Positions 1 through 64,000 of a stretch of DNA of 64,000 nucleotides are shown in pieces. The position numbers and the translations under genes are program-made. Below the pieces are notes generated by a model. It saw only the letters and a list, made by a program, of their open reading frames with translations. It had not been told where the DNA came from and searched no databases. How positions within the stretch are numbered: the first letter of the stretch is position 1; the number at the start of each line of letters is the position of its first letter. Origin of the DNA: Prorocentrum cordatum (Eukaryota; Sar; Dinophyceae; Prorocentrales; Prorocentraceae); assembly GCA_963575745.1 (NCBI GenBank), contig CAUYUJ010016471.1, positions 698,835 through 762,834 on the forward strand, given 5' to 3'.

Positions 1-930
1 CCTCTGCTTGCGCAGAACTGGCACAATTGGACAGAACTGGTCGTAGAACTGGCCATGCACTTGGTCCACGAACTGCCAACCAAAAATAAGGCCCGGCAGA
101 GAACTGGTTGTGCCAGTTGCACAAACTCCACGCACTTCTCCACGCAAAGGGGAGGGGGCGCGGGCCTGCCAGGGAGCGCCGTCTGTCCAAGGGCGCGCAG
201 GTTTTTCAAGAAGCTCGGAAGGTGGTGACCACCACTAGTACGGAACGACTCCCGCACACCAACTTCATCGTCAACACATGCGCCTCCAGCATCACCATCG
301 ACAACGCCGATGCCACCACCATTGTCATGTGAGGGAGTTAGTTTCGCGCACATGTGCCATCCGGACGCCTGGGGCATCATATATTCCAACATCCCAGGTG
401 CACCGCCCCAGTCCCTGCCAGGTGCGCCGCGTGCGCCAAGTGAGCAAGGTTTGCCAGGTGCGCGCAGCGCTCCAAGTTCGCCTGGTGCGCCCGCCACGCC
501 CATCTCCAAGGGCGACCCCGAGGGCGATGGGGCAGCCGCTCTCGCGCGGCCCGCCCGATCCCTGGTGGGGGAAGGGGGGGGGGGGGTGGCGCGCCGCGCG
601 ATGGCCAGTGGCGCCGCATCAGGGAAACGCTTGAAACTTGTGCAGTTTGCGCAACTTGCGCTTAACACTTGCTGGGAAAATACGTAACACTTGAAAAATG
701 AAGAGCTTCACTATACAAAAAGGTTTCTGTCTGAAAAGTTTTACGGAATTTACGTTTTGTTGCCGGCAAGTTTCACGCGGAAATTTTGCAAGTTGTACAA
801 GTTGTGCGGCATTCCCGCGCAGGTCGTGGACTCGCGCCATCTTGACGCCTGGAGCATCACATATTTCAACATCCCAGGTGCACCGACCCAGCCCCCGCCA
901 GGTGCGACGCGTGCGCCAGGTGAGCGCGCG
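1..930. repeat. Intergenic sequence with an ~85-bp direct duplication
   Basis: No convincing gene. The first 130 bases repeat AACTGG-type words. A block at about 358-441 recurs at about 838-925: both copies run from GACGCCTGG through CAACATCCCAGGTGCACCG to a GTGCGCCA-AGTGAGC-like end, with roughly ten substitutions. The open frames crossing this stretch are low-complexity products of the repeats, not proteins. Confidence 0.5.
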
Positions 931-1049
931 CAGTGGACCCTTCCCGTGTCTTTCCCGTAGCCGCGTCGGCCCAGGGCGCGCCGCGGGCGCAGGCAGCGCC
1001 CGCGGGCGCTGACTCCGGCGACGGGGGGCGCGCGCGCTCGTTGGGCACC

Positions 1050-2822
1050 ATGGCGGAGGAGGGGCGCCGCGCGGGGGCCGCGCCCCCGGCGCGGCGGCTG
1101 CGGGGGAAGCAGTCGCCGCCTGACGGGGGCCCCGGTGCAATCTGCGACCTCGCCATCTCGGCGGAGTCGCGGCGAGAGGTAGCATGGCTTGCGGAGTGCG
1201 GCCAGAGACATCACATGCATTACGTGCACGCGCGCACCTACTCGGAGACCGACGTGCAACCGCGCGAGTTCACGCGGGCGGAGTTCTACAGGCACATTGA
1301 AAAGGTATACAAGGAAGAGTACCCAGAGCCAGCAAACAAGCATTCTGGCTCGATCGCGTTGTTCGGCATACGGTCAAGGAGTGGCGCGCGGAGTCTGGGG
1401 ACGCGCGCATTTGCGACGAGCACCGCCATGGCGCCGTGTTCACGAGCAAGCGGCACTACTGGAGGAAGACCGCGCGCCGCTCCTACGAGACGTATCACGT
1501 CAAGTTACACGCGGCGGCCCACGAGGGCCACGCGACCATGTACCAGCACCTTGCCCAGGCGTCCCCCAAGAAGCCCATGGCCGAGATGATGCTCAGCGGT
1601 GGCTCTCGGAGATGCACCCGCAGGGGGACAAGCTCCGGCGCCTCCTCGAGGCGGGGGCGACGAACGGGCGAGCCTTTCAGGGCCCGAAGCGACGGGGCGA
1701 CGGCGCAGCGGAAGAGCAGGGGCCCCGCAACGTGTTTCAGGCGATCAAAGCCAACGGCTTGAGATCCGCCGACGTTTTCCAAGCGCGCGCGTGCGCCGGG
1801 GAAAGCAAGGGCAGGGCGAAGCTTGCGGAGTTCTGCACGAAGAACGGCCGCAAGCTCCAGGCAATGGTGGATCAGGCCTGGGCGGTCGTCTCTGCACCAG
1901 AGCGCCTCGCGTGGAGTTCCCTGACGCTCGTCAAGAAGTTGGCGAAGCAGGCGCAGGCCCTACCCTGCGAGCGCGCCAGCGCATGGACACCGGAGGCCAT
2001 CTCGATCCTGGAGCGCGACGAGATACCCGCGAGTGCGTTCGCGGGGGCATCGCGCAGGGCCTTAGAGGTGGGCGCCAGAAGGGAGGTGAACGTGGCCTGC
2101 GTCGGATCCGCCGGCTGCGGGAAGTCCACGCTGCTGGGACCTCTCGAGAAGAATTCCAAGTGTTTCCCGAAGCCGCAGGCGGGCTCCACTTTCTCGTTGA
2201 CCTGCTCAGTACGACGTAGTGCTGTGCTGTGGCAGGACTACGACCATTGCGAGAAGACCGTGTCCTTCACGGACCCCCCCCCCTCTTCGCGGGGGAGTTT
2301 TTCGGGCGCCGGGAGCCAGGGAGCAGGAACCAGAAGATGGTGAATAAAGCGCCGTTGTTTTACAGTGGCCACGACAAGGTGAAGCGCGGGAAGCACTCCT
2401 TGAAACAGCGGGACGCGCTGAACAAGATGATGGATGAAAGGTTCACCATTTTTGAATTCACGAGTCCGATCCCTAAATCTAGTCGCAAAGTGGAGTGGCC
2501 ACATTGCGGCCGCTGCGCGGCGACATTCTATTTGAACGGACCGCTTGCGGCGACCGCGTCAGCGTCTTCCTCTTCTGGCCCCAGCCCTGTGCCCGCAGGC
2601 CCTGTTGGGCAGGTCCCGTTTAATGGGGACCTCATCACGCCCCTGAAAGATTTAGTTCAGTTGCACTCAAGCGGTGCCCTGAGCGACCATGAGTTCAGCG
2701 CGCTGCTCCTGGGGTCGGCACCGGCCCCAGAGCCAACAGTTAATTCGGGGTTTGCGCCGCGGCCAATAGATAGTACATATGACGCCGACGAGGAAGCAGT
2801 TCAACTTCTGGGTTGCAGGTAG
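1050..2822 (+). pseudogene. Rep-like superfamily 3 helicase relic, frame-broken
   Basis: Likely a degraded replication-initiator-type ATPase. Coding-like segments follow one another in different frames: about 1050-1365, 1365-1590, 1590-2210 and 2220-2822, so at least three small indels interrupt it. The third segment carries a Walker A motif, GSAGCGKST, at about 2104-2130. It is followed by VLWQDYD, a Walker B-like strand with two acidic residues, and then by KAPLFYSG where SF3 helicases have motif C. A Cys pair (HCGRC) follows. The spacing of A, B and C matches SF3 helicases of Rep proteins from small DNA viruses and related mobile DNA. No HUH nuclease could be assigned in the N-terminal part. 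A poly-C run near 2275 lies at one frame change. I infer an endogenised element. The alternative is an ORFan P-loop protein. Confidence 0.5.
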
Positions 2823-3410
2823 GCGGAGTTTTGGGGATGGGGCCATTGCCACCATTATCAGCATCATAACTGTAAGGAATCATCACTAACATTTGGAACA
2901 GAGACCACAGGACTCCTACGAGGATTATAATGCTGCGCTGTTGCATGAGGTATTATATGTTGAGTATGTTTTGATATAGTGCTTTCCGCCACTTGTCTCC
3001 ACGTGCCGACTGCGGTGTCTGAGTTTTCACGTGAAAAGACACCCCACCACAATTGAGGGCCTTTGATCCACGCCCGGGAGGAGCGTGTCGAATATGCGGA
3101 GGAGGAGGAAGAGGAGGAAGAGGAAGGAGAGAAACCTGCGAGGGCACGCAGGGGCTCGCACCGCGCCTTGTCCAGCCACGTCGGGGTCTGAAGCCATCGT
3201 GTCCTTTAAATTGTGAACGCTCCGCGCATCCCCACCAGCCCATCCAGCAACGATGTGTCTGACGTGCCGTCTCGGTTGAGTCCAATATATTAGGGAGGTG
3301 CTCGTGCAGCATATGCTTACCTTCGGCCCATCCCGCCACCGTGCCCGAGTTGTGGGTATAAGGTCTATCGGATGTTTGTTGGGATATCTTGGGAGGGTTC
3401 TCGCTCCCTT
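2823..3410. other. Gene-free spacer
   Basis: Mixed-composition sequence with a GGAGGAAGA run at about 3098-3130. I see no gene, RNA or mobile-element signal here. Confidence 0.4.
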
Positions 3411-3414
3411 CAAG

Positions 3415-4508
3415 GCCTTCGGCAAACCTCCACTCCTCCCTCTCCTTCGCATCCTTCCTCCAATCCTCCCTCCAACCCTCCGCCCAACTCTCTATCCAAC
3501 CCCCCCTCCAACTCCCCTTCCCATCCTCCCTCGAACCGTCCAGCTCCCCCTCCAACCCTCCCTCCAACCCTCTCTCCACCTCTCTCTCAAACCTCCCTCG
3601 AACCCTCGCTCCAGCCCTCCCTCCAACCTTTCCTCCAACCATCCCTCCAACTATCCGTCCACTCCTCCGCCCAACTCTCTATCCAACCATCCCTCCAACT
3701 CCCCTTCCCATCCTCCCTCGAACCGTCCAACTCCCTCCAACCCTCCCTCCAACCCTCTCTCCACCTCTCCCTCCAAACCTCCCTCGAACCCTCGCTCCAG
3801 CCCTCCCTCCAACCTTTCCTCCAACCATCCCTCCAACTATCCGTCCACTCCTCCGCCCAACTCTCTATCCAACCCTCCCTCCAACTCCCCTTCCCATCCT
3901 CTCTCGAACCGCCCAACTCTCCCTCCAACCCTCCCTCCACCCCTCTCTCCACCTCTCCCTCCAAACCTCCTTCGAACCCTCGCTCCAGTCCTCCCTCCAA
4001 CCTTTCCTCCAACCGTCCCTCCAACTATCCGTCCACTCCTCTCTCCAACTATCTATCCAACCCTCCCTCCAACTCCCCTTCCCATCCTCCCTCGAACCGT
4101 CCAACTCTCCCTCCAACCCGCCCTCCAACCCTCTCTCCACCTCCCCCTCCAAACCTCTCTCGAACCCTCGCTCCAGCCCCCCCTCCAACCTTTTTCCGCC
4201 AACCATCCGTCCAACTATCCGTCCACTCCTCTCTCCAAGTCACCCTCCAGACCTCCCTCCGGCCCCTCTTCCTCAGACCCTCCCTCCACTTCACGTTGCA
4301 CCCCCCTCTGCAATTCTCCAGCCTTCCCTCCTCCAACCTTCCAACCCCCCTCCAACCCTCCCTCCAACCCTCCCTCCAACCCTCCTCTAACCCTCCCTCA
4401 CGGCTTCCCTCCAGCCTTCCCTCCAACCATCCCTCCACCCCCCCTCCCACTCTCCTTCCAAACCTCCCTCCGACCATCCCTCCAACCCTCCCTCCAAGTC
4501 TCGCTCGA

Positions 4509-4510
<2 letters not shown>
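3415..4510. repeat. CTCCCTCCAAC satellite with higher-order repeat
   Basis: About 1.1 kb of pyrimidine-rich sequence built from CCCTCCAAC and CCCTCGAAC words. Longer modules recur roughly every 190 bases: the block containing ACTATCCGTCCACTCCTC appears near 3650, 3835, 4025 and 4215. Every frame is open because CT-rich repeats lack stops, so the long Pro/Ser/Leu reading frames are artefacts. Confidence 0.9.

Positions 4511-4535
<25 letters not shown>
4511..4535. repeat. 25-nt poly-C tract
   Basis: Uninterrupted run of 25 C at the junction of the CTCC satellite and the CTCCGAGG satellite. Length is probably unstable and prone to sequencing error. Confidence 0.95.
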
Positions 4536-4539
<4 letters not shown>

Positions 4540-4554
4540 ATTTTTCAGCCGCCC

Positions 4555-5190
4555 TCCGAGTGGGCCTGACTACCGTCCAAGCACCACCTCCGCGAGCCTC
4601 CGACGACCTCCGAGGGCCTCCGAAGGCTTCGAGGTTCTCCGAGGACTTCCACGAGCCTCCGAAGACTTCCGAGGGCCTCCAAGACCTCCGAGGACTTCCG
4701 AGAGCCTCCGAGGACCTCCAAGGGCCTCCGAAGACCTCTGAGAGCTTCGAAGACCCCCGAGAGCTCTCCGAGACCCTCCGAGGATTTTCAATGGCCTCCG
4801 AAGACCTGCCCTCCGAAGGCCTCCGAGAGTCTCCGAGGCCGTCCGAGCACTTCAAAGGGCCTCCGACGACCTCCGAAGGCCTTCGAGACATCCGAGGCCC
4901 TCCGAGGACCTCCAAGGGCCTCCGAAGACCTCCGAGGGCCTCCAAGACCTTCGAGGGCCTCCGAGGCCGTCCGAAGGGTTCCGAAAACCTCCCATCGCCC
5001 TCTCGTTCCCCTCCAGGGCTCCCCGTCCTCATTCCGCCTCCTCCACCCTCTTCCTCACTCTATTCCCGTCCTCCCAGTTCCTCTCCACTCCTCCGGATTC
5101 CTCCGCGCCTCCGAGGGCTTCCGAGGGCCCCCAAAAGACCTCCGAAGGCCTCCAAGACCTCGAGGCCCGCTCCACCCTCCTTCGCAATCT
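4555..5190. repeat. CCTCCGAGG minisatellite
   Basis: Irregular repetition of CCTCCGAGG, CCTCCGAAGG and CTTCGAGG words at about 9-15 bp spacing. It has few stops on either strand and yields spurious Ser/Pro/Glu-rich and Gly/Arg-rich frames. Confidence 0.85.
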
Positions 5191-5690
5191 TCCCCACTCC
5201 CCCTTTCTGCAGAAACCTCTGTACAATTACACACTATGAAAATACTCTCCCACTTCCCCTGATGGCGTCCCGAAGATGGCCGACCCCCCCCGCGTACTGT
5301 TTTTTACACACAGGATTCCCGGGAAACTAGTTTTCGCTGGCTTAAAAAAATACCCTGCGACGTACCCAACCCACGCGCATCAAATGGCAAGAGGACTATG
5401 CCAACATTAGCAGGAACAACGACAGTGTAGACGCGGCGATTTGCTGTGCAAGCTACATGGGATGCGCATGCGTTGCGCGATTCACGGGACGACGATCGAA
5501 AGAACGAGGATTGAGGCCCCAGGATCGAAGAAGAACGGGTACGGGAACGAGGGGTAGGAGAGGGATGGACTGGAGGGCGGGGGGGGCGAAAGGCCATCGC
5601 GGAAGCAGCAGCATGCATGGAGGAGGTGAGGCGGGGAATAGGACGACGATAAAAGTGGCGGGAGGAGACATAAGACTGCCGCGTTTTTCA
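5190..5690. other. Gene-free spacer
   Basis: Non-repetitive spacer following the satellite. It includes a less GC-rich stretch at about 5220-5460. No supported gene. Confidence 0.35.
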
Positions 5691-6125
5691 AGTGCGAGCT
5701 AAACCCGCAGCGCTGCCTGCGCCATGTCGTCGCAGAGTTCCACATGATAAAACTTGTTTAGAGTGCAAGGAACGAGCGAGGCGTAGCTCGCCCGCTAGCT
5801 TCTCCGCCTCCTTCCCGCACATTTCAGCGCGGGAGCTGAACGCTCGCAGGCGCGCCGCCAGGTCTGCGGGCGGCCCGCGGGAAAGAAACTCAAGGCCGGG
5901 GTCGCGTATCATCAATCGGTTGTCCATCGTCCAAAGTTGCACTGGCGACGTACTGGTTGAACGCGGAGCGAGCAGCATCACGCGCGTGCCTGAACGCCAC
6001 GCAGGTACAGTGCACGCGCGATTGGGACTTCAGGTCGATCACGCGCGTCTCCACCAGGCTTGGCAACACCACGCGACTGAGGATCTCACTGCGGTCTGCC
6101 ATGCTGCTGTCCGCGAATGCAATGC
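5690..6125 (-). pseudogene. Degraded minus-strand coding trace, unknown protein
   Basis: On the minus strand, sequence reading down from about 6125 has protein-like composition (motifs MADRSEILSRVV and RHARDAARSAF). It continues in a second frame from about 5930 to 5690 (PADLAARLRAFSSRAEMCG), so at least one frameshift separates the parts. No family recognised. Upstream on the minus strand lies a duplicated block (see 6156-6402) that may be intronic. Confidence 0.3.
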
Positions 6126-6155
6126 GCTGCCTGCAAGTAAGGCGGCGGCGTCCAC

Positions 6156-6402
6156 TTGTCTCAGAAGATGTTCCCGCGGGCCCGAAGGGCGACCGCCAGC
6201 TCGAGCCGCGGCGCCGGCAGGCCAGATAAGGATCATGCAACAGCAAAGACGATGACAGAGCAACGAGGTATCGGCGAGTGCATGACCGGCCTCCGTTTCC
6301 TGCACTTCTTTCCTGTAGTTCCCCTAGCTCATCGAGCTCAGCAGATGTTTCTGCGGGTCCGAAGGACGACCGCCAGCTCGAGTCGCAGCGCCGACGAGCT
6401 GC
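6156..6402. repeat. Two-copy ~60-bp direct repeat
   Basis: Copies at about 6160-6218 and 6340-6400 share GATGTT-C-GCGGG-CCGAAGG, then CGACCGCCAGCTCGAG and CGCAGCGCCG-like ends. The intervening 120 bp is unrelated. Confidence 0.6.
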
Positions 6403-6533
6403 ATCCACATCAGGCAACACCCCAGGAGACACTGGCACACAACGATTTGACGTCAGTCAGTGCCAGACCACTCCATGTCTAGTTCCTCGCACACATACAG
6501 TCGATCGCAGATGCGGGATAATCGAAGTAGAAT

Positions 6534-7890
6534 GACGGGTCCAATCTGCGTCCGCGTAGGACGTCACTATGCTGGACCCCGCAGCAGGTTTCGAAAGTGG
6601 CGATAGTTTCGTGGGCCCCACAGCAGCCCTCGAAAGTGGCGACAGTTTCACAGATCGCAGCCCCCCAGGGATGGCGAGGTCTAATCTGAGTCCCCGTAGA
6701 ACCTCACTCCGCTGGCCCCCCGAGCAGCTTTCGAAAGTGGCGACAGTTTCACAGATCGCAGCCCCCCAGGGATGGCGAGGTCTAATCTGTATTCCCGTAG
6801 GGCGTCACTCCGCTGGGCCCCCCACGCAGCCTTCGAAAGTGGCGACAGTTTCACAGATCGCAGCCCCCCAGGGACGGCGAGGTATAATCTGAATCCCCGT
6901 AGGGCGTCACTCCGCTGGGCCCCCCAGCAGCCCTCGAAAGTGGCGACAATTTCACAGATCGCAGCCCCCCAGAGATGGCGAGGTCCAATCTGAATCCCCG
7001 TAGGGCGTCACTCCGCTGTGCCCCCCAGCAGGCGTCGAAAGTGGCGATAGTTTCGCAGATCGCAGCCCCCCAGGGATGGCGAGGTCTAATCTGAGCCCCC
7101 GTAGGGCGTTACTCCGCTGGCCACCCCAGCAGCCCTCGAATGTGGCGACAGTTTCGCAGATCGCAGCCCCCCAGAGATGGCGAGGTCTAATATAAGTCCC
7201 AGTGGGGCGTCACTCCGCTGGCCACCCCAGCAGCCTTCGAAAGTGGCGACAGTTTCACAGATCGCAGCCCCCCAGGGATGGCGAGGTCTAATCTGAGTCC
7301 CCGTAGGGCGTCGCTCCGCTGGCCCCCCAGCAGCCCTCGAAAGTGGCGACAGATTCACAGATCGCAGCCCCCCAGGGATGGCGAGGTCTAATCTGAGTCC
7401 CCGTAGGGCGTCACTCCGCTGGCCACCCCAGCAGCCCTCGAAAGCGGCGACAGTTTCGCAGATCGCAGCCCCCCGGGGATGGCGAGGTCTAATCTGAGCC
7501 CCCGTGGGGCGTCCCTCCGCTGGCCACCCCTGCCGCCCTCGAAATTAGCGACAATTTCGCAGATCGCAGCCCCCCAGGGATGGCGGGGTCTAATATGAGT
7601 CCCCGTAGGGCGTCACTCCGCTGGCCACCCCAGCAGCCCTCGAAAGTGGCGACAATTTCGCAGATCGCAGCCCCCCAGGGATGGCGAGGTCTAATCTGAG
7701 TCCCCGTAGGGCGTCACTCCGCTGGCCACCCCAGCAACCCTCGAAACTGGCGACAGTTTCACAGATCGCAGCCCCCCAGAGACGGCGAGGTCTAATCTGA
7801 GTCCCCGTGGAGCGCCACTCCGCTGGCCACCCCAGCAACCCTCGAAACTGGCGACAGTTTCACAGATCGCCGCCCCCCAGGGATGGCGAG
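6534..7890. repeat. Tandem array of ~101-bp units (about 13 copies)
   Basis: Unit landmarks recur every 100-102 bases: CGAAAGTGGCGACAGTTT, CAGATCGCAGCCCCCCAGG, GATGGCGAGGTCTAATCTGA and CGTCACTCCGCTGGCC. The CCCCCC run begins at 6661, 6762, 6864, 6964 and 7065. The first unit, near 6590-6632, is internally deleted. Neighbouring units differ by a few substitutions. A single diverged copy occurs at 48614-48741, so the family is dispersed as well as tandem. Confidence 0.95.
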
Positions 7891-8190
7891 CGGCAAGCTA
7901 GGTAGGTAACAGGCAAGCGAGACGAAGAGGGGAGAGAGGAGGCGGGAGGAGGAGGAGGTGGAGACCACAGTGCTCTATTCAAAACGAGCACCCAACGCAG
8001 GAGGGTTGGGGGAAAAAAATGCTGCTCTCGCTGAGGCGCTGGCCTAATTTCTGCTCCCGAATCATTCCGAATCGTGCTCCCGCCGCAGCGTGGGCCTCAT
8101 TTTCGGATCGGTGTTTGGCCTCCGTCGTTCAGGATGGCCTTCTCGCCCCAGCGCGGGCCTCTTTCTCGCGCGCCCATCCGCCCGCCACCA
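7891..8190. other. Spacer between repeat arrays
   Basis: Purine-rich start (GGAGGAGGAGGTGGAG) and then unique sequence. No gene seen. Confidence 0.35.
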
Positions 8191-8400
8191 CCGCGCCGCG
8201 CCACCACCACCACCCCACCACCACCACCACCACCACCACCACCACCAGCACCACTACCACCACCACCACCACCACCACCCACCACCACCACCACCACCAC
8301 CACCACCACCACCACCACCACCACCACCACCACCACCACCACCACACAACCACGCACACACGCACGCACGCACGCACGCGCACCACCACCCACTACGCAC
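8190..8400. repeat. CCA trinucleotide microsatellite followed by ACGC repeat
   Basis: Nearly pure (CCA)n from about 8201 to 8343 with two interruptions, then (CACG)n to about 8390. It generates poly-His, poly-Thr and poly-Pro frames on one strand and poly-Gly, poly-Val and poly-Trp on the other. None are genes. Confidence 0.95.
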
Positions 8401-8552
8401 GCGCGCGCGGAGCCACAGGTCCGCTACGACACGCGTCCGCGGATAGAGAAAATCAGCGCCATGGTAAGGGATGGGAGGGAGGGGTAGGACGTCAGATATG
8501 ACGCGAGCGCACCTAGCTTGCCTCACTCCCCCTCTCCTGCGGACTCGCGGGG

Positions 8553-8765
8553 CTCAAGGGGCGCATAGAGTTCATAAGGCGCATAGGGTTCATACGACTC
8601 CTGGGGCTCATAGGGCTCGTAGGGTTCGTAGGGTCCATAAGGCTCATAGGGCTCATAGGGGTCATCGAGTCATAGGGCTCATGGGGCTCGTAGGGCTCGT
8701 AGGGTTCGTAGAGCTCATAGGGCTCATGGGGCTCGTAGGGCTCATATGGCCCATACGGGATATGA
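8553..8765. repeat. GGGCTCATA short tandem repeat
   Basis: About twenty imperfect 9-bp units of the form GGGCTCATA, GGGTTCGTA or GGGTCCATA. The repeat ends where recombinase-like coding sequence begins. Confidence 0.85.
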
Positions 8766-8789
8766 CTCACTGGGCTCCTGGGGCTCTGA

Positions 8790-9420
8790 ACACGTCTTTG
8801 AAACGCGTTGCGCGCGTAGATTTTCCCTCGGCCGGGAGCGCGCGAATGCGCCCCCCCGCGTCGAAGACCGACGCCTGGGGTGCTGGCGCGGCCGCCGCGC
8901 TGAAATGCACATGTCTGCTGGGCCCCTTCGACAAGGCTTCGTGCCCCGCGCACGCACTGATGGCGCACATTGAGGCGCGACGTCGCGCTGCTGGCACTCG
9001 CGCCCAGGACGCGCGCGAGCTTGAAGAACCGCTGTTCCCAGACGTTGCCGGCGGCACGGTGTCCAAGGCCGCGGTCATCCAGGGCTGGCAACGCCTCGCG
9101 GTCGACGGGCACCCTGTGCCAGGAGGCCACTCTGCGAGACGGTCTGGTGTAAAACGATACGCGCGATCCTTATGGCCGCTCTCAAGCATCCAAACGCACG
9201 GGCGTTGGGCTTCCTGCACGGTGATGGAATACGTTGAAGAGGCGCTCACCGAGCGGCCATTCGACGGCCAGGGGCGCGCCGCGAGCTCTTCTGTGGAGCC
9301 GCCGCCAGAGGCCCAGCTCGAGCAACTTGCGCGACGCGTCGCCAACCTGGAAGCGTCGATGCATTCGCTGGCAGAGGCACGGGGGCTACCAACCTCGCGG
9401 GTACCGGAGGTCAGGATCTC
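8790..9420 (+). pseudogene. Tyrosine recombinase, C-terminal catalytic half (Crypton/DIRS-type)
   Basis: One open frame carries the catalytic core of a tyrosine recombinase, the enzyme class that cuts and rejoins DNA through a 3'-phosphotyrosine in Cryptons and DIRS-like retroelements. Seen in order: PASKTD near 8855-8872, a conserved Lys region; a Cys/His cluster in LKCTCLLG...CPAHAL; the HxxR box GHSARRSG (His codon 9128, Arg codon 9137); HGRW near 9198; and the nucleophile region MEYVEEA (Tyr codon 9230). The N-terminal core-binding half is absent, because the frame emerges from the GGGCTCATA repeat. After the Tyr, a Glu/Leu-rich helix (QLEQLARRVANLEASM) follows. No flanking RT was found, so this is probably a remnant. 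Confidence 0.7.
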
Positions 9421-9663
9421 CGCGCCTCCGGCAGGTTGGTCCCGGTGGGTCCGGTCAGAATCTTCCGGCACCATCCACGCCGTCGCGAGCCCGCCGGACA
9501 CGCCGTTGCGTTCGTGGCGCACATGCTGCGGCTGGCGATTTGGCTCGTCCGCGAGCCTCTCGACCTTCCTCAGCGAAGCGCCGGCAGCCGACGGAGCCAA
9601 CCTCTGTCGAAAGTGCCCGTCGCCCCACCAATTCGCTCTCTCAGTCGCCGCGGCTTCGCCAGG

Positions 9664-10133
9664 TGGTGGAGAGGGCGTCGCCTGAAGGCTGGGGGCCGCC
9701 GCCGCTGGCACGCGCCCACTACTTTCACCTCCACGAGGCTGATGGTTCACGCCCCACGGGCTGGGATCATCTTCGGGTCTTCCCTTCGCCTCCACGAGGC
9801 TGGCGGCTCACGCCGCACGGGCCGGGGCCGCCTCCCGGGTTGCACCTTCGCTTCCACGAGGCTGGCGGTCCACGCCCCCCGGGCCGGGGCCGCCTCCCGG
9901 GCTGCCCCTTCGCGCCTCCTCGAGGCTGGTGGTCGCGCCCCACGGGCCGGATTCATCTGCGGGGCTTCCCTTCTCGCCTCCACGAGCCCGGCGGTCGGGC
10001 CCCGCGGGCCCGCGTCGTCCTGCGCAGCGCAGTCGTTTCACTCAGTCACAACGGACCTGCCGAGCACGCAGGACTTGGCGCACTGATGTACAAGAACAAG
10101 TGCCCGCCTATCTTCTCAAGGGCGGCTGGGTGC
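9664..10133. repeat. 66-bp minisatellite block, copy 1
   Basis: Five or so units of about 66 bp carry CTCCACGAGGCTGG, CACGCCC and GGGCCGGGGCCGCCTCCCGG. The block starts with GGCGTCGCCTGAAGGCTG and ends in a non-repeat tail containing TGATGTACAAGAACAAGTG. The whole block is repeated at 10362-10953. Confidence 0.85.
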
Positions 10134-10361
10134 GATTGCAGGAAGGGAAGTGCTTGTCCGTTATTGACAGCTCAATTGAGGACAAGGCACTCCATATGCA
10201 TGGTGGCGGGTGGCTTGATCCCATTGTGTATCCATCTTGCCCCATCATGTCTCCTTCATTCTGCTCTCCCCATTCCTATGCCAGCTCTTCGTTCGAGGCA
10301 GCCACGCGGATCGAGCATCGATGCTCCTGGCTTTCTCCCGCCCGCCCTCCCAATTGGGTGG
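10134..10361. other. Spacer between the two minisatellite blocks
   Basis: Unique sequence separating the duplicated blocks, with no gene. It ends in a CGCCCGCCCTCCCAATTGGG stretch that leads into the second copy. Confidence 0.5.
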
Positions 10362-10953
10362 GGGGGAGTGGGCGTCGCCTGAAGGCTGAGGGCCGCCGCC
10401 GCTGGCACGCGCCCACTACTTTCACCTCCGCGAGGCTGATGGTTCACGCCCCACGGGCCGGGGCCATCTTCGGGTCTTTCTTTCGGCTCCGCGAGGCTGG
10501 CGGCCCGCGCCTCACGGGCCGGGGCCGCTTCCGGGATTGCACCTTCGCCTCCACGAGGCTGGTGGTTCACGCCCGACGGGCTGGGATCATCTTCGGGTCT
10601 CCCCTTCGCCTCCGCGAGGCTGGCTGCCCACGCCCCGCGGGCCGGGGCCGCCTCCCGGGCTGCGCCTTCGCCTCCACGAGGCTGGCGGTCCACGCCCCCC
10701 CGGGCCAGGGCCGCCTCCCGGGCTGCCCCTTCGCGCCTCCTCGAGGCTGATGGTCGCGCCCCACGGGCCGGACTCATCTGCGGGGCTTCCCTTTTCGCCT
10801 CCACGAGCCCGGCGGTCGGGCCCCGCGGGCCCGCGTCGTCCTGCGCAGCGCAGTCGTTTCACTCAGTCACAACGGACCTGCCGAGCACGCAGGACTTGGC
10901 GCATTGATGTACAAGAAAAAGTGCCCGCCTATCTTCTCAAGGGTGGCTGGGTG
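10362..10953. repeat. 66-bp minisatellite block, copy 2
   Basis: Same start, unit type and tail as copy 1, with two extra internal units, so unit number changed after or during duplication. Tail identity is high across about 120 bp, through CGGACCTGCCGAGCACGCAG and CGCCTATCTTCTCAAGGG. Confidence 0.85.
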
Positions 10954-12457
10954 GGACGAGACGTGCATCTGTCCAAACCGTGCCTTGAGCCCCAGGTGCC
11001 CCCACGATCCGAGCGCTAACGGGCACGCGCCATGCCTCATGGCGGCCCCCCCTTCGGAGGCCCACGGGCTTCTTTGCTACGTCGAGGCGAATCAAGGCAT
11101 GACCGATATTGGATACGAGTCGGACCGAGTGGGTGAGCCTAAGCCTGGGTCTCGAGTGAGGCTGAGCATGGGTGGGTCTGGGTATGGGAGTATGAGTGTG
11201 AGCGATTTCTGGTGCAAGAGAGAGTCTGCGTGTGAGTTAGTCTGGGTATGAATGGACCTGAGTACGAGAGGACCTGGTCAATGGGGGTCACTGTACGATG
11301 CCAGCGCGAGTAGGTCTGACAACGAGTGGGTTCGAGATGGCTGGCTCGGGGATCGTAGACACTGATGTGTATTATCCTTGGGTTATATTAAACGTGGGCT
11401 TATACCGCTTCTGGAATTTGGGATCTCGGTCCAGGATCCCAGCGAATCGTGGTAAGCTCATGATTCTGGATTGTTAGAAATAGAAGCGAGGGGAAGTAAC
11501 TCATTGTTTTCCTGCTGATTATAAACCGCATCTTGCCAGTCTCAAGATATCACTAGCGTCCAAGTGCCAGCGTTGTTCCCCACCATGGTGCTCTCCACGG
11601 AGAGAACCAATCAAGGGTTGATTTGTACAGGGAGTTTTGGACTGCGGTCCACTGTTCGGAAATGATCATCGTGGAGGCGGGGAAAGTAATCCTCACAACG
11701 CGTTCCATAACGGTCGCCCCTGGATATGGTATGAAACCATGAGTTGCGGTAAATTGTAGAAAGCAAATGTCGATCTCCCCTGCGTTGACCGTAGAACGAA
11801 TTAAGTCCCGAGGGGGGAGCGGCCGAGCGATAGCGTTATCACCACGATGCAGTAAGGAATTGCATAATTCCGCGCTCGGGGTGGGGGCGGTGGGAGTACG
11901 ATAAGCAAGACAGCCCAAGAGAGGCCTCAAGACGACCTCGTAGGAGGGAATCCTTGATACACCCCTGTGACAATCTAAACTAATTAGAGAAAGCCATCAA
12001 ACAAACACATTGGACACGCTCGAAAACGATGAGAAATCCATACGGGTACCATAGGGAAACCAGCGAAACACGTTGAAGCACACTCGACAGCCATCGAACA
12101 TAACGATCGAGCGTAGCCGAAAACCATCCAGAAGTTGGAGTTGCGCCTCGGCCCATGCCTTCCCCCTCCTCGGGCTGGAACAGGGCTCCTGAAGCTTCAT
12201 AAGGGGTCCTGGAGGATTCTCAAGGCCGGTGCGATCGAAACTGGTACGGACAAAAGGGGTGCGAAGACCGACAGCAGTTCCTGTTCATGATGAAAGGATT
12301 CGCTGTCGGCGTCGCCGCAGATGTTGTCCACTTGACGCAGAACGACGCCCGGCCAACCCCGGCCGCTGTCGGTTTTGGGAAACATATGTTGGGCATCGCG
12401 CCCAGTTGTTCCACACCAATTTCGGGTGTCCAGATAAAAGGGCTCATTTGGAGCCCC
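10954..12457. other. Spacer upstream of the copia element
   Basis: About 1.5 kb without a recognisable gene. The 11150-11350 part is rich in GTGGGTCTGGGTATG-like words. The 11380-12180 part is visibly more AT-rich. A 125-residue minus-strand frame at 11553-11930 matches no family I know, and I do not call it. Confidence 0.4.
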
Positions 12458-12462
12458 AGGGC

Positions 12463-12555
12463 TGATCGGGTAGCTCTCGGATATGCATGCCGTGACGCTT
12501 ATTGTTACCATTGCCATATCTTACTCAAGCTGAGAAACGGACATACCGTATATCA
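12463..12555 (+). repeat. 5' LTR (93 bp)
   Basis: Begins TGATCGGGTAGCTC and ends CCGTATATCA. It matches the 3' LTR except at five positions. This is very short for copia, where LTRs are usually a few hundred bases. It should contain the promoter, but no clear TATA box is visible. Confidence 0.93.
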
Positions 12556-12573
12556 TGGTGGCGCGGAGCAAGG
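12556..12573 (+). other. Putative primer binding site
   Basis: TGGTGGCGCGGAGC starts immediately after the LTR's terminal CA. A TGG at this position is what pairing with a tRNA 3' CCA requires. The tRNA was not identified. Confidence 0.55.
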
Positions 12574-14610
12574 TTGGTCGGCCTGCTTGCGATACCGCTG
12601 CGCATTTCTCCGCAGCGTCTGCGACGGACGCCGGCACGGCCACAGAGGCCGCAGACGAGATTGGTTGGAAGCTAGTCCTCGGATCGCCGCTCGAGAGCTG
12701 GGCGATCATCGTGACGGAGCTGCTGCGACTGGCGCTGCGCCGCACCAGGTGGCACTGCGAGGGCGAGGCTCTCAAGGCCATCAAGGCTCGCGGCCGCGAG
12801 GTCAACGACGAGCATGGACGAGGCCAGGTTCGCGCCGCCCGAGCAGGCACTCGCCCAGGCGCAGCAGCCGCAGCAGCGGCAAGTCATCCAGCGGCTGCCG
12901 GCCCAGGCGGAGTCCGCCGAGGCCAGAGTGCAGGCGGCAGAGGCTATGGCTCAGGAGGCCCGAGGTCAAGAGCAGCAGCAGCGAGCAGCCCAGCCTGGCG
13001 GCCCGCCGCAGGAGACAAACATATTGATTGACACACGGGTCCTCGGCAAGCCTAGTGACTTCAATGGCGAGCCTGGGACCTGGCGTGACTGGAGTGCGAT
13101 TTTCCGAGCCTATGCCAGCGCGTGCGAGCCGGCCCTGAAGGACGCCATGGACAGGGCTGAGCATGCCGACACGCCAGTGCTGAATGCGACGCTGCCCGAC
13201 GACCAGGTACGCTTCAGCAGCCAGCTCTACTATATGTTGGTCATGCTGAACAAAGGCCTCTCGTTAGACCGCATTGTCAGTGCAGGAGTGAACGAGGGGC
13301 TGGAGGCGTGGAGAACCCTGGTAACCTTCCACGAGCCTCAGAGCCGCACCCGGGCAGCAGGGCTCCTTCAGGAGCTGCTCTCGTGGGACTTCGAAGGTGA
13401 CGTCCCCTCGAAGCTGATTGCGTTCGACAGGAATGTCAAGCGCTACGAGCAGGCTGTGGGTACAGAGTTTCCCGATGATATCAAGATAGGCATCCTGGTC
13501 CGCTCGCTCAAGGAGGGCCCGCTGCGCCACCACCTGCTCCTCAACAGCCAGCGGCTGAACACCTGGGAGCTCGTGAAGGCCGAGGTCGAGAACCTCAGGC
13601 GGGCCCAGACTGCGACGACGGCGAGCACTGGCACAGGCCCGACCCCGATGGACATCGACTCCCTGGCGCGGCAGCTGGCAGCTCTTGGCTTCAAGGGTGG
13701 CAAGAACGGCAAGGGCGGCAACGGCAAGGGCAGGGGCGGCAAGGCCGGCAAAGGCAAGGGCTCCGACAACCTGCCCACCAAGCCGTGCCCGATCTGTGGT
13801 AAGACAGGTACCTGGAAGCGAGACTGTTGGTGGAACACGACGGCTGCGTCAGGCAAGGCACCGCCGAAGGGCGGTGGAGGTCGAGGTCGTGGCAGAGGCA
13901 AGGGTGAAGCCAAGGGTGGTGGCGGACCGAAGCCGAAGCCATGCTGGACTTGTGGTTCGACAGCGCATCTAGCCAAGGACTGCCCGGTCGCCAAGAAGTC
14001 TGGCGCCCCGGGCGAGATGGGAGAGCCTGGGCCTCCTGAGGGCTTGGGTGGCCTCTTCCTGGCGGCGCTCGACCTGTCGGCCATGTCCTCGAGCTGTGAG
14101 ACGGCGCGCTTCGGGATCGACTCAGGCGCGGCGGTCGCAGCGATCCCGCGCGCGCTGGGGACCGACTACCCGATCACGGAGAGGCCGTCGGGAGCGCAGT
14201 ACCTCAGCGCGACGGGCGAGCCGATCCCAGATGAGGGCCAGCGCAAGCTCATGGTGCAGACTGGTGGTGCGCTACGGGGTATCAGGGCCCGTGTCGCGGG
14301 CGTCAGGCGGCCGCTGCTCTCGGTCTTCGACCTCGTGAAGAGCGGCCACCGCGTGGTCTTCGAGCAGGACCAGCACGGGAACGACATCAGCCACGCTGTC
14401 CACATCGAGAGTGGCAAGACCGTCCGCTTCACGCGGAGGCAGCGCACCTGGGACCTGGACGTGAGCATCGTGCCAGCGAAGGAGGTGAGCCAGATGTCCC
14501 AGACCCTCGTGAGGGAGCTCCCGCTCTGCTCGGTCGAGGGTTGCCGTGGTTGCAGCAAGCCACAGGATACGAAGCGTTTGTGCCCTTTCGGGCGGCAGGC
14601 GCTGCCGTAA
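12556..14610 (+). pseudogene. gag-pr: copia Gag and aspartic protease
   Basis: Gag packages the element RNA and the protease matures the polyprotein. The N-terminal part reads in one frame to about 12810, then one base shift leads into a 598-codon frame at 12814-14610. The Gag body has the copia-type WRDW and helical region. Two zinc knuckles follow. The second, CWTCGSTAHLAKDC (from 13942), is a canonical CX2CX4HX4C. The first, CPICGKTGTWKRDC (from about 13786), has Thr where the His should be. Gly/Lys-rich and Gly/Arg-rich linkers surround them. The protease active site is DSGA at codon 14119. The upstream frame break may be decay, since no slippery site is evident. Confidence 0.85.
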
Positions 14611-16085
14611 GACCGGCCATGATGGCGCCAGCAGTGGGACCTCCTGCGCTGCATGGCGTCGCTTCTGAGACAGGAGTGGTACCTCATGGAGTTGATGATG
14701 GGCAAGTTGCGACCATCGAGAGTCATCTCGGCGCAGCCGCAGGTGATCCTGTCCCGCCAGGTGGAGCTGCCGTGGCAGGGGACGACGGAGTTGGAAGTAC
14801 AATCGAGCTCGAGGGTGACGCCGAGGAGCGCCACGAATCTCAGCCCGCTCCAGTGCGAGCACGACGGGGGCCGAAGGAGCCGACCCAGGCTGAGATCGAG
14901 CAACACGAAGCAGCAGGTCACGTACCCTTCAGAGACTGGTGCTACTGCTGCTTGGCTGGGCGTGGCCGCGCCGATGGTCACCCAGCGGACGCTCCTGGGA
15001 GAGCGCATGCCATACCTACGTTTGCAGTTGACTACGGATACCTCGTGAAGCGGGAGGAGGTGGAATCGGGCCAGTCCGTGCTCCCCATCCTGGTCGGCAT
15101 CGACTCAGCCACCTCGCGGGTCAGCGCCGACGTCCTCCCGTCCAAGGGCATCCAGCATGAGTACAACGTGGTCCGCGCCTTCTGCCAGGTAGAGGTGACC
15201 GGCCACCCGAAGATCATCCACAAGTCCGATGGTGAGGGTGCCTTGGTGGCGCTCAAGCGAGAGGCGACGATCCGCTTCAGGAATCTGAAGTTCGAGGTCG
15301 TGCCCGAGGAGGCGCCGGCCTACGACAGCGCCAGCGACGGCCTGGCCGAGGTAGCAGTGAGGGAGGTCAAGGGCGCGTCGCGGTCTCTGCGAGTCGCCCT
15401 GCCCCTGCTGCGCGGCACTGACATCCCGAACGACCATCCAGTGCTGACCTGGCTGGTTGCTCACGCTGCGGGGTGCATCAATCGTGGCAAGATCGGCGCC
15501 GATGGACGGACCCCGCGCGAGAGGCACAAGGGCAAGGCCTTCCGCAAGGTGCTGCCGCCTTTCGGTGAGATCATCGTGTTCCTCCCGAGTGCGAGGCGCG
15601 ACACCAAGTTCGAGGAGCGTTGGAAGATCGGAGTCTTCCTGGGCGCCATCGAGAAGTCGAGCGAGATGCTCGTCGGCTACGACGGCAGTGTCGTACGTGC
15701 GCGGTCTATCAGGAGGAGGCCGCCGAGTCAGCGGGCTGATGCAGCCCTGTTGCGTTCGATCAGGGGCGCGCCATGGATGCCGACCCCGGACAAGCCAGAG
15801 AACGTTCGCATCCCGACGGTCATTGACGAGCCCCCTGTCGACCCAGCTGCACAGCAGCCGAGGGTTGTGCCAGAGCAGGTTCCAGCTGAACCTCGGAGCG
15901 TATACATTCGCAGGAACGTGGAGCTGGCCAAGTACGGCTTCACGGACGGGTGCCCGGGCTGCCTCGCGGCCCGCGCCAACGCATCAGCCAAGGCTCACAG
16001 CTCGGAGTGCCGTGAGCGCATCCAGCAGGCCATGGCGAACGACCCGGAGCTTGCCCCCCGAGTCTTTGGAGCGGCGGCTCGCTAG
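14541..16085 (+). pseudogene. int: copia integrase
   Basis: Integrase joins element cDNA to host DNA. The zinc-binding module is HEAAGHVPFRDWCYCC (first His codon 14904), an HHCC arrangement. The catalytic triad is Asp 15030 (AVDYGY), Asp 15228 (HKSDGEG) and Glu 15348 (LAEVAVREVKG), with about 40 residues between the last two, as usual for a DDE integrase. This frame overlaps the end of the protease frame (14541-14610) and differs from it, so one shift is needed. It closes at a TAG at 16083, beyond which the same frame reopens. Confidence 0.85.
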
Positions 16086-17297
16086 CTGGAGGCTGCTGAC
16101 AGGGCGCCTGCGCGCCAGGAGGGCGCGAGCTCTGGGGCACTGCCTCAAGCAGCCAGCCCGGCTGAGGCGCCGATGGAGATCGAGCGACCTGGCCGACGAG
16201 CTGCTGGGCGCCGAGGCTCGCCCGCGGAGTTGCCGCAGGCATCGAGGCGCCGCCTCGCGGTGCCAGGCGGGCCAGCACCCCTCACGCCAGCGATCAGCGG
16301 TGAGCAGCCGAGGACGCCCGCACAGGCGCCAGCCACGCCTCAGGCGCAGGCTGCAGGGCCGAGCGGGCTCCTCCAGGCGCCGCCTGGAGCTGGGGATCCC
16401 ATGGACGCGGACTCCCTGGAGCTCTGCGCGCTGCTGGCGGCTTTCGGCGACTGGAGGGTGGCCGTCAGCGAGCTCTACGGACCAGGACGGTTCACATCTC
16501 GGCCGAGTGCGTTCGACCTCGAGCCCGGCACAGCCTACGACATCAGGACCGGCTACGACTTCAGCCAGGAGGGTGACAGGCAGCGGGCGCAGGCCACCAT
16601 CGAGCTAGAGCAGCCACTGCCGATCACTGGCAGCCCGATGTGTGCGCCGTGGTCGAACCTGCAGGCCCTCAACGTCATCCAGGGTGTGGACGTCAACGCC
16701 ATCAACGCCATCATGGAGCGAGGCGTTGTCCACCTGGTCTTCTGTGCCGAGCGTTACAAAGAGCAGATCAAGGCTGACCGCCCCTTCTTGCACGAGCAGC
16801 CAGCATCATCGAGGAGTTGGCGTCTCTGGATGATCCGAGAGATCGCCGAGATGCCCGGAATACACTACGTAGAGTGCGATCAATGTGCGTATGGGTTGTG
16901 GTGCACCGATGCTGTCGGCCCGGCGCTGGTCAAGAAGCCCACGGGATGGTTGACCAACTCCGCTGAGATAGCCCGAGAGCTGACGCGTCGGTGTCCTGGG
17001 TGTGCTAGGCATTGCCAGACGGTCGGCCTAGGTCGGCGCGGCATGCGCATCATCGAGCGGTACCCAACGAAGCTTGCAGCTGCGGTGCTGCGTGGGCTAC
17101 GTCGCGAGGCGATCGCCCGCGGCCAGCTGGGTGCGCTGGAGGCCGGGCCACACCTGGACGAGCCACCGATCTGGGACGCCTACCCCGAGTACTACACGGA
17201 GATCGTCGACAATATCAGCAGGGCCGCTTTGGACCCCGAGCTCGTGGCGGCTGGCCGCAAGGAGGAGATGGAGTTCCTCCGCGGCCTGGGCGACTAA
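16086..17297 (+). pseudogene. copia integrase-RT linker region
   Basis: Same frame as integrase after the TAG at 16083, with Pro/Ala-rich low complexity to about 16400. An acidic and aromatic stretch follows (ELCALLAAFGDWRVAVSEL), then a Cys-containing segment (CDQCAYGLWC...CPGCARHC). That segment looks like a further metal-binding module before RT. It corresponds to the variable linker between integrase and RT in copia polyproteins. No independent enzyme is recognised. Confidence 0.6.
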
Positions 17298-19061
17298 GTG
17301 TACGACACCAAGCAGCGCTGCCGCGAGGAGACCGGGCGCGACCCGGCGCCCATGATCTGGGTGGACGTCAACAAGGGTGACGACCGTAAGCCCAACGTCC
17401 GCTGCAGGCTGTGCGTGGCGGAGACACGCTACCGCACGAGCATGGACCTGGGGGGCCCCTCGCAGACGTTCAGTGCGACACCCCGTATGAGGCTCTCAGG
17501 ATGTTGATTTCCTTCTGCTGCTCGCCCAGGAACGCCGAGGAGGACCAGCACGTCCTCATGTTCCTGGACATCACTAGAGCTCACCCGCACTGCGAGATGA
17601 AGCGGAAGCTGCGGGTGAAGCTTCGCGGAGGACCTTCGCTCAGCTGACCCCAGCGTGTGTGGGCTGCTGGTCAGGTGCCTTTACGGTTGCCGCGACGCGG
17701 GCCAGAACTTCGAGCTGTTGGTCCGTGAGACGCTGGAGGGCAAGATGGGCTTCTCCTGTGGCGCGTGGTGCCCCTGCATATACCGCAGAGGCGACGGCAA
17801 GCTCGTGGCCTACGTCTACGGCGACAACTTCGTGTTGAAGGGCTCCCGCACCGACAACCTGGAGTTCTACCGCGAGCTGCAGAAGTACATGTGGGTCAAG
17901 CTCGAGGGCATGTTGGGACCCAACAAGAGCGCTGGTGATGTTCAGGAGGTGGTCTGCCTGAACCGCGTCTTCCGCTGGGTCTCGAGAGGCGATGTGGAGC
18001 TCGAGGCTGACTCCCGCCACGCGTTCATCATGATGCAGCAGCTGAACCTCTGGCGCGGGTCAAAGGCCCTCTCGACGCCAGGAGTAAAGGCCAAGAGCGC
18101 GGGCCGCGGCAGGGTCCTGGAGGGCGAGGAGGCGACTCGCTACCGCAGCCTAGTCATGCGAGCCAGCTATCTCAGCGAGGACCGCCCGGACATCAAGTAC
18201 GCAGTCAAGGAAGCAGCGAAGTGCATGCACGAGCCGTGCGAGCACGGCATGGAGCTAGTCAAGAGGATTGCCAGGCATCTCCTGGGCCGTCCTAGGCTGG
18301 TTCAGAGGTTCCGACGCCGACGATGGTCAGGTGTGCTCAAGGGCTTCTCGGACAGCGACTTCGCCGGCTGCCTGGAGACCAGGAAGAGTACGAGCTGCGG
18401 AGTCTTCCAGCTGGGAGATCACATGATTCGGGTCTTCAGTGCGACCCAAGGCAGTGAGGCTCTCAGCTCAGGTGAGGCCGAGTGGTATGCTTTAGTGCAC
18501 ACTGTGTCCTGCGGGATCGGCCTAGTCTCGTTGGCGCGTGACATGGGATACGAGCTGGAGCTACGTTTGGCTGGCGACGCTACGGCCGCCAGTGGGATCG
18601 CGCACCGCCGAGGGGCAGGGCGCATCCGACATATCGAGACAAAGGCTCTCTGGCTCCAGCGTCATGTAACCGAGCGTCGAGTCATCCTTTCCAAGACGCT
18701 CGGTAAAGTCAACGTGGCAGATCTCGGCACGAAGCATCAGGCGCAAAAGGAGCTGGATGAGATGCTGGGACTGCTGGGATTTTTCGTGGCTACGGGCAAG
18801 TCTGCCCTCTCTCTCGCGGTCGCAGGCAACTTGCTTGATCCTGACCCAGCTTGCGAGCCCGAGGGCAAAGAAGAGGTGCAGGCGTGGCTTTCGCTTGATG
18901 TCGCCCGTGGCAGGCGACTGTGTTTTCATGTGCGCAGGCATGTTTCTCTGAGGTTGCATGTGGCGAGGCGTGCGAGTTTTCATTTCAGCTTCGCTGGAGC
19001 CACCCGGAGGTCGCCTGGGTCGAGTCTCGAGGGAGCTCGACGCGGCGGCGAGGAGGGCTGA
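17298..19061 (+). pseudogene. rt-rh: copia reverse transcriptase and RNase H
   Basis: RT copies the element RNA, and RNase H removes the RNA strand. RT begins near WVDVNKGDD and CRLCVAETRYRTSM. It shifts frame near 17480 to PYEALRMLISFC and motif A FLDITRAH (Asp 17567), then returns near 17640 to SVCGLLVRCLYGCRDAG. Motif C is YVYGDNF (Asp 17823), that is YGDN rather than YVDD. RNase H follows with FSDSDFAGCLETRKSTSCG, SSGEAEWYAL, GDATAASGIA and GRIRHIETKALWLQ, covering the acidic active-site residues. About 110 residues after the RNase H core form a basic tail. Confidence 0.88.
19043..19058 (+). other. Putative polypurine tract
   Basis: The purine-rich GAGGAGGG run directly before the 3' LTR is the expected plus-strand priming site. 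It is short and interrupted by C. Confidence 0.45.
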
Positions 19062-19151
19062 TCGGGTAGCTCTCGGATATACATGCCGTGACGTTTATTG
19101 TTACCATTGTCATATCTTACCCAAGCTGAGCAACGGACATACCGTATATCA
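19059..19151 (+). repeat. 3' LTR (93 bp)
   Basis: Same length and ends as the 5' LTR, with five substitutions (four transitions and one A/C change). It is followed at once by the target duplication AGGGC. Confidence 0.93.
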
Positions 19152-19156
19152 AGGGC

Positions 19157-19480
19157 GCAGAAGGAGCTTCTATGTACTCCCAGAAAGGACCGTACTCCTA
19201 GAAAGGGCTCCTCAAGAGAAAAGTAGGTTCTTGCCACCTCTCCCCCCGGACTTACCAAGGCCCCTAGGAGTTTGCAAATTATATGGATCTGCCTTGTCGA
19301 TCATTTTCTTCATAAGATCCCACTATCCCAGAAGGGCCGGGATCGCCCCCCTCCCCCCTCATCCTTGTGAAATCACACTATGTGCGCACGCTCGCGTAGT
19401 CCAAAACATGATTCAAGTGGTGTGCGCCGTTCCGCCGGCCCCAACAAGGAGTGAGTGTTTGAGACGATCGTGGTACTTAT
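19157..19480. other. Spacer after the copia element
   Basis: Unique sequence with an A/T-richer centre. No gene or RNA signal. Confidence 0.35.
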
Positions 19481-20110
19481 ATCTTGTATCTGGAGCTTCC
19501 TAGATGAATATGAGGGTCTCTTGGGATGCCTCTCTGGGGCCTCTTGGATAACTCTCGGAGGCATGTGGGAGGCTTTCTGGGGCCTCGTGGGAGCCTGGGG
19601 TGCGTCTTGGAGGCTTCTTGGGGCCTCTTGGAGGGCCCTCGGGGGCCTCTGGGGCCTCGACGGGCCATCTCGGCGGGCAAGGTTCGACATTCCACTTCGT
19701 ATTCTCCCTTTTGGGCTTTCTTGGGGTCCTCTTGGTGCTCTCCAGGGGCTGTTTTGGGCCGTCTTCGGGGGCCCCTGGGGCTGTCTTGGGGTCCTCTTGG
19801 GGCCTTCTTGGAGGCATCATGGACCGTCTTGGGACGATCGTGAGGGTCAATTGGGCCGTCTTGTTCGTTGTCTAAACGTTGCGAACGTGTTGGGAATGCA
19901 TATTTTTCCAGGGACAGATGATTCTGGCCTCTTGGGGCCCTTTCGACTATCCTCTGTAGGCACTTTGGGCTATCTTGGGGGCCTCGTGGGCCATCTTGAA
20001 GCCATCTTGGATCGTCGTGGGGCTACCCTGGGCCGTCATGACGCTCTCGTCGACCGTCTTGGCGCTCTGTCTGGGCCCTGTTGGGCTGTCTTGGGGCGTT
20101 ATGGGAACTC
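19480..20110. repeat. CTTGGGGCC-type degenerate minisatellite
   Basis: Irregular repetition of TCTTGGGGCC, TCTTGGAGG and GGGCCGTCTTGG words about 10-27 bp apart. It is interrupted by a non-repeat patch at about 19865-19925. The same family appears at 22230-22345, 42185-42350 and 48320-48510. Confidence 0.8.
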
Positions 20111-20745
20111 CGGAGGTCTCGGGGAGGCGTAGACGAGCTCGTCCACCACCCCCCGAGGATGGCATTCGGGACCCCAGGGGCGGGGGAAAGGGAGAGGGGG
20201 ACAGCCAATTGTCTCACACGCCTTTTCACGCCGGGCAAGCGGCGGTCGGCGGACTGTTCCAAGAACCCCCTTGCAAACACAGAATCCAAGTCCACACGCG
20301 CGCGCTCACATGTCGAAGTAGCACCAGAAGTCTTAGTCCCACAAACCTCACATCATGAAAACCACTCCAAGCCGAATCCGGCCAGTCGAACTCGGCCAGA
20401 GGATGTCGGCCGGACCAATTCGGAGTTGGCCGCGGTTGGCACGAAGACAAGCACCGCCTGGCGGCGGGCCCGCCGGGCGGAGGGGCGGGGGGGGGGGTAC
20501 GACGAGGAGGAGGAGAAGAGAACAACAGGGAGGGACCTGGGAAAGGGTGAAAATAGGAAAGTGCACGAGGGAAATAGGAGACGAGGGAAAAGATGAGGAT
20601 CAGAAAATGCATCCTCGAACCTACGGAGCACACACATCAAGCCCAGGGTAAACCGCGCGAAAACCCAGAGGAATCCGCGCGAAGGGCTGAAGGCAACTCA
20701 GGACACAAAGAAAGCAAAGGCAATTCAGGAAAATGATGAGGAATC
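20110..20745. other. Spacer with a weak coding-like patch
   Basis: Between about 20210 and 20500 one plus-strand frame has unbiased composition (LTRLFTPGKRRSADC, PEDVGRTNSELAAVG). It gives no recognisable domain and no splice evidence, so it is not called a gene. A/G-rich sequence follows. Confidence 0.25.
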
Positions 20746-20749
20746 GCAA

Positions 20750-21000
20750 GAGACTGAGACCACTCAGGTCCCTTGGGCACTGAGTGGATTCCCACGGGAT
20801 TCCCGAGAATCTGTGAGGGATTCGTAAAGTTTCTTGAGTGATTCGCGAGGACCCCCAAGGGATTCGTGAGGACTCCTGCTGGATTCCTGAAGGAGGCCTG
20901 ATGGTTTTGTTGGGATTCCTCAGGGCTTCGCGAGGGCCCCCCAAATGGATTCGCGAGGATTCCTGATAGGGGCCCCTTAGATGAGACGCCTGAAAGAATC
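20750..21000. repeat. GGATTC-CGAGGA degenerate repeat
   Basis: Words such as GGATTCGTGAGGACTCC and GGATTCGCGAGG recur at roughly 20-30 bp. No coding potential. Confidence 0.6.
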
Positions 21001-21925
21001 TGAGAGACGCCTCCTGATCCCCCCATTTCTCTTCCGCCCACCCCACGCAGAATTCTGCTATTCCCCCCTTAGTTGTTTCTAATTTTCCTCGGGTTCCCCA
21101 CCCCCAGGAAGATCAACACCATTGCGCCGCCAGCGCTACTCAGCACCAGTATTGAGGACATCTTTCCCGAGCCCCCGTCCTGAGCAACGGCGGTAGGAGT
21201 ACCGTTGCAGATGAGATAAGGCAAGGGCGGAGTGCGTGCCCTTTTCGCAATGGTGATCTCGCTTGAGACATCCTTTGCTCAGGCGACACGGGCAGAAGCT
21301 CAACATCGGCGTCCGCATTGAACCCCAACATCGGGCTGAATCCTCTAGCTCGCACCATGCAGACTGCACATCGTAGATTGCACCACAGATCTTGCACCAC
21401 ATAGCTGATCCACAACTAGCTTGCACCACGCAGATTCTGCTTGCTAAAACAGAACTAGGATCGACCCCCCCATCAAAGATTGTCCGACTGGCCTCGCGTA
21501 TAGCAATTTGCGAATCGTTTACCCAACAAATTATTTCACACATGAGTTCATTCCATCCAAGAGGAACCAGTATCGACCCCCCTCTTCCCTTGCAAAACAA
21601 ACTATACGCGCACATTCGTCTATCAAAAGTCATACGTTTTCGAGGCGCCAGTGCAACAATGAGACGAAGTGCACACACGCGCGTCGTCGCGCGTGCATGC
21701 CGAGCAACATTATCGCTCGTAGAGATTTCAATGCAACAGCAGAGGCAAGGGCAAGGGCAAGAGCAAGAAGCTCAGGTTGCATAGGCCATGCCTCCCCTGC
21801 TCTCCTCCTCCTCCTCCTCCTCCCGCCGTGCTCATAGTAATTCGAGTGGGGGTGTGGGATGTTTCTGGATAGGTGCATGCAATTTGCAGCGAAGATTGCA
21901 ATCGAATGTGAACCTGTGTGTTGTA
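21001..21925. other. Spacer, no supported gene
   Basis: It contains a short local repeat of TTGCACCAC followed by AGATCT, TAGCTG or GCAG variants (about 21350-21440). The minus-strand frame at 21136-21678 has no recognisable domain. Confidence 0.35.
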
Positions 21926-21931
21926 TCAGAG

Positions 21932-22002
21932 TGAGGGGGCCGAGCGGTCAGTCACTGTCCCTGGGCGTGTGGCTAAAGTAAGGTTCCGAGGTCCGGATTG
22001 TT
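21932..22002 (+). other. Possible tRNA-Ser/Leu-like SINE head
   Basis: GGCCGAGCGGTCA resembles the A box of Ser or Leu tRNAs, and GGTTCCGAGGTCC about 40 bases later resembles a B box (GGTTCGANTCC) with an inserted C. A full cloverleaf could not be folded by eye, so a pol III-derived SINE fragment is more likely than a functional tRNA. Confidence 0.3.
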
Positions 22003-22069
22003 GTTGAGCTATCACTGTTGAAGAGCAACTATTGGTGATCCCCCCCAGTGGTGCACATGTTATTGCGAA

Positions 22070-23330
22070 GGCCTTACGGCCGGTGCCGCCGACCCTGAGA
22101 ACGACGAAGATGAGAACGATGGGGGGCAGGGGGAGAAGGATGAGTGGGAGGTGGAGAAAGGGTGGAGGAGGTGGATGAGGGAGGAGGCGCGGGGAGAAGG
22201 ATGTGGAGGAGAAGCAAGCGTCTGGAGGCCGTCAAGGCGTCTTGGACAGATCGTTCGGTGGTTCGGAGTTCTCTTGGACTGTCTTTGGGGCCTCTTCGGG
22301 CACTCTTGGCCCGTCTTGGGGCTTTTTGGGGCTCGGGGACTCCCCTGGGGGGGCGTCGTATCTGACCCCCCCCCCCCTCCAGGACCCCCCCCCCCCCCCC
22401 CCGGGACCCCTCCCCCGGGACCCCCCCCCCGGGATCCCCCTTCCGGACCCCCCTCGAGGACCCCCCCCCTCCCCCCCGGCGGGGGAGGGATCGAAGGGAA
22501 GGGGCTTCCTTTCGACTCAATTTCGACGTTGCTCAACTTCGCTTTGGTTGGCGCACTGAGGAGGTCCTGGGAAAGGGGGGAGCTTCGACGAGCCCAGGGA
22601 AAGGGGGAGGCAGGGAAAGAGGAAGACAGAGACGACGACCAACGAATGACGGAGATGACGACTTGAACGGACAAACCCTTCACACACGCCGACAGGGTCG
22701 GCGGATTTTTGAATTGAAGTGCCCTCATCGGGTCTCGCACCCCGTTTTGTACCAGGGAACGTTTTCCTGCTCAAACTGTTTCGAAGTCAGGTGGGGCACT
22801 CTGAGAGGCCGCCCCCCCTGCCTTCTGAAACGGCCGCCCCCCTCGCCCCTGCCCCTTCTGCGCGCTGCCAGGCGAGCGGGCAGCAGCGCGCATCGGCGTG
22901 TTCCTCCTCCTCCTTCTCTTCCTCCTCCTTCTCCTCCTCTTGCTCCCCCGCTCTCCGCCCTGATACTCCGCCACCTCCTGCTTCACTCCTTCTCCTTCCC
23001 TATCCTTCCTCTCTCTCCTCCCCGCCCGCACCCTCCCCGCACAGGCTCGCCAGAGCTCGGGGGCGCCCCACGGGGAGCGCGGGCGGCGGGCACCGGGCGG
23101 CAGCCGCGGCGCCCGCTGGACGGCGACGGCGACCTGCAGCTTGCGCAGGGCGCCTTGGGGGACCACTTGGCGACGACGACAGCTCCCGGAGGAGGCAGGA
23201 TCCCCCAAGGGCGCCCTGCGCGAACTGCAGCTCGCGCAGGGCTCCCTTGGAGGACCACTCGACCGACGCATAACCTGACCGGAGAATCGGCTGCATGACA
23301 ATACTTAGATCTAAAATTATGTAAGTTGTA
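22070..23330. repeat. Low-complexity region with poly-C, CTTGG and CTCC runs
   Basis: GGAGG-rich at 22140-22210, CTTGGGGCC-type repeats at 22230-22345, G/C homopolymers at 22345-22490, CTCC at 22890-23040. Near 23130-23265 two diverged copies of a segment containing CTGCAG-TT/CT-GCGCAGGG and GGACCACT occur. No gene supported. Confidence 0.6.
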
Positions 23331-23730
23331 TCGCTTGAGTTGGCTCGCATCTTGTTGCGGAGTTACTTCATCATGGCCAAACGGAGCAGGCAGGATCGGA
23401 TCGGATCGATTCGGCAGGAGGAAGCGTCAAGCTGCGCAACGCCGTGTGGGCCCCCTCTGTGGTGTATGTGTGTGGAGCCAAAAGCTCAAGCAACGTATTG
23501 GCAGTACTTCAATCCCACCCTGCCCGGCGGACAAAAACCACCCCGGTCCTAACCATCCACCCTTGGAGGAAGCAGGTGGGAGGATGAAGGAGGGCCAGAG
23601 ATTCAGTTTGTGATTCACGCACAAACGTAATTTATGCTACAGCGCACCGCCTCGTCGCAAGCCCCTTCACGAGTCAACGCGCAGGGGGGTGGGAAAACGA
23701 ACTCTAAACGCTTCGCGTATCCCTACCAGT
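23331..23730. other. Spacer upstream of the relic-leader locus
   Basis: Unique sequence with no recognisable gene. It leads directly into the spliced-leader relic at 23733. Confidence 0.35.
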
Positions 23731-23732
23731 CG

Positions 23733-23766
23733 CCGTAGCCTCTGGCTCAAGCCTGGCTCAAGCCGT
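23733..23766 (+). other. Relic dinoflagellate spliced-leader sequence, tandem
   Basis: CCGTAGCCTCTGGCTCAAG matches the known DinoSL (core CCGTAGCCATTTTGGCTC) except for a two-base contraction and one change in the central ATTTT. It is followed at once by CCTGGCTCAAG and then CCGT, as if a partly deleted second and third leader were stacked. Genomic leader relics are known to mark genes that passed through a trans-spliced mRNA and re-integrated. The open frame starting at 23936 lies downstream. Confidence 0.5.
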
Positions 23767-23935
23767 CTCCTGGGCCTGGCACTCGCTTACCAGTCTCCCA
23801 AGCTCGAGGGGGCGCCCGACGCATCGCTGCGCGGGCGCCGCCTCCCTCGGGCCGCGGTCGGCCATATCCCAGCGCCGCTCGCGGCGCAGTCACCGGCGAG
23901 GCGCAGCACCAGCCTGCCAGGTCAGGCTTGGCTCT

Positions 23936-25681
23936 ATGGAGGATGGGACTTCGGATCGTGGCGCCGATCATCATGGTAGAAGCCAGGGTGGGGGTATGAG
24001 CCTAGTGCAGGACCTGGGGGCCCAAACACTGGCAGCAGCCAGCTCTCCCTTGGAAAGCACCCCATCCCAGATCCCTCCTGGACAACCCTCGCCGCCAGAC
24101 CCAGAAACGGAACCGACCGACCCCATGACGATCAATCCTATGTCGGATCCGCCGATCGATCCCGCAGCTCCTGGTGAAAGGATGAATGACACTTCGGCCT
24201 TCAGCCGAGGAGACGATGATCTCCACAGTAGAAGCCTGGCAGATTCAAGAATAGAAGCGACCTTCAGTCGCAATCCTGGTAATCCTGGTCATCCTGGAAG
24301 AGAAGAAGCGATCTTCAGTCGCAATCCTGGCAATCGCAGTCAAGACAACGCTCTCCGTCCGCTCCCCACCTTCGATTATATATCCCACCCTCCCCCTTCA
24401 CCCTCAAGGCCCCCTAGTGTCAGGAGAGGAAAAAACACACAGACACAATTAATCCTCGATTCCCCAAAAAATATGGGAACCAATGGGAAGTGGGGGGAAG
24501 ACAGAAACCCAGAAAATATTGGAAAATTGAGGGAATATTATTATTTGTGTGCATTTATTTGTGTGTCCTGGGGCCTCTTCATAGTGGCCCTCACTCCTGG
24601 AGGGACTGTGCGCAATGGCCCCGACGCCACGGGCGTCGGCATTGCGGTGGGCACTGACCCCGATCCCTATCTCAGCGCCTGGAGTCAGCAGGATGCCACT
24701 GACTCCACCGATAGGGCCCCCAGCCCTCGCGGCGCGCGCGGCACCAATCGGGTCAACCTCCACCTGGGTGCCCCAGTTGCGGGGGCAGCGGACGATGGCG
24801 CCCTGCTTGGGACCCGCCCGACCCCCCTGGAAGAGGTGATGATGGCGATGCTTCACTAGCTGGCGAAGGAACTGCAGCCTTCAGCTGCGAGAGGCCCCCC
24901 CCAGAGCACGGATCACCACCCACCCACAGGCGAGCGAGTCACTCGCTTCCGAGGTTCAAGCCCTGGCGCACCACAGAGCGGTTCCCCGGATGCACCCTCA
25001 AGTGCAGCCAGTGGCCTGCAGACCTTACACGGAGAAGACAGGCCTTTCAGGCCAGAAGGAAACTTAGTGATGAGCCCTGCGGGGGGCGAAGCTCACGCCT
25101 CCACCGTGCACGGTGGCGGCTCGACGCGTCTCTCTCCTCCCCCTAGAACCACCCAGGAGAGCGACCCGCACAATGGAGCAGGAGATGCAGCCTTCAGCTG
25201 CCGAGCACTCTGGGGTGGCGAGGTACGCAGCAGAGCAGACACCAGACGCGATGTCGCCCCGGCTGCGCAGAGTCATCAGCATGGCGGCGCGGCTACGAGG
25301 GCTGCCACCAGGGGCGACGAGGGGGCCCAGGGCCCCGGTCCGATGGAAGCCCCCCCCCCCCCCGGAGACACCGCGGGAGGCTGCGCCCGCGTCGGCAGCG
25401 AAAGAGCGGCCTTCAGCCGCGCTAGGGGGGAACCGTCCTGCGACGGTGGGGGCGCCGACTGCAGGGGGGGGCCCGCGGCTCGAAACGGCGCGCAGCCTGG
25501 CGCGGACAGCGATGCTGAGGGTCAGAGGCCGCCCTCGATGGTTACAGGCGCCCCCCCCATTGCTTTCTCAGAAATGGCCGCCTTCAGCAGCAGAGAACTG
25601 GGCAGCGTCAATCCCGGCGGCGCCGACGCGGCGTCGGAGGCCGTCGCCGGGAGGGGCCGAGAGCCGCAGGCCCCGCCCTGA
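23936..25681 (+). pseudogene. Repeat-rich hypothetical frame with hairpin-encoded AAFS motifs
   Basis: A single frame is open from ATG 23936 to 25681 except for one TAG at 24857. It then shifts frame near 25680 and continues to about 26073. It encodes Pro/Gly/Ser/Arg-rich sequence punctuated by AFSR, AAFSC and AAFSS motifs at hairpin positions. An A/T-rich patch at about 24430-24570 encodes a hydrophobic run (YLCAFICVSWGLFIVAL) unlike the rest and may be inserted DNA. A relic spliced leader lies 170 bp upstream. No family recognised. It could be a decayed retroposed gene or a non-coding structured RNA locus. Confidence 0.35.
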
Positions 25682-25926
25682 TGGAACCCCCCCCTGGCCA
25701 CGCCGCGACCGGCAACGCGGCGCGGAGCGCGGGGGGAGCGACCGCCGGCTGCCTCGGGGGGGAGCTGCTGTTTGAAGGCATGGGCCCCCGCGGCAGAGCC
25801 ACCTCGGCTCCTGAAGCTTGCGGCCTGGATCGGACAGCGGCGCGGCGAACGGGCGCCCCCCCCCCCCCCCCCCCATGGGCGCGGAAGACCGCCCCCCAGT
25901 TTTCTCAAGCGGCTGCCTTCAGCAGC
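24194..25926 (+). repeat. Family of 15-nt hairpins with invariant CTTCA loop
   Basis: 5-bp stems flank CTTCA at 24194 (TCGGC/GCCGA), 24257 (GCGAC/GTCGC), 24308 (GCGAT/GTCGC, one G-T pair), 24874 and 25187 (GCAGC/GCTGC), 25406 (GCGGC/GCCGC) and 25912 (GCTGC/GCAGC). A copy at 25577 (GCCGC/GCAGC) has one mismatch. A TTTCA-loop variant with GGCC/GGCC arms is at 25041. Stem bases change in compensating pairs while the loop stays fixed. Another copy is at 61185. Confidence 0.75.
24430..24570. other. A/T-rich island inside the hairpin locus
   Basis: About 140 bp of A/T-rich sequence (AAAATATTGGAAAATTGAGG and neighbours) in otherwise very GC-rich DNA. Both edges are abrupt. I could not see clear target duplications or splice sites. 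Confidence 0.4.
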
Positions 25927-26320
25927 AGAGACCCAGCGGGGGCGTTTCCTGGGAGCGCCGACTCAGCGAGGAACCCTGGGCAGTCAGCGCAGCAAGTGAG
26001 CCGTGGGCCTCGCGACCCAGATGCAGCCCTGGCGGCGCCGGGCCCCCCGTGCGACAACCCCGCCGTAGAGTAGAGCCGTAGCGGGCACAACCGCTACACT
26101 CTGCAAAACGCAGATGTGGCATTCAGAGGTCCAAAAAAGGTTCTGGAAAGGTTTTAGAATATGGTAAAAAAAGGTCATATGGAGGTGTCGCGTTTTTGGA
26201 AAACAGTGTTTGTGTCAGAACCATGCGTTTGCGTTGATGATGATGACGATTTGGGATGATTGTAATACCGATGCGATGATTGATTATTGTAGCGATGTGA
26301 GTGTAACGCATGTAATGTAG
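25681..26320. other. Tail of the hairpin locus and spacer
   Basis: Coding-like sequence in a second frame continues to about 26073 with one further AAAFSSRD motif. After that the DNA becomes A/T-richer, with a GATGATGATGACGAT patch near 26236, and no gene is seen. Confidence 0.4.
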
Positions 26321-26554
26321 CGTGTGTTCCACTTGTGCAACTTGTGCCCATTGGGGGGGCAGGGGGAGGGGGAGGGCTTCTTGGAACTAGCCCCCAGGAG
26401 CGCGAAGATAATCGCGCTTCGCGCGTCGCGGCCTGGGCTGGAGAGCTGTCTTTCGCCTAAATGTCCTCGCGAGGGCGCGAAGATAACTGTCCGTCTCGCA
26501 TCGCGGAGTTGCTTTCATACAGCATGGTTGGTCCACGCCTCACTTTGCCTCTCC

Positions 26555-26597
26555 TCTTTAGCCGTTTTGGCTCATGCCATCGCCTGTTTGGCTTTTA
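26555..26597 (+). other. Two tandem DinoSL relics abutting the start codon
   Basis: The first copy, 26555-26576, contains AGCCGTTTTGGCTCATG and matches the 22-nt leader at 18 positions. The second copy begins immediately after it (26577, CCATCGCCTGTTTGGCTTTT) and is more diverged. It ends at the ATG at 26597. Tandem relics arise when an already leader-bearing retrogene is trans-spliced and re-integrated again. Confidence 0.6.
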
Positions 26598-29500
26598 TGG
26601 CACAACCCGCGAAACGAAGAGGCGGTGATATTGCCGTGGCACAACAAGCTGCGATTGAGAGCAAAAGGCAACGCAAGGAAACCACACTCGCTTTGATACA
26701 ACACGAGAAGCAATTTGATGTTCCTCGGTATATATTGAACCAGCTTGGCCGAACGTATGGCATGCTTGTGGGATCTCCTCTTGTGGATGTTGTGGGAAAC
26801 ATGGTAGTTGTCAAGCGTGACGCAGATCAGACGCCAGAGTCTTGCGAATTGTCCCAGTTTGCGAGGCAGTACGTTGATGCTTCCGAAGGCAGAACGACCG
26901 CGACGAGAACAGCTCAATCTTCTTCCTTAGACACGTCTCGAAAACAGTTGGCCTCGGAGATCAAGTCGTTCAGCGCTGCAGTGTGGTTGGTTGACCGCTG
27001 GTGGAGAAGGAATGTTATCAGAGCTATTTCTGGAGACCCACGCTCCACGCTGATGCAGACGATCGACGACGTTGGATACGATGAGACTCCTGCAGAAGTG
27101 GCTGGCACGACGCAAGTTAGATTCACATCTAGACCCCATGACATGCAAGCAGAGACCCAGATCGCCGTCAGATCACTACCCAAAATGTTCAAGGCAGCAC
27201 GAGCAGCGACCACCACCAAGCTTCTGATTACAGCGAACGCCTACGAGATTCTGTCAAAGAGGTCGGGTCCCAACGAGGGTGACCTTCCGAAGTATTTCAT
27301 TTTCCTCGGCTCCCACGTCTCCATCGCGCAGGCGCTGCAGTCGAACTGCGTCGGCGACATCATGAACGCATTGGAGGTTTCACAGTGTTCTTCGGAGATG
27401 GAGGCGTTGGCTGAAGATGCATCGCGGTGCGTTCACGTTGACAGACACCCGTCAAATCTCCAGTGCGAGAGGCGTTTGTTGCGTCGCCGTCTACGACAAC
27501 ACTCACGTTGGCCTACGTTTCTTTCGACATGCGCCCAACACAAAGCAATGACGATATCAAATTCGATTCTTTTCCCACAGGAGATGAACGACGCTGCCTC
27601 TGCGATCACGCACGTCAGCTTATCTCTTAAGATTGGTACTTTCCGAGTGGCCTTTACGGAGTCGATGCACGACGTCATTCGAGAAAAGGTCCATGTCAGA
27701 GAAGGCGTGTGTGAAGATGAAGATACACTCTATCGTCGCCTCGTTCTTCGATGGTTCATTCGGGTTGGGTCTCGAGCGTCCGTGAGGCGCATGCTGTGCG
27801 ACAGGTTGGCCCCGTGTTGTTGGAACAACGACAAGATATACTACTGGGTGCCCCCTGGCTCAGAATACGACGAAGAAGAGATCAAATCGAGCGTTGCTTC
27901 GGGGCTCACCGAGGCTTTCACGAATAAGATTTGGCCTGTATTCAACAGGAAGAAAATGGCTCGGGGCGAGGAGGCGCTCTGTGACTTCACGCTTCCACTT
28001 CTGTGCTGCGGGGTGTTGAAAGAAGCTTACGCCGAGTGCTGTAAGCGCCTGAGGCCCAAGAAAACGGCGAATTCAAGTGACGCAGCCACACCCGTGGATC
28101 CCTCGAGCCTCGCTCTTGTTCCAGCGGAAGCTGGCGCTCGCGTTCCAGTGGAAGCTGGCGGTTTTGCGGACGATACAACGTGGGCCAAGCAGAACGCTTA
28201 CAGCAGGAAAGTGGGAATGAAGTTCTTGGAAGGAGCTGGCGGCATCAAACCTACTGGAGTGTGCGTGGTCCTCCGCATGGTGTACGCTGTGACGAGCCGC
28301 GTTGAGAAGGATTACCTCTATGTCGCATCCGACAGGTTTGAGTTGAAACAGCAAGCCATCGCCGCCAAGAAAATCCAAGACGGGGTAGCAAGACCCCAAG
28401 AGTTGCTTAGAGATTACGCTGCGTTGATCCGTGCTCGGGGTGCTATTGAGGGCAGGGCTCTCAGGCAACTGAGGTGTCTTATGTTTGATACGAGAGTGTG
28501 GTGCTTGGTTCCCACGCAGGAGATGACAGTACAGCTGTCTGCCATCGCATTCCAAGCCATGTCCCGAGCAGGAGCGCAGACCGAGAGACTCTTGGCCAAG
28601 CCGCACTCTCTTCCTCCTTGGCGGCTGCTGCTCGTAGCCGAGCAGCCTGACCTAGCGGACTCCATGAAGTCGTATCGGCGTTGCGGTCTTGACAAGTGGA
28701 GTCGCACTTTCATGGAGAACAACGACATATCGACTTTTGAGGCCAGGCTCAAGATCACGTTGCACCTCATCGCCATCAAAGTAACCACCACCAAGCGCGA
28801 GAACGACAATGGCAACATGAGACGGATTGTGAAGAAACGCGTTCAAACGCAGAAAGCAGACTTGGTTTCGCTCAACGGTGACTGGATCCAGCAGCAATGC
28901 AGGTGCGAGAAGAAGCACGGACAGTACTGCGACGCCACCCAGGGCGACGGAGACGCGGAGCACGTTGGCGAGGACGGCGCGAACGACACCGACCATGTTC
29001 GTGGTGGCGGCGGTGGTCCCTGGAGATGCTTCGTGCGCAAGCAGAAGAGCAACGACTTGCACAACGTTGCTGTCCTGTACCGTGCCCTCAGGGACACTGT
29101 CGGTAGCGATTTGCTCGATCAGTGCATTCGAGAAGGCGCCGAGGCTGCGCGCCGACGGCGAGAGGGGAACACCAATGGCACTTCTTTCGGACCGGCTACC
29201 AAGCAGATCAACCGAGTGAAACGTGAACGGTTCCAAGTAGCTTGCGTGGAAGCTGTGCGGCGTGGCGATGTCGATGCACAGATCTCAAAGATAATGGATC
29301 AAGCCGCAGCCAATGACTACGACCTGAAGCGCGCCGTCTCGCTGGCAGCAACTTGCGATCGCCAGATCGCGGCAGTGCAGCGCGAGGCCGAGTCCAAGGA
29401 CAAGATGACAGTGCAGAAGTATGAGGCCGACAACACGGGTGACCTTCGCAGAGAGCTCTCTTCGCACGATGATCGGCTTAAAGTAGTGATGCCCTCTTTT

Positions 29501-30869
29501 GTGGCTGCTCCCCCGCCCTTCCTCGGTGTCAACTGCGTTCAGCAGACGAAGATTGGGGCCGTCAAGGCCGCAGATGAGCTCATCCAGTATTGCAAAGGCT
29601 TCAAAAAGCACCACACAAACCTGCTGAAGACCTTGGACAGTCAGATGGACCACTTGTGCCGCCTTTGCAGGGACCCCGCCGAGAATAAGAAAGACTCGTC
29701 GGACGAGGAGGGCGACGACGTCCGCGAGTCACCGTGCTGGCGCGCGGGAGTCTGCATCTGCAGCGAAGATGGCTGCGCTCGGAAGGTTTTCAGGCAGAAC
29801 ATATTGTTGGGGATGAAACGCGCCTTCCCCGTTGGCAACCCCAACCGTGATCTCCTTGGTGCTGGCCGCGTGTTTGTGGAGCTCACTGGCGAGCCGTCTG
29901 AGGAACAACGAGAGCTTGCAGAGATTTACAATCTAGACGACAAGCGTGGTATCGTCTGGCATTTGAGTTACCAGTCGTGGTCGCCGTACGAGCCCATGGT
30001 CCAGGCCATGGTTCTGCCGCTCCCAGAGGAGGCGGCGTTGGTGTCGCCGTCCGACGGCGAGAGGGCGTTGAAGGCCGCCCATGTTTCAAATCGTGTCTAC
30101 CCCCCTACCCATGCCCCCAAGGCCTATGCAAAAATCATGTGTTTTTGGGTTATGTGTGGGATGTTGGTGGCGACGATGGGGGGACGAGGGAGCGAAGGGG
30201 AGGCAGGGGGAGGGCGGGGGGGCGCAGAATGAACGCAGGGAGGGGTTGGGGGAGGATGGAGGAAAGAACGAAGGAGGAGGAGGAGGAGGAAAGGCGGAAG
30301 GGATGAGGGAGTGAGTTTTGGTTTGGTTTGAGTGCGGCGCCCCCCAGGCCGTTGGAGAGTTCCAGACGCTGTGCGACGCGGTGGCCGAGCTGGAGCGCGA
30401 CGCGCTCACGTGGTCGATGAGCTTCCTGGAGCTTGCGACGCACGCGCGCCCGCTCGGCGCCATGGCGCCCGCCGTTCAGCTCGTCAAGAAGCTGCCGTAC
30501 GAGAGCGCTCAAGTATGGCCGAGCCCTCCTCGTCAACCGGCTGGTCGTGGGCGAGGTCGAGCGGCTGGTCGTGGGCGAGGTGGCCGAGGCGCTGCAGGTC
30601 CAGCTCGCCGTGGCGGGCGAGGTGGCCGAGGCCGAGGCGCTGCAGATCCAGCTCTCGGTCGCGGCGCTGGAGGCGCCCGCGGCCGCGGGGTGGCCGCGGC
30701 GCCGCTGGCTCTCGAGGACGGGGGCCCCGAGTCGGAGCGCGCGTCGGCCCCCGAGGACGGCGCGGAGGAGCTGCTGGCCCACAGCGACGCCTCGTCCACG
30801 TCGAGCGGCGACGACAGCGGCGACGAGAAGGGAGGCGAGGACCGCTTGGGCAGGGCCTCGCTAATCTGA
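26597..30869 (+). CDS. Large hypothetical protein, two exons (about 1335 residues)
   Basis: Exon 1 is 26597-30082 and exon 2 is 30348-30869. The ATG at 26597 was chosen because it directly follows the leader relics and starts unbiased protein sequence. The frame is open further upstream, but that part is low complexity. The protein begins with a basic, nuclear-signal-like stretch (PAKRRGG...ESKRQRKE). It has mixed helical sequence and Cys/His groups CRCEKKHGQYC (residue about 768) and HLCRLC with CWRAGVCICSEDGC (about 1020-1060) that could bind metal. It ends with an Arg/Gly-rich stretch and an acidic Ser-rich tail. No known family recognised. A nucleic-acid-binding role is only a guess from the RG and Cys regions. 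The intact 3.5-kb frame argues for a live gene. Confidence 0.75.
30083..30347 (+). other. Predicted intron (265 bp, phase 0)
   Basis: Donor GTTTCAAATCG follows codon CAT at 30080-30082. The acceptor CCCCCAG|GCC ends at 30347. Both flanks are phase 0 and join LKAAH to AVGEFQTL, which restores unbiased protein sequence. The intervening bases are G-rich repeats with no coding character. Confidence 0.65.
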
Positions 30870-30871
30870 GA

Positions 30872-31185
30872 AGATGGGGAGGAGGGAGGATGAGGAGGAG
30901 GATGAGGAGGAGGAGGATGAGGAGGAGGAGGAGGAAAAGGAGGAGGAGGATGGGACGAGGAGGAGGATGAGGATGATGATGATGATGATGATGATGAGGA
31001 GGAGGAGGAGGAGGGGGCAGAGGAGGACGCAGGGGAGGAGGAGGATGAGGAGGAGGAGGAGGGGGAGGGGGAGGAGCGGGAGAAGCAGGAGCAGGAGGAA
31101 GTGGGGGAGGAGGGGGAGGAGGAGGAGGAGGAGGATTGGGAAGAGGAGGAGGACGAGAGGGAGAGGGAGGAGGACGAGGAAGGAT
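30872..31185. repeat. GGAGGA microsatellite with ATG core
   Basis: (GGA)n and (GAT)n runs, including a pure GAT stretch near 30972-30997. Long poly-Glu, poly-Ser and poly-Leu frames here are artefacts. Confidence 0.95.
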
Positions 31186-31259
31186 GACCGACCCCACCCC
31201 ACCCCTGGGAGTCTTAAACCATCTAAGATCTAAGACCTGGCCATCGCCTCCCGCCCCCG

Positions 31260-31545
31260 CCGTGCGCGTGTGTGTGCGTGCGTGTGCGTGCGTGCGTGCG
31301 TGCGTGTGATTGGGAGGGAGAGAGAGAGATAGAGAGTGTGTGTGAGTGTGTGTGTGTGTGTGCGTGCGCGCGTGTGTGTGTGCATATGCGTGTGTGTATT
31401 TGTGTGTGCGCGTGTTTGTTTGTGTGTGCGTGTGTGCGTGTGTGTGTGTGCGTGGGTGTGCGTGTGCGTGCGCGCGTGTGTGCGTGTGTGTGTGTGTGCG
31501 TGTGCGTGCGTGTAGGTGTGGGCGTGTGTGCGTCAGCACATTGAG
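31260..31545. repeat. GT/GTGC microsatellite
   Basis: Nearly continuous TGTG, TGCG and GCGTGT dinucleotide repeats with a short AGAGAG patch at about 31315-31335. Confidence 0.95.
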
Positions 31546-31599
31546 GCCGTGTCCAAGAAAGCATCAATACGACCCCAAGGCGGCACCTTTGGGTTGTGT

Positions 31600-32245
31600 C
31601 ACCCCCCATCACAATCATGCGCATTAGCGCCATCATAATCGCACCCACAAGCGTAAGTATAAACATGACCACACGGACGTTCACAATCGCAAGCTTACGC
31701 GTAGGCATGAACGTAATCATATGCATAACCGTACGCCTGGGCAGAGTCGCAATCAGAATAGGCGTGACCGCAATCATCGACATACGCATAATGGTACCCA
31801 TACGCAATCAAAACCTTACCATGACCATAATCATATTCATAAGCATCGGCGTGTCCATAATCGTAAACCTAATTGAGCTGATGATTCTAAGCATGTGCGT
31901 ACTCGTTAACCTAATCAAACTCATAACCGTAGTCATGAAACTACGCACACCCATAATCGCGACAACACGCACAATCACAATCACTACCGTAATCAGAAGC
32001 ATACGCATAGCCACAATCGTGATCATAGTCATAACCACCATGTCGTTCATACGTATAACCATAAGCACCATCTTAATCATAGCCATAACCATATTCACAA
32101 CCATAAGCACCATCACGACCATTACCGTAGTCATAATTACAATCGTGAGCACGCGCATAATCATAATCATGACCATACTCATAAACATAACCGTCGGCGT
32201 AAGTGTGAGCGTATTCATAACCATAATCAGAACCCAAGAGCCGCC
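31600..32245. repeat. CATAATCG/CATAACC hexamer-like repeat
   Basis: Words of the form CATAATCGTA, CATAACCATA and CATACGCATA recur about every six bases over 640 bp. One strand is stop-poor, which creates an apparent Ile/Thr-rich frame. Confidence 0.85.
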
Positions 32246-32339
32246 ACTTGTGGCAGAATGTGCCCCTCGTCCTATCGTTCCCATCCCCTTCCCCTCCCCT
32301 CCCTCCCTCCCTCCCTCCCTACGTCGTCGTCGTCGTCGT

Positions 32340-33615
32340 CGTTCGTTGACTTTCTGTTGCTCCATTGGCCAACTGGTGCAAACCAGCGGCAAGAACCAGA
32401 CCACCACCATCTACCGTTTATTGTCTTTGCGTGGCAGGAAGGTGAGTTCCACCACGTGCCGACCGTTGGCTTTCCGTGGCAGGGGCCTTAGCCCCGTCAC
32501 TTACCATTCCTTTGCTTTCCATGGCAGGAAGATAAGCTCCAACTGCCTGCCGTTCGTTGGCTGTCCGTGGCGCCGTTGGCCGATTGGCGTAGACAAGCGG
32601 CAGGAAGTGAGCACCACCACCTACCGATCGCTGGCATTCAGTAGTAGGAACTGGGCACCAGCACCTACCGCCCGTTGGCTTTCCGTGGCAGGAAGCTGAG
32701 CTCCACCACATACCGTTCGCTGGCTTTCCATGACAGGAGAGTGGGCACCACCACCTGCCGTTCTTTGGCTTTCCGTTGTGCCCGTGGCCGATCGGTGTAG
32801 ATCAGCGACAGGAAAGTGGGCATCGCACTTGCCGTTCGTTGGGTTACCGTGGCAGGAAATTGAGCACCACGACCCAACGCTCGTTGGCTTTCCTTAGCAG
32901 GAAATTGAGCTCCACAACCTACCGTTCGGTGGCTTTCCATGGCAGTGAACTGAGCCCCACCGCGTACAGTTCTTTTCTCATGACAAGAAAATGGGCTCCA
33001 CCACTTACGGTTCGCTGGCCGTCCGTGGCACCGTTGGCTTATTGGAATAAGTGTGGGGCCAAAAAAACTCCGTTCCACTACCTACGGTTCGTTGGCTTTC
33101 CGTGGCTGGAACCTGGGCTCCACCACCCGCCGTTCGTTTGTTTTCCACGGCGGGAACCCGAGCCCCACCACCTGCTGTTCGTTTGCTTTCCGTGGCAAGA
33201 AGCTGGGCTCCACCACCTACGGTCGTGCGCTTTCCGTGGCGCCGTTGCCCGTTGGCGTAGATCATCGGTAAGAAACTGAGTGCCACCACCTCCTGTTCGT
33301 TGGCTTTCAGTTGCAAGACACTGAGCACCACCTGCCACCGTTCGTTGGCTTCCCTTGGCAGGAAACTGAGCTCCACCACCTACCGTTCGTTAGCTTCCCA
33401 TTGCAGGAAGTTGAGCTCCACCACCTACCTTTCGTTTGCTTTCCGTGGCGCTGTTGCCAGATCGGTGTAGAGCATCGGCAGGAAATTGAGAGCCGCCACT
33501 CATCGTTCGTTGTCTTTCCGTGGCAGGAAACCGAGCCCTGCCATTTACCGTTCGCTTGCTTTCCATAGCAGGAAACTGAGCTCCACCACGTACCGTTCGT
33601 TGACTTCAGCGACAG
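32340..33615. repeat. 45-bp tandem repeat, array 1
   Basis: The unit contains CTCCACCACCTACCGTTCG, TTGGCTTTCCGTGGCAGG and AAACTGAG, with 45 bp between equivalent bases in clean units. Every few units a longer variant carries GGCGCCGTTGGCCGATTGG and a GTAGATCAGCGG-like tail. The same repeat forms arrays at 35060-35545 and 43990-44945. Confidence 0.9.
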
Positions 33616-35050
33616 GAAACCCAAGCGACCTCAACTCCCGCCAGCAGCCCGAATGCCCACCCACACCGCACCCCGCACGCCGTTCAAACCCAACCTGCTT
33701 CGCCTCTTGCTAGCTCTTCAAACCCAAACAACCTCAAGCCCCGCCGCCCTAACCAGCACACATCAACCCCCGCATGCCGCCAAACCCGACCTACCTCAAA
33801 CCCGACAAGCTTTTTAAAAGCAAAACCACATCGACTCCAGCCAACAGCCCCAAGCCCCGCCGACCCCACCCCACCCCCACAGGCCTTCCCTGCCTCGACT
33901 TTCGCGAGCTGGTCTAACCCAGTCCACCTCAACTCCCGCCCACACACCAAACCAACCTACACCAACCGTCGTAAGCCTTACACCACTTGAAAAACCACCG
34001 CAAGCTCGTGAACACCAAGTACATCAGCCCCCGCCTGCAGCCCCAAACCTCACCTACCTCACCCCCCCCCCCCCCCCCCCCCCGTGAGCCCCCAAAACCC
34101 AATCTACCCCAGCTCCTGCTAGCTCTTCAAACCAAGCCTTCCTCAAAACCCGCATCCCCAACCCGACCCACCTCAACTCCCGCAAGCCTGTCAAACCCAA
34201 CCCATTTAAAGTTCTGCAAACTCTTGAGGCCCAAACTACCTCACCCCCCGCCATCAGTCCCAAGCCCTACCTACCGCACCTCCTGCACGCGTCCCAGACC
34301 CAACTTCTGCACCCTCTTGAACCCCAGAGTGCCGCAGCTTGCGCCAGCAGCACCAGGGCCCGCCGACACCAGCCACCGCGAGCCTTCCGAATCCAATTCG
34401 CCCCAGCTTCTGCGAGAGCCCTTCAACCCCAGTCCACCTCAACTTCCGCCCCCTAACCCAACCTGCATCAACTCCCACAAAGCTTTCAAACCCAATATAC
34501 ATCAACGTCAACAAACGCTTGAAGCCCAAACTACCTGAGCTCCCGCCTGCAACCCCAACCACCACCGACATCTTCCCCCGAAGCCTTCCAAGACCAACCT
34601 GCCTCAGTTTCGGCTAGCTCTTCAAACCCAGTTCACATCAACCCCCGCCCCTTCCCCCACCCCCCCCCCCCTCCCCCCCCCCACAAAGCCCAATCTACTC
34701 CAACTCGCGCAAGCCTTCCAAACCCAACCTGCCTCAACTTCTGCAAGTCCTTGAACCCCAAAGTGCGCCAGCCCCCACCATCAGCCCCAACCCCCACCGA
34801 CCTCATCCCAGCGGGTTTCCGAGCCCAATCTACCCCGCAATCTGCTAGCTCTCCAAACCCAGTCCGCCTCAACTTCCGCGCATCCAACATCACCTGCATC
34901 AACTTCAACAAGCCTCCAAACCCACCCTACCTCAACTACTGCAAACCCTTGAAGTCCAAAATACCTCAACTCCCACCAGCAGCCCCAAAGCCCACCTACT
35001 CCATATATCGCAAGCGGCCCAAACAGTTCTCCGTTTTTCTGCTAGCCCTT
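33616..35050. repeat. CCTCAACTCCCGCC minisatellite, part 1
   Basis: C-rich repeats with words CAACTCCCGC, AGCCCCAA, CCAACCTACCTC and CAAGCCTTC at about 33-bp spacing. They include poly-C near 34063-34084 and 34660-34682. Pro/Ser/Thr frames across it are not genes. Confidence 0.85.
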
Positions 35051-35059
35051 CAAACCCAC

Positions 35060-35545
35060 CCTTCGTTGGCTATCCATGGCAGGAGCCTGGGCCCCACCAC
35101 CTACCGCTCGTTTGCTTTCCGTGGCGGGAAACTTGGCTACACCACTTACGGTTCGTAGACTTTCCGTGGCGCCGTTTGCCGATTGGCGTAGGTCATCGGT
35201 AAGAAACTGAGCATCGCCACTTCCCGTTCGTTGGCTTTCAGTTGCAAGACACTGAGCACCACCTGCCACCGTTCGTTGGCTTCCCACGGCAGGAAACTGA
35301 GCTCCACCACCTACCGTCCGTTAGCTTTCCATGGCAGGGAGCTGAGCTCCACCACCTACCGTTCGTTGGCTTTCCGTGGCGCCGTTGCCCGATTGGTGTA
35401 GACCATCGGCAGGAAACTGGGCGCCGCCACATATCGTTCGTTGTCTTTGCATGGCAGGAAACTGAGCACCGCCAGTTGCCGTTCGTTTGCTTTCCAGAGC
35501 AGGAAACAGAGCTCCACCACGTGCCATTCGTTGGTGCCCATGGCA
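35060..35545. repeat. 45-bp tandem repeat, array 2
   Basis: Same unit as array 1. A run of units beginning near 35190 is nearly identical in order to 33260-33600, and both are followed by a tail with CCGCCAGCA-CCCGAATGCCC. The array plus its flank therefore moved or duplicated as a block. Confidence 0.9.
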
Positions 35546-36560
35546 GGAAACCCCATCGACCTCAATTCCCGCCAGCAACCCGAATGCCCACCCACCTCGC
35601 CACCCGCGCTTCGTTCAAACGCAACCTACCTCGCCACCTGATAGCTCTTCAAACCCAATCAACCCCAACTCCCGCCTCGCCAACCCAACGCGCCTCAGCC
35701 CCCACAGTCCTTCAAGCACTGCCTACCTCGACTTCTGCAAATTCGTGATGTCCAAAGTATCCCAGCCCCCCCCCCCCCCATCCGCCCCAAGCCTCACCTA
35801 CACCATCCCTACCCACCCCACCCCCTTAGAGAGCCGTCCGATTCCAATCTGTCTCAATTTCCGCAAGTTCTTCAAATCCAGTCCACCTCAACTTCCGCCT
35901 CCCCACCCAACCTACCCCAACCCGCGCAAGCCTTCAAGCCCGACCGAACCAAACTTCTGCAAACCCTTGACGCCTAAGCTACTTCACCACCGCCAGCAGC
36001 AACCAAACCCACCCACTTCACCCCCCGCAAGCATTCCGCACCCAACCTGCCTCAACGCCTACTAAACCTTCGAGCCCAATCCACTTCAACCCCTGTCTCT
36101 ACAGCCCAACCTACCCCAACTCCCACAAGCAGTCCAAACCAAACCTTCCCCAATTTCTGCAAACCCTGTAAACCCGAAGTACCTCAGCTCCCGCCAACAG
36201 CCCCAACCACCACCCACTCAATCCCCGCGGGCCTTTCGAACACAACCTGCCTGAATTTTTGCAAGCTCTTCAAGCCCAGTCCATTTCAACTCCCGCCCCA
36301 CCAACCCAATATACCCCACTCCCGCAAGCCTTCACACCCAACCTGCGTCAACATCTGCAAATTCGTGAAACCCTATCTACCTAAATTCCTGCCATCAGTT
36401 GCACGCCCCATCGACCTCATCTCCTGCGAGCCTTCCAAGCCCAACCCGCAACGTCTGCAAGCTCTTCAAACCCAATCCATTTTAACCCACGCCTCCCCAA
36501 CCCAACCTGCCCCAGCTCCCGCAATCATTCCCAAACCCAGCCGACCCCAACTCCCGCGAG
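35546..36560. repeat. CCTCAACTCCCGCC minisatellite, part 2
   Basis: Continuation of the same C-rich minisatellite after array 2, with a poly-C tract near 35768-35780. No gene. Confidence 0.8.
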
Positions 36561-36579
36561 CCTCCCAGCCCCCGAGCGG

Positions 36580-38055
36580 CCCATGGCCGCTGCAACGCGA
36601 CCGACCGCACCTCTACTGACCCCAAACCAAATCGACGCCAATTCTACTTACCGACACCGAGCCGCTCACCGATCCAACCTCTACGTGCCCCAACTCTACC
36701 AACCCCAGCTCTACGTTCCGAGCCCATGGTACTTACCGACTGCAGCAGCCCTGCGCATGGGCCCCAACTCCACCGACACCGCATCGTCCGACCCCAACCC
36801 GATGCCGATATACGAATTGTGTCGTTCTTGGCCCCACTGACGCCACCTCTGCCGACCGAAGGCGCATTCACCGACCCCGATTCCACCGACCCGAGCGTTA
36901 CTAACTGACGACAATTGTACCGCACCTCACTCTACCGACCACAGCTCGACCGACGCCAGCTCTACTTGCGACCTCCACCTCCAATTACCGACACCAGCTC
37001 TGCTTAACGACATCAACTCTACCGACGCACATTCAACAAACCGACAACCCAACGCCACCGACCTTGTGTCTACGGACCCCACCTCTCTCGACCGCGATTC
37101 CACTTGCCGACATCGGCCCCAACGACCTGAACCCGACGGAGATCAATTTTACAGACCCCCGCCCAACAGACCGACCCCAGTTGCACTTACGGACGCCAAC
37201 AGCTCTATTTACGCACAGCTCTACGACGCCTTCTTGGCAGACATGCCTGACCCCAGCTGTGTTGCCGCCGACATGGCCGACCGCAGCTCTACTAACCCCG
37301 ACTCTACGTACCGACCCCTCATCCACCGTCTCCGACTATACTTATGTCCCGAACTTTACCGCCCCTGATTCCACCGACGCCATCTCCAGCACAAAACGAA
37401 GACCACGCTTCCACTCACCGACCCCACCCCCGCGTACCCGCCCCGATGCTTACTGCTCTACTGACCCCAACACTACCGACCCCACCCCTACCTACCGACC
37501 CGAATCCAACCGACCAGGCTACCTCGACCGACCCCAACTCTACCTACCCGAGTTCCATTGATTATATTTTCACGTTGCACGATTCCACCGCTCCCAGCGC
37601 TGCCTACGAATCAAACCGTATTCACCGATCCCTACAACTCTACTTATGGACGGGTTTCTACGGACCTCACCTCGACCGACGCCAATTATGCTGCCCGACC
37701 CCAACAGCACCGCCCCTGTATCTACGCAGCCCAACTCTGCCGACTCCGACTCTACACACGGACCCCCCAATTCAAGTGGCACAAACCTCACCCACCAACC
37801 CCATTTGAATCGTCGCTGACACCACCGTCCCTAACTCGACCGACACCAACTCCTATTTACCGACCCCAACGTCCGATCACCGACCCCAGCAGTATTTACC
37901 GACCCCAATTCTACCGACGCCAACTCGGCCGATACCCTATCGACTCACAGACCCGAACTCCACCGACCCTGACACTTCCGACCCCAATTCTGCCAACCTC
38001 ACCCCGACCGACCCCCACTTTCTATTTCCCGACACAAATTGTACCGTTCCTGACC
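36580..38055. repeat. CGACCCCAACTCTAC short repeat
   Basis: Irregular repetition of CCGACCCCAACTCTAC and CTTACCGAC words, about 15-20 bp each, over 1.5 kb. Apparent Thr/Pro/Asp-rich frames are repeat products. Confidence 0.85.
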
Positions 38056-38219
38056 CCGCGGAGGGTTCAAGTAGATATAGTACTTTGGGTGTGGAGTTGT
38101 CATATCATTAAATCTACACGACATGGGGGGTGCACTTGTCGTATACGCGAATCATTAAGGCATTCACGTAATAGAACATATTGTGGGCACAAATAATTGC
38201 ACCGCGTTGTGACCGAGAG

Positions 38220-39197
38220 ATGAGGCCCCTGGAACGAAAAACCTCCAGGGGCAACCGGGCATTTTTATTAATTTTTGGAAGCATTTCCGCTGGTATTTAT
38301 TATGTTTTGGATCACCAGGAGTACTCCGATGTGTCGGTGGTTGGACCGTATGAAGGGGAGTCGTCCGACGACAGTCCCGGCGAATACTCGCCTATGTCTC
38401 CTGCCTCGCCACATGGGCCTGATGATCCTGATGAACCACCTGCCCCAGCAGCTCCACCTGGACCCGTTGTACCGCACCCTGGTGTACCTCCAGGTGGACC
38501 AGCCGAACCGCCTGTCGGCGTACCCCCACCTGGACTTGTTGAGCCGCCTCCTGGTGTACATCCACCAGGGCCTGATGAACCTGGACCACTTGTCGGAGCA
38601 CATCCACCTGAACCTGGTGTACCGCCTCCTGGTGCACCTCCAGCTGGACCACCTGAACCGCCTGTCGGCGTACTTCCGCCTGGACCTGTTGGACCGCCTC
38701 CTGTTGTACATCCACCAGGGCATGATGAGCCGCATGGCGGCGATGCACCTCCGCCTGTACCTGACGTTCCTGTTGTGGGAGGCGGCGCGGTACGACTAGG
38801 ATCGCAAGCTGCGCTCGCCGTCTTCTACGTTGCCACAGGGAAGATCAGCCTTTACAAGAACGGTGATGTTGTTGCACATTGCAATTGCGATGGGCATGGG
38901 AAAAAATGTATTGTTACACGTACAAGATGGGCACCCAAACGCGAGGTAGATATTATCAGATTTCCTGGGCAAGGGCGTCCGTTTGCAAGATTATTGGCTT
39001 GGTTGGAAGTGGGTTCTCGTCCTGAGTTCACGGGTGCTGATGGTCCGAACCCACATAAGGCTTATGTTCCACCACTGGATGATCGTAAGAATGCGAGGGA
39101 CAGGTTGGTGCTGTTGGGTGGGCCTGCCCGTGACCTCCTGGAAGCAGAGCGCCCTAAACGACCTGGCGAACCAGATGAGCCTCCCATCATCACTTGA
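38220..39197 (+). CDS. Collagen-like Pro/Gly-repeat protein with Cys/His motif (325 residues)
   Basis: The ATG at 38220 gives a short basic N-terminus, then a hydrophobic stretch AFLLIFGSISAGIYYVL (about residues 17-33) that could be a signal anchor. About 120 residues of imperfect 6-residue Pro/Gly repeats follow (PPGLVEPPPGVHPPGP type), coded by an 18-bp DNA repeat. The C-terminal third is non-repetitive, with VATGKISLYKNGDVV, then a CxC...HG..C cluster (HCNCDGHGKKC) followed by TRTRW, GRPFARLLAWLEVG and a Pro/Arg-rich end. The Cys/His segment looks like a conserved small domain. I have the impression of similar CxxHGxxC-TRT/GRP-AWL segments in other dinoflagellate proteins but cannot name a family. 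It may be a membrane-anchored or secreted protein. Intact single-exon frame. Confidence 0.6.
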   Translation: MRPLERKTSRGNRAFLLIFGSISAGIYYVLDHQEYSDVSVVGPYEGESSDDSPGEYSPMSPASPHGPDDPDEPPAPAAPPGPVVPHPGVPPGGPAEPPVGVPPPGLVEPPPGVHPPGPDEPGPLVGAHPPEPGVPPPGAPPAGPPEPPVGVLPPGPVGPPPVVHPPGHDEPHGGDAPPPVPDVPVVGGGAVRLGSQAALAVFYVATGKISLYKNGDVVAHCNCDGHGKKCIVTRTRWAPKREVDIIRFPGQGRPFARLLAWLEVGSRPEFTGADGPNPHKAYVPPLDDRKNARDRLVLLGGPARDLLEAERPKRPGEPDEPPIIT

Positions 39198-40000
39198 TTG
39201 TTGTGTCTACGTTGTGAACTATGACATATCACCGAGGGGCGCCTGGGCCAACTGACCCTGCCGCGCTCCACTCTGTATCAAGGTGGCGCCCAGTCAAGCG
39301 CTGTCTGTCATCACTCCTGCTCCTCCTCTTCGTTCCTCCTCCTCGTTCTTGTCATTTCCTCGTCCTCCGCCTCATCCTCTGACTCCCATTATCCTGCCCC
39401 CACTCGGTCGCTCTTCCGCACCCTCCTGCTTCTTCCCGTCATCCTCCTCGCTCCCCCTCCCCTTCCCTCCACTCCCCTTTCACCATCGTCGTCGTCGTCG
39501 TCGTCACCTGCCTTGTGCCACACCCACTTCGACCCTAATATGTGTGACGGGGGGGTCGGAGCAGAGGGCGCGCCCCCCATTGCAGCAGCCCGTTGTCGCT
39601 GGGCAAAGGGTCCCAGGACCTCTTGGCGCGTTTCGGTTTTCAGCCCAGAGGTCTAGAGAAATCCAATGGACCTGTTAAGAGGTCTAAAAAAGGTCTGGGG
39701 ACCTTTTTAAAGCCTTTTAAAAGGCTTTGAGAAAGGTCAGCGCGTTTTAGGTGTTTTTTGAAGAGGTCCAGGTGACCTTTCGAATTGTTTTCGTTGACAC
39801 CCAAAAGGTCACCGAGACCCCTGGCGAATAACAGTTCGACTCGCGCCTTGCTAGTTGACATCTTGTCACGACTGAGCTCGCAAACGCATTGCCAGACCGT
39901 TGCCAGACCTTTGCCAGGCCTTTGTCAGACCTTTGCCAGACATGGTTCGAACATGTGTTTGCATGTGCTTGAGCTGAGTTTCTGCATCGAACTCCTTTGT
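39198..40000. other. Spacer after the collagen-like gene
   Basis: CTCC-rich at 39310-39500, including a (GTC)n run at 39484-39506. At 39640-39735 A/T-richer direct and inverted GGTC-T/AAAAGG words occur. No gene. Confidence 0.4.
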
Positions 40001-40100
40001 TGACCTCTTTTTGACCTCTTGTTGACCTTTCGTTGACCTTTGTTTGACCTCTTTTTGACCTTTTGTTGACCTTTGTTTTGCTTCTTTGGAGTCATGTTTT
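40000..40100. repeat. TTGACCT short tandem repeat
   Basis: About eight to nine imperfect 11-bp units of TTTGACCTCTT, TTGACCTTTCG and similar. Confidence 0.8.
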
Positions 40101-40239
40101 GCCGTTGCTTGAGCTTTGTTTGACAGTTTTTCGGTTTGGCTTGGTAGCCTTTCGTATGCAATCAGGTGGCACGGTCGTCTAATGATGTCGATCAGGATGG
40201 CTTGCATCATTGATTATAATAATGCATTATATATAATGA

Positions 40240-40480
40240 CAAGCGATCGAGCGACCCCTCAGTGTCGGCGCATCATGATGGCGAGCATTATACGATGGCG
40301 AGCATTATATGGTGGCGAGCGAGCGACCTCCTGAATGTCGACGAGCAGTATATGATGGCGAGCATTATACGATGGCGAGCGTTTTAGGTCGGCGAGCATG
40401 ATGCGATGGCGAGCATTTTAGGTCGGCGAGCATGATACGATTGCGAGCATTATATGATGGCGAGCGAGCGAGCGACCCTC
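40240..40480. repeat. GATGGCGAGCATTATAC tandem repeat
   Basis: About ten units of 16-18 bp with the constant core GGCGAGCATTATA. Some units read GTCGGCGAGCAT. The array ends in GAGCGAGCGAGCGACC. Confidence 0.9.
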
Positions 40481-40719
40481 CTCTGGACCTGGCGGAGATG
40501 GCGCAGCCATACACGGAAGCTCCGACCCCCCGCGTTCCCCATACCCCCTTTCTCATCAATTGCAAACCTCTTCCTGGGGGAGCACGTGCAATGGGGGAGC
40601 GGACCTCTCCCCCTCCACGGGGCCGACCATGTCGCATTCCCCTCTCACTATGTTTTTGTGCCCTGCCGTTTGGGATCAGTCGCGCGCGAGAGAAAGATAA
40701 CGTGATAGCGGCACGAGCT

Positions 40720-41572
40720 ATGGATATGGACACATCTTCTTCGGACACGGACGGCGTCGCAGGGCCTGAACATGAGTTTGAGGTAGCCTACGATGATGCA
40801 CTAAACTTAAACGAGGTTTGCCTCGTGATTCGGGTACCAGACGGCATGGTGCGATTTCGCGAGTTGACCGAACAGGAGCTCTGGGCACCTCCGAAGGCCC
40901 GAGGGCCCCAACCCCATTGGCCCCCCCCCCGAACCATTCACAGATTTCGGGGGAGCAGGAGAAGGAGGACCAGCATGGCAGCGAGGATTTCGCGGTGAGT
41001 ATGAGGGGGGAGCCATATAAAGGGGGAGGGCCTCCCCCTCCCCATTCGGCACACCTCCCTCGTCGCCCTCGGTCCCCAGCCACCCCCCATCCCAGTCTCA
41101 GGTCCAGGAGGGGGGGGGAATGCGCCCACAAACGGCCACGCCCTCAGGAACATCAGCGCTTTCAGATCATCTTGCCTTCAGAGATGTTCCCAGATTCGGA
41201 TGAGGTTTCTGATCATATGCGTCTGGAGGACGGGATGCCGATGACTCCCAGGAGCCGTGCAGAGAGGACATCGCTCCTCACGTTCCTCCGCTCGTTGATA
41301 TTGCCCCAGATCGAGGAAGCAATCGTGCGGTGCCAGAGGAGGATTGTGGTTAACGGTTACTGTCCCCGCAGGACCCGTCAGGAGGAGCAGCAGCAGCAAT
41401 GGCAACAGGATCAAGAGAAGCAACAATATCAGGTTCCCGAACGCAGGAGGAGGATGTGGAGGATGAGGATGGGGGAGGAGGAGGAGGAGGAGGAGGAGGA
41501 GGGGGAGGGGGAGGGGGAAGATGCCCCCTCCCAGGGCGACGGAGGTGCGCGCCAGCAGCAGGGCCCGTGACG
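40720..41572 (+). CDS. Small hypothetical protein, probably two exons
   Basis: Exon 1 begins at ATG 40720 (MDMDTSSSDTDGVAG) with an acidic start. It runs to a GTGAGT donor at 40995. Exon 2 contains unbiased coding sequence (ILPSEMFPDSDEVSDHMRL, ERTSLLTFLRSLILPQIEEA, CQRRIVVNGYCPRRTR) and then Gln-rich and poly-Glu repeats. An acceptor AG|G at 41101 joins in phase, giving a 107-bp intron. An acceptor before 41166 would suit the other frame of the exon 1 end. A poly-C run at about 40920 makes the exon 1 end ambiguous. No family recognised. The poly-Glu tail may be repeat-derived or intronic. Confidence 0.45.
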
Positions 41573-42000
41573 GCGAGGGCGAGAGCCGCCAATAGTTGGC
41601 CGCACGGCTGCGTCGGTCACCAATCCGCGTGTGCCGAGATGGATAACGTGCCTCATTTCCTCGTTCCTCTCTCCTGCTTCCTCAGAAGGCAGCCCAGTGC
41701 GACGCCCAGAAGGCTTCTCCAAAACGCGGCCCAAAACGTATCCTTGCATCCTTGTATGATGCATGAAGCGTGACACAACACGCATCCTTGCACGTGGCCC
41801 AACATGCCCACCTTGCATCCTTGCATCTTTGGCAGCTTGGCCCAAAACGTTGCCCAAAACGCATCCTTGCATCCTTGCTAGATGCATGAAACGGGACACG
41901 TCCTTCGGCCGAGGTCCGATCCGAATTGCCCCTCCTGGGCTGTTTGGCCCTGGTCGGGCCCCCCAGCGAAGCCACAGGTTACGGATACCACCCAACACTT
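41573..42000. repeat. Spacer with two-copy GCCCAAAACG-CATCCTTG repeat
   Basis: Copies near 41718-41785 and 41848-41900 share GGCCCAAAACG-ATCC, TTGCATCCTTG, GATGCATGAA and CG-GACAC. No gene. Confidence 0.5.
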
Positions 42001-42031
42001 GTGTCTCTGTGTAGTCGGTGGCGCTGGTGCG

Positions 42032-42180
42032 ATGGGAGGAGGTAAGCGCTCTTCCGCCGCAGCATCCAGTCGCGGACTTGGCCGCGGTCGCGGTCGCGGG
42101 CGTGCCCGCGGTGAGCAGCCGCCCCAGAAGAAGCAGAAGCACCAGCTCTGCGCGTGCGGTCTCTGCGGCACGGGCTCCAA
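42032..42180 (+). CDS. Possible first exon of a basic RG-rich protein
   Basis: ATG 42032 opens a coding-like stretch: MGGGKRSSAAASS, an RG-rich run (GLGRGRGRGRARG), a nuclear-signal-like PPQKKQKHQ and a CACGLCGTG cluster. It then dissolves into CTTGGGGCC-type repeats at about 42185. A GC donor (AAG|GC) at the junction would fit dinoflagellate splicing, but no downstream exon was identified. Could be a gene fragment. Confidence 0.3.
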
Positions 42181-42184
42181 GGCA

Positions 42185-42350
42185 CTTCGCTTAGCATCTC
42201 GGGGCGTCTTGAGGCGATCTTTGTCGTTGGGGCCTGTTGGGCCGTCGTTGGCCGACCGTGGCCCACACTTGGGCCTACCTGAAGCCGTCTCGGAGGTATC
42301 TTAAGCCGTCTTGGGTGCCTAAGGGGCCGTCCTGAGGGCCTCTTGGACGC
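42185..42350. repeat. CTTGGGGCC-type repeat, small copy
   Basis: TCTTGAGGCGATC, TTGGGGCCTGTTGGGCCGTC and CCGTCTTGGG words. Same family as 19480-20110. Confidence 0.7.
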
Positions 42351-42354
42351 TAAT

Positions 42355-42690
42355 GTTCTGCTGATGCTTATGCTTATGTGGTTGACTACGGTTACCCGTA
42401 TGCGTACGATTATGGGTATGCTTGGTCGTATGTTTGTGGTCATGCTTGTGTTTCTGATTGTGATTATGTTAATGGTTATGGTACTAAATGTGATTATGCG
42501 TATGCTTGTGCTTATGCGTATGCTGATGCTTATGATTATGCTTATGCGTATGCTTATGCTTATGTTTATGTCTAGGCTGTTTTGCTTCTGATGATGCTTA
42601 TGTATATCCTTATCATTGTTGCTTTGAGTGTGACTATTGGTATGGGTCTGCTCATGTTTATGGTTTTGTTTATGCTTATGGGGAAGAGAA
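42355..42690. repeat. GCTTATGCGTAT hexamer repeat
   Basis: Tandem TATGCT, TATGCG and TATGAT hexamers. One frame gives Ala/Tyr alternation and another gives Met/Leu, both artefacts. Confidence 0.9.
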
Positions 42691-43020
42691 GGTAGATGAT
42701 GATGAGCCTTTGCCTGAATGCAGAGACAAGCAGTGCGCATCAACTGCCCCACGCATCCACCCCCCAGCATCACCTAGCGGCTTCAGTAGCAGCGCATCCC
42801 ATTTGCTCGGCATAGGTGCATTGGTTCGGGAACGGCCTATTCGCGTTTCGCGTGAGACATTACCCCAAACTGCGGCAAGTCGTATCCAGGGTGTCATCAG
42901 GTTATCAAATGAATGTTTCGCTTGAGAAATCCTCATCAATTGGAGTTGCTGTTTTCCGACGCAGACCCAGTAGGTTATAAGGGCCATGGCCTAGATCTAT
43001 TCGACCTCGCTTTCTCTATC
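42691..43020. other. Spacer, nothing recognised
   Basis: Unique sequence between the TATGCT repeat and the CT microsatellite. No gene signal. Confidence 0.35.
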
Positions 43021-43059
43021 ACTCTATGTATATATGCATATATATATATGTATGTCCAT

Positions 43060-43420
43060 CCCTCGCTCTCCGTGTCACTCTATAGTTCTCTCTCTCTCTG
43101 GTCTCTATCGCTCTCTCTCTCTTTCTTTATTTTATTGTTCTCTGTCTCTCTCTGTCTCTCTATCCCTCTCTCTCCCTCTCTCTCTTTTCTATTATATACG
43201 TCTCCTTTTATTTCCCCTCTCTCTCTCTGTATCCCTATACCCCTCTCTGTCTCTCTTTGTTCTCTCCCTGCCTCTCTCCCTCGCTCTCTCTCTCTATCTC
43301 TCTCTCTCTCTCCCTCCCTCGCCCTCCCCCTCGCTCGCCCTCTCTCTCTCTCGCGATCGGCGTCTGCCCCTCCCTCCCTCCTTATGCCTTTCACTCCTCC
43401 ATCTTTCTATCTAACCACAT
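43060..43420. repeat. CT-rich microsatellite, irregular
   Basis: TCTCTC runs interspersed with CCCTC and TCTATC. Arg/Glu-rich (minus) and Ser/Leu-rich (plus) frames are spurious. Confidence 0.9.
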
Positions 43421-43670
43421 ACATGTTTATGTACAGGTATATGCATGTCTCTATAACTGGGTTTACTTATTGATTCTATAATTATATATAGATATACACA
43501 TTATGTGAAATCTCTACCAATATATAAAGATATGTATCCATGTCTGCCCCCCACCGATATTCTTAGCTCTCTCGCTCCCAATGACGTTTCTATTGCCCCC
43601 TCAAAGCCATCTCTACCGTCGCGTTCAGTGTGTCTCTATGTTTTATGTTATGTGTGTCTTTCTCTTTATC
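43421..43670. other. A/T-richer spacer between CT arrays
   Basis: TATATA-containing sequence near 43480-43530. No gene seen. Confidence 0.4.
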
Positions 43671-43674
43671 GTGC

Positions 43675-43785
<111 letters not shown>

Positions 43786-43989
43786 CTCTTTATATATGCA
43801 AACTGCAAACGTCCGAGGCTGGCCCACAGGGCCGCCCACGGAAGGGGGCTGGCCAAGGGCAACTTGCAAGGGATTAACATATGCTCCCAAGAAGGCTCCA
43901 AGACGGCCCAAGAGGCTCCCAGAAGGGGTCCCTCTCTCTTCCGTTCCCCTCCCCTTTCCCCTCCCCTCACTCCCCTCGTCGTCGTTGTC

Positions 43990-44945
43990 GGCGCCGTTCG
44001 TTGGCTTTTCGTGTCGCCGTTGGCCGACTAAGGTGGGTCAGCGGCATGGAGCTGAGCACCACCATCTACCGTTCGTTGGCTTTCCAAGGCAGGAAACTGA
44101 GCTCCACTACCTACCGTTCATGTGCCCTCCGTGGCAGGAACCTGAGCTCCTGTTATGCCCTGCTATGCCATGCTATGCCCTGCATGTGCGTTCCACCACT
44201 TACCGTTCGTTGGCTTTCCGTGGCGCTGTAGGCAGATTGGCGCAGATCAGCCGCAAGACACTGAGCTCCACCACCTACCGATCGTTGGCTGTTCCAATGC
44301 AGGAAGCTGAGCTCCACCACCTACCGTTCGTTGGCTTTCCGCGGCAGGAAGCTGAGCTGCAACACTTACCGTTAGTGGATTTCCCATAGCAGGAAACTGA
44401 GCGCCACGACCTACCGTTCGTTGAATTTCCGTTGCGTTGTTGACCGACAGGTCTAGGTATAAATCAACGGCAAGAAACTGAGCAACACCACCAACCGTTC
44501 GTTGGCTCTCTGTGGCAGGAAACTGAACTCCACCACTAGCCTTTCGTTTGCTTTCCATAACCTAACTGAGCTCTACCACCTACCGTTTCTTAGCTTTCAG
44601 TAGCAGGAAGCTGAGCTCCAACACCTACCGTTCGTTTGCTTCCCATAGCAGGGAACTGAGCACCGCCACCTACCTTTCGTTTGATTTCCGTGGCGCCATT
44701 GGCTGATCCATGTAGAGCAGCTGCAAAAAAAATAGTTTCAGCACCTGCCGTTCGTTGGCTTTCTGTGGCGGAAAACAGAGCTCCACCACCGTAGGACCTA
44801 CCGTTCGTTTGCTTCCCGTGGCAGGAAACTGAGCCCCACCACGTGCCGTTCGTTGGTTTTCCAATGCAGGAAAATGCGTTCGTGGCTTCCCACATTTTTC
44901 CGTTCGTTGGCTTTCCACCGCTTTCCGTTCGTTGGCTCCCCCCCT
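43990..44945. repeat. 45-bp tandem repeat, array 3
   Basis: Same unit as the arrays at 32340 and 35060, including the longer GGCGCCGTTGGC variant. Spacing becomes irregular towards the 3' end, with bare TTCCGTTCGTTGGCTTTCC units at 44895-44940. A TGCTATGCC trinucleotide-like patch lies at 44150-44185. Confidence 0.9.
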
Positions 44946-45346
44946 TCTCTTCCCCCCGAACACATCTTGCGATCATGCGCGCTCGCGAGCATGCGACAAC
45001 ATCACGCGAGTTTGCTAGCATGCGACCATGCGTGGTTTCTCATCAGGAACATTGCCCAAACAGTGCTTGCACTTAGGGACCTATTGCTACTGCACAAGGA
45101 ATTAGGATAGCACAGCATAGAATGCACAGCATAGAATGCGTAGCATAGAAATTCGGTTTGCCATGCGACCTTTGGGGTGTCAGATGCCGCGGCTGAAACC
45201 ATTCTCATTCTCCGGAGCCGTTTTCGAGGGTTCAAGTTTCGTTGTGGGCCAACTGCTTTTAATTTTTCAGATAGGCGCTGCGCGATTCGCACCCGCACTT
45301 TTTGCCGTCACCCACTCAGGGGAGCACGGGGTTCCCTTTAGGGGCA
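44946..45346. other. Spacer upstream of a small gene
   Basis: Short direct repeats of AGCATAGAATGC at 45110-45150. No leader relic or core promoter that I can defend. Confidence 0.4.
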
Positions 45347-45967
45347 ATGACGGACCGTGCTCTTGAAATGGCCGGAATGCGCTTGGAGGACGAAAGGGCT
45401 TCAAAATTGCGTCGGATCGAAGAGGACACTGCTTCTCAGCGTTACCCAGAGGGTTACAATTGTGCCAATATTGGCGATTCCTACGAGGCCTTTGCTCAGG
45501 GCGAGGTGGCCTTCCAATCATACATCGACAAGGCTCACACGGCGATGGTCCACGTTGGAAATGATGGCAGCGACGATTCTTGCGACGACCCACACATGGC
45601 ATACAACAGCACGGGAACTTCTTCGGCCACGGGCACAGCAACGCAGTTGGCGGTGGGTTCAGCCGCAGCTACGGGCGCACCGCTTGCTCAGACGGCGGTT
45701 TCAGCAGCGGTCACACCACGGATATTGGACGAAATTTCAACAGAGGGGGCAGCGGGGAACTACGACACAACGGCTTCATCCTCGCGACCAGGCCAGGTGG
45801 AAGCTCAGGTCGGATGCGCGTTGGCTCCATCGGGTGTGGCGGCGGAGGCATCAGCAGACCCTCCATCGAGCTCTAGGGCGGCGGGCACGAGGGACTTACC
45901 GATCTACGTCGACGATTCTGAAACGAGCGGCCATGACACCGAAGAGGCAAGTAGTGACACTGACTGA
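45347..45967 (+). CDS. Hypothetical protein (206 residues), Ala/Ser/Thr-rich
   Basis: ATG 45347 starts MTDRALEMAGMRLEDERASKLRRIEED, after which composition is balanced. The frame is open to TGA at 45965. The N-terminal third is charged and probably helical. The middle has an aromatic patch (SYEAFAQGEVAFQSYIDKAH). The rest is Ala/Thr/Ser/Gly-rich and probably disordered, with an acidic end (IYVDDSETSGHDTEEASSDTD). The frame is open a little upstream, but that part looks non-coding. No family recognised. Single exon, or the last exon of a longer gene. Confidence 0.5.
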   Translation: MTDRALEMAGMRLEDERASKLRRIEEDTASQRYPEGYNCANIGDSYEAFAQGEVAFQSYIDKAHTAMVHVGNDGSDDSCDDPHMAYNSTGTSSATGTATQLAVGSAAATGAPLAQTAVSAAVTPRILDEISTEGAAGNYDTTASSSRPGQVEAQVGCALAPSGVAAEASADPPSSSRAAGTRDLPIYVDDSETSGHDTEEASSDTD

Positions 45968-46265
45968 GTCCTCTCGTCCTCTCATCTAAGTACCATGCGA
46001 CATCATCGCTTTCCCACGATTAGTTTCGCTGTGGTCAACCGAAGCAGTGAAGCCGATTCGAGTTGCATGCCTTTTGCTTGGCTGGCGCATGCGACAAGGC
46101 AGCGCAAGCAATGTTTAGGCAAGTAATGCTCACGCGTAGCACATGCAGATGCAGATCTGGGCAGGTCGTACACACGAGATGCCGTCGGGTGTGCTAGCAC
46201 TGTTAGGAAAATCTTAACTTGCCCCTCAGGATCCGTCCCAAAGCGCATGGAGTTGCGCCGTGAGG
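45968..46265. other. Spacer, nothing recognised
   Basis: Unique sequence downstream of the small gene. No terminator-like or gene signal visible. Confidence 0.35.
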
Positions 46266-46425
46266 TCCAAGCCATAGGGCCCGAAGGCCCCATCCCACGT
46301 AGCGTTCAACCCATAGGGTCATGAGTCATAGGTTTTGGCCTTATGCCATATGGGGTCTTATCCCATAGGGTCCTGTCCACAAGGCCCTGTCCCATATGCT
46401 CATGTCCCATGAGGTCCTGCCCCAG
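46266..46425. repeat. CCCATAGGGTC short repeat
   Basis: About ten imperfect units of the type CCCATAGGGTC, CCATATGGGGTC and CCCACAAGGCCC. Many are self-complementary across CCCATAGGG. Confidence 0.7.
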
Positions 46426-46890
46426 GGTGTAGGTGTGAGTGTAAGTGAAGGTGTAAGTGCAAGTGTAAGTGTTATGTGTAAGTGTAAGTGTAAGTGTAAG
46501 GGTAAGTGTTATTGTAAGCGTACGTGGAATTGCAATTGCAAGTTCAAGTGCAAGTTTAAGTGTAGTCTAATTGTAAGTGCAAGTGTGATCGTAAGTGCAG
46601 ATGTAAGTGCCAGCCAACGAGTAAGTGCAAGTGCACGTGTAAGTGCAAGTGCAAGTGTAAGTGTAAGGAGGAGGAGGAGGAGGAGGATGAGGAGGAGGAG
46701 GAGGAGGAGGAGGACGAGGAGGAGGAGGAGGCGGAGGAGGTAAAAGTTTACGTGCAAATTTAAGTGTATGTGTGAGTGTGAATGCAAGTGTAAGTGTGAG
46801 GGTAAAGGTACGTGTAAGGTGTAAGTGTAATCGTAAGCGTAATCGTAAGTGTACGTGTACGTGCACTTGTACGTGTGCGTGTCGTAAGAG
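46425..46890. repeat. GTAAGTGT/GCAAGT hexamer array split by GGA repeat
   Basis: GTAAGT, GCAAGT and GTGTAA hexamers occupy 46425-46660. (GGA)n fills 46666-46740, and the hexamers resume to about 46885. GTAAGT is the classic strong 5' splice-site word, repeated dozens of times here by chance of unit sequence. Confidence 0.9.
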
Positions 46891-47376
46891 GGCATGGTCC
46901 ACCTTGACGTTGATCAGTTCAAAACGTCGGCCACGCATCATAGCTTGGAACGCGGTGCCCACGCACCCGACGCCACGATGTCTTCCCGCCGTCGCTTCTT
47001 GCATCAAAGGGCATGCCATATAGCCAACACCCCACGCCATGGTTCCCAAGATTTCTGTATGCATAGCATTGCAAGCCATCGCGCAGCATAGGTATCATAA
47101 CATAGCTCGCCGCACCATAGCTCATGATGCCAACACACAAATACTATATTCTGACATGATATACAGTGGATTGTATCATGGCTACTACACTGCACGTTCT
47201 GGTTGTTTATCTTGCGTTGCATGGTGTCATGGCATAGCGGTGCATAGAATAGATAGCATAGCCATCCCAGTCCTTATCCCCCTTTGTCTTCTCCACCAAC
47301 CGCATGGGGGGGGAGCTAGCGCTGTGCCGATAGCCGCGGCAACTCTAGTTAGCGCGCAGTCGCGCGCAGCGTCGCA
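46890..47376. other. Spacer upstream of the three-exon gene
   Basis: A/T-richer, with GCATAG words similar to those near 45120. No leader relic found immediately before ATG 47377. Confidence 0.4.
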
Positions 47377-50300
47377 ATGCAACCCGCGGAGGACGCACCG
47401 CGCCCCAACCCGACGGCGGGCTTCGATGTGCCGCGTCCCAAGTGGTGCCCTCCCACCTTTCCCGCTGGCTCAGCGGGGCTGGAGAAGAACTTGGAAGAGG
47501 ATGAGGCGGCAGAGGAGGCCGCCCCCTCCACCGCCGCCGCCTCCTCCTGGCGACCAGACGCGTCGGCCGTTGGCGATGGGTTCGCGGCCTTGTTGGCCGA
47601 GGGGTCGGAGGCCTTGTTTCTCAAGGCCCAACATGCGTCGGTCTTCGCCGACAAGGCGACAGCCACTGCCACGATGGCAAGTCACAGCTCAATTGAACTC
47701 TCCACCGAAGCTGCGTTGCGAGCCAACGAGGCCAGGACACTGGCCGAAGGCAGCAGGGCAGCCAAAGCCAGGAAACTGGCCGATGAGGCCCGCCAGAAGG
47801 CGGACGATGCGTTTGAGCTGGTCGATGAGGCCTCCGCCTTTGCAAACGATATGAACCTGGTTGCCGCGGAGCGCTTTTGGGAGGCCCAACTCGTGTGCGA
47901 TGAGGAATGCCATCGCTTTTACGAGGACCTCAGGTGCGGAAAAGGCACTCGGGCCTCAACCAGCGGCGGAGGAGCGGGGGGGAGGACTGGGCAGCAGCAA
48001 GAGAAGGAGGAGGATAAGGAATACGCGGAAGACGAGGATGAGGAGCAGGTGGGTACTCTCCTCCATCCTCCTCGAACCCCATTACTGCATACTGACCTTC
48101 CCCTAAACAGCTCGGCCGACCCTATCTCTGCTTCTATCCTCCCCGCTGGGCCAGACCCACCCACCTTTTATCTTCAGGAACCCCAGCGCTAAAGACTCCA
48201 ACTCTGAAACAATGGCCCCACATGTTACGTACCGACCCCACTCGCTTCATTTACCGACCCCGATTATACCGACCCAACCTCTGCTGGCCCGAACTTTATT
48301 TCCTGACCCCCAACTGTACCGTCTTGACTCAGGACGTCCTGGAGGCCTCTTGGGCCGTCTTGGAGGCACATTGGGGCCATCTTGGCAGTCTTGGAGGGCG
48401 TCTTGGGCGTCTTGGAGGCGTGTTGGAGGCCATTGGGGGCCATCTTGACCGTCTTGGGGACCATCTTCAGCAATTTGTTGGAGCAGTCTTGGGGCCGTCT
48501 TGAGCCACTGGCGGCACGTTCGGTGTTGGTGAGCCCCGAACGTGCCGTGAGGGTGGGGGCGTCGAGACGGGCGGGGTGGGGTTCGGATATGTAAGGCATC
48601 TCGACAGAGCCAACGAACGTGGCGATTGTTTCGCAGGTGGCAGCGCCCAGGGCGAGTACAAAGTCTAGTCTAGTTTGGAAGCGAGGGTCGTTCCACTCCG
48701 CTTGGCGCCCCAGGCCCTCTGGAAAGTGGCGACAGTTGCGCGAAAAGACAGCACGCATCATATACGTATATGGTAGCAGCTCTATGTGTCGGACACGGTG
48801 TCGCGTATGTTTGCATGTGCATTCAAGTGGACGTTGATTGGCTTCCTGCCTTCGTCCAAGACTCTATCCCCATCCCTCCCTCCCCTCCTGCCTCCCCCCC
48901 CCCCCCCTCCCCCTTCCCATCCCCTCTCCCTCCCTCCCTCCCGCAACCCTTTGTCCATCCTGTCAGCGTGATTGGTACTCCGTTTTGTTTTTCCGTGATC
49001 ATTGCTGCCTCTGTAATCTAAGGCATGCAAGATCATTGAGTGGGAGGATGACGGCTCTCCTCTGATGGAGGCGCTGGGGGACTACCCGATATGCATGTCG
49101 TGCGGAGAGACCGTCGTCAGGAACATGCCTGGTGTCAAGTTCGACGACCTCGTGATCGATAAAGACGCCGATGAGTCTAAGGCCGAGGAGCTGTCGAAGG
49201 GCATCGGCATGTCAGAGGACGACGTGAAGAACGCGAAACGCATCGCCATGCACGACTCGGCTTCCAGCGACCAGTCGATCTACATGAAATACTCGGGCCT
49301 CCGTTTTCCAGATGTTCTCCGTGAGTTCGGAGTGGCACCCAAAGCGCTCAACCTCCCATGCGCGTACTTCAAGACGTTGAAGGGGAGGGAGTTTTACTAC
49401 ATCCTCCAGCGCGTTGAACAGTTCAAGGTGAAGTACCCCACCATCAAACTCGAGAGCAGGAGCAGCATCAGCATTTTCACGAGGCCGCCTGACGACACCG
49501 CGCGGCTCATCTACTCCAACCAAGACCAGATGATGTTGGCTGCTGCTAACTCGCAGACCATAGAAGGGACTAGGGACGCCAGCGCCCCGAAGGTCCAACC
49601 GTTGCAGTTGTCAATCAAGAGTGTCGAAGACCTCAAGGAGGAGGCTGAGAAGCTGAAGGAAAAGAAAACGATGAGGGACAGCAGGAGGTTTAAACGCAGA
49701 AGCAACGACGAGCTGCTGGAGGCGGGGGACGTTTCGAGCTCGGACCCTGCCGTGGACTCCGACCATGACCACAACCATCCCATCGCCTTTCCTCCGCCAG
49801 GGCCTAAAGGTTCCAGCGGCCCGCTTCCATCGCCGTCGCCACCCGCATCGAGGGCCGGATCAAGGGCGAGCGTGACGACCGAGGCGCCCAACCCCCACCA
49901 GTGCGGCACGGTGAACTACTGGTTGTTCGAGCTGAAGTTCGAGAAGGCGTTTGATGGATCCAATCTCGGGCAGCCTCTGAACCAAGCCACGCTGATCCAG
50001 CCCAAGCTCGGAGAAGCCGATCGTGCCATCCTGACGAAAAGAATGGACCTCGCGCGGCAGGCGGTGGCGATGAACGTCCACAACTGCCACAACATGAAGG
50101 ACCAGGATCTCGTGGAGAACGCCAACAATCTACGACAGGCAGGGGCCTTGCCGACCCCGAAGTTGTGGGTGGCTTTGGCGAAGAGGTACACCGACAACAC
50201 CGTCAAGAAGGTCGACGAGATGACCGATGCTGTTCAGATTAAGGCTGCGCTCGTCGACTACTTGAACCACATGTGCATGTGGAACGGCTCTGGGAAGCTT

Positions 50301-52487
50301 GGCCTGGGCGACTCCTCCGTCGCCAAGCCGCCCTTGCGCCTCACTCGGCTGAAGGATCAGCAGATGGCGCAGGTTTCACTATGCAAAATCCGCTTCCCCC
50401 CAGCTTCTTTACGAGAAGCTTCTCCACCCACCACCCCCGCTTCCCCAGGGGCCTGAGGCGCTGTGGGGGAAGGGGGTTAGGGGGGATGCGAAGCTTGGAT
50501 TGGCGCGAAGATGATCATCGCGAGGGCACGCGGTGGAGGGAGAAAGAGGAAGGAGATGAGGCGGATGAGCCGACGAATGATGCGGTGGGAAAAAAGAAAC
50601 GGTGGAGACGTAGGGGGAGGGGGGCACGCTCTCTCCTCTAGAGCGCCCGTTCCCCTCCCACCCCTCTCCTCTCCATTCTCTGGAGCATTGTTAGCGCCGT
50701 CCCGTCAGGTATTTCGCGACAACGTCATCAAGGTGATGTTGCTTAAGTGGGTCTGCGCTGGAGAGAAAAAAGCTGGCCACGTCGCAGCGTTCATCTCCGC
50801 GGCCGCGGATGTGTGGGACCAGGTGCCCGAGGATGCGAACCTCGGCGACAAGTGCGCATTGGAGTTCACCAACGCTTGCACGGCGATCGCCGTGTTGCAG
50901 CTGCTGTCCCACGGGACCACGTTCGATCTCCTCTGCGCCCCTTTCGACGTCCAGGAGTCGCTCCAACAGATCCACGTGAAGGCGACGGAGTTGGCCCTCG
51001 ACCACGACTCCGTTGTGATGTTGGCAGCTGCACTTACAACGCGCGGATACTGGAACGAGAAGATCAGCCATATGAATACCATACTCACGAAGACATCGTC
51101 CGAGGACGGCGTCAAGATGAGGGCTGCCTACGTAGACGTGCGCAAGATGATTACAGACGGGTCCACGGAAACAGCCAATGCGTTGGCAGCGCATTGTGGA
51201 TCGGTCACCTACTGGGAGTCGTGCCTTGGCAAGGGCTACGTTGACGACCTCAGAGGCGAGATCATCAGGATCGGCCTGGGCTCTGCGAGGACCCTTCTGG
51301 AGAAGATCAACAGTCGCAGTGGGCCGTCAGACGTGGGCGCGACCTTGAACGCGCACAAGCAGCTGTTCAAGATCATGGACGAGCTGGACCCCTCGTCAGA
51401 GGATGTGCTCCGTGCCAATAAAGACTTGACCCGTGCGTTGAGTGACTTGGACCTCTCATCGAAGCATGCCATTTTGGTTCAGAGCGTGACCAACTGGAGA
51501 ATCGACAATGAAGCCTCCACGGCCGCCCTGAAGGACGCGGTCATGGCTTGCGACGGGAAGAAGCTCCCTGACGAGACGGCCCCCCTGGCCGACAAGATGA
51601 TCAGCGAGATATTGGAGCACATCCTCGGCGGCATGAGTGACAAGGACGTTTCGGAGTTCAGGATTGTTGACGTTCACGTGCTTACGGCCTTCGACCTCCT
51701 CGCGAGGATGACCAACCACGCCGAGAAGACCCTCAAGATGGTGACCCTGATGCAGTATGCCAGGGCGACGCAATACCAGATCGTGAAGTTGCGCGACCAC
51801 GACACTACTCCAGGGGACAGCCCCGAGAAGACAGCTAGCCCAGAGGAGCTCACTTCGCACATGGACGCAGCAGTGCGGATGAAGACGCGGTGCGAGGCTG
51901 CATACGCTGCTGCGGCCGACGTCTTGAACGATTACAAGATCGCGAAGGACTCTGTCCCGATGATCACGGCTTTGGCTGCTGACGTCATCGCCGAGTTTGG
52001 CCTCAAGGCCCGCACCGCCATCCAGGAAGCGGTGGACAAGGGCATCCAGAAGGTGAACGCGAAGATTGATTCTACGGAGGGGTTGATCACTTGGAAGGAG
52101 AAAAAAACAGCATGCAACTCCATCGACGAGTACGTCGATCTGTACACGAAGGCGCTGGAGGGGATCGACTTGGACTTTATTGTGGGACCGACTGACACCA
52201 TTAGTGATCATATCAGGGAGCACGGGCAGCTCACGGCCAAGTACAGCCTCGACCCCCAGCCTGACTGGACCAAGGCTGTGAACGATGACCTGGACGCAGC
52301 CCGCGCGCCCGATGCCACGATGAACATTATGAAGTTCCTGAGCACGCCGAGCATCATGAAAGACAAGGTCGCCATGCAACGGAAGGCCGCGGCCGTCTCA
52401 GAGAAGCTCAAGAAGTGGAAGCTGGTGCCGACGCTGCTCGATGACATCATCTTGCAGCGCTTCAAGCTGGCGCTGAAATACAAGTGA
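47377..52487 (+). CDS. Large hypothetical protein, three exons (about 1266 residues)
   Basis: Predicted exons are 47377-48048, 49023-50372 and 50709-52487, and all junctions are phase 0. Exon 1 encodes a Pro-rich start, an Ala-rich likely coiled coil (ARTLAEGSRAAKARKLADEA) and an acidic end (EYAEDEDEEQ). Exon 2 opens with ACKIIEWEDDG and a CxxC pair (YPICMSCGETV), then a folded-looking region, a basic stretch (RRFKRRSNDE) and a Pro/Ser linker. Exon 3 is a long, mostly helical region (VFRDNVIKVMLLKWVCAG to KLALKYK) free of low complexity. No family recognised. The long intact frames and clean phase joins argue for an active gene. Helical-repeat scaffold is one guess. An upstream exon cannot be excluded. 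Confidence 0.72.
48320..48510. repeat. CTTGGAGGC-type repeat inside intron 1
   Basis: About ten units of GTCTTGGAGGC, GCCATCTTGG and GTCTTGGGG. Same family as 19480-20110 and 42185-42350. Confidence 0.75.
48614..48741. repeat. Isolated diverged unit of the 101-bp repeat
   Basis: CGAACGTGGCGATTGTTTCG, then CAGCGCCCAGGGCGAG, AAGTCTAGTCTAG, CCACTCCGCTTGGCGCCCC and GGAAAGTGGCGACAGTTGCG follow the order of landmarks in the tandem array at 6534-7890. This is slightly more than one unit. Confidence 0.75.
50373..50708 (+). other. Predicted intron 2 (336 bp, phase 0)
   Basis: Donor GTTTCACTATGC after codon CAG. Acceptor CCCGTCAG|GTA ends at 50708. It joins KDQQMAQ to VFRDNVIK. The first six donor bases, GTTTCA, are identical to those of the intron at 30083. 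Confidence 0.7.
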
Positions 52488-53285
52488 GGAGCCCCGCCGA
52501 CAGCGAGGACGCCTGCGCCAGCCACGACTCCGAGGCAAGGTTGCTGGAAGGAATGGTGTTTCCTTCCCTGTTGTCCCCTCCCTTGCTTCCTCCCCTCCTT
52601 GCCTCCCTCCCCTGCACTTTCCCTCCCGTCCCTCCTCCTCCCTCCTCCCCTCCCTCCTCCATCCCCGCTCCTCCCTTCGCCCTTCCTTTCGCTCCTTCCG
52701 CGCCCTCCCCGCCCCTCTTCGTTCCCCCTCCCATCTTTCCCCTCCCCTCCTCTACCTCCCCTCCTTCCCCTCCCGTCCCTCCCCCTTCCTCCATATCTCC
52801 ATCCCTTAGTTTTCTCCCCACTCTCCCCGCCTTACTTCCTTCCCCTTCCCCTCCCCCCCCTCCGCTCCCTACCGTCCTTTCCTCTCCTCCTTTCCCTCCC
52901 CCCCTCCCCGTCGATCGACCGACCCATCGATCGATCGACTGGCGTGGCGGAGGAGGAGGAGGAGGAGGAGGCGGTGGAGGGGAAGTGCATATATCCTGCA
53001 GCTTGTCGGCCTGCCGCCTGCCCCCCCTGGTCGAGCAGCAGCGGGGTCGGGGGGGAACGCGAGGGGGGGGGGTCTTGGGAGCCGAGGTCCAGGATTCGAG
53101 GGTGAGCCTGAACGTAGGTCGAACGCCGCCTCCCTAGACCTCCCTCTCCTCTCCTTCCCCCTTGGCTCCTCCCCCTCCTCTCCTCCCTCCTCCTCCTCCC
53201 CCCCCTCCTGCTCCGCACTCCTCCTTTTATTAAAGCAAGCTAAGTAATGCTACCTTTTTTTAAGCTTTGTTGAAGCTTTTGGGCG
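52488..53285. repeat. 3' flank: CTCC/CCTCCC low complexity
   Basis: C/T-rich runs at 52552-52910 and 53130-53225, a GATCGATCGAC patch at 52912-52945 and GGAGGA at 52950-52975. There are no genes. The A/T-richer 53225-53340 stretch separates this from the next block. Confidence 0.8.
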
Positions 53286-53339
53286 CATGTATATTGAACT
53301 ATTGTTAAAACTTTCCCAGACCTTTTTTCGCCATGTTCA

Positions 53340-56300
53340 TCATTTGCAGAGTGTAGCGGGTTCGGCCCGACACGGGAGTAGAGGGCCCTGGTGGCGCAGC
53401 CCAGAACATTCAGCTGCAGACGCGGAGGGGCGCGACGCTCGCCTGGTCAAGTCAGTAGCCAGGGGCGCCGACCGCGCCACTACTAGGACAGGCAGAGTGC
53501 CCGCGCCGAGCAGGACCTCCTGCCCCCGCCGATCACGATCAGCCGCCCGCGATCCCTCTACCACCCCCCCTCCTGGCCTTCCCGCTCCCTCGCCCGTCAC
53601 TCTTGGCCCAGGAAGGGAAGGGCCCCGCCCCCCTTTCGTCCTGCGGGCTGCGGCCCTCCAAGCGGCGGACCCCCTGCCGTGCCGCTCTCCAGACTGGTCG
53701 GCCGAGGACGACCACCCTGCCGGGGCCGGCTGCGACGAGCACTCAGATTCCGACATAGGTGGCGCTGAGCGGGACACACGAAGGATAGAATTCAGCGCCG
53801 CGCCACAGGACACACCGACGCCGGCTGGCGACAAAAGCCGCGAGAGCGATGGTCCAGCCAGCGGCCCACGCGCTGCCGACCCCAGAGTCACAGGCAGAGG
53901 AGGCACCATGGACACTCTCCTCCGGAGCTACCAACGCGTTGAAGGCCCCTGGCGCGAACTGACAGACAGAGGGACGGAGCGCACTCTTGGGCAATGCCGC
54001 AACCCCGAGGTGCTAGTGCACCACAGCTAGAACCGACACCGCCCTGATCATCCAGGCATGCACCCCAACTCCCCATTGCGGGCAGCGCCCTCCGACCCTG
54101 GCGATGGACTTCCAACGCCGACCCGCCTGGCCACAGCGAGCGCCCTGACCCTCATTGACCTCTCGGGGCTAGTCTGGTCAATCACTGGTGCGGACCGCGG
54201 GGGTTGGCTGGGAGGTCCGCCCAGACCCAGTGCCCATCCTCGCTCTCCGCTTCGCCAGTGCCACGCGCGACCCCCTCATCCACGCGGGAAGACTCGACGG
54301 CGACAATGCCAGCCCCATGGAGATGCAGCTGGCGCAACTCGAGTACGACGCGATGGCCGCTGCTGCACACTATTGCGATCTCGGCATGGCTGTCCCAGAT
54401 AGCCCAGCCCCAGACCCAGTTCTCGCCCCGACCAGAGCGCGGCGCGACGCGGCCCCCAGGATCATGTCTGGACCGGGCAGGCACGAAGGAACAGTGGACC
54501 CCATGGGCGACGAGACCCGGGCTAGAGCACACAGAGTGATCGTACACGAGCACAGGAACAATCTCATGCACCTCCCCGGTCACAGCGACATAGGGAGCTG
54601 GGCGGATGATAGAGGTGCGCACAGGTGCCTAAGAGACGACGTGCTCTCGCTAGAGCATCGCGGACATCTCGGGCCTGTTCCCTGGGCGTTACCTGCGCCG
54701 GAAGGAATCGCCCCTGCGCCGGACGGAATCGCCTCCTTCCGGCCAGGCATCCCCGGCGTATCCGAGCAGGGCGGAGACCGCACAAGCAGCCGATAGCCCT
54801 GGAACACCACGGCATGCCGCCTTGTCTTCGGCGACTTTTCCTGCCCCACCATCTGCTGCGACGTCAGCGGGGCGTGGCAGCTACGGGAACCAAGGGGGCG
54901 CACCTGCATCGCCTGCCGACGGCTGGCCCTACCCTGGAGCATCGTCGAAAGTGACTTGGCCCCAGGTATCTATCAACGACCCAGCCGCCCGTTGGACGCG
55001 CTGGGGCGAGAACTTCCCTTTCAGCTGGCAAGGGTAGGGGCTCGGCACGCCCCGATCGCAGAGCACCCGTGCACACCGCGGGCGCCAGGCCCAGAGGACT
55101 ACACCGCATCCTGGCTCGTTGGTGAGCGGCTCGGCGCGTGGAGACACATGGCCACACGCCCCGACGCGTGGCTCTGTAACCCGATCCTGGACAGAGAGGG
55201 GGCCTTGGGGACGAGCCTCGGCTCCGCGCGACTGCGGCGACGCTGGCGCAGCTCTGCGTTGCTCCCACCCAATGGGCCCTGGACACACGCAGGCGCATGC
55301 GGGGCCTGACGGAGGCATGCCCAGCCCACCTAGAGCTGCACAGCTGGTTCCCACCGACGATCGCCAGGCCCAACATCAGGGCGTCGCTGGCGCCCCCCAT
55401 GGGATCCAGCCACGGGGTCCGCATCACTCTCGCAGCCGGCTCAGCCGTCAAAAGGGCAGACCTGGCGCGGCTCGCAACCCTCGACCAGGCCATTGCCGAC
55501 ACTCCAGTCCCTGAAGACTAGCAGCAGAGGGCTATTTCAGCGGAAGCTGCCGAAGTCATGCGCGGCGCACCCCAGGCCATGGCAAGGCGCGAAGGGCGCG
55601 CCTTTCACGCGCGCGTGGGAGCGGGCAGCCCGGTAGGCAACCTCGTCGCCGAGGCGGTTACAAGGAGGTTGAGGTATGAGCAAACAATCTCCAGAGCAAG
55701 CCCCGATGCTCACGCGCCCTCTCGGACGGGGGGCGGCGCGGCGACCAGCATGGAGGTTGACCCCGCTCCTGGCCACGCCACCGCGACAGCACTTGCCGGC
55801 GGCAGCGACCCCAGCGGCAGAAGCGACGACCTTAATACAAACGATTGGGCACGCAGCGGCGGCCTAATTGAGGAGATCAGAGAATACGCGGCCCCGCGGC
55901 CACCGACCGAGTGCCGACTGGCATGACATGGAGCCGCATCCTGGCATCATTTATCTGGGACACCTCCACCGACCAAGGCAGGAGGGTGCTGAGGCATGCC
56001 TTCCGAGCCACTGGAGTAGATACCAGCATAATCGACGCCGCTGCTGCCTGGTGGACCAGCCGATCAGTGCGCTCCTACCAAGGCGCTCAGGCGGTCATCG
56101 CGAGTAACGCCGGTAGCGTCCACATCGACGCTCCTCGCGCTGGAGGATACATCGCCCCCAGACTTGAGGAAGGGACGATGGGGCGGCTGGATCCGCGCGG
56201 CGCTCTGCAGGCCAGCATCCTGTCTGGCGACAGGCAAGCAGCGGAGGCAGGGGCGCGGGTCCGGGCGGAAAGGGCGCGCGCCAGGCAATGTGCGGAGCAG

Positions 56301-59300
56301 GCGAGGGCGAACATAAACATCCCCACCCACGCGGGACACCTCCCCCTCGGCAGAGGCGCGCCCAGCGCAGCCGACCAACGGCAACATGGCGAGCAGGGCG
56401 CCACCACCCCGTGGCACGCCGACATCCGACAGATCCTGGGCAGGGGACCGGCCAACAGTGTCTTCGCCATGTCTCTGCCAACCTTGGTTCCCGACGACGG
56501 CACCAGGCACAGAGCGTGGCACGCGGGATGCTGATCGAAGAGAACCCCGGTAGGGAGCCAGGAAACTGGATCTCCAGAGCTATCTGGCTCTGCCTGGCCC
56601 CCCACGGTTTACGTTGCTCAGGCCAGTTCTACAGGTGAGAGGCCTGGGTTCAAGGCCGTGCGAAGTCATCGCCAGGTGGCTCCCCCTGGCAGGCATCTAC
56701 ACACCAGCGCATATTGTGCTGCGGCTCAGGATGGACGCCGAAATCACAGACCAGCCTACTTTCGCAATCCTGGACAACGAGCACATCAAGATCTTCCTAA
56801 GAAGACTGGGGGCGACAGCATGCTGCGCGCAAACCGAGGCCAACAATATGGTGTGCTTTCTGATCGCTTCAATCGGAGCGCCTCCAGGAGACGCCGCCAG
56901 ACTTCCTCGAGAGGGGAGATATCCCGTGCCCTTGCCGTCCTTGGATTTTGGAATGACAACCCAGTTTGCCTGTGCTGCAGCGGCGAGCTGATAGGCTCAG
57001 CCGAAGTCCTGATCCCCGGCGGACGCAGATTCCAGAGCGAACGCCTCAGACAGTGGCGGAACAGCCAGCCTGCAGCGTTCAGGGAGGGAGGCAGATCCAT
57101 GCCCACCCGACGCCCGCAGCGCCGCACAGACGATCGAGGAGGCGCCGCTGCAAGGCTTCCCGGACAAGCCCACGATACGGACGCCGCTTCGACACAGGTC
57201 CCCCCTGATCTGTTGCAGCTCCGAGAGGGAGCCACCCCGCCGCTCAGGCCAGACATCAGGCTGGACGAACTATCCGAAGCGGTTCGAAGGCCCGGCCCCG
57301 AGTTGGACTGCCTGCGTGCCCAACTTGCCCCCCTCAAGACCGCGCGCGTACGTGACTGTCCGGGGCATGAGGAAGATCCATGCTTGCACGCAGGAGAGAC
57401 GGAACGCACTAGGCGGCAACGACGTTGGCATGGATGTCGACGAGCCCCCCGCCGGCCCTGGTAATGGCGGAGGCCGCGCAGATCCTTCAGACCCATCCGA
57501 CTCGAACCCGTCGCAGCCAGACCCACTGACACCCCCGAGTCGACAGGACAGAAGCAGACAGGTGCCGCTGATCACGCACGGGCGCTGGGCACTCCTACTG
57601 GGCCGCTGCCCGCCGGACGACGAGCCGAGGACACGCGGGCCACCCGCGTTTCCCTTTGCCCCACTCGCCACGGCGGTGAGGGACATGGCCGCCGACCTGG
57701 TCGCGTCCAGACGGCCACGCGTGGGGGACAGACTTGCGGACGAGACGGGGGTCACCTACACGCTGGCAGGCCCCAGCGCGCGGGAGCAGATCGAAGCCCC
57801 GGTGAGTGAACGAGCCGGGGCCGCAGACGTCGCGGCCGCACGGGTTCCCATCATAGTCTCGGCCGGCGCACAAGCCTCCCAGATGGGCGCCGCCTGGACA
57901 GCAGCCTCCACTTGGCACGGATGGAGTCCCAAGCCCTGGGGGCCCAGACCCAGTTGAGCTCACAGCCATGACCAATGCACGGTGGGGCTACAGAGCGGCC
58001 AGCAGGATCACGCACTCCGTGCCAATCGGTAACCCGCGCAGGACAGGGCGCGTGAGCCCTCCAATGCAACAGCTGATCGCAGCGCATTTCGACGTCTCAG
58101 GCAGACCACTGCGGGCAGTGCTCCCGCCCCCCATCGTGGTGCACTGGGGCGCAGCCAGTGCAGACACGACAGATGCACTGCACATCCTGGTCCCGGACAG
58201 TGGAAACGACGGCGCGGTGGCCCAGATCATCCGATGGCGGGATGAACTCGCCAGCCTGGAGAGCTCCAACTTCCTCGCTGACTGGACATCCACTCAGATC
58301 CAGCTGCCCAGAGATGAATTTCTGCTCACCCAAGGCCTGGGGCAGCTCTTTCACCGCGTTCTCCGCTGCAGACCAGCGCGCCCCTCGACCAGAACCGAGG
58401 GGCTTGGGGTGCCGCTCGACAACTTGCAGGCCGCCGCCCAGGCAACCACGATGCATCGCACTACGGCATGCACCTGGAAGACGCAAGAGACCAGCGACTC
58501 CGTGCACATCCCCGCCCCGAACAAGGCAATATGCCTGGCACGCGCTATCGCCTCCGCGGAAGCGAGCGCCTTCGGCCACCGAGTAGGGATTTGTGGTACC
58601 GGGCTCCTCCTACTCAGGGTGCCCGAACGCGCGACAGCCCCAATCCTACGACACTTGCGCGATGAGCTGCCGCGCGCTCTGGGACACGACAATCCAAACC
58701 AAGCCCTTGCCCCCAGAAGAATATTACTAGAAGGCAACTGGGATGGCGGGCCCTCCTTCGTTCGTCTCGCAGACCCAGAGGGCGCCCTTTCACCTGAGGT
58801 GGAACCTCGCCGACATGAGGCAGACGCGACCCGAAGATGTGTCCGAAGCCATCGAGGCCACCGCGGGCCCTGGCACCGTCGAACAGGTGTCGACGGTGTA
58901 CGCCTGGAGCCCAGAGGTGTCAGACTACAGGCGTATGACTCAGGTTAGAATACGTCTTGCAGTAGCGGACGCGATGGCAGCCGCCTTCGTGGGAACCAAC
59001 CGCGCGATGATCGGAGCGCAGGCCGTCCAGATCTTCCCAGCAACGCCCTCCAGGGACCCCAGCCACCGCAGCACGGGGGCCCCATGAGAGCACCAGGGAC
59101 ACATACGCCTTGGCGCGCGTTGCGGTCAGGCAAGCACCCAGGCGCGCCGTGCAGCCGCAAATCCTCGAGGTCACGGCGAAAGACCGCCACGGCACACAGA
59201 TCGGCATTGCCCGGACTCGAGCCATGAGGGCCGACTCCTGGCTCCCCAGTCACAGCTCATTCAGACTCTACTCGGCCACGGTTGGATCCGCAGGGGTGCA

Positions 59301-60540
59301 GATTCTCCCGCGACTCTGGCACCTGCCCCCAGGCCCAAACGGAATTTCGCACCCCGCGAACACCCGAGCAGCGCGTCTTGGCTGCGAGGCATCGCCAGCG
59401 CAATGAGCAGGGGCGCCCCCGATGCCAATTGTCTCAGGGACGAGCAGCAAGACGGCCTGAGGGACTTCGAGACCACAATCCAACCCGGGGAATACCTGGT
59501 CGCTGCGCTAGCGGCGGGCGGGGAGATCGAGGTCATCACGAGCGGCGAATCAGGGTTCCTCTTCACCAGCATATGGATCATGATATTGCCCCCAGTGGAC
59601 TCAGACATACGCGCAGCCAACAGAGGGGCTGACAGGCCAAAGGCACGAGTGAAGCTACAACTCGCCGCAGGAGCAGTGTACACCGCGCGCCTGGATACGG
59701 CTCCGGCAGCAGCCCCTCGCCCGCCACGCTCGGGCTACACGCCAGCCCGCCAGGGCAGCAATCGACTCCGCGGCGCACAACGGCCGCCCTGAACCCGCAG
59801 CCGGGACCAGCCAGACCCACGCAGCGCCCCGACCTCGCCGAAGTCCTGGTGAGAATTTGCCGCGCCTCACAAATGCACGCCGGTCCCCTGGTAAGGGCGG
59901 ATGGCGATGCCTTGTGAGCTGCGCAGGGGATGCTGGGCAGATTCTTGGCCTGCGTACCGGAGCAGATGGCACGCGACTTTGCCAGAGGAATACAGGCCAT
60001 GATAGCCCTAGAACTCCGCAGGCAACTCGAGGGGCGGCCGCTACAAAGATACAGCTGGGACATGTGCTCAGCCATCTGGATCCTGCAACTTGCCAACCCA
60101 AGACAGCTTGACCGCGACCATCTCTTTCAGCTGATTCGAGAGATGGGCATCAGGGGGGAAGCCACGAGACAGCCCCCCTTCACCCAATGGCTCGCCCCAG
60201 AACCAGACCCCACCTACACGGCCCACCACGCCCGGCTGGACGCCCCTGGTTCCAGAGGCTCAGACATCGACGCATCCGCTAGCCACGCCATGGAAGACGG
60301 CACTTTGGACAGGCTAGAGCAGCTACCCACCAGGCTAGGTAATGTCCACTGGGACGACAGGCAGAGGCAGGACCCAGGACGTGCGCCGAGACGCAGGAGA
60401 GGCCGGAATCCGCGGGGGGCCGGGGCGGCTGAGCCGAGCGCACCGGAGGGCGCCGACGGCAATGGGAGCAGGAGCCCTGGAAACGCTGCCCCGCTAGCAC
60501 CAGTGGTCAGCGCGGCCCCGGATGGCGCGGGCGACACGTG
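53340..60540 (+). pseudogene. Long frame-broken coding-like block, unknown product
   Basis: Plus-strand sequence of balanced, GC-rich coding character without low complexity, but the plausible frame changes every 300-1000 bases. Main open segments are 54188-54796, 55911-56534, 56614-56991, 57316-57957, 57968-58948, 58743-59087 and 59930-60541. Motifs include a Cys pair (CLCCSGELIGS, about 56975) and Trp-rich patches (AAAAWWTSRSV; VVHWGAASADT). No catalytic RT motif was found. It lies immediately upstream of an RNase H-like domain, so it may be the diverged or decayed body of a non-LTR element or other polyprotein. Uncorrected assembly indels could also cause the breaks. Confidence 0.4.
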
Positions 60541-61061
60541 AGATGGGGGCGCTAGAAGCATCCTGGAAGCCAGAAGTCGCCAGAGCTGGGGCCCTCCTGG
60601 GGAGGCGCGATCCCAGTGCTGGCCCACCCAGAGTGGTCGCCGCAGTCGTTGTCGCCCTGCCCGGGAACGACAACGCCCAGACAGCAGAAACCGCAGGGTG
60701 CCGAGCTGGCTTCGCCTTGCTCCCGCACATCGAGGGCCCCGTCCGCAGCGCCAGAGTCGTTGGGGACAATCTTGCCGCCATCAGATACGGCGCTGGGACG
60801 GGTCGCTACAGGCGGCTCCACCTTGCGCAACAGATGGATTTCGCCCTGAGACAGGCGGCCAACGGAGGCTGGACGCTCTCTCGGCAGGCCGTTCGTCGGC
60901 GGCTCAACAAGGCCGCCGACCGAGTCGCGACGCTCGGCGAATTCTGGGCCGACGCCCTGAGGGCTGCCGGGCACCGCGCTGTTTATATTTTGGTCGCGTG
61001 GGCGGCACATCCCCCCCCCCCTTCCCACGGGTTTCTTTTGTCCTGGCACGAATCTCTGTGA
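60522..61061 (+). pseudogene. RNase H-like domain, retroelement type
   Basis: RNase H degrades RNA in RNA-DNA hybrids. The segment has AETAGCRAG, placing the expected Glu on a helix, then RVVGDNLAAIRYGAG (Asp codon near 60765) and, after a helical stretch, WTLSRQAVRRRLNKAADRVAT, supplying the last Asp in the N..AD..A context. This order matches the RNase H module at the 3' end of non-LTR retrotransposons seen in dinoflagellates. The first Asp-bearing strand is not clear (perhaps GRRDPSAG). The frame ends soon after a poly-C run near 61010, consistent with a homopolymer frame error or the natural end. Confidence 0.55.
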
Positions 61062-61330
61062 CCTGGATGAGGTCCTCCTCGCCGCCAGCGCTCTGGGCAA
61101 CTCCCCCCCCCCTCCTTCCCCCCTCCGCCCCTGCAGCCCGCCGCGCCCGTTCGCCAAGGTCGCTGTGGCTTCCTTGCAGAAAGTGCAGCCTTCAGCTGCC
61201 TCCTGGTTTCCTGGCATGCCGACCTTCAGCTGCCTCCTGGTTTCTTGGTATGCCGAACAACAGTGGGCCACTCAGAAGGCGGGCGTCATGCCTCCCTTGC
61301 TCGTAGGACGGGCCCCCGCATAGGGACGGA
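61062..61330. repeat. Poly-C spacer, CTTCA hairpin and 34-bp tandem duplication
   Basis: A perfect GCAGC-CTTCA-GCTGC hairpin lies at 61185-61199. From 61191 a 34-bp unit (TTCAGCTGCCTCCTGGTTTC plus 14 more bases) is repeated once, 61191-61224 and 61225-61258, with about three differences. The second copy keeps the CTTCA loop but has lost most of the left arm. Confidence 0.7.
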
Positions 61331-62005
61331 ATGCGCGTCTTCCTGGCGAGATGCTGTCCTTGGCTGCGGCGGGCGTGCTTCGACGGAAGGTGGAGGCGGT
61401 GCTGCGAGCTGCGCCAGAAAGCATGCGATGGCATCGACCACCTACTCGGCGCAGATCACTATTGGCAGGGATCGCGACAGTATTCGAGCGGGTGGCCAAA
61501 TCCCAGCACTTCCACATCCCCTGGCAATCTGTGGACCATGACCTGGGGCACGACCTGGGACGGTGACCATAGCTGCTACATCGAGAGGAAGGCCTGGGCA
61601 GGTTGGCCGCCAGCACAGCCCATCGATGCCAACGGTGCTCGGCTGCTCTTTGGGTTAGCGATCCTGGAAGATTGCTTCCACGTGCCCACCAGTTACCCGC
61701 TCTCGGATGATCCCGTGGACTACATCTGTCCCGGGGGCACACTGTTCGACCCGACGCAGGTCCGACCAGCCGACATCAGCAGCGCTCAGGCGAATATGTG
61801 GAGGCCCCGGAAGTCTGACAGGGACGAGAGGGCCGCCGTCTTGGCAAAGTCCACCTCACCCCTGGACACCATGCCCCCGCAGTCCGCTGACCCGCCCACC
61901 GCGCTCGGGTCTTATTCAGACGGCGCCACCGCCTCCAGCAGCGGGGGCAACGGTCCCCAGCTGCCTGGGCCCAGCCGCAGCAGCAATCTCACACCGTCAG
62001 GCTAG
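61331..62005 (+). pseudogene. Coding-like segment upstream of the helicase, unknown
   Basis: A 224-codon open frame. The middle (RKAWAGWPPAQPIDANGARL, LAILEDCFHVPTSYPL) reads like folded protein, and the end is Ser/Gly/Pro-rich. No domain recognised. It probably belongs to the same broken reading unit as the helicase below. Confidence 0.35.
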
Positions 62006-62052
62006 CCGACGACGACGACAGCCTTCCTGCACCCAGTCCTGGCAGCAGGGCC

Positions 62053-62658
62053 GTGCTCGAGTCCCCGGCCCTCACCGCAGCGATCGAAATCCGGGGCATC
62101 TTCTCGCTCCCCAGTGGCCTGGGCAAAGCCCGAGTGCACCCCGCCGTCCCGCTTGGGGATTTGGTTGACGCTGTGAATATCCCATCCCAGTGGCCTTACA
62201 TCTTGCAGGACCGCGGCCTCGCGCTGAAGCGCATTGCCTGGATCGAGGGACGCGCCACCTTGGAAACGCCAGACGACGGCACCCCTAAGGCTAGGGCGGA
62301 GCTTGCGAGGAAGGGCAAGGTCGCCCTGGGGGTCCGGATCACCAAACTACACTCCCGCAGCAGTTGCAGTGACCTGGGCCGTTTCGCCCTACGCGACAGT
62401 CTGTGGACAAGTGAGGGCAAGGAGCTCCTCCTCCTGGAGTGGTCGCCCAAGTTCCGGATCAGCATGAAGGGCGAAGGAGACGCGCCGGACGCCAAGAGCC
62501 TGCTGGTCTCGGTACAGGGCCCCATGGTCGATCAGGTGGCGGAGGTGACGCTTTGGCGGCCGCCAGTCCTGAGAGGGAATGTAGCGCCTCGGGGGCGCGA
62601 GGCCCCCAGGCTCCACCACGACACTAAGTCTTTAAGTAGCCATCGAACAGGTGCATAG
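62053..62658 (+). pseudogene. N-terminal part of a helicase-bearing protein, unknown domain
   Basis: An open frame with folded-looking sequence (TAAIEIRGIFSLPSGLGKAR, LGRFALRDSLWTSEGKELLL). It ends at a TAG. About 62690-62830 then continues in another frame (PDQEGDAWYRVDRAPSEVQY) before the helicase frame begins, so two shifts lie between this part and Walker A. Confidence 0.4.
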
Positions 62659-62823
62659 TGTCGTGCAATCACGGCAGGCAAGGCCCATTCCACGACGACA
62701 AGGCGCCCCGGCCAGACCAAGAAGGAGACGCCTGGTACAGAGTGGACAGAGCCCCCTCGGAAGTGCAGTACTGGAGACAGTCGAGCGCCCTCAGCGACAT
62801 CTACTTCCTGAACCAGCATCCCG

Positions 62824-64000
62824 GTGACCTTCGGGCTCCCCCTGCCCAACGCACCCAAGGAGGACATGGCTGGCGCCAACGACGCCGTCAGAACCGGCAG
62901 GGTCGGGCACTACTTCCGGGCGAGAGCCTCTGCCACGCTCGAGCTCCCTGTCCCGGACGCTGACATCGAAGCCCTTCAGGTGCCTGGCATGACCCAGCAC
63001 GTGCCCCCGCAGCCCCTGGACGTTCCCGCCTTCTCAGATGATGAAGTAGGCTCCGCAGTGGGCCAGGTTTTCCAGAGAGCGAGGACGAGGCCCTCGCAAG
63101 AGACCCTGGATTCAGGCGCAGACCGACACGGCCTCAATGCAGACGCCAGGCGGGCGCTCCAGGCCACCGTGAAGCACCGCGTCGTTGTCGTACACGGCCC
63201 TCCTGGCACAGGCAAGACCAAGCTGTCCACCGCGACGCTCGACATCTGGGGCGGCACACTCATGCGCGGACAGGCGGTTGCGCTTGCCGCGGGTTCGAAC
63301 ACCGTAGCTGACCAGCTCGCCATCGCCATGACTGCCGCTCACCGCGCTCATCAGCTCGACCCAGACGCCTGCTTCCCAGACCGCTTCGGCTAGAAAGGAG
63401 AAGGTCGACGAAGAGCTCATTGGCCTCACCCCGGAGGGGCACTTCCAGAAGGCCCCGGGGGGCTTACCATACATCGAAGGAGGCACCTCGCCTGACTTCC
63501 CGGCGTTCCGATCGGAGCTCATCTGCAAAGCACAGGTGATCATCTCCACACACGAGGCAGCGGAGGCACTGGGTGGGTGTTCGAACCAGCCAGCGCTCCT
63601 GGTGATCGACGAAGCTGGGCAGACCACCGAGCTTCACTCCACCATGTCCCTGGTCAACTTGATCCGCAGTGGAAGCCACTTGGTCCTGGTGGGTGACCCT
63701 AAGCAGCTTCCTCCTACCGTCATCTCCAAGCTGGCCACCGACCTGGGGCTCTGCGTCAGCGTCTTCGACCGCCTGTACTACGCCCTGCGAGGACAAGACA
63801 CCGCAGTCGCACAGCTCACCGTGTGCTATAGGATGCGCCCGCAAATCCTGGGCTGGCCGAACTGGGCCTTCTACCACAGCGGCATGGTCAGCGGCCTCAC
63901 CAACCCGCTGGCAGATCGGCCCTTGAATAAAGGTCTCCCATGGCGTCCGATCTGCGCCTGGGACGGCGCCAGACTAGACGAACTGGCCAAGCTCACAAAC
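62824..64000 (+). pseudogene. UPF1-like superfamily 1 helicase, frameshifted, runs off window
   Basis: Family members unwind RNA or DNA using ATP (UPF1, Dna2, SMUBP2, senataxin). Walker A is HGPPGTGKT at about 63195-63219, after a segment with ADARRALQATVKHRVVVV. The frame stops at 63391, one base shift leads to KVDEELIGLTPEG, and that frame stays open to base 64000. It holds motif II VIDEAGQ (about 63602-63622), motif III GDPKQLPPTV (about 63694) and motif IV CYRMRPQIL (about 63826). DEAG followed by Q and YRMxP are typical of the UPF1-like group. The frame change at 63385-63392 could be decay, an assembly error or an unrecognised intron. C-terminal motifs V and VI lie beyond the window. Confidence 0.75.

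Follow-up and report, generated by a model that had tools for sequence, protein, structure and literature searches.

The locus and its surroundings

The stretch of Prorocentrum cordatum DNA analysed here, referred to throughout as the window, is 64,000 nucleotides long. Between positions 24194 and 25926 it contains eight short sites of a common pattern, NNNNNCTTCANNNNN (N5-CTTCA-N5', 15 bases with 5-base arms), of which six are perfect hairpins, one contains a G-T pair and one a mismatch. All eight lie within a putative low-complexity gene, and the coordinates of this gene, of the hairpins and of the other features are collected in Table 1.

The DNA of the window is most likely nuclear, and it is taken to be of the P. 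cordatum type on the basis of its reverse transcriptase and of a spliced-leader match. The reverse-transcriptase ORF of a copia-type retrotransposon (17655-19061) is 91% identical, at 67% query coverage, to an unnamed protein of P. cordatum, and among the 120 of 161 matches listed the other organisms named are the dinoflagellates Amphidinium carterae and Karenia brevis, most of the entries carrying no name. At 26556, 17 of 21 bases match the consensus of the dinoflagellate spliced leader, compared with best matches of 14 to 16 in 60 shuffled windows. An in-frame ATG (26597) of a long orphan ORF, 26324-30232, follows 21 bases downstream, an arrangement which suggests that the gene may have passed through a trans-spliced mRNA and then re-entered the genome. 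No protein relatives of the gene following the hairpin locus were found at E up to 0.001 among the 7999 candidates with the most words in common. Upstream of the hairpin gene, CCGTAGCCTCTGGCTCAAGCCTGGCTCAAG at 23733-23762 looks, by eye, like a relic of the spliced leader that has been rearranged and has its 3' part repeated; this region is not among the best full-length spliced-leader matches. At 62824-64000 there are matches to AAA_11 above the cut-off in two open frames of different register, the second of which also matches AAA_12 below it. Both are probably fragments of a single helicase, lying 1.6 kb from a ninth hairpin outside the gene (61185).

Over 23936-26100 one absolute frame (mod 3 = 2) has 4 stops and the other two have 16 and 14. 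Across the codon positions of 25067-25681 and 25681-26073 GC content hardly varies, in contrast to the clearer genes of the window. No Pfam domain was detected at E up to 0.01 in the ORFs 23936-24859, 25067-25681 and 25681-26073 (a set that leaves aside the frame at 24874), and no protein relatives of 25067-25678 were found at E up to 0.01 among 1045 candidates. The designation is kept at probable gene because of this flat composition and the lack of a domain or relative; as far as the sequence goes, 23936-26073 is probably an orphan, low-complexity, fast-changing nuclear gene.

The eight sites, together with a ninth outside the gene, read as [AS][ATI]FS[RCS], every one in an open frame and with Phe-Ser invariant. 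A preliminary description of this DNA had the hairpins reading, in one frame, as AAFSR, AAFSC or AAFSS. Those peptides were found, but SAFSR, ATFSR and AIFSR occur too, and whereas six of the eight copies in the cluster have a common frame, the remaining two, 24874 and 25912, use another absolute frame. Its contention that selection acts on something other than protein sits badly with nine open frames out of nine and a Phe-Ser unchanged in all of them. The open frame containing the motif measures 1149 nt (three copies), 429 nt (one), 819 nt (three) or 552 nt (one) in the cluster and 468 nt at 61185; at 24874 an alternative frame is open for longer (819 vs 429 nt). If there is one gene, introns or indels must join the frame of 24874 and 25912 to the rest. 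Homopolymer C-runs of up to 8 and 19 are found in the intervals that separate the frame groups, the longest between copies being 19.

Table 1. Features of the window; positions are counted from its first base.
Position	Strand	Feature	Remarks
6614-7890		101-base tandem repeat, 12.7 copies	six copies with perfect hairpin GCTGG-CCACC-CCAGC
12814-19061		open pieces of a copia-type retrotransposon	zinc knuckle at 12814-14610
23936-26073	+	putative low-complexity gene with eight cluster copies	open pieces 23936-24859, 24860-25681, 25681-26073
24194-24208	+	hairpin TCGGC-CTTCA-GCCGA, SAFSR	predicted stem extended by one G-U and one C-G pair
24257-24271	+	hairpin GCGAC-CTTCA-GTCGC, ATFSR	tandem partner of 24308 (45 nt, 84%)
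24308-24322	+	hairpin GCGAT-CTTCA-GTCGC, AIFSR	one T-G pair
24874-24888	+	hairpin GCAGC-CTTCA-GCTGC, AAFSC	absolute frame unlike most cluster copies
25041-25053	+	variant GGCC-TTTCA-GGCC	doubtful member; self-complementary GGCC arms
25187-25201	+	hairpin GCAGC-CTTCA-GCTGC, AAFSC	perfect
25359-25690	+	first copy of tandem ~335-nt segment	from alignment
25406-25420	+	hairpin GCGGC-CTTCA-GCCGC, AAFSR	within first copy of ~335-nt segment
25577-25591	+	GCCGC-CTTCA-GCAGC, AAFSS	one C-A mismatch; first copy of ~335-nt segment
25691-26050	+	second copy of ~335-nt segment	from alignment
25738-25752	+	GCGACCGCCGGCTGC	probable decayed counterpart of 25406; second segment copy
25912-25926	+	hairpin GCTGC-CTTCA-GCAGC, AAFSS	second segment copy; homologous to 25577
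61185-61199	+	ninth copy, perfect GCAGC-CTTCA-GCTGC, AAFSC	35 kb from cluster
61219-61233	+	partial copy CCGAC-CTTCA-GCTGC, 3/5 pairs	inside 34-base tandem duplication adjoining 61185

Inventory and duplication of the hairpins

All of the hairpins named in the preliminary description are present at 24194-25926, and the family was if anything slightly understated, as the perfect copy at 61185 lies beyond the stretch that was described. The statement that the stems always compensate is too strong, there being one C-A mismatch (25577) and one G-T pair (24308). The variant with a TTTCA loop that had been counted as a relative does exist at 25041-25053, but its membership is doubtful: GGCC arms pair trivially and the variant has no + strand covariance-model match up to E = 10. 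Both it and the partial copy at 61219 are excluded from every nine-copy count. Three copies (24874, 25187 and 61185) have the identical 15-mer GCAGC-CTTCA-GCTGC, and the tests on "six distinct stems" omit 25187 and 61185, which have the same 15-mer as 24874, as well as 24308, the partner of 24257. When a covariance model was run on the window the nine copies scored 28.3-31.3 bits, high scores being expected of the copies on which the model was trained, and the next best match scored 12.5 bits; the scores are bimodal, and the scan found no tail of decayed copies in between. No Rfam family matched in the window at gathering scores.

Alignment indicates that local duplication is one source of hairpin copies, a conclusion drawn from a tandem pair (24257/24308) and from a pair in a duplicated segment (25577/25912), the latter being explained by duplication of the ~335-nt segment. 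Aligned end-to-end, 25359-25690 and 25691-26050 are 69% identical over 312 ungapped columns, with a score of 122 (at most 93 in 500 shuffles), and when the hairpin block and the C-runs were removed the flanks of the segment pair gave scores that 3/500 and 15/500 shuffles equalled. The two hairpins are homologous in this alignment (14/15 bases), more clearly so than any other copies, and the one silent difference between them decides whether a pair forms, with no compensating change. What faces 25406 in the second copy of the segment has diverged, is without CTTCA and has broken arms; the best ungapped offset between 25738 and 25406 is 332 (18/30 bases), the offset of 335 being given by gapped alignment.

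Outside the segment pair and the tandem pair the flank homology of the copies is weak or absent. When the flanks of copy pairs were compared against composition shuffles, p was 0.05 or less in 7 of 66 tests (about 3 expected), and the copy at 61185 is involved in three of these seven. The regions 25691-26090 and 61000-61400 align with a score of 66 (at most 53 in 100 shuffles), in an alignment that passes through C-runs and has the two hairpins out of register, and 25174-25392 aligns to 25564-25690 with a score of 53 (at most 50 in 100 shuffles). None of seven further segment comparisons went beyond its own shuffles (e.g. 53 vs at most 54, 46 vs 62). These alignments hint that the 335-nt periodicity may extend more widely and that the 61-kb locus may be homologous. 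The preliminary description had named an origin as one tandem protein repeat, with no excess of compensating changes, as a finding that would count against it; duplication was found for part of the copies, but the excess of compensating changes persists.

The predicted stability of the hairpins is unexceptional, with a folding-energy z below -2, relative to shuffled sequence, in only one of the nine copies and z above 0 in four. The 5-bp hairpin is part of the predicted minimum-energy form for 7/9 copies, one of which (24308) lacks it in its centroid. At 25577 the predicted fold has a broken stem, and 25912 favours a shifted register with a 4-base loop. The size of the arms is constant, the sixth pair outward being Watson-Crick in 0/9 copies and G-T in 2/9.

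Complementarity of the arms

Counting Watson-Crick pairs only, the window contains 104 perfect hairpins in which each arm and the loop are 5 bases long, and in seven of these the loop is CTTCA. Among 60 locally shuffled windows CTTCA was the loop of no such hairpin in 54 and of one in 6. Even the best-represented loop of a shuffled window occurred twice (51 windows) or three times (9 windows), and a chance origin of the CTTCA hairpins is ruled out by these shuffles. A comparison with shuffled sequence and with other pentamer loops had been proposed beforehand for the whole genome and, on the scale of the window, it shows an excess, at 7 for CTTCA vs at most 3 for any loop after shuffling, with the caveat that the pattern was picked by eye out of 64 kb. 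The second-commonest loop is CCACC, whose six hairpins all come from one 101-base tandem repeat and have a single stem. A tandem DNA repeat of this type was rejected for CTTCA, as its stems differ among copies: there are five distinct perfect stems with 5-base arms. Among loops of 5-10 bases with arms of 4-6 bases, no loop exceeds three distinct stems except CTTCA and CCTTCAG, the latter being the CTTCA sites taken with a wider loop. Shorter loops, of 3-4 bases, reach up to 15 distinct stems.

An important consideration in assessing the stems is that in arms of the form GCNGC...GCN'GC four of the five pairs come free, GC being self-complementary, so that the evidence rests on the third pair and on the two groups of copies outside GCNGC. 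These groups, TCGGC and GCGAC/GCGAT, have changes in both arms. With the residues held fixed and the codons redrawn, the mean number of perfect copies was 0.16 or 0.23, depending on which of two codon tables was used, compared with the 7/9 observed, and 0/20000 redraws reached seven with either table. Dealing the 3' arms anew among the copies gave p = 7.5e-5 for all nine and p = 0.0028 for the six distinct stems. The arms are more complementary than codon choice makes them.

The last residue had been said to change together with silent changes in the first codon, and the silent base of codon 1 does match the first base of codon 5 in 8/9 copies (permutation p = 0.0009) and in 5/6 distinct stems (p = 0.017). 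The silent site in the loop (third base of codon 2) is C in 9/9 copies and all four bases occur at the silent site of codon 1, a contrast with a Fisher p of 0.0004, or 0.015 on six distinct stems. Over the nine copies 44 of 45 cells are paired, which none of 500 shuffles equalled. Two-sided changes were present in three of the five pairs, and 16/500 shuffles were as high. A covariation test of the kind proposed at the outset found the stems above both sorts of control, with a score of 0.50 vs 0.18 in shuffled alignments (0/500 as high) and at most 0.11 in six slid controls; the copies on which these tests draw are few and some rows are related by duplication. The number of further standard pair types was not above that of shuffles (206/500 as high). 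Of the assertion that selection or copying acts on structure, the part that finds support is that complementarity goes beyond codon choice.

Competing explanations and their implications

A number of explanations can be considered for these sites. Our preferred one, held tentatively at a probability of about 0.40, is that the codons carry, besides the peptide, a fixed-size mRNA hairpin that is under selection. A coding motif for [AS][ATI]-Phe-Ser-[RCS] would be repeated within the probable gene and found once more 35 kb away; the gene would be transcribed, and each motif would fold in the mRNA into a hairpin with a 5-bp stem and a 5-nt loop. A putative protein would read the shape of the hairpin together with the CUUCA loop and bind to it, and selection would then keep the arms complementary at silent or loosely constrained codon positions whilst the peptide Ala/Thr/Ile-Phe-Ser was also maintained. 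With several such hairpins arrayed in a single message, more protein molecules would be bound, with possible roles in localisation, translation control or stability. The argument for selection on the hairpin is made from the 7/9 perfect copies, the arm permutation, the covariation, the fixed silent C of the loop and the constant geometry, and also from the bimodal model scores, the open frames at all nine copies and the number of distinct stems of CTTCA, which sets it apart from other loops of 5-10 bases. Against it are the small number of copies, nine, of which some are duplicated, leaving p at ~0.003 once they are collapsed, the ordinary predicted stability, and pair types that are not above shuffles. 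The uncompensated change between 25577 and 25912, the loss of the counterpart of 25406 and the longer rival frame at 24874 also count against it, as do the flat codon-position GC and the failure to find a relative of either the ORF or the next gene. A dimeric DNA-binding site was rejected on the reasoning that a site read by its sequence would be expected to keep its arm sequence, yet the arms vary.

The most serious rival to a selected hairpin is template switching during replication, in which a polymerase that switches between the arms repeatedly makes one complementary to the other. It needs no function for the hairpin; overall we regard it as rather unlikely. The ancestral motif, GCNGCCTTCAGCNGC, would by virtue of its codons have been an accidental quasi-palindrome with four of five pairs free, and the coding of Phe-Ser would keep the loop. 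A single step of this kind yields double changes, and template-switch events have been reported from coding genes of yeast (PMC8604942); it has also been proposed that RNA stems arise and persist through them (PMC8794818). In 51.5 kb of the window, tandem arrays and leftover pieces of under 200 bases having been left out, perfect hairpins exceeded order-2 local shuffles by factors of 1.18, 1.36, 1.74, 2.22 and 2.26 for arms of 5-9 bases (501 vs 424.6 expected, sd 28.3, for 5-base arms), and hairpins with one internal mismatch gave 0.98, 1.00, 1.09, 1.29 and 1.51. Perfect hairpins are over-represented more than one-mismatch ones, and increasingly so with arm length, as homogenisation predicts, and this excess is a possible footprint of template switching. 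However, the footprint is small at 5-base arms (1.18), and part of the excess could come from uneven composition that the shuffles miss. Template switching also leaves unexplained the silent C in 9/9 loops and the limit of five pairs, beyond which no sixth pair is Watson-Crick. No copy with the loop inverted to TGAAG is present among the perfect hairpins, although coding would purge such copies. The CTTCA sites resemble template-switch quasi-palindromes in their complementary double changes in stems, coding DNA included (PMC8794818, PMC8604942), but they differ, in our judgement, in having a fixed arm length and a conserved silent base in the loop.

It is also conceivable, if unlikely, that selection keeps the peptide [AS][ATI]FS[RCS] and nothing else, the codons having descended from one perfect ancestor and the compensation being partly luck. 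The open frames with their invariant Phe-Ser fit such an account, as do the free GCNGC pairs, the more modest p of 0.017 that permutation of the third pair gives on six distinct stems, the one segment-duplicated pair and the three copies with an identical 15-mer. Set against this, residues R, C and S at position 5 form no chemical class, but are three of the four residues having an NGC codon, the exception among the R copies being SAFSR with CGA. The 8/9 agreement of codons 1 and 5, the changes to both arms in the TCGGC and GCGAC/GCGAT groups and the failure of codon redraws to reach seven are likewise left unaccounted for by the peptide.

The suggestion in the preliminary description of a mobile mini-hairpin, that is a 15-bp self-complementary element repeatedly inserted into coding sequence in one frame, gained no direct evidence and appears highly unlikely. 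Rickettsia palindromic elements are mobile bacterial elements of 100-150 bp found inside reading frames, and the CTTCA sites would be a miniature analogue of them, similarly self-complementary and inside reading frames, but only 15 bp long and with mobility no more than a candidate property. One dispersed copy in 64 kb, the perfect one at 61185, is 35 kb away and outside the gene, a clear shared place in duplicated segments exists for 25577/25912 only, and the covariance model gave two separate groups of scores and detected no decayed copies, all of which favour mobility. No direct repeat of at least 3 bases flanks any of the nine 15-mers, on which ground a mobile element with target duplications was rejected, and the pair 25577/25912 is due to segment duplication. 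Nor was an empty site found, the one counterpart open to comparison, 25738, being substituted relative to 25406 and not shorter; covarying arms would be unusual among copies of a single mobile sequence, and the similarity of the flanks of 61185 to those of cluster copies (3 of 7 low-p pairs; 66 vs 53) hints at ordinary duplication. In a viral-contig control the 15-mer GCAGCCTTCAGCTGC was found at 114 loci, all of which were examined (964,406 bases), and a scan for GCGGCCTTCAGCCGC matched at least 120 loci. A second, unrelated CTTCA hairpin occurred at 2/114 of the GCAGCCTTCAGCTGC loci, and in 1/114 GAA or GAG stood at the upstream place that is occupied by GAA in 4/9 of the copies in the window; from these two figures it is concluded that the viral contigs hold no family of CTTCA hairpins. 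A broader proposition is that there is a eukaryotic nuclear family of 15-bp self-complementary CTTCA-loop sequences, spread through coding sequence in a single fixed frame and changing in sequence with the stems still complementary, either as a minimal hairpin element or as a genome-wide mRNA-hairpin code read by a loop-specific RNA-binding protein, and this we consider quite unlikely.

Comparison with systems described elsewhere is instructive. Introns of P. cordatum are reported to be enriched in inverted repeats, and dinoflagellate introners have inverted repeats of 8-20 nt at the intron ends and direct repeats of 3-5 nt at the borders (PMC7789003, PMC10666404). The CTTCA sites are like them in being inverted repeats in genes and unlike them in that 5-nt arms surround five bases that are read as codons. 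An introner was rejected as an explanation because the arms are 5 nt, there is no intron inside and direct repeats of at least 3 bases do not flank the sites. Perfect inverted repeats of up to 284 bp have been described in the coding sequence of Nematomorpha mitochondrial genes (PMC6649704). There too inverted repeats lie within coding sequence and structure and peptide are kept together, but the CTTCA sites are nuclear, 15 bp long and have one fixed loop and covarying stems. In the titles and abstract openings of the matches listed in a literature search there was no account of a CTTCA coding-hairpin motif.

If it is the pairing that is selected, the sites would be a rare case of a 15-base stretch serving both a peptide and an RNA structure, with both constraints testable in one gene. 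If they result instead from template switching, the locus would document how hairpin arms in coding DNA become homogenised in nature. Dinoflagellates have been described as regulating their genes mainly after transcription (PMC12787238), and a repeated hairpin site in a coding mRNA would, if selection on the hairpin is the true explanation, provide a concrete handle on dinoflagellate post-transcriptional control.
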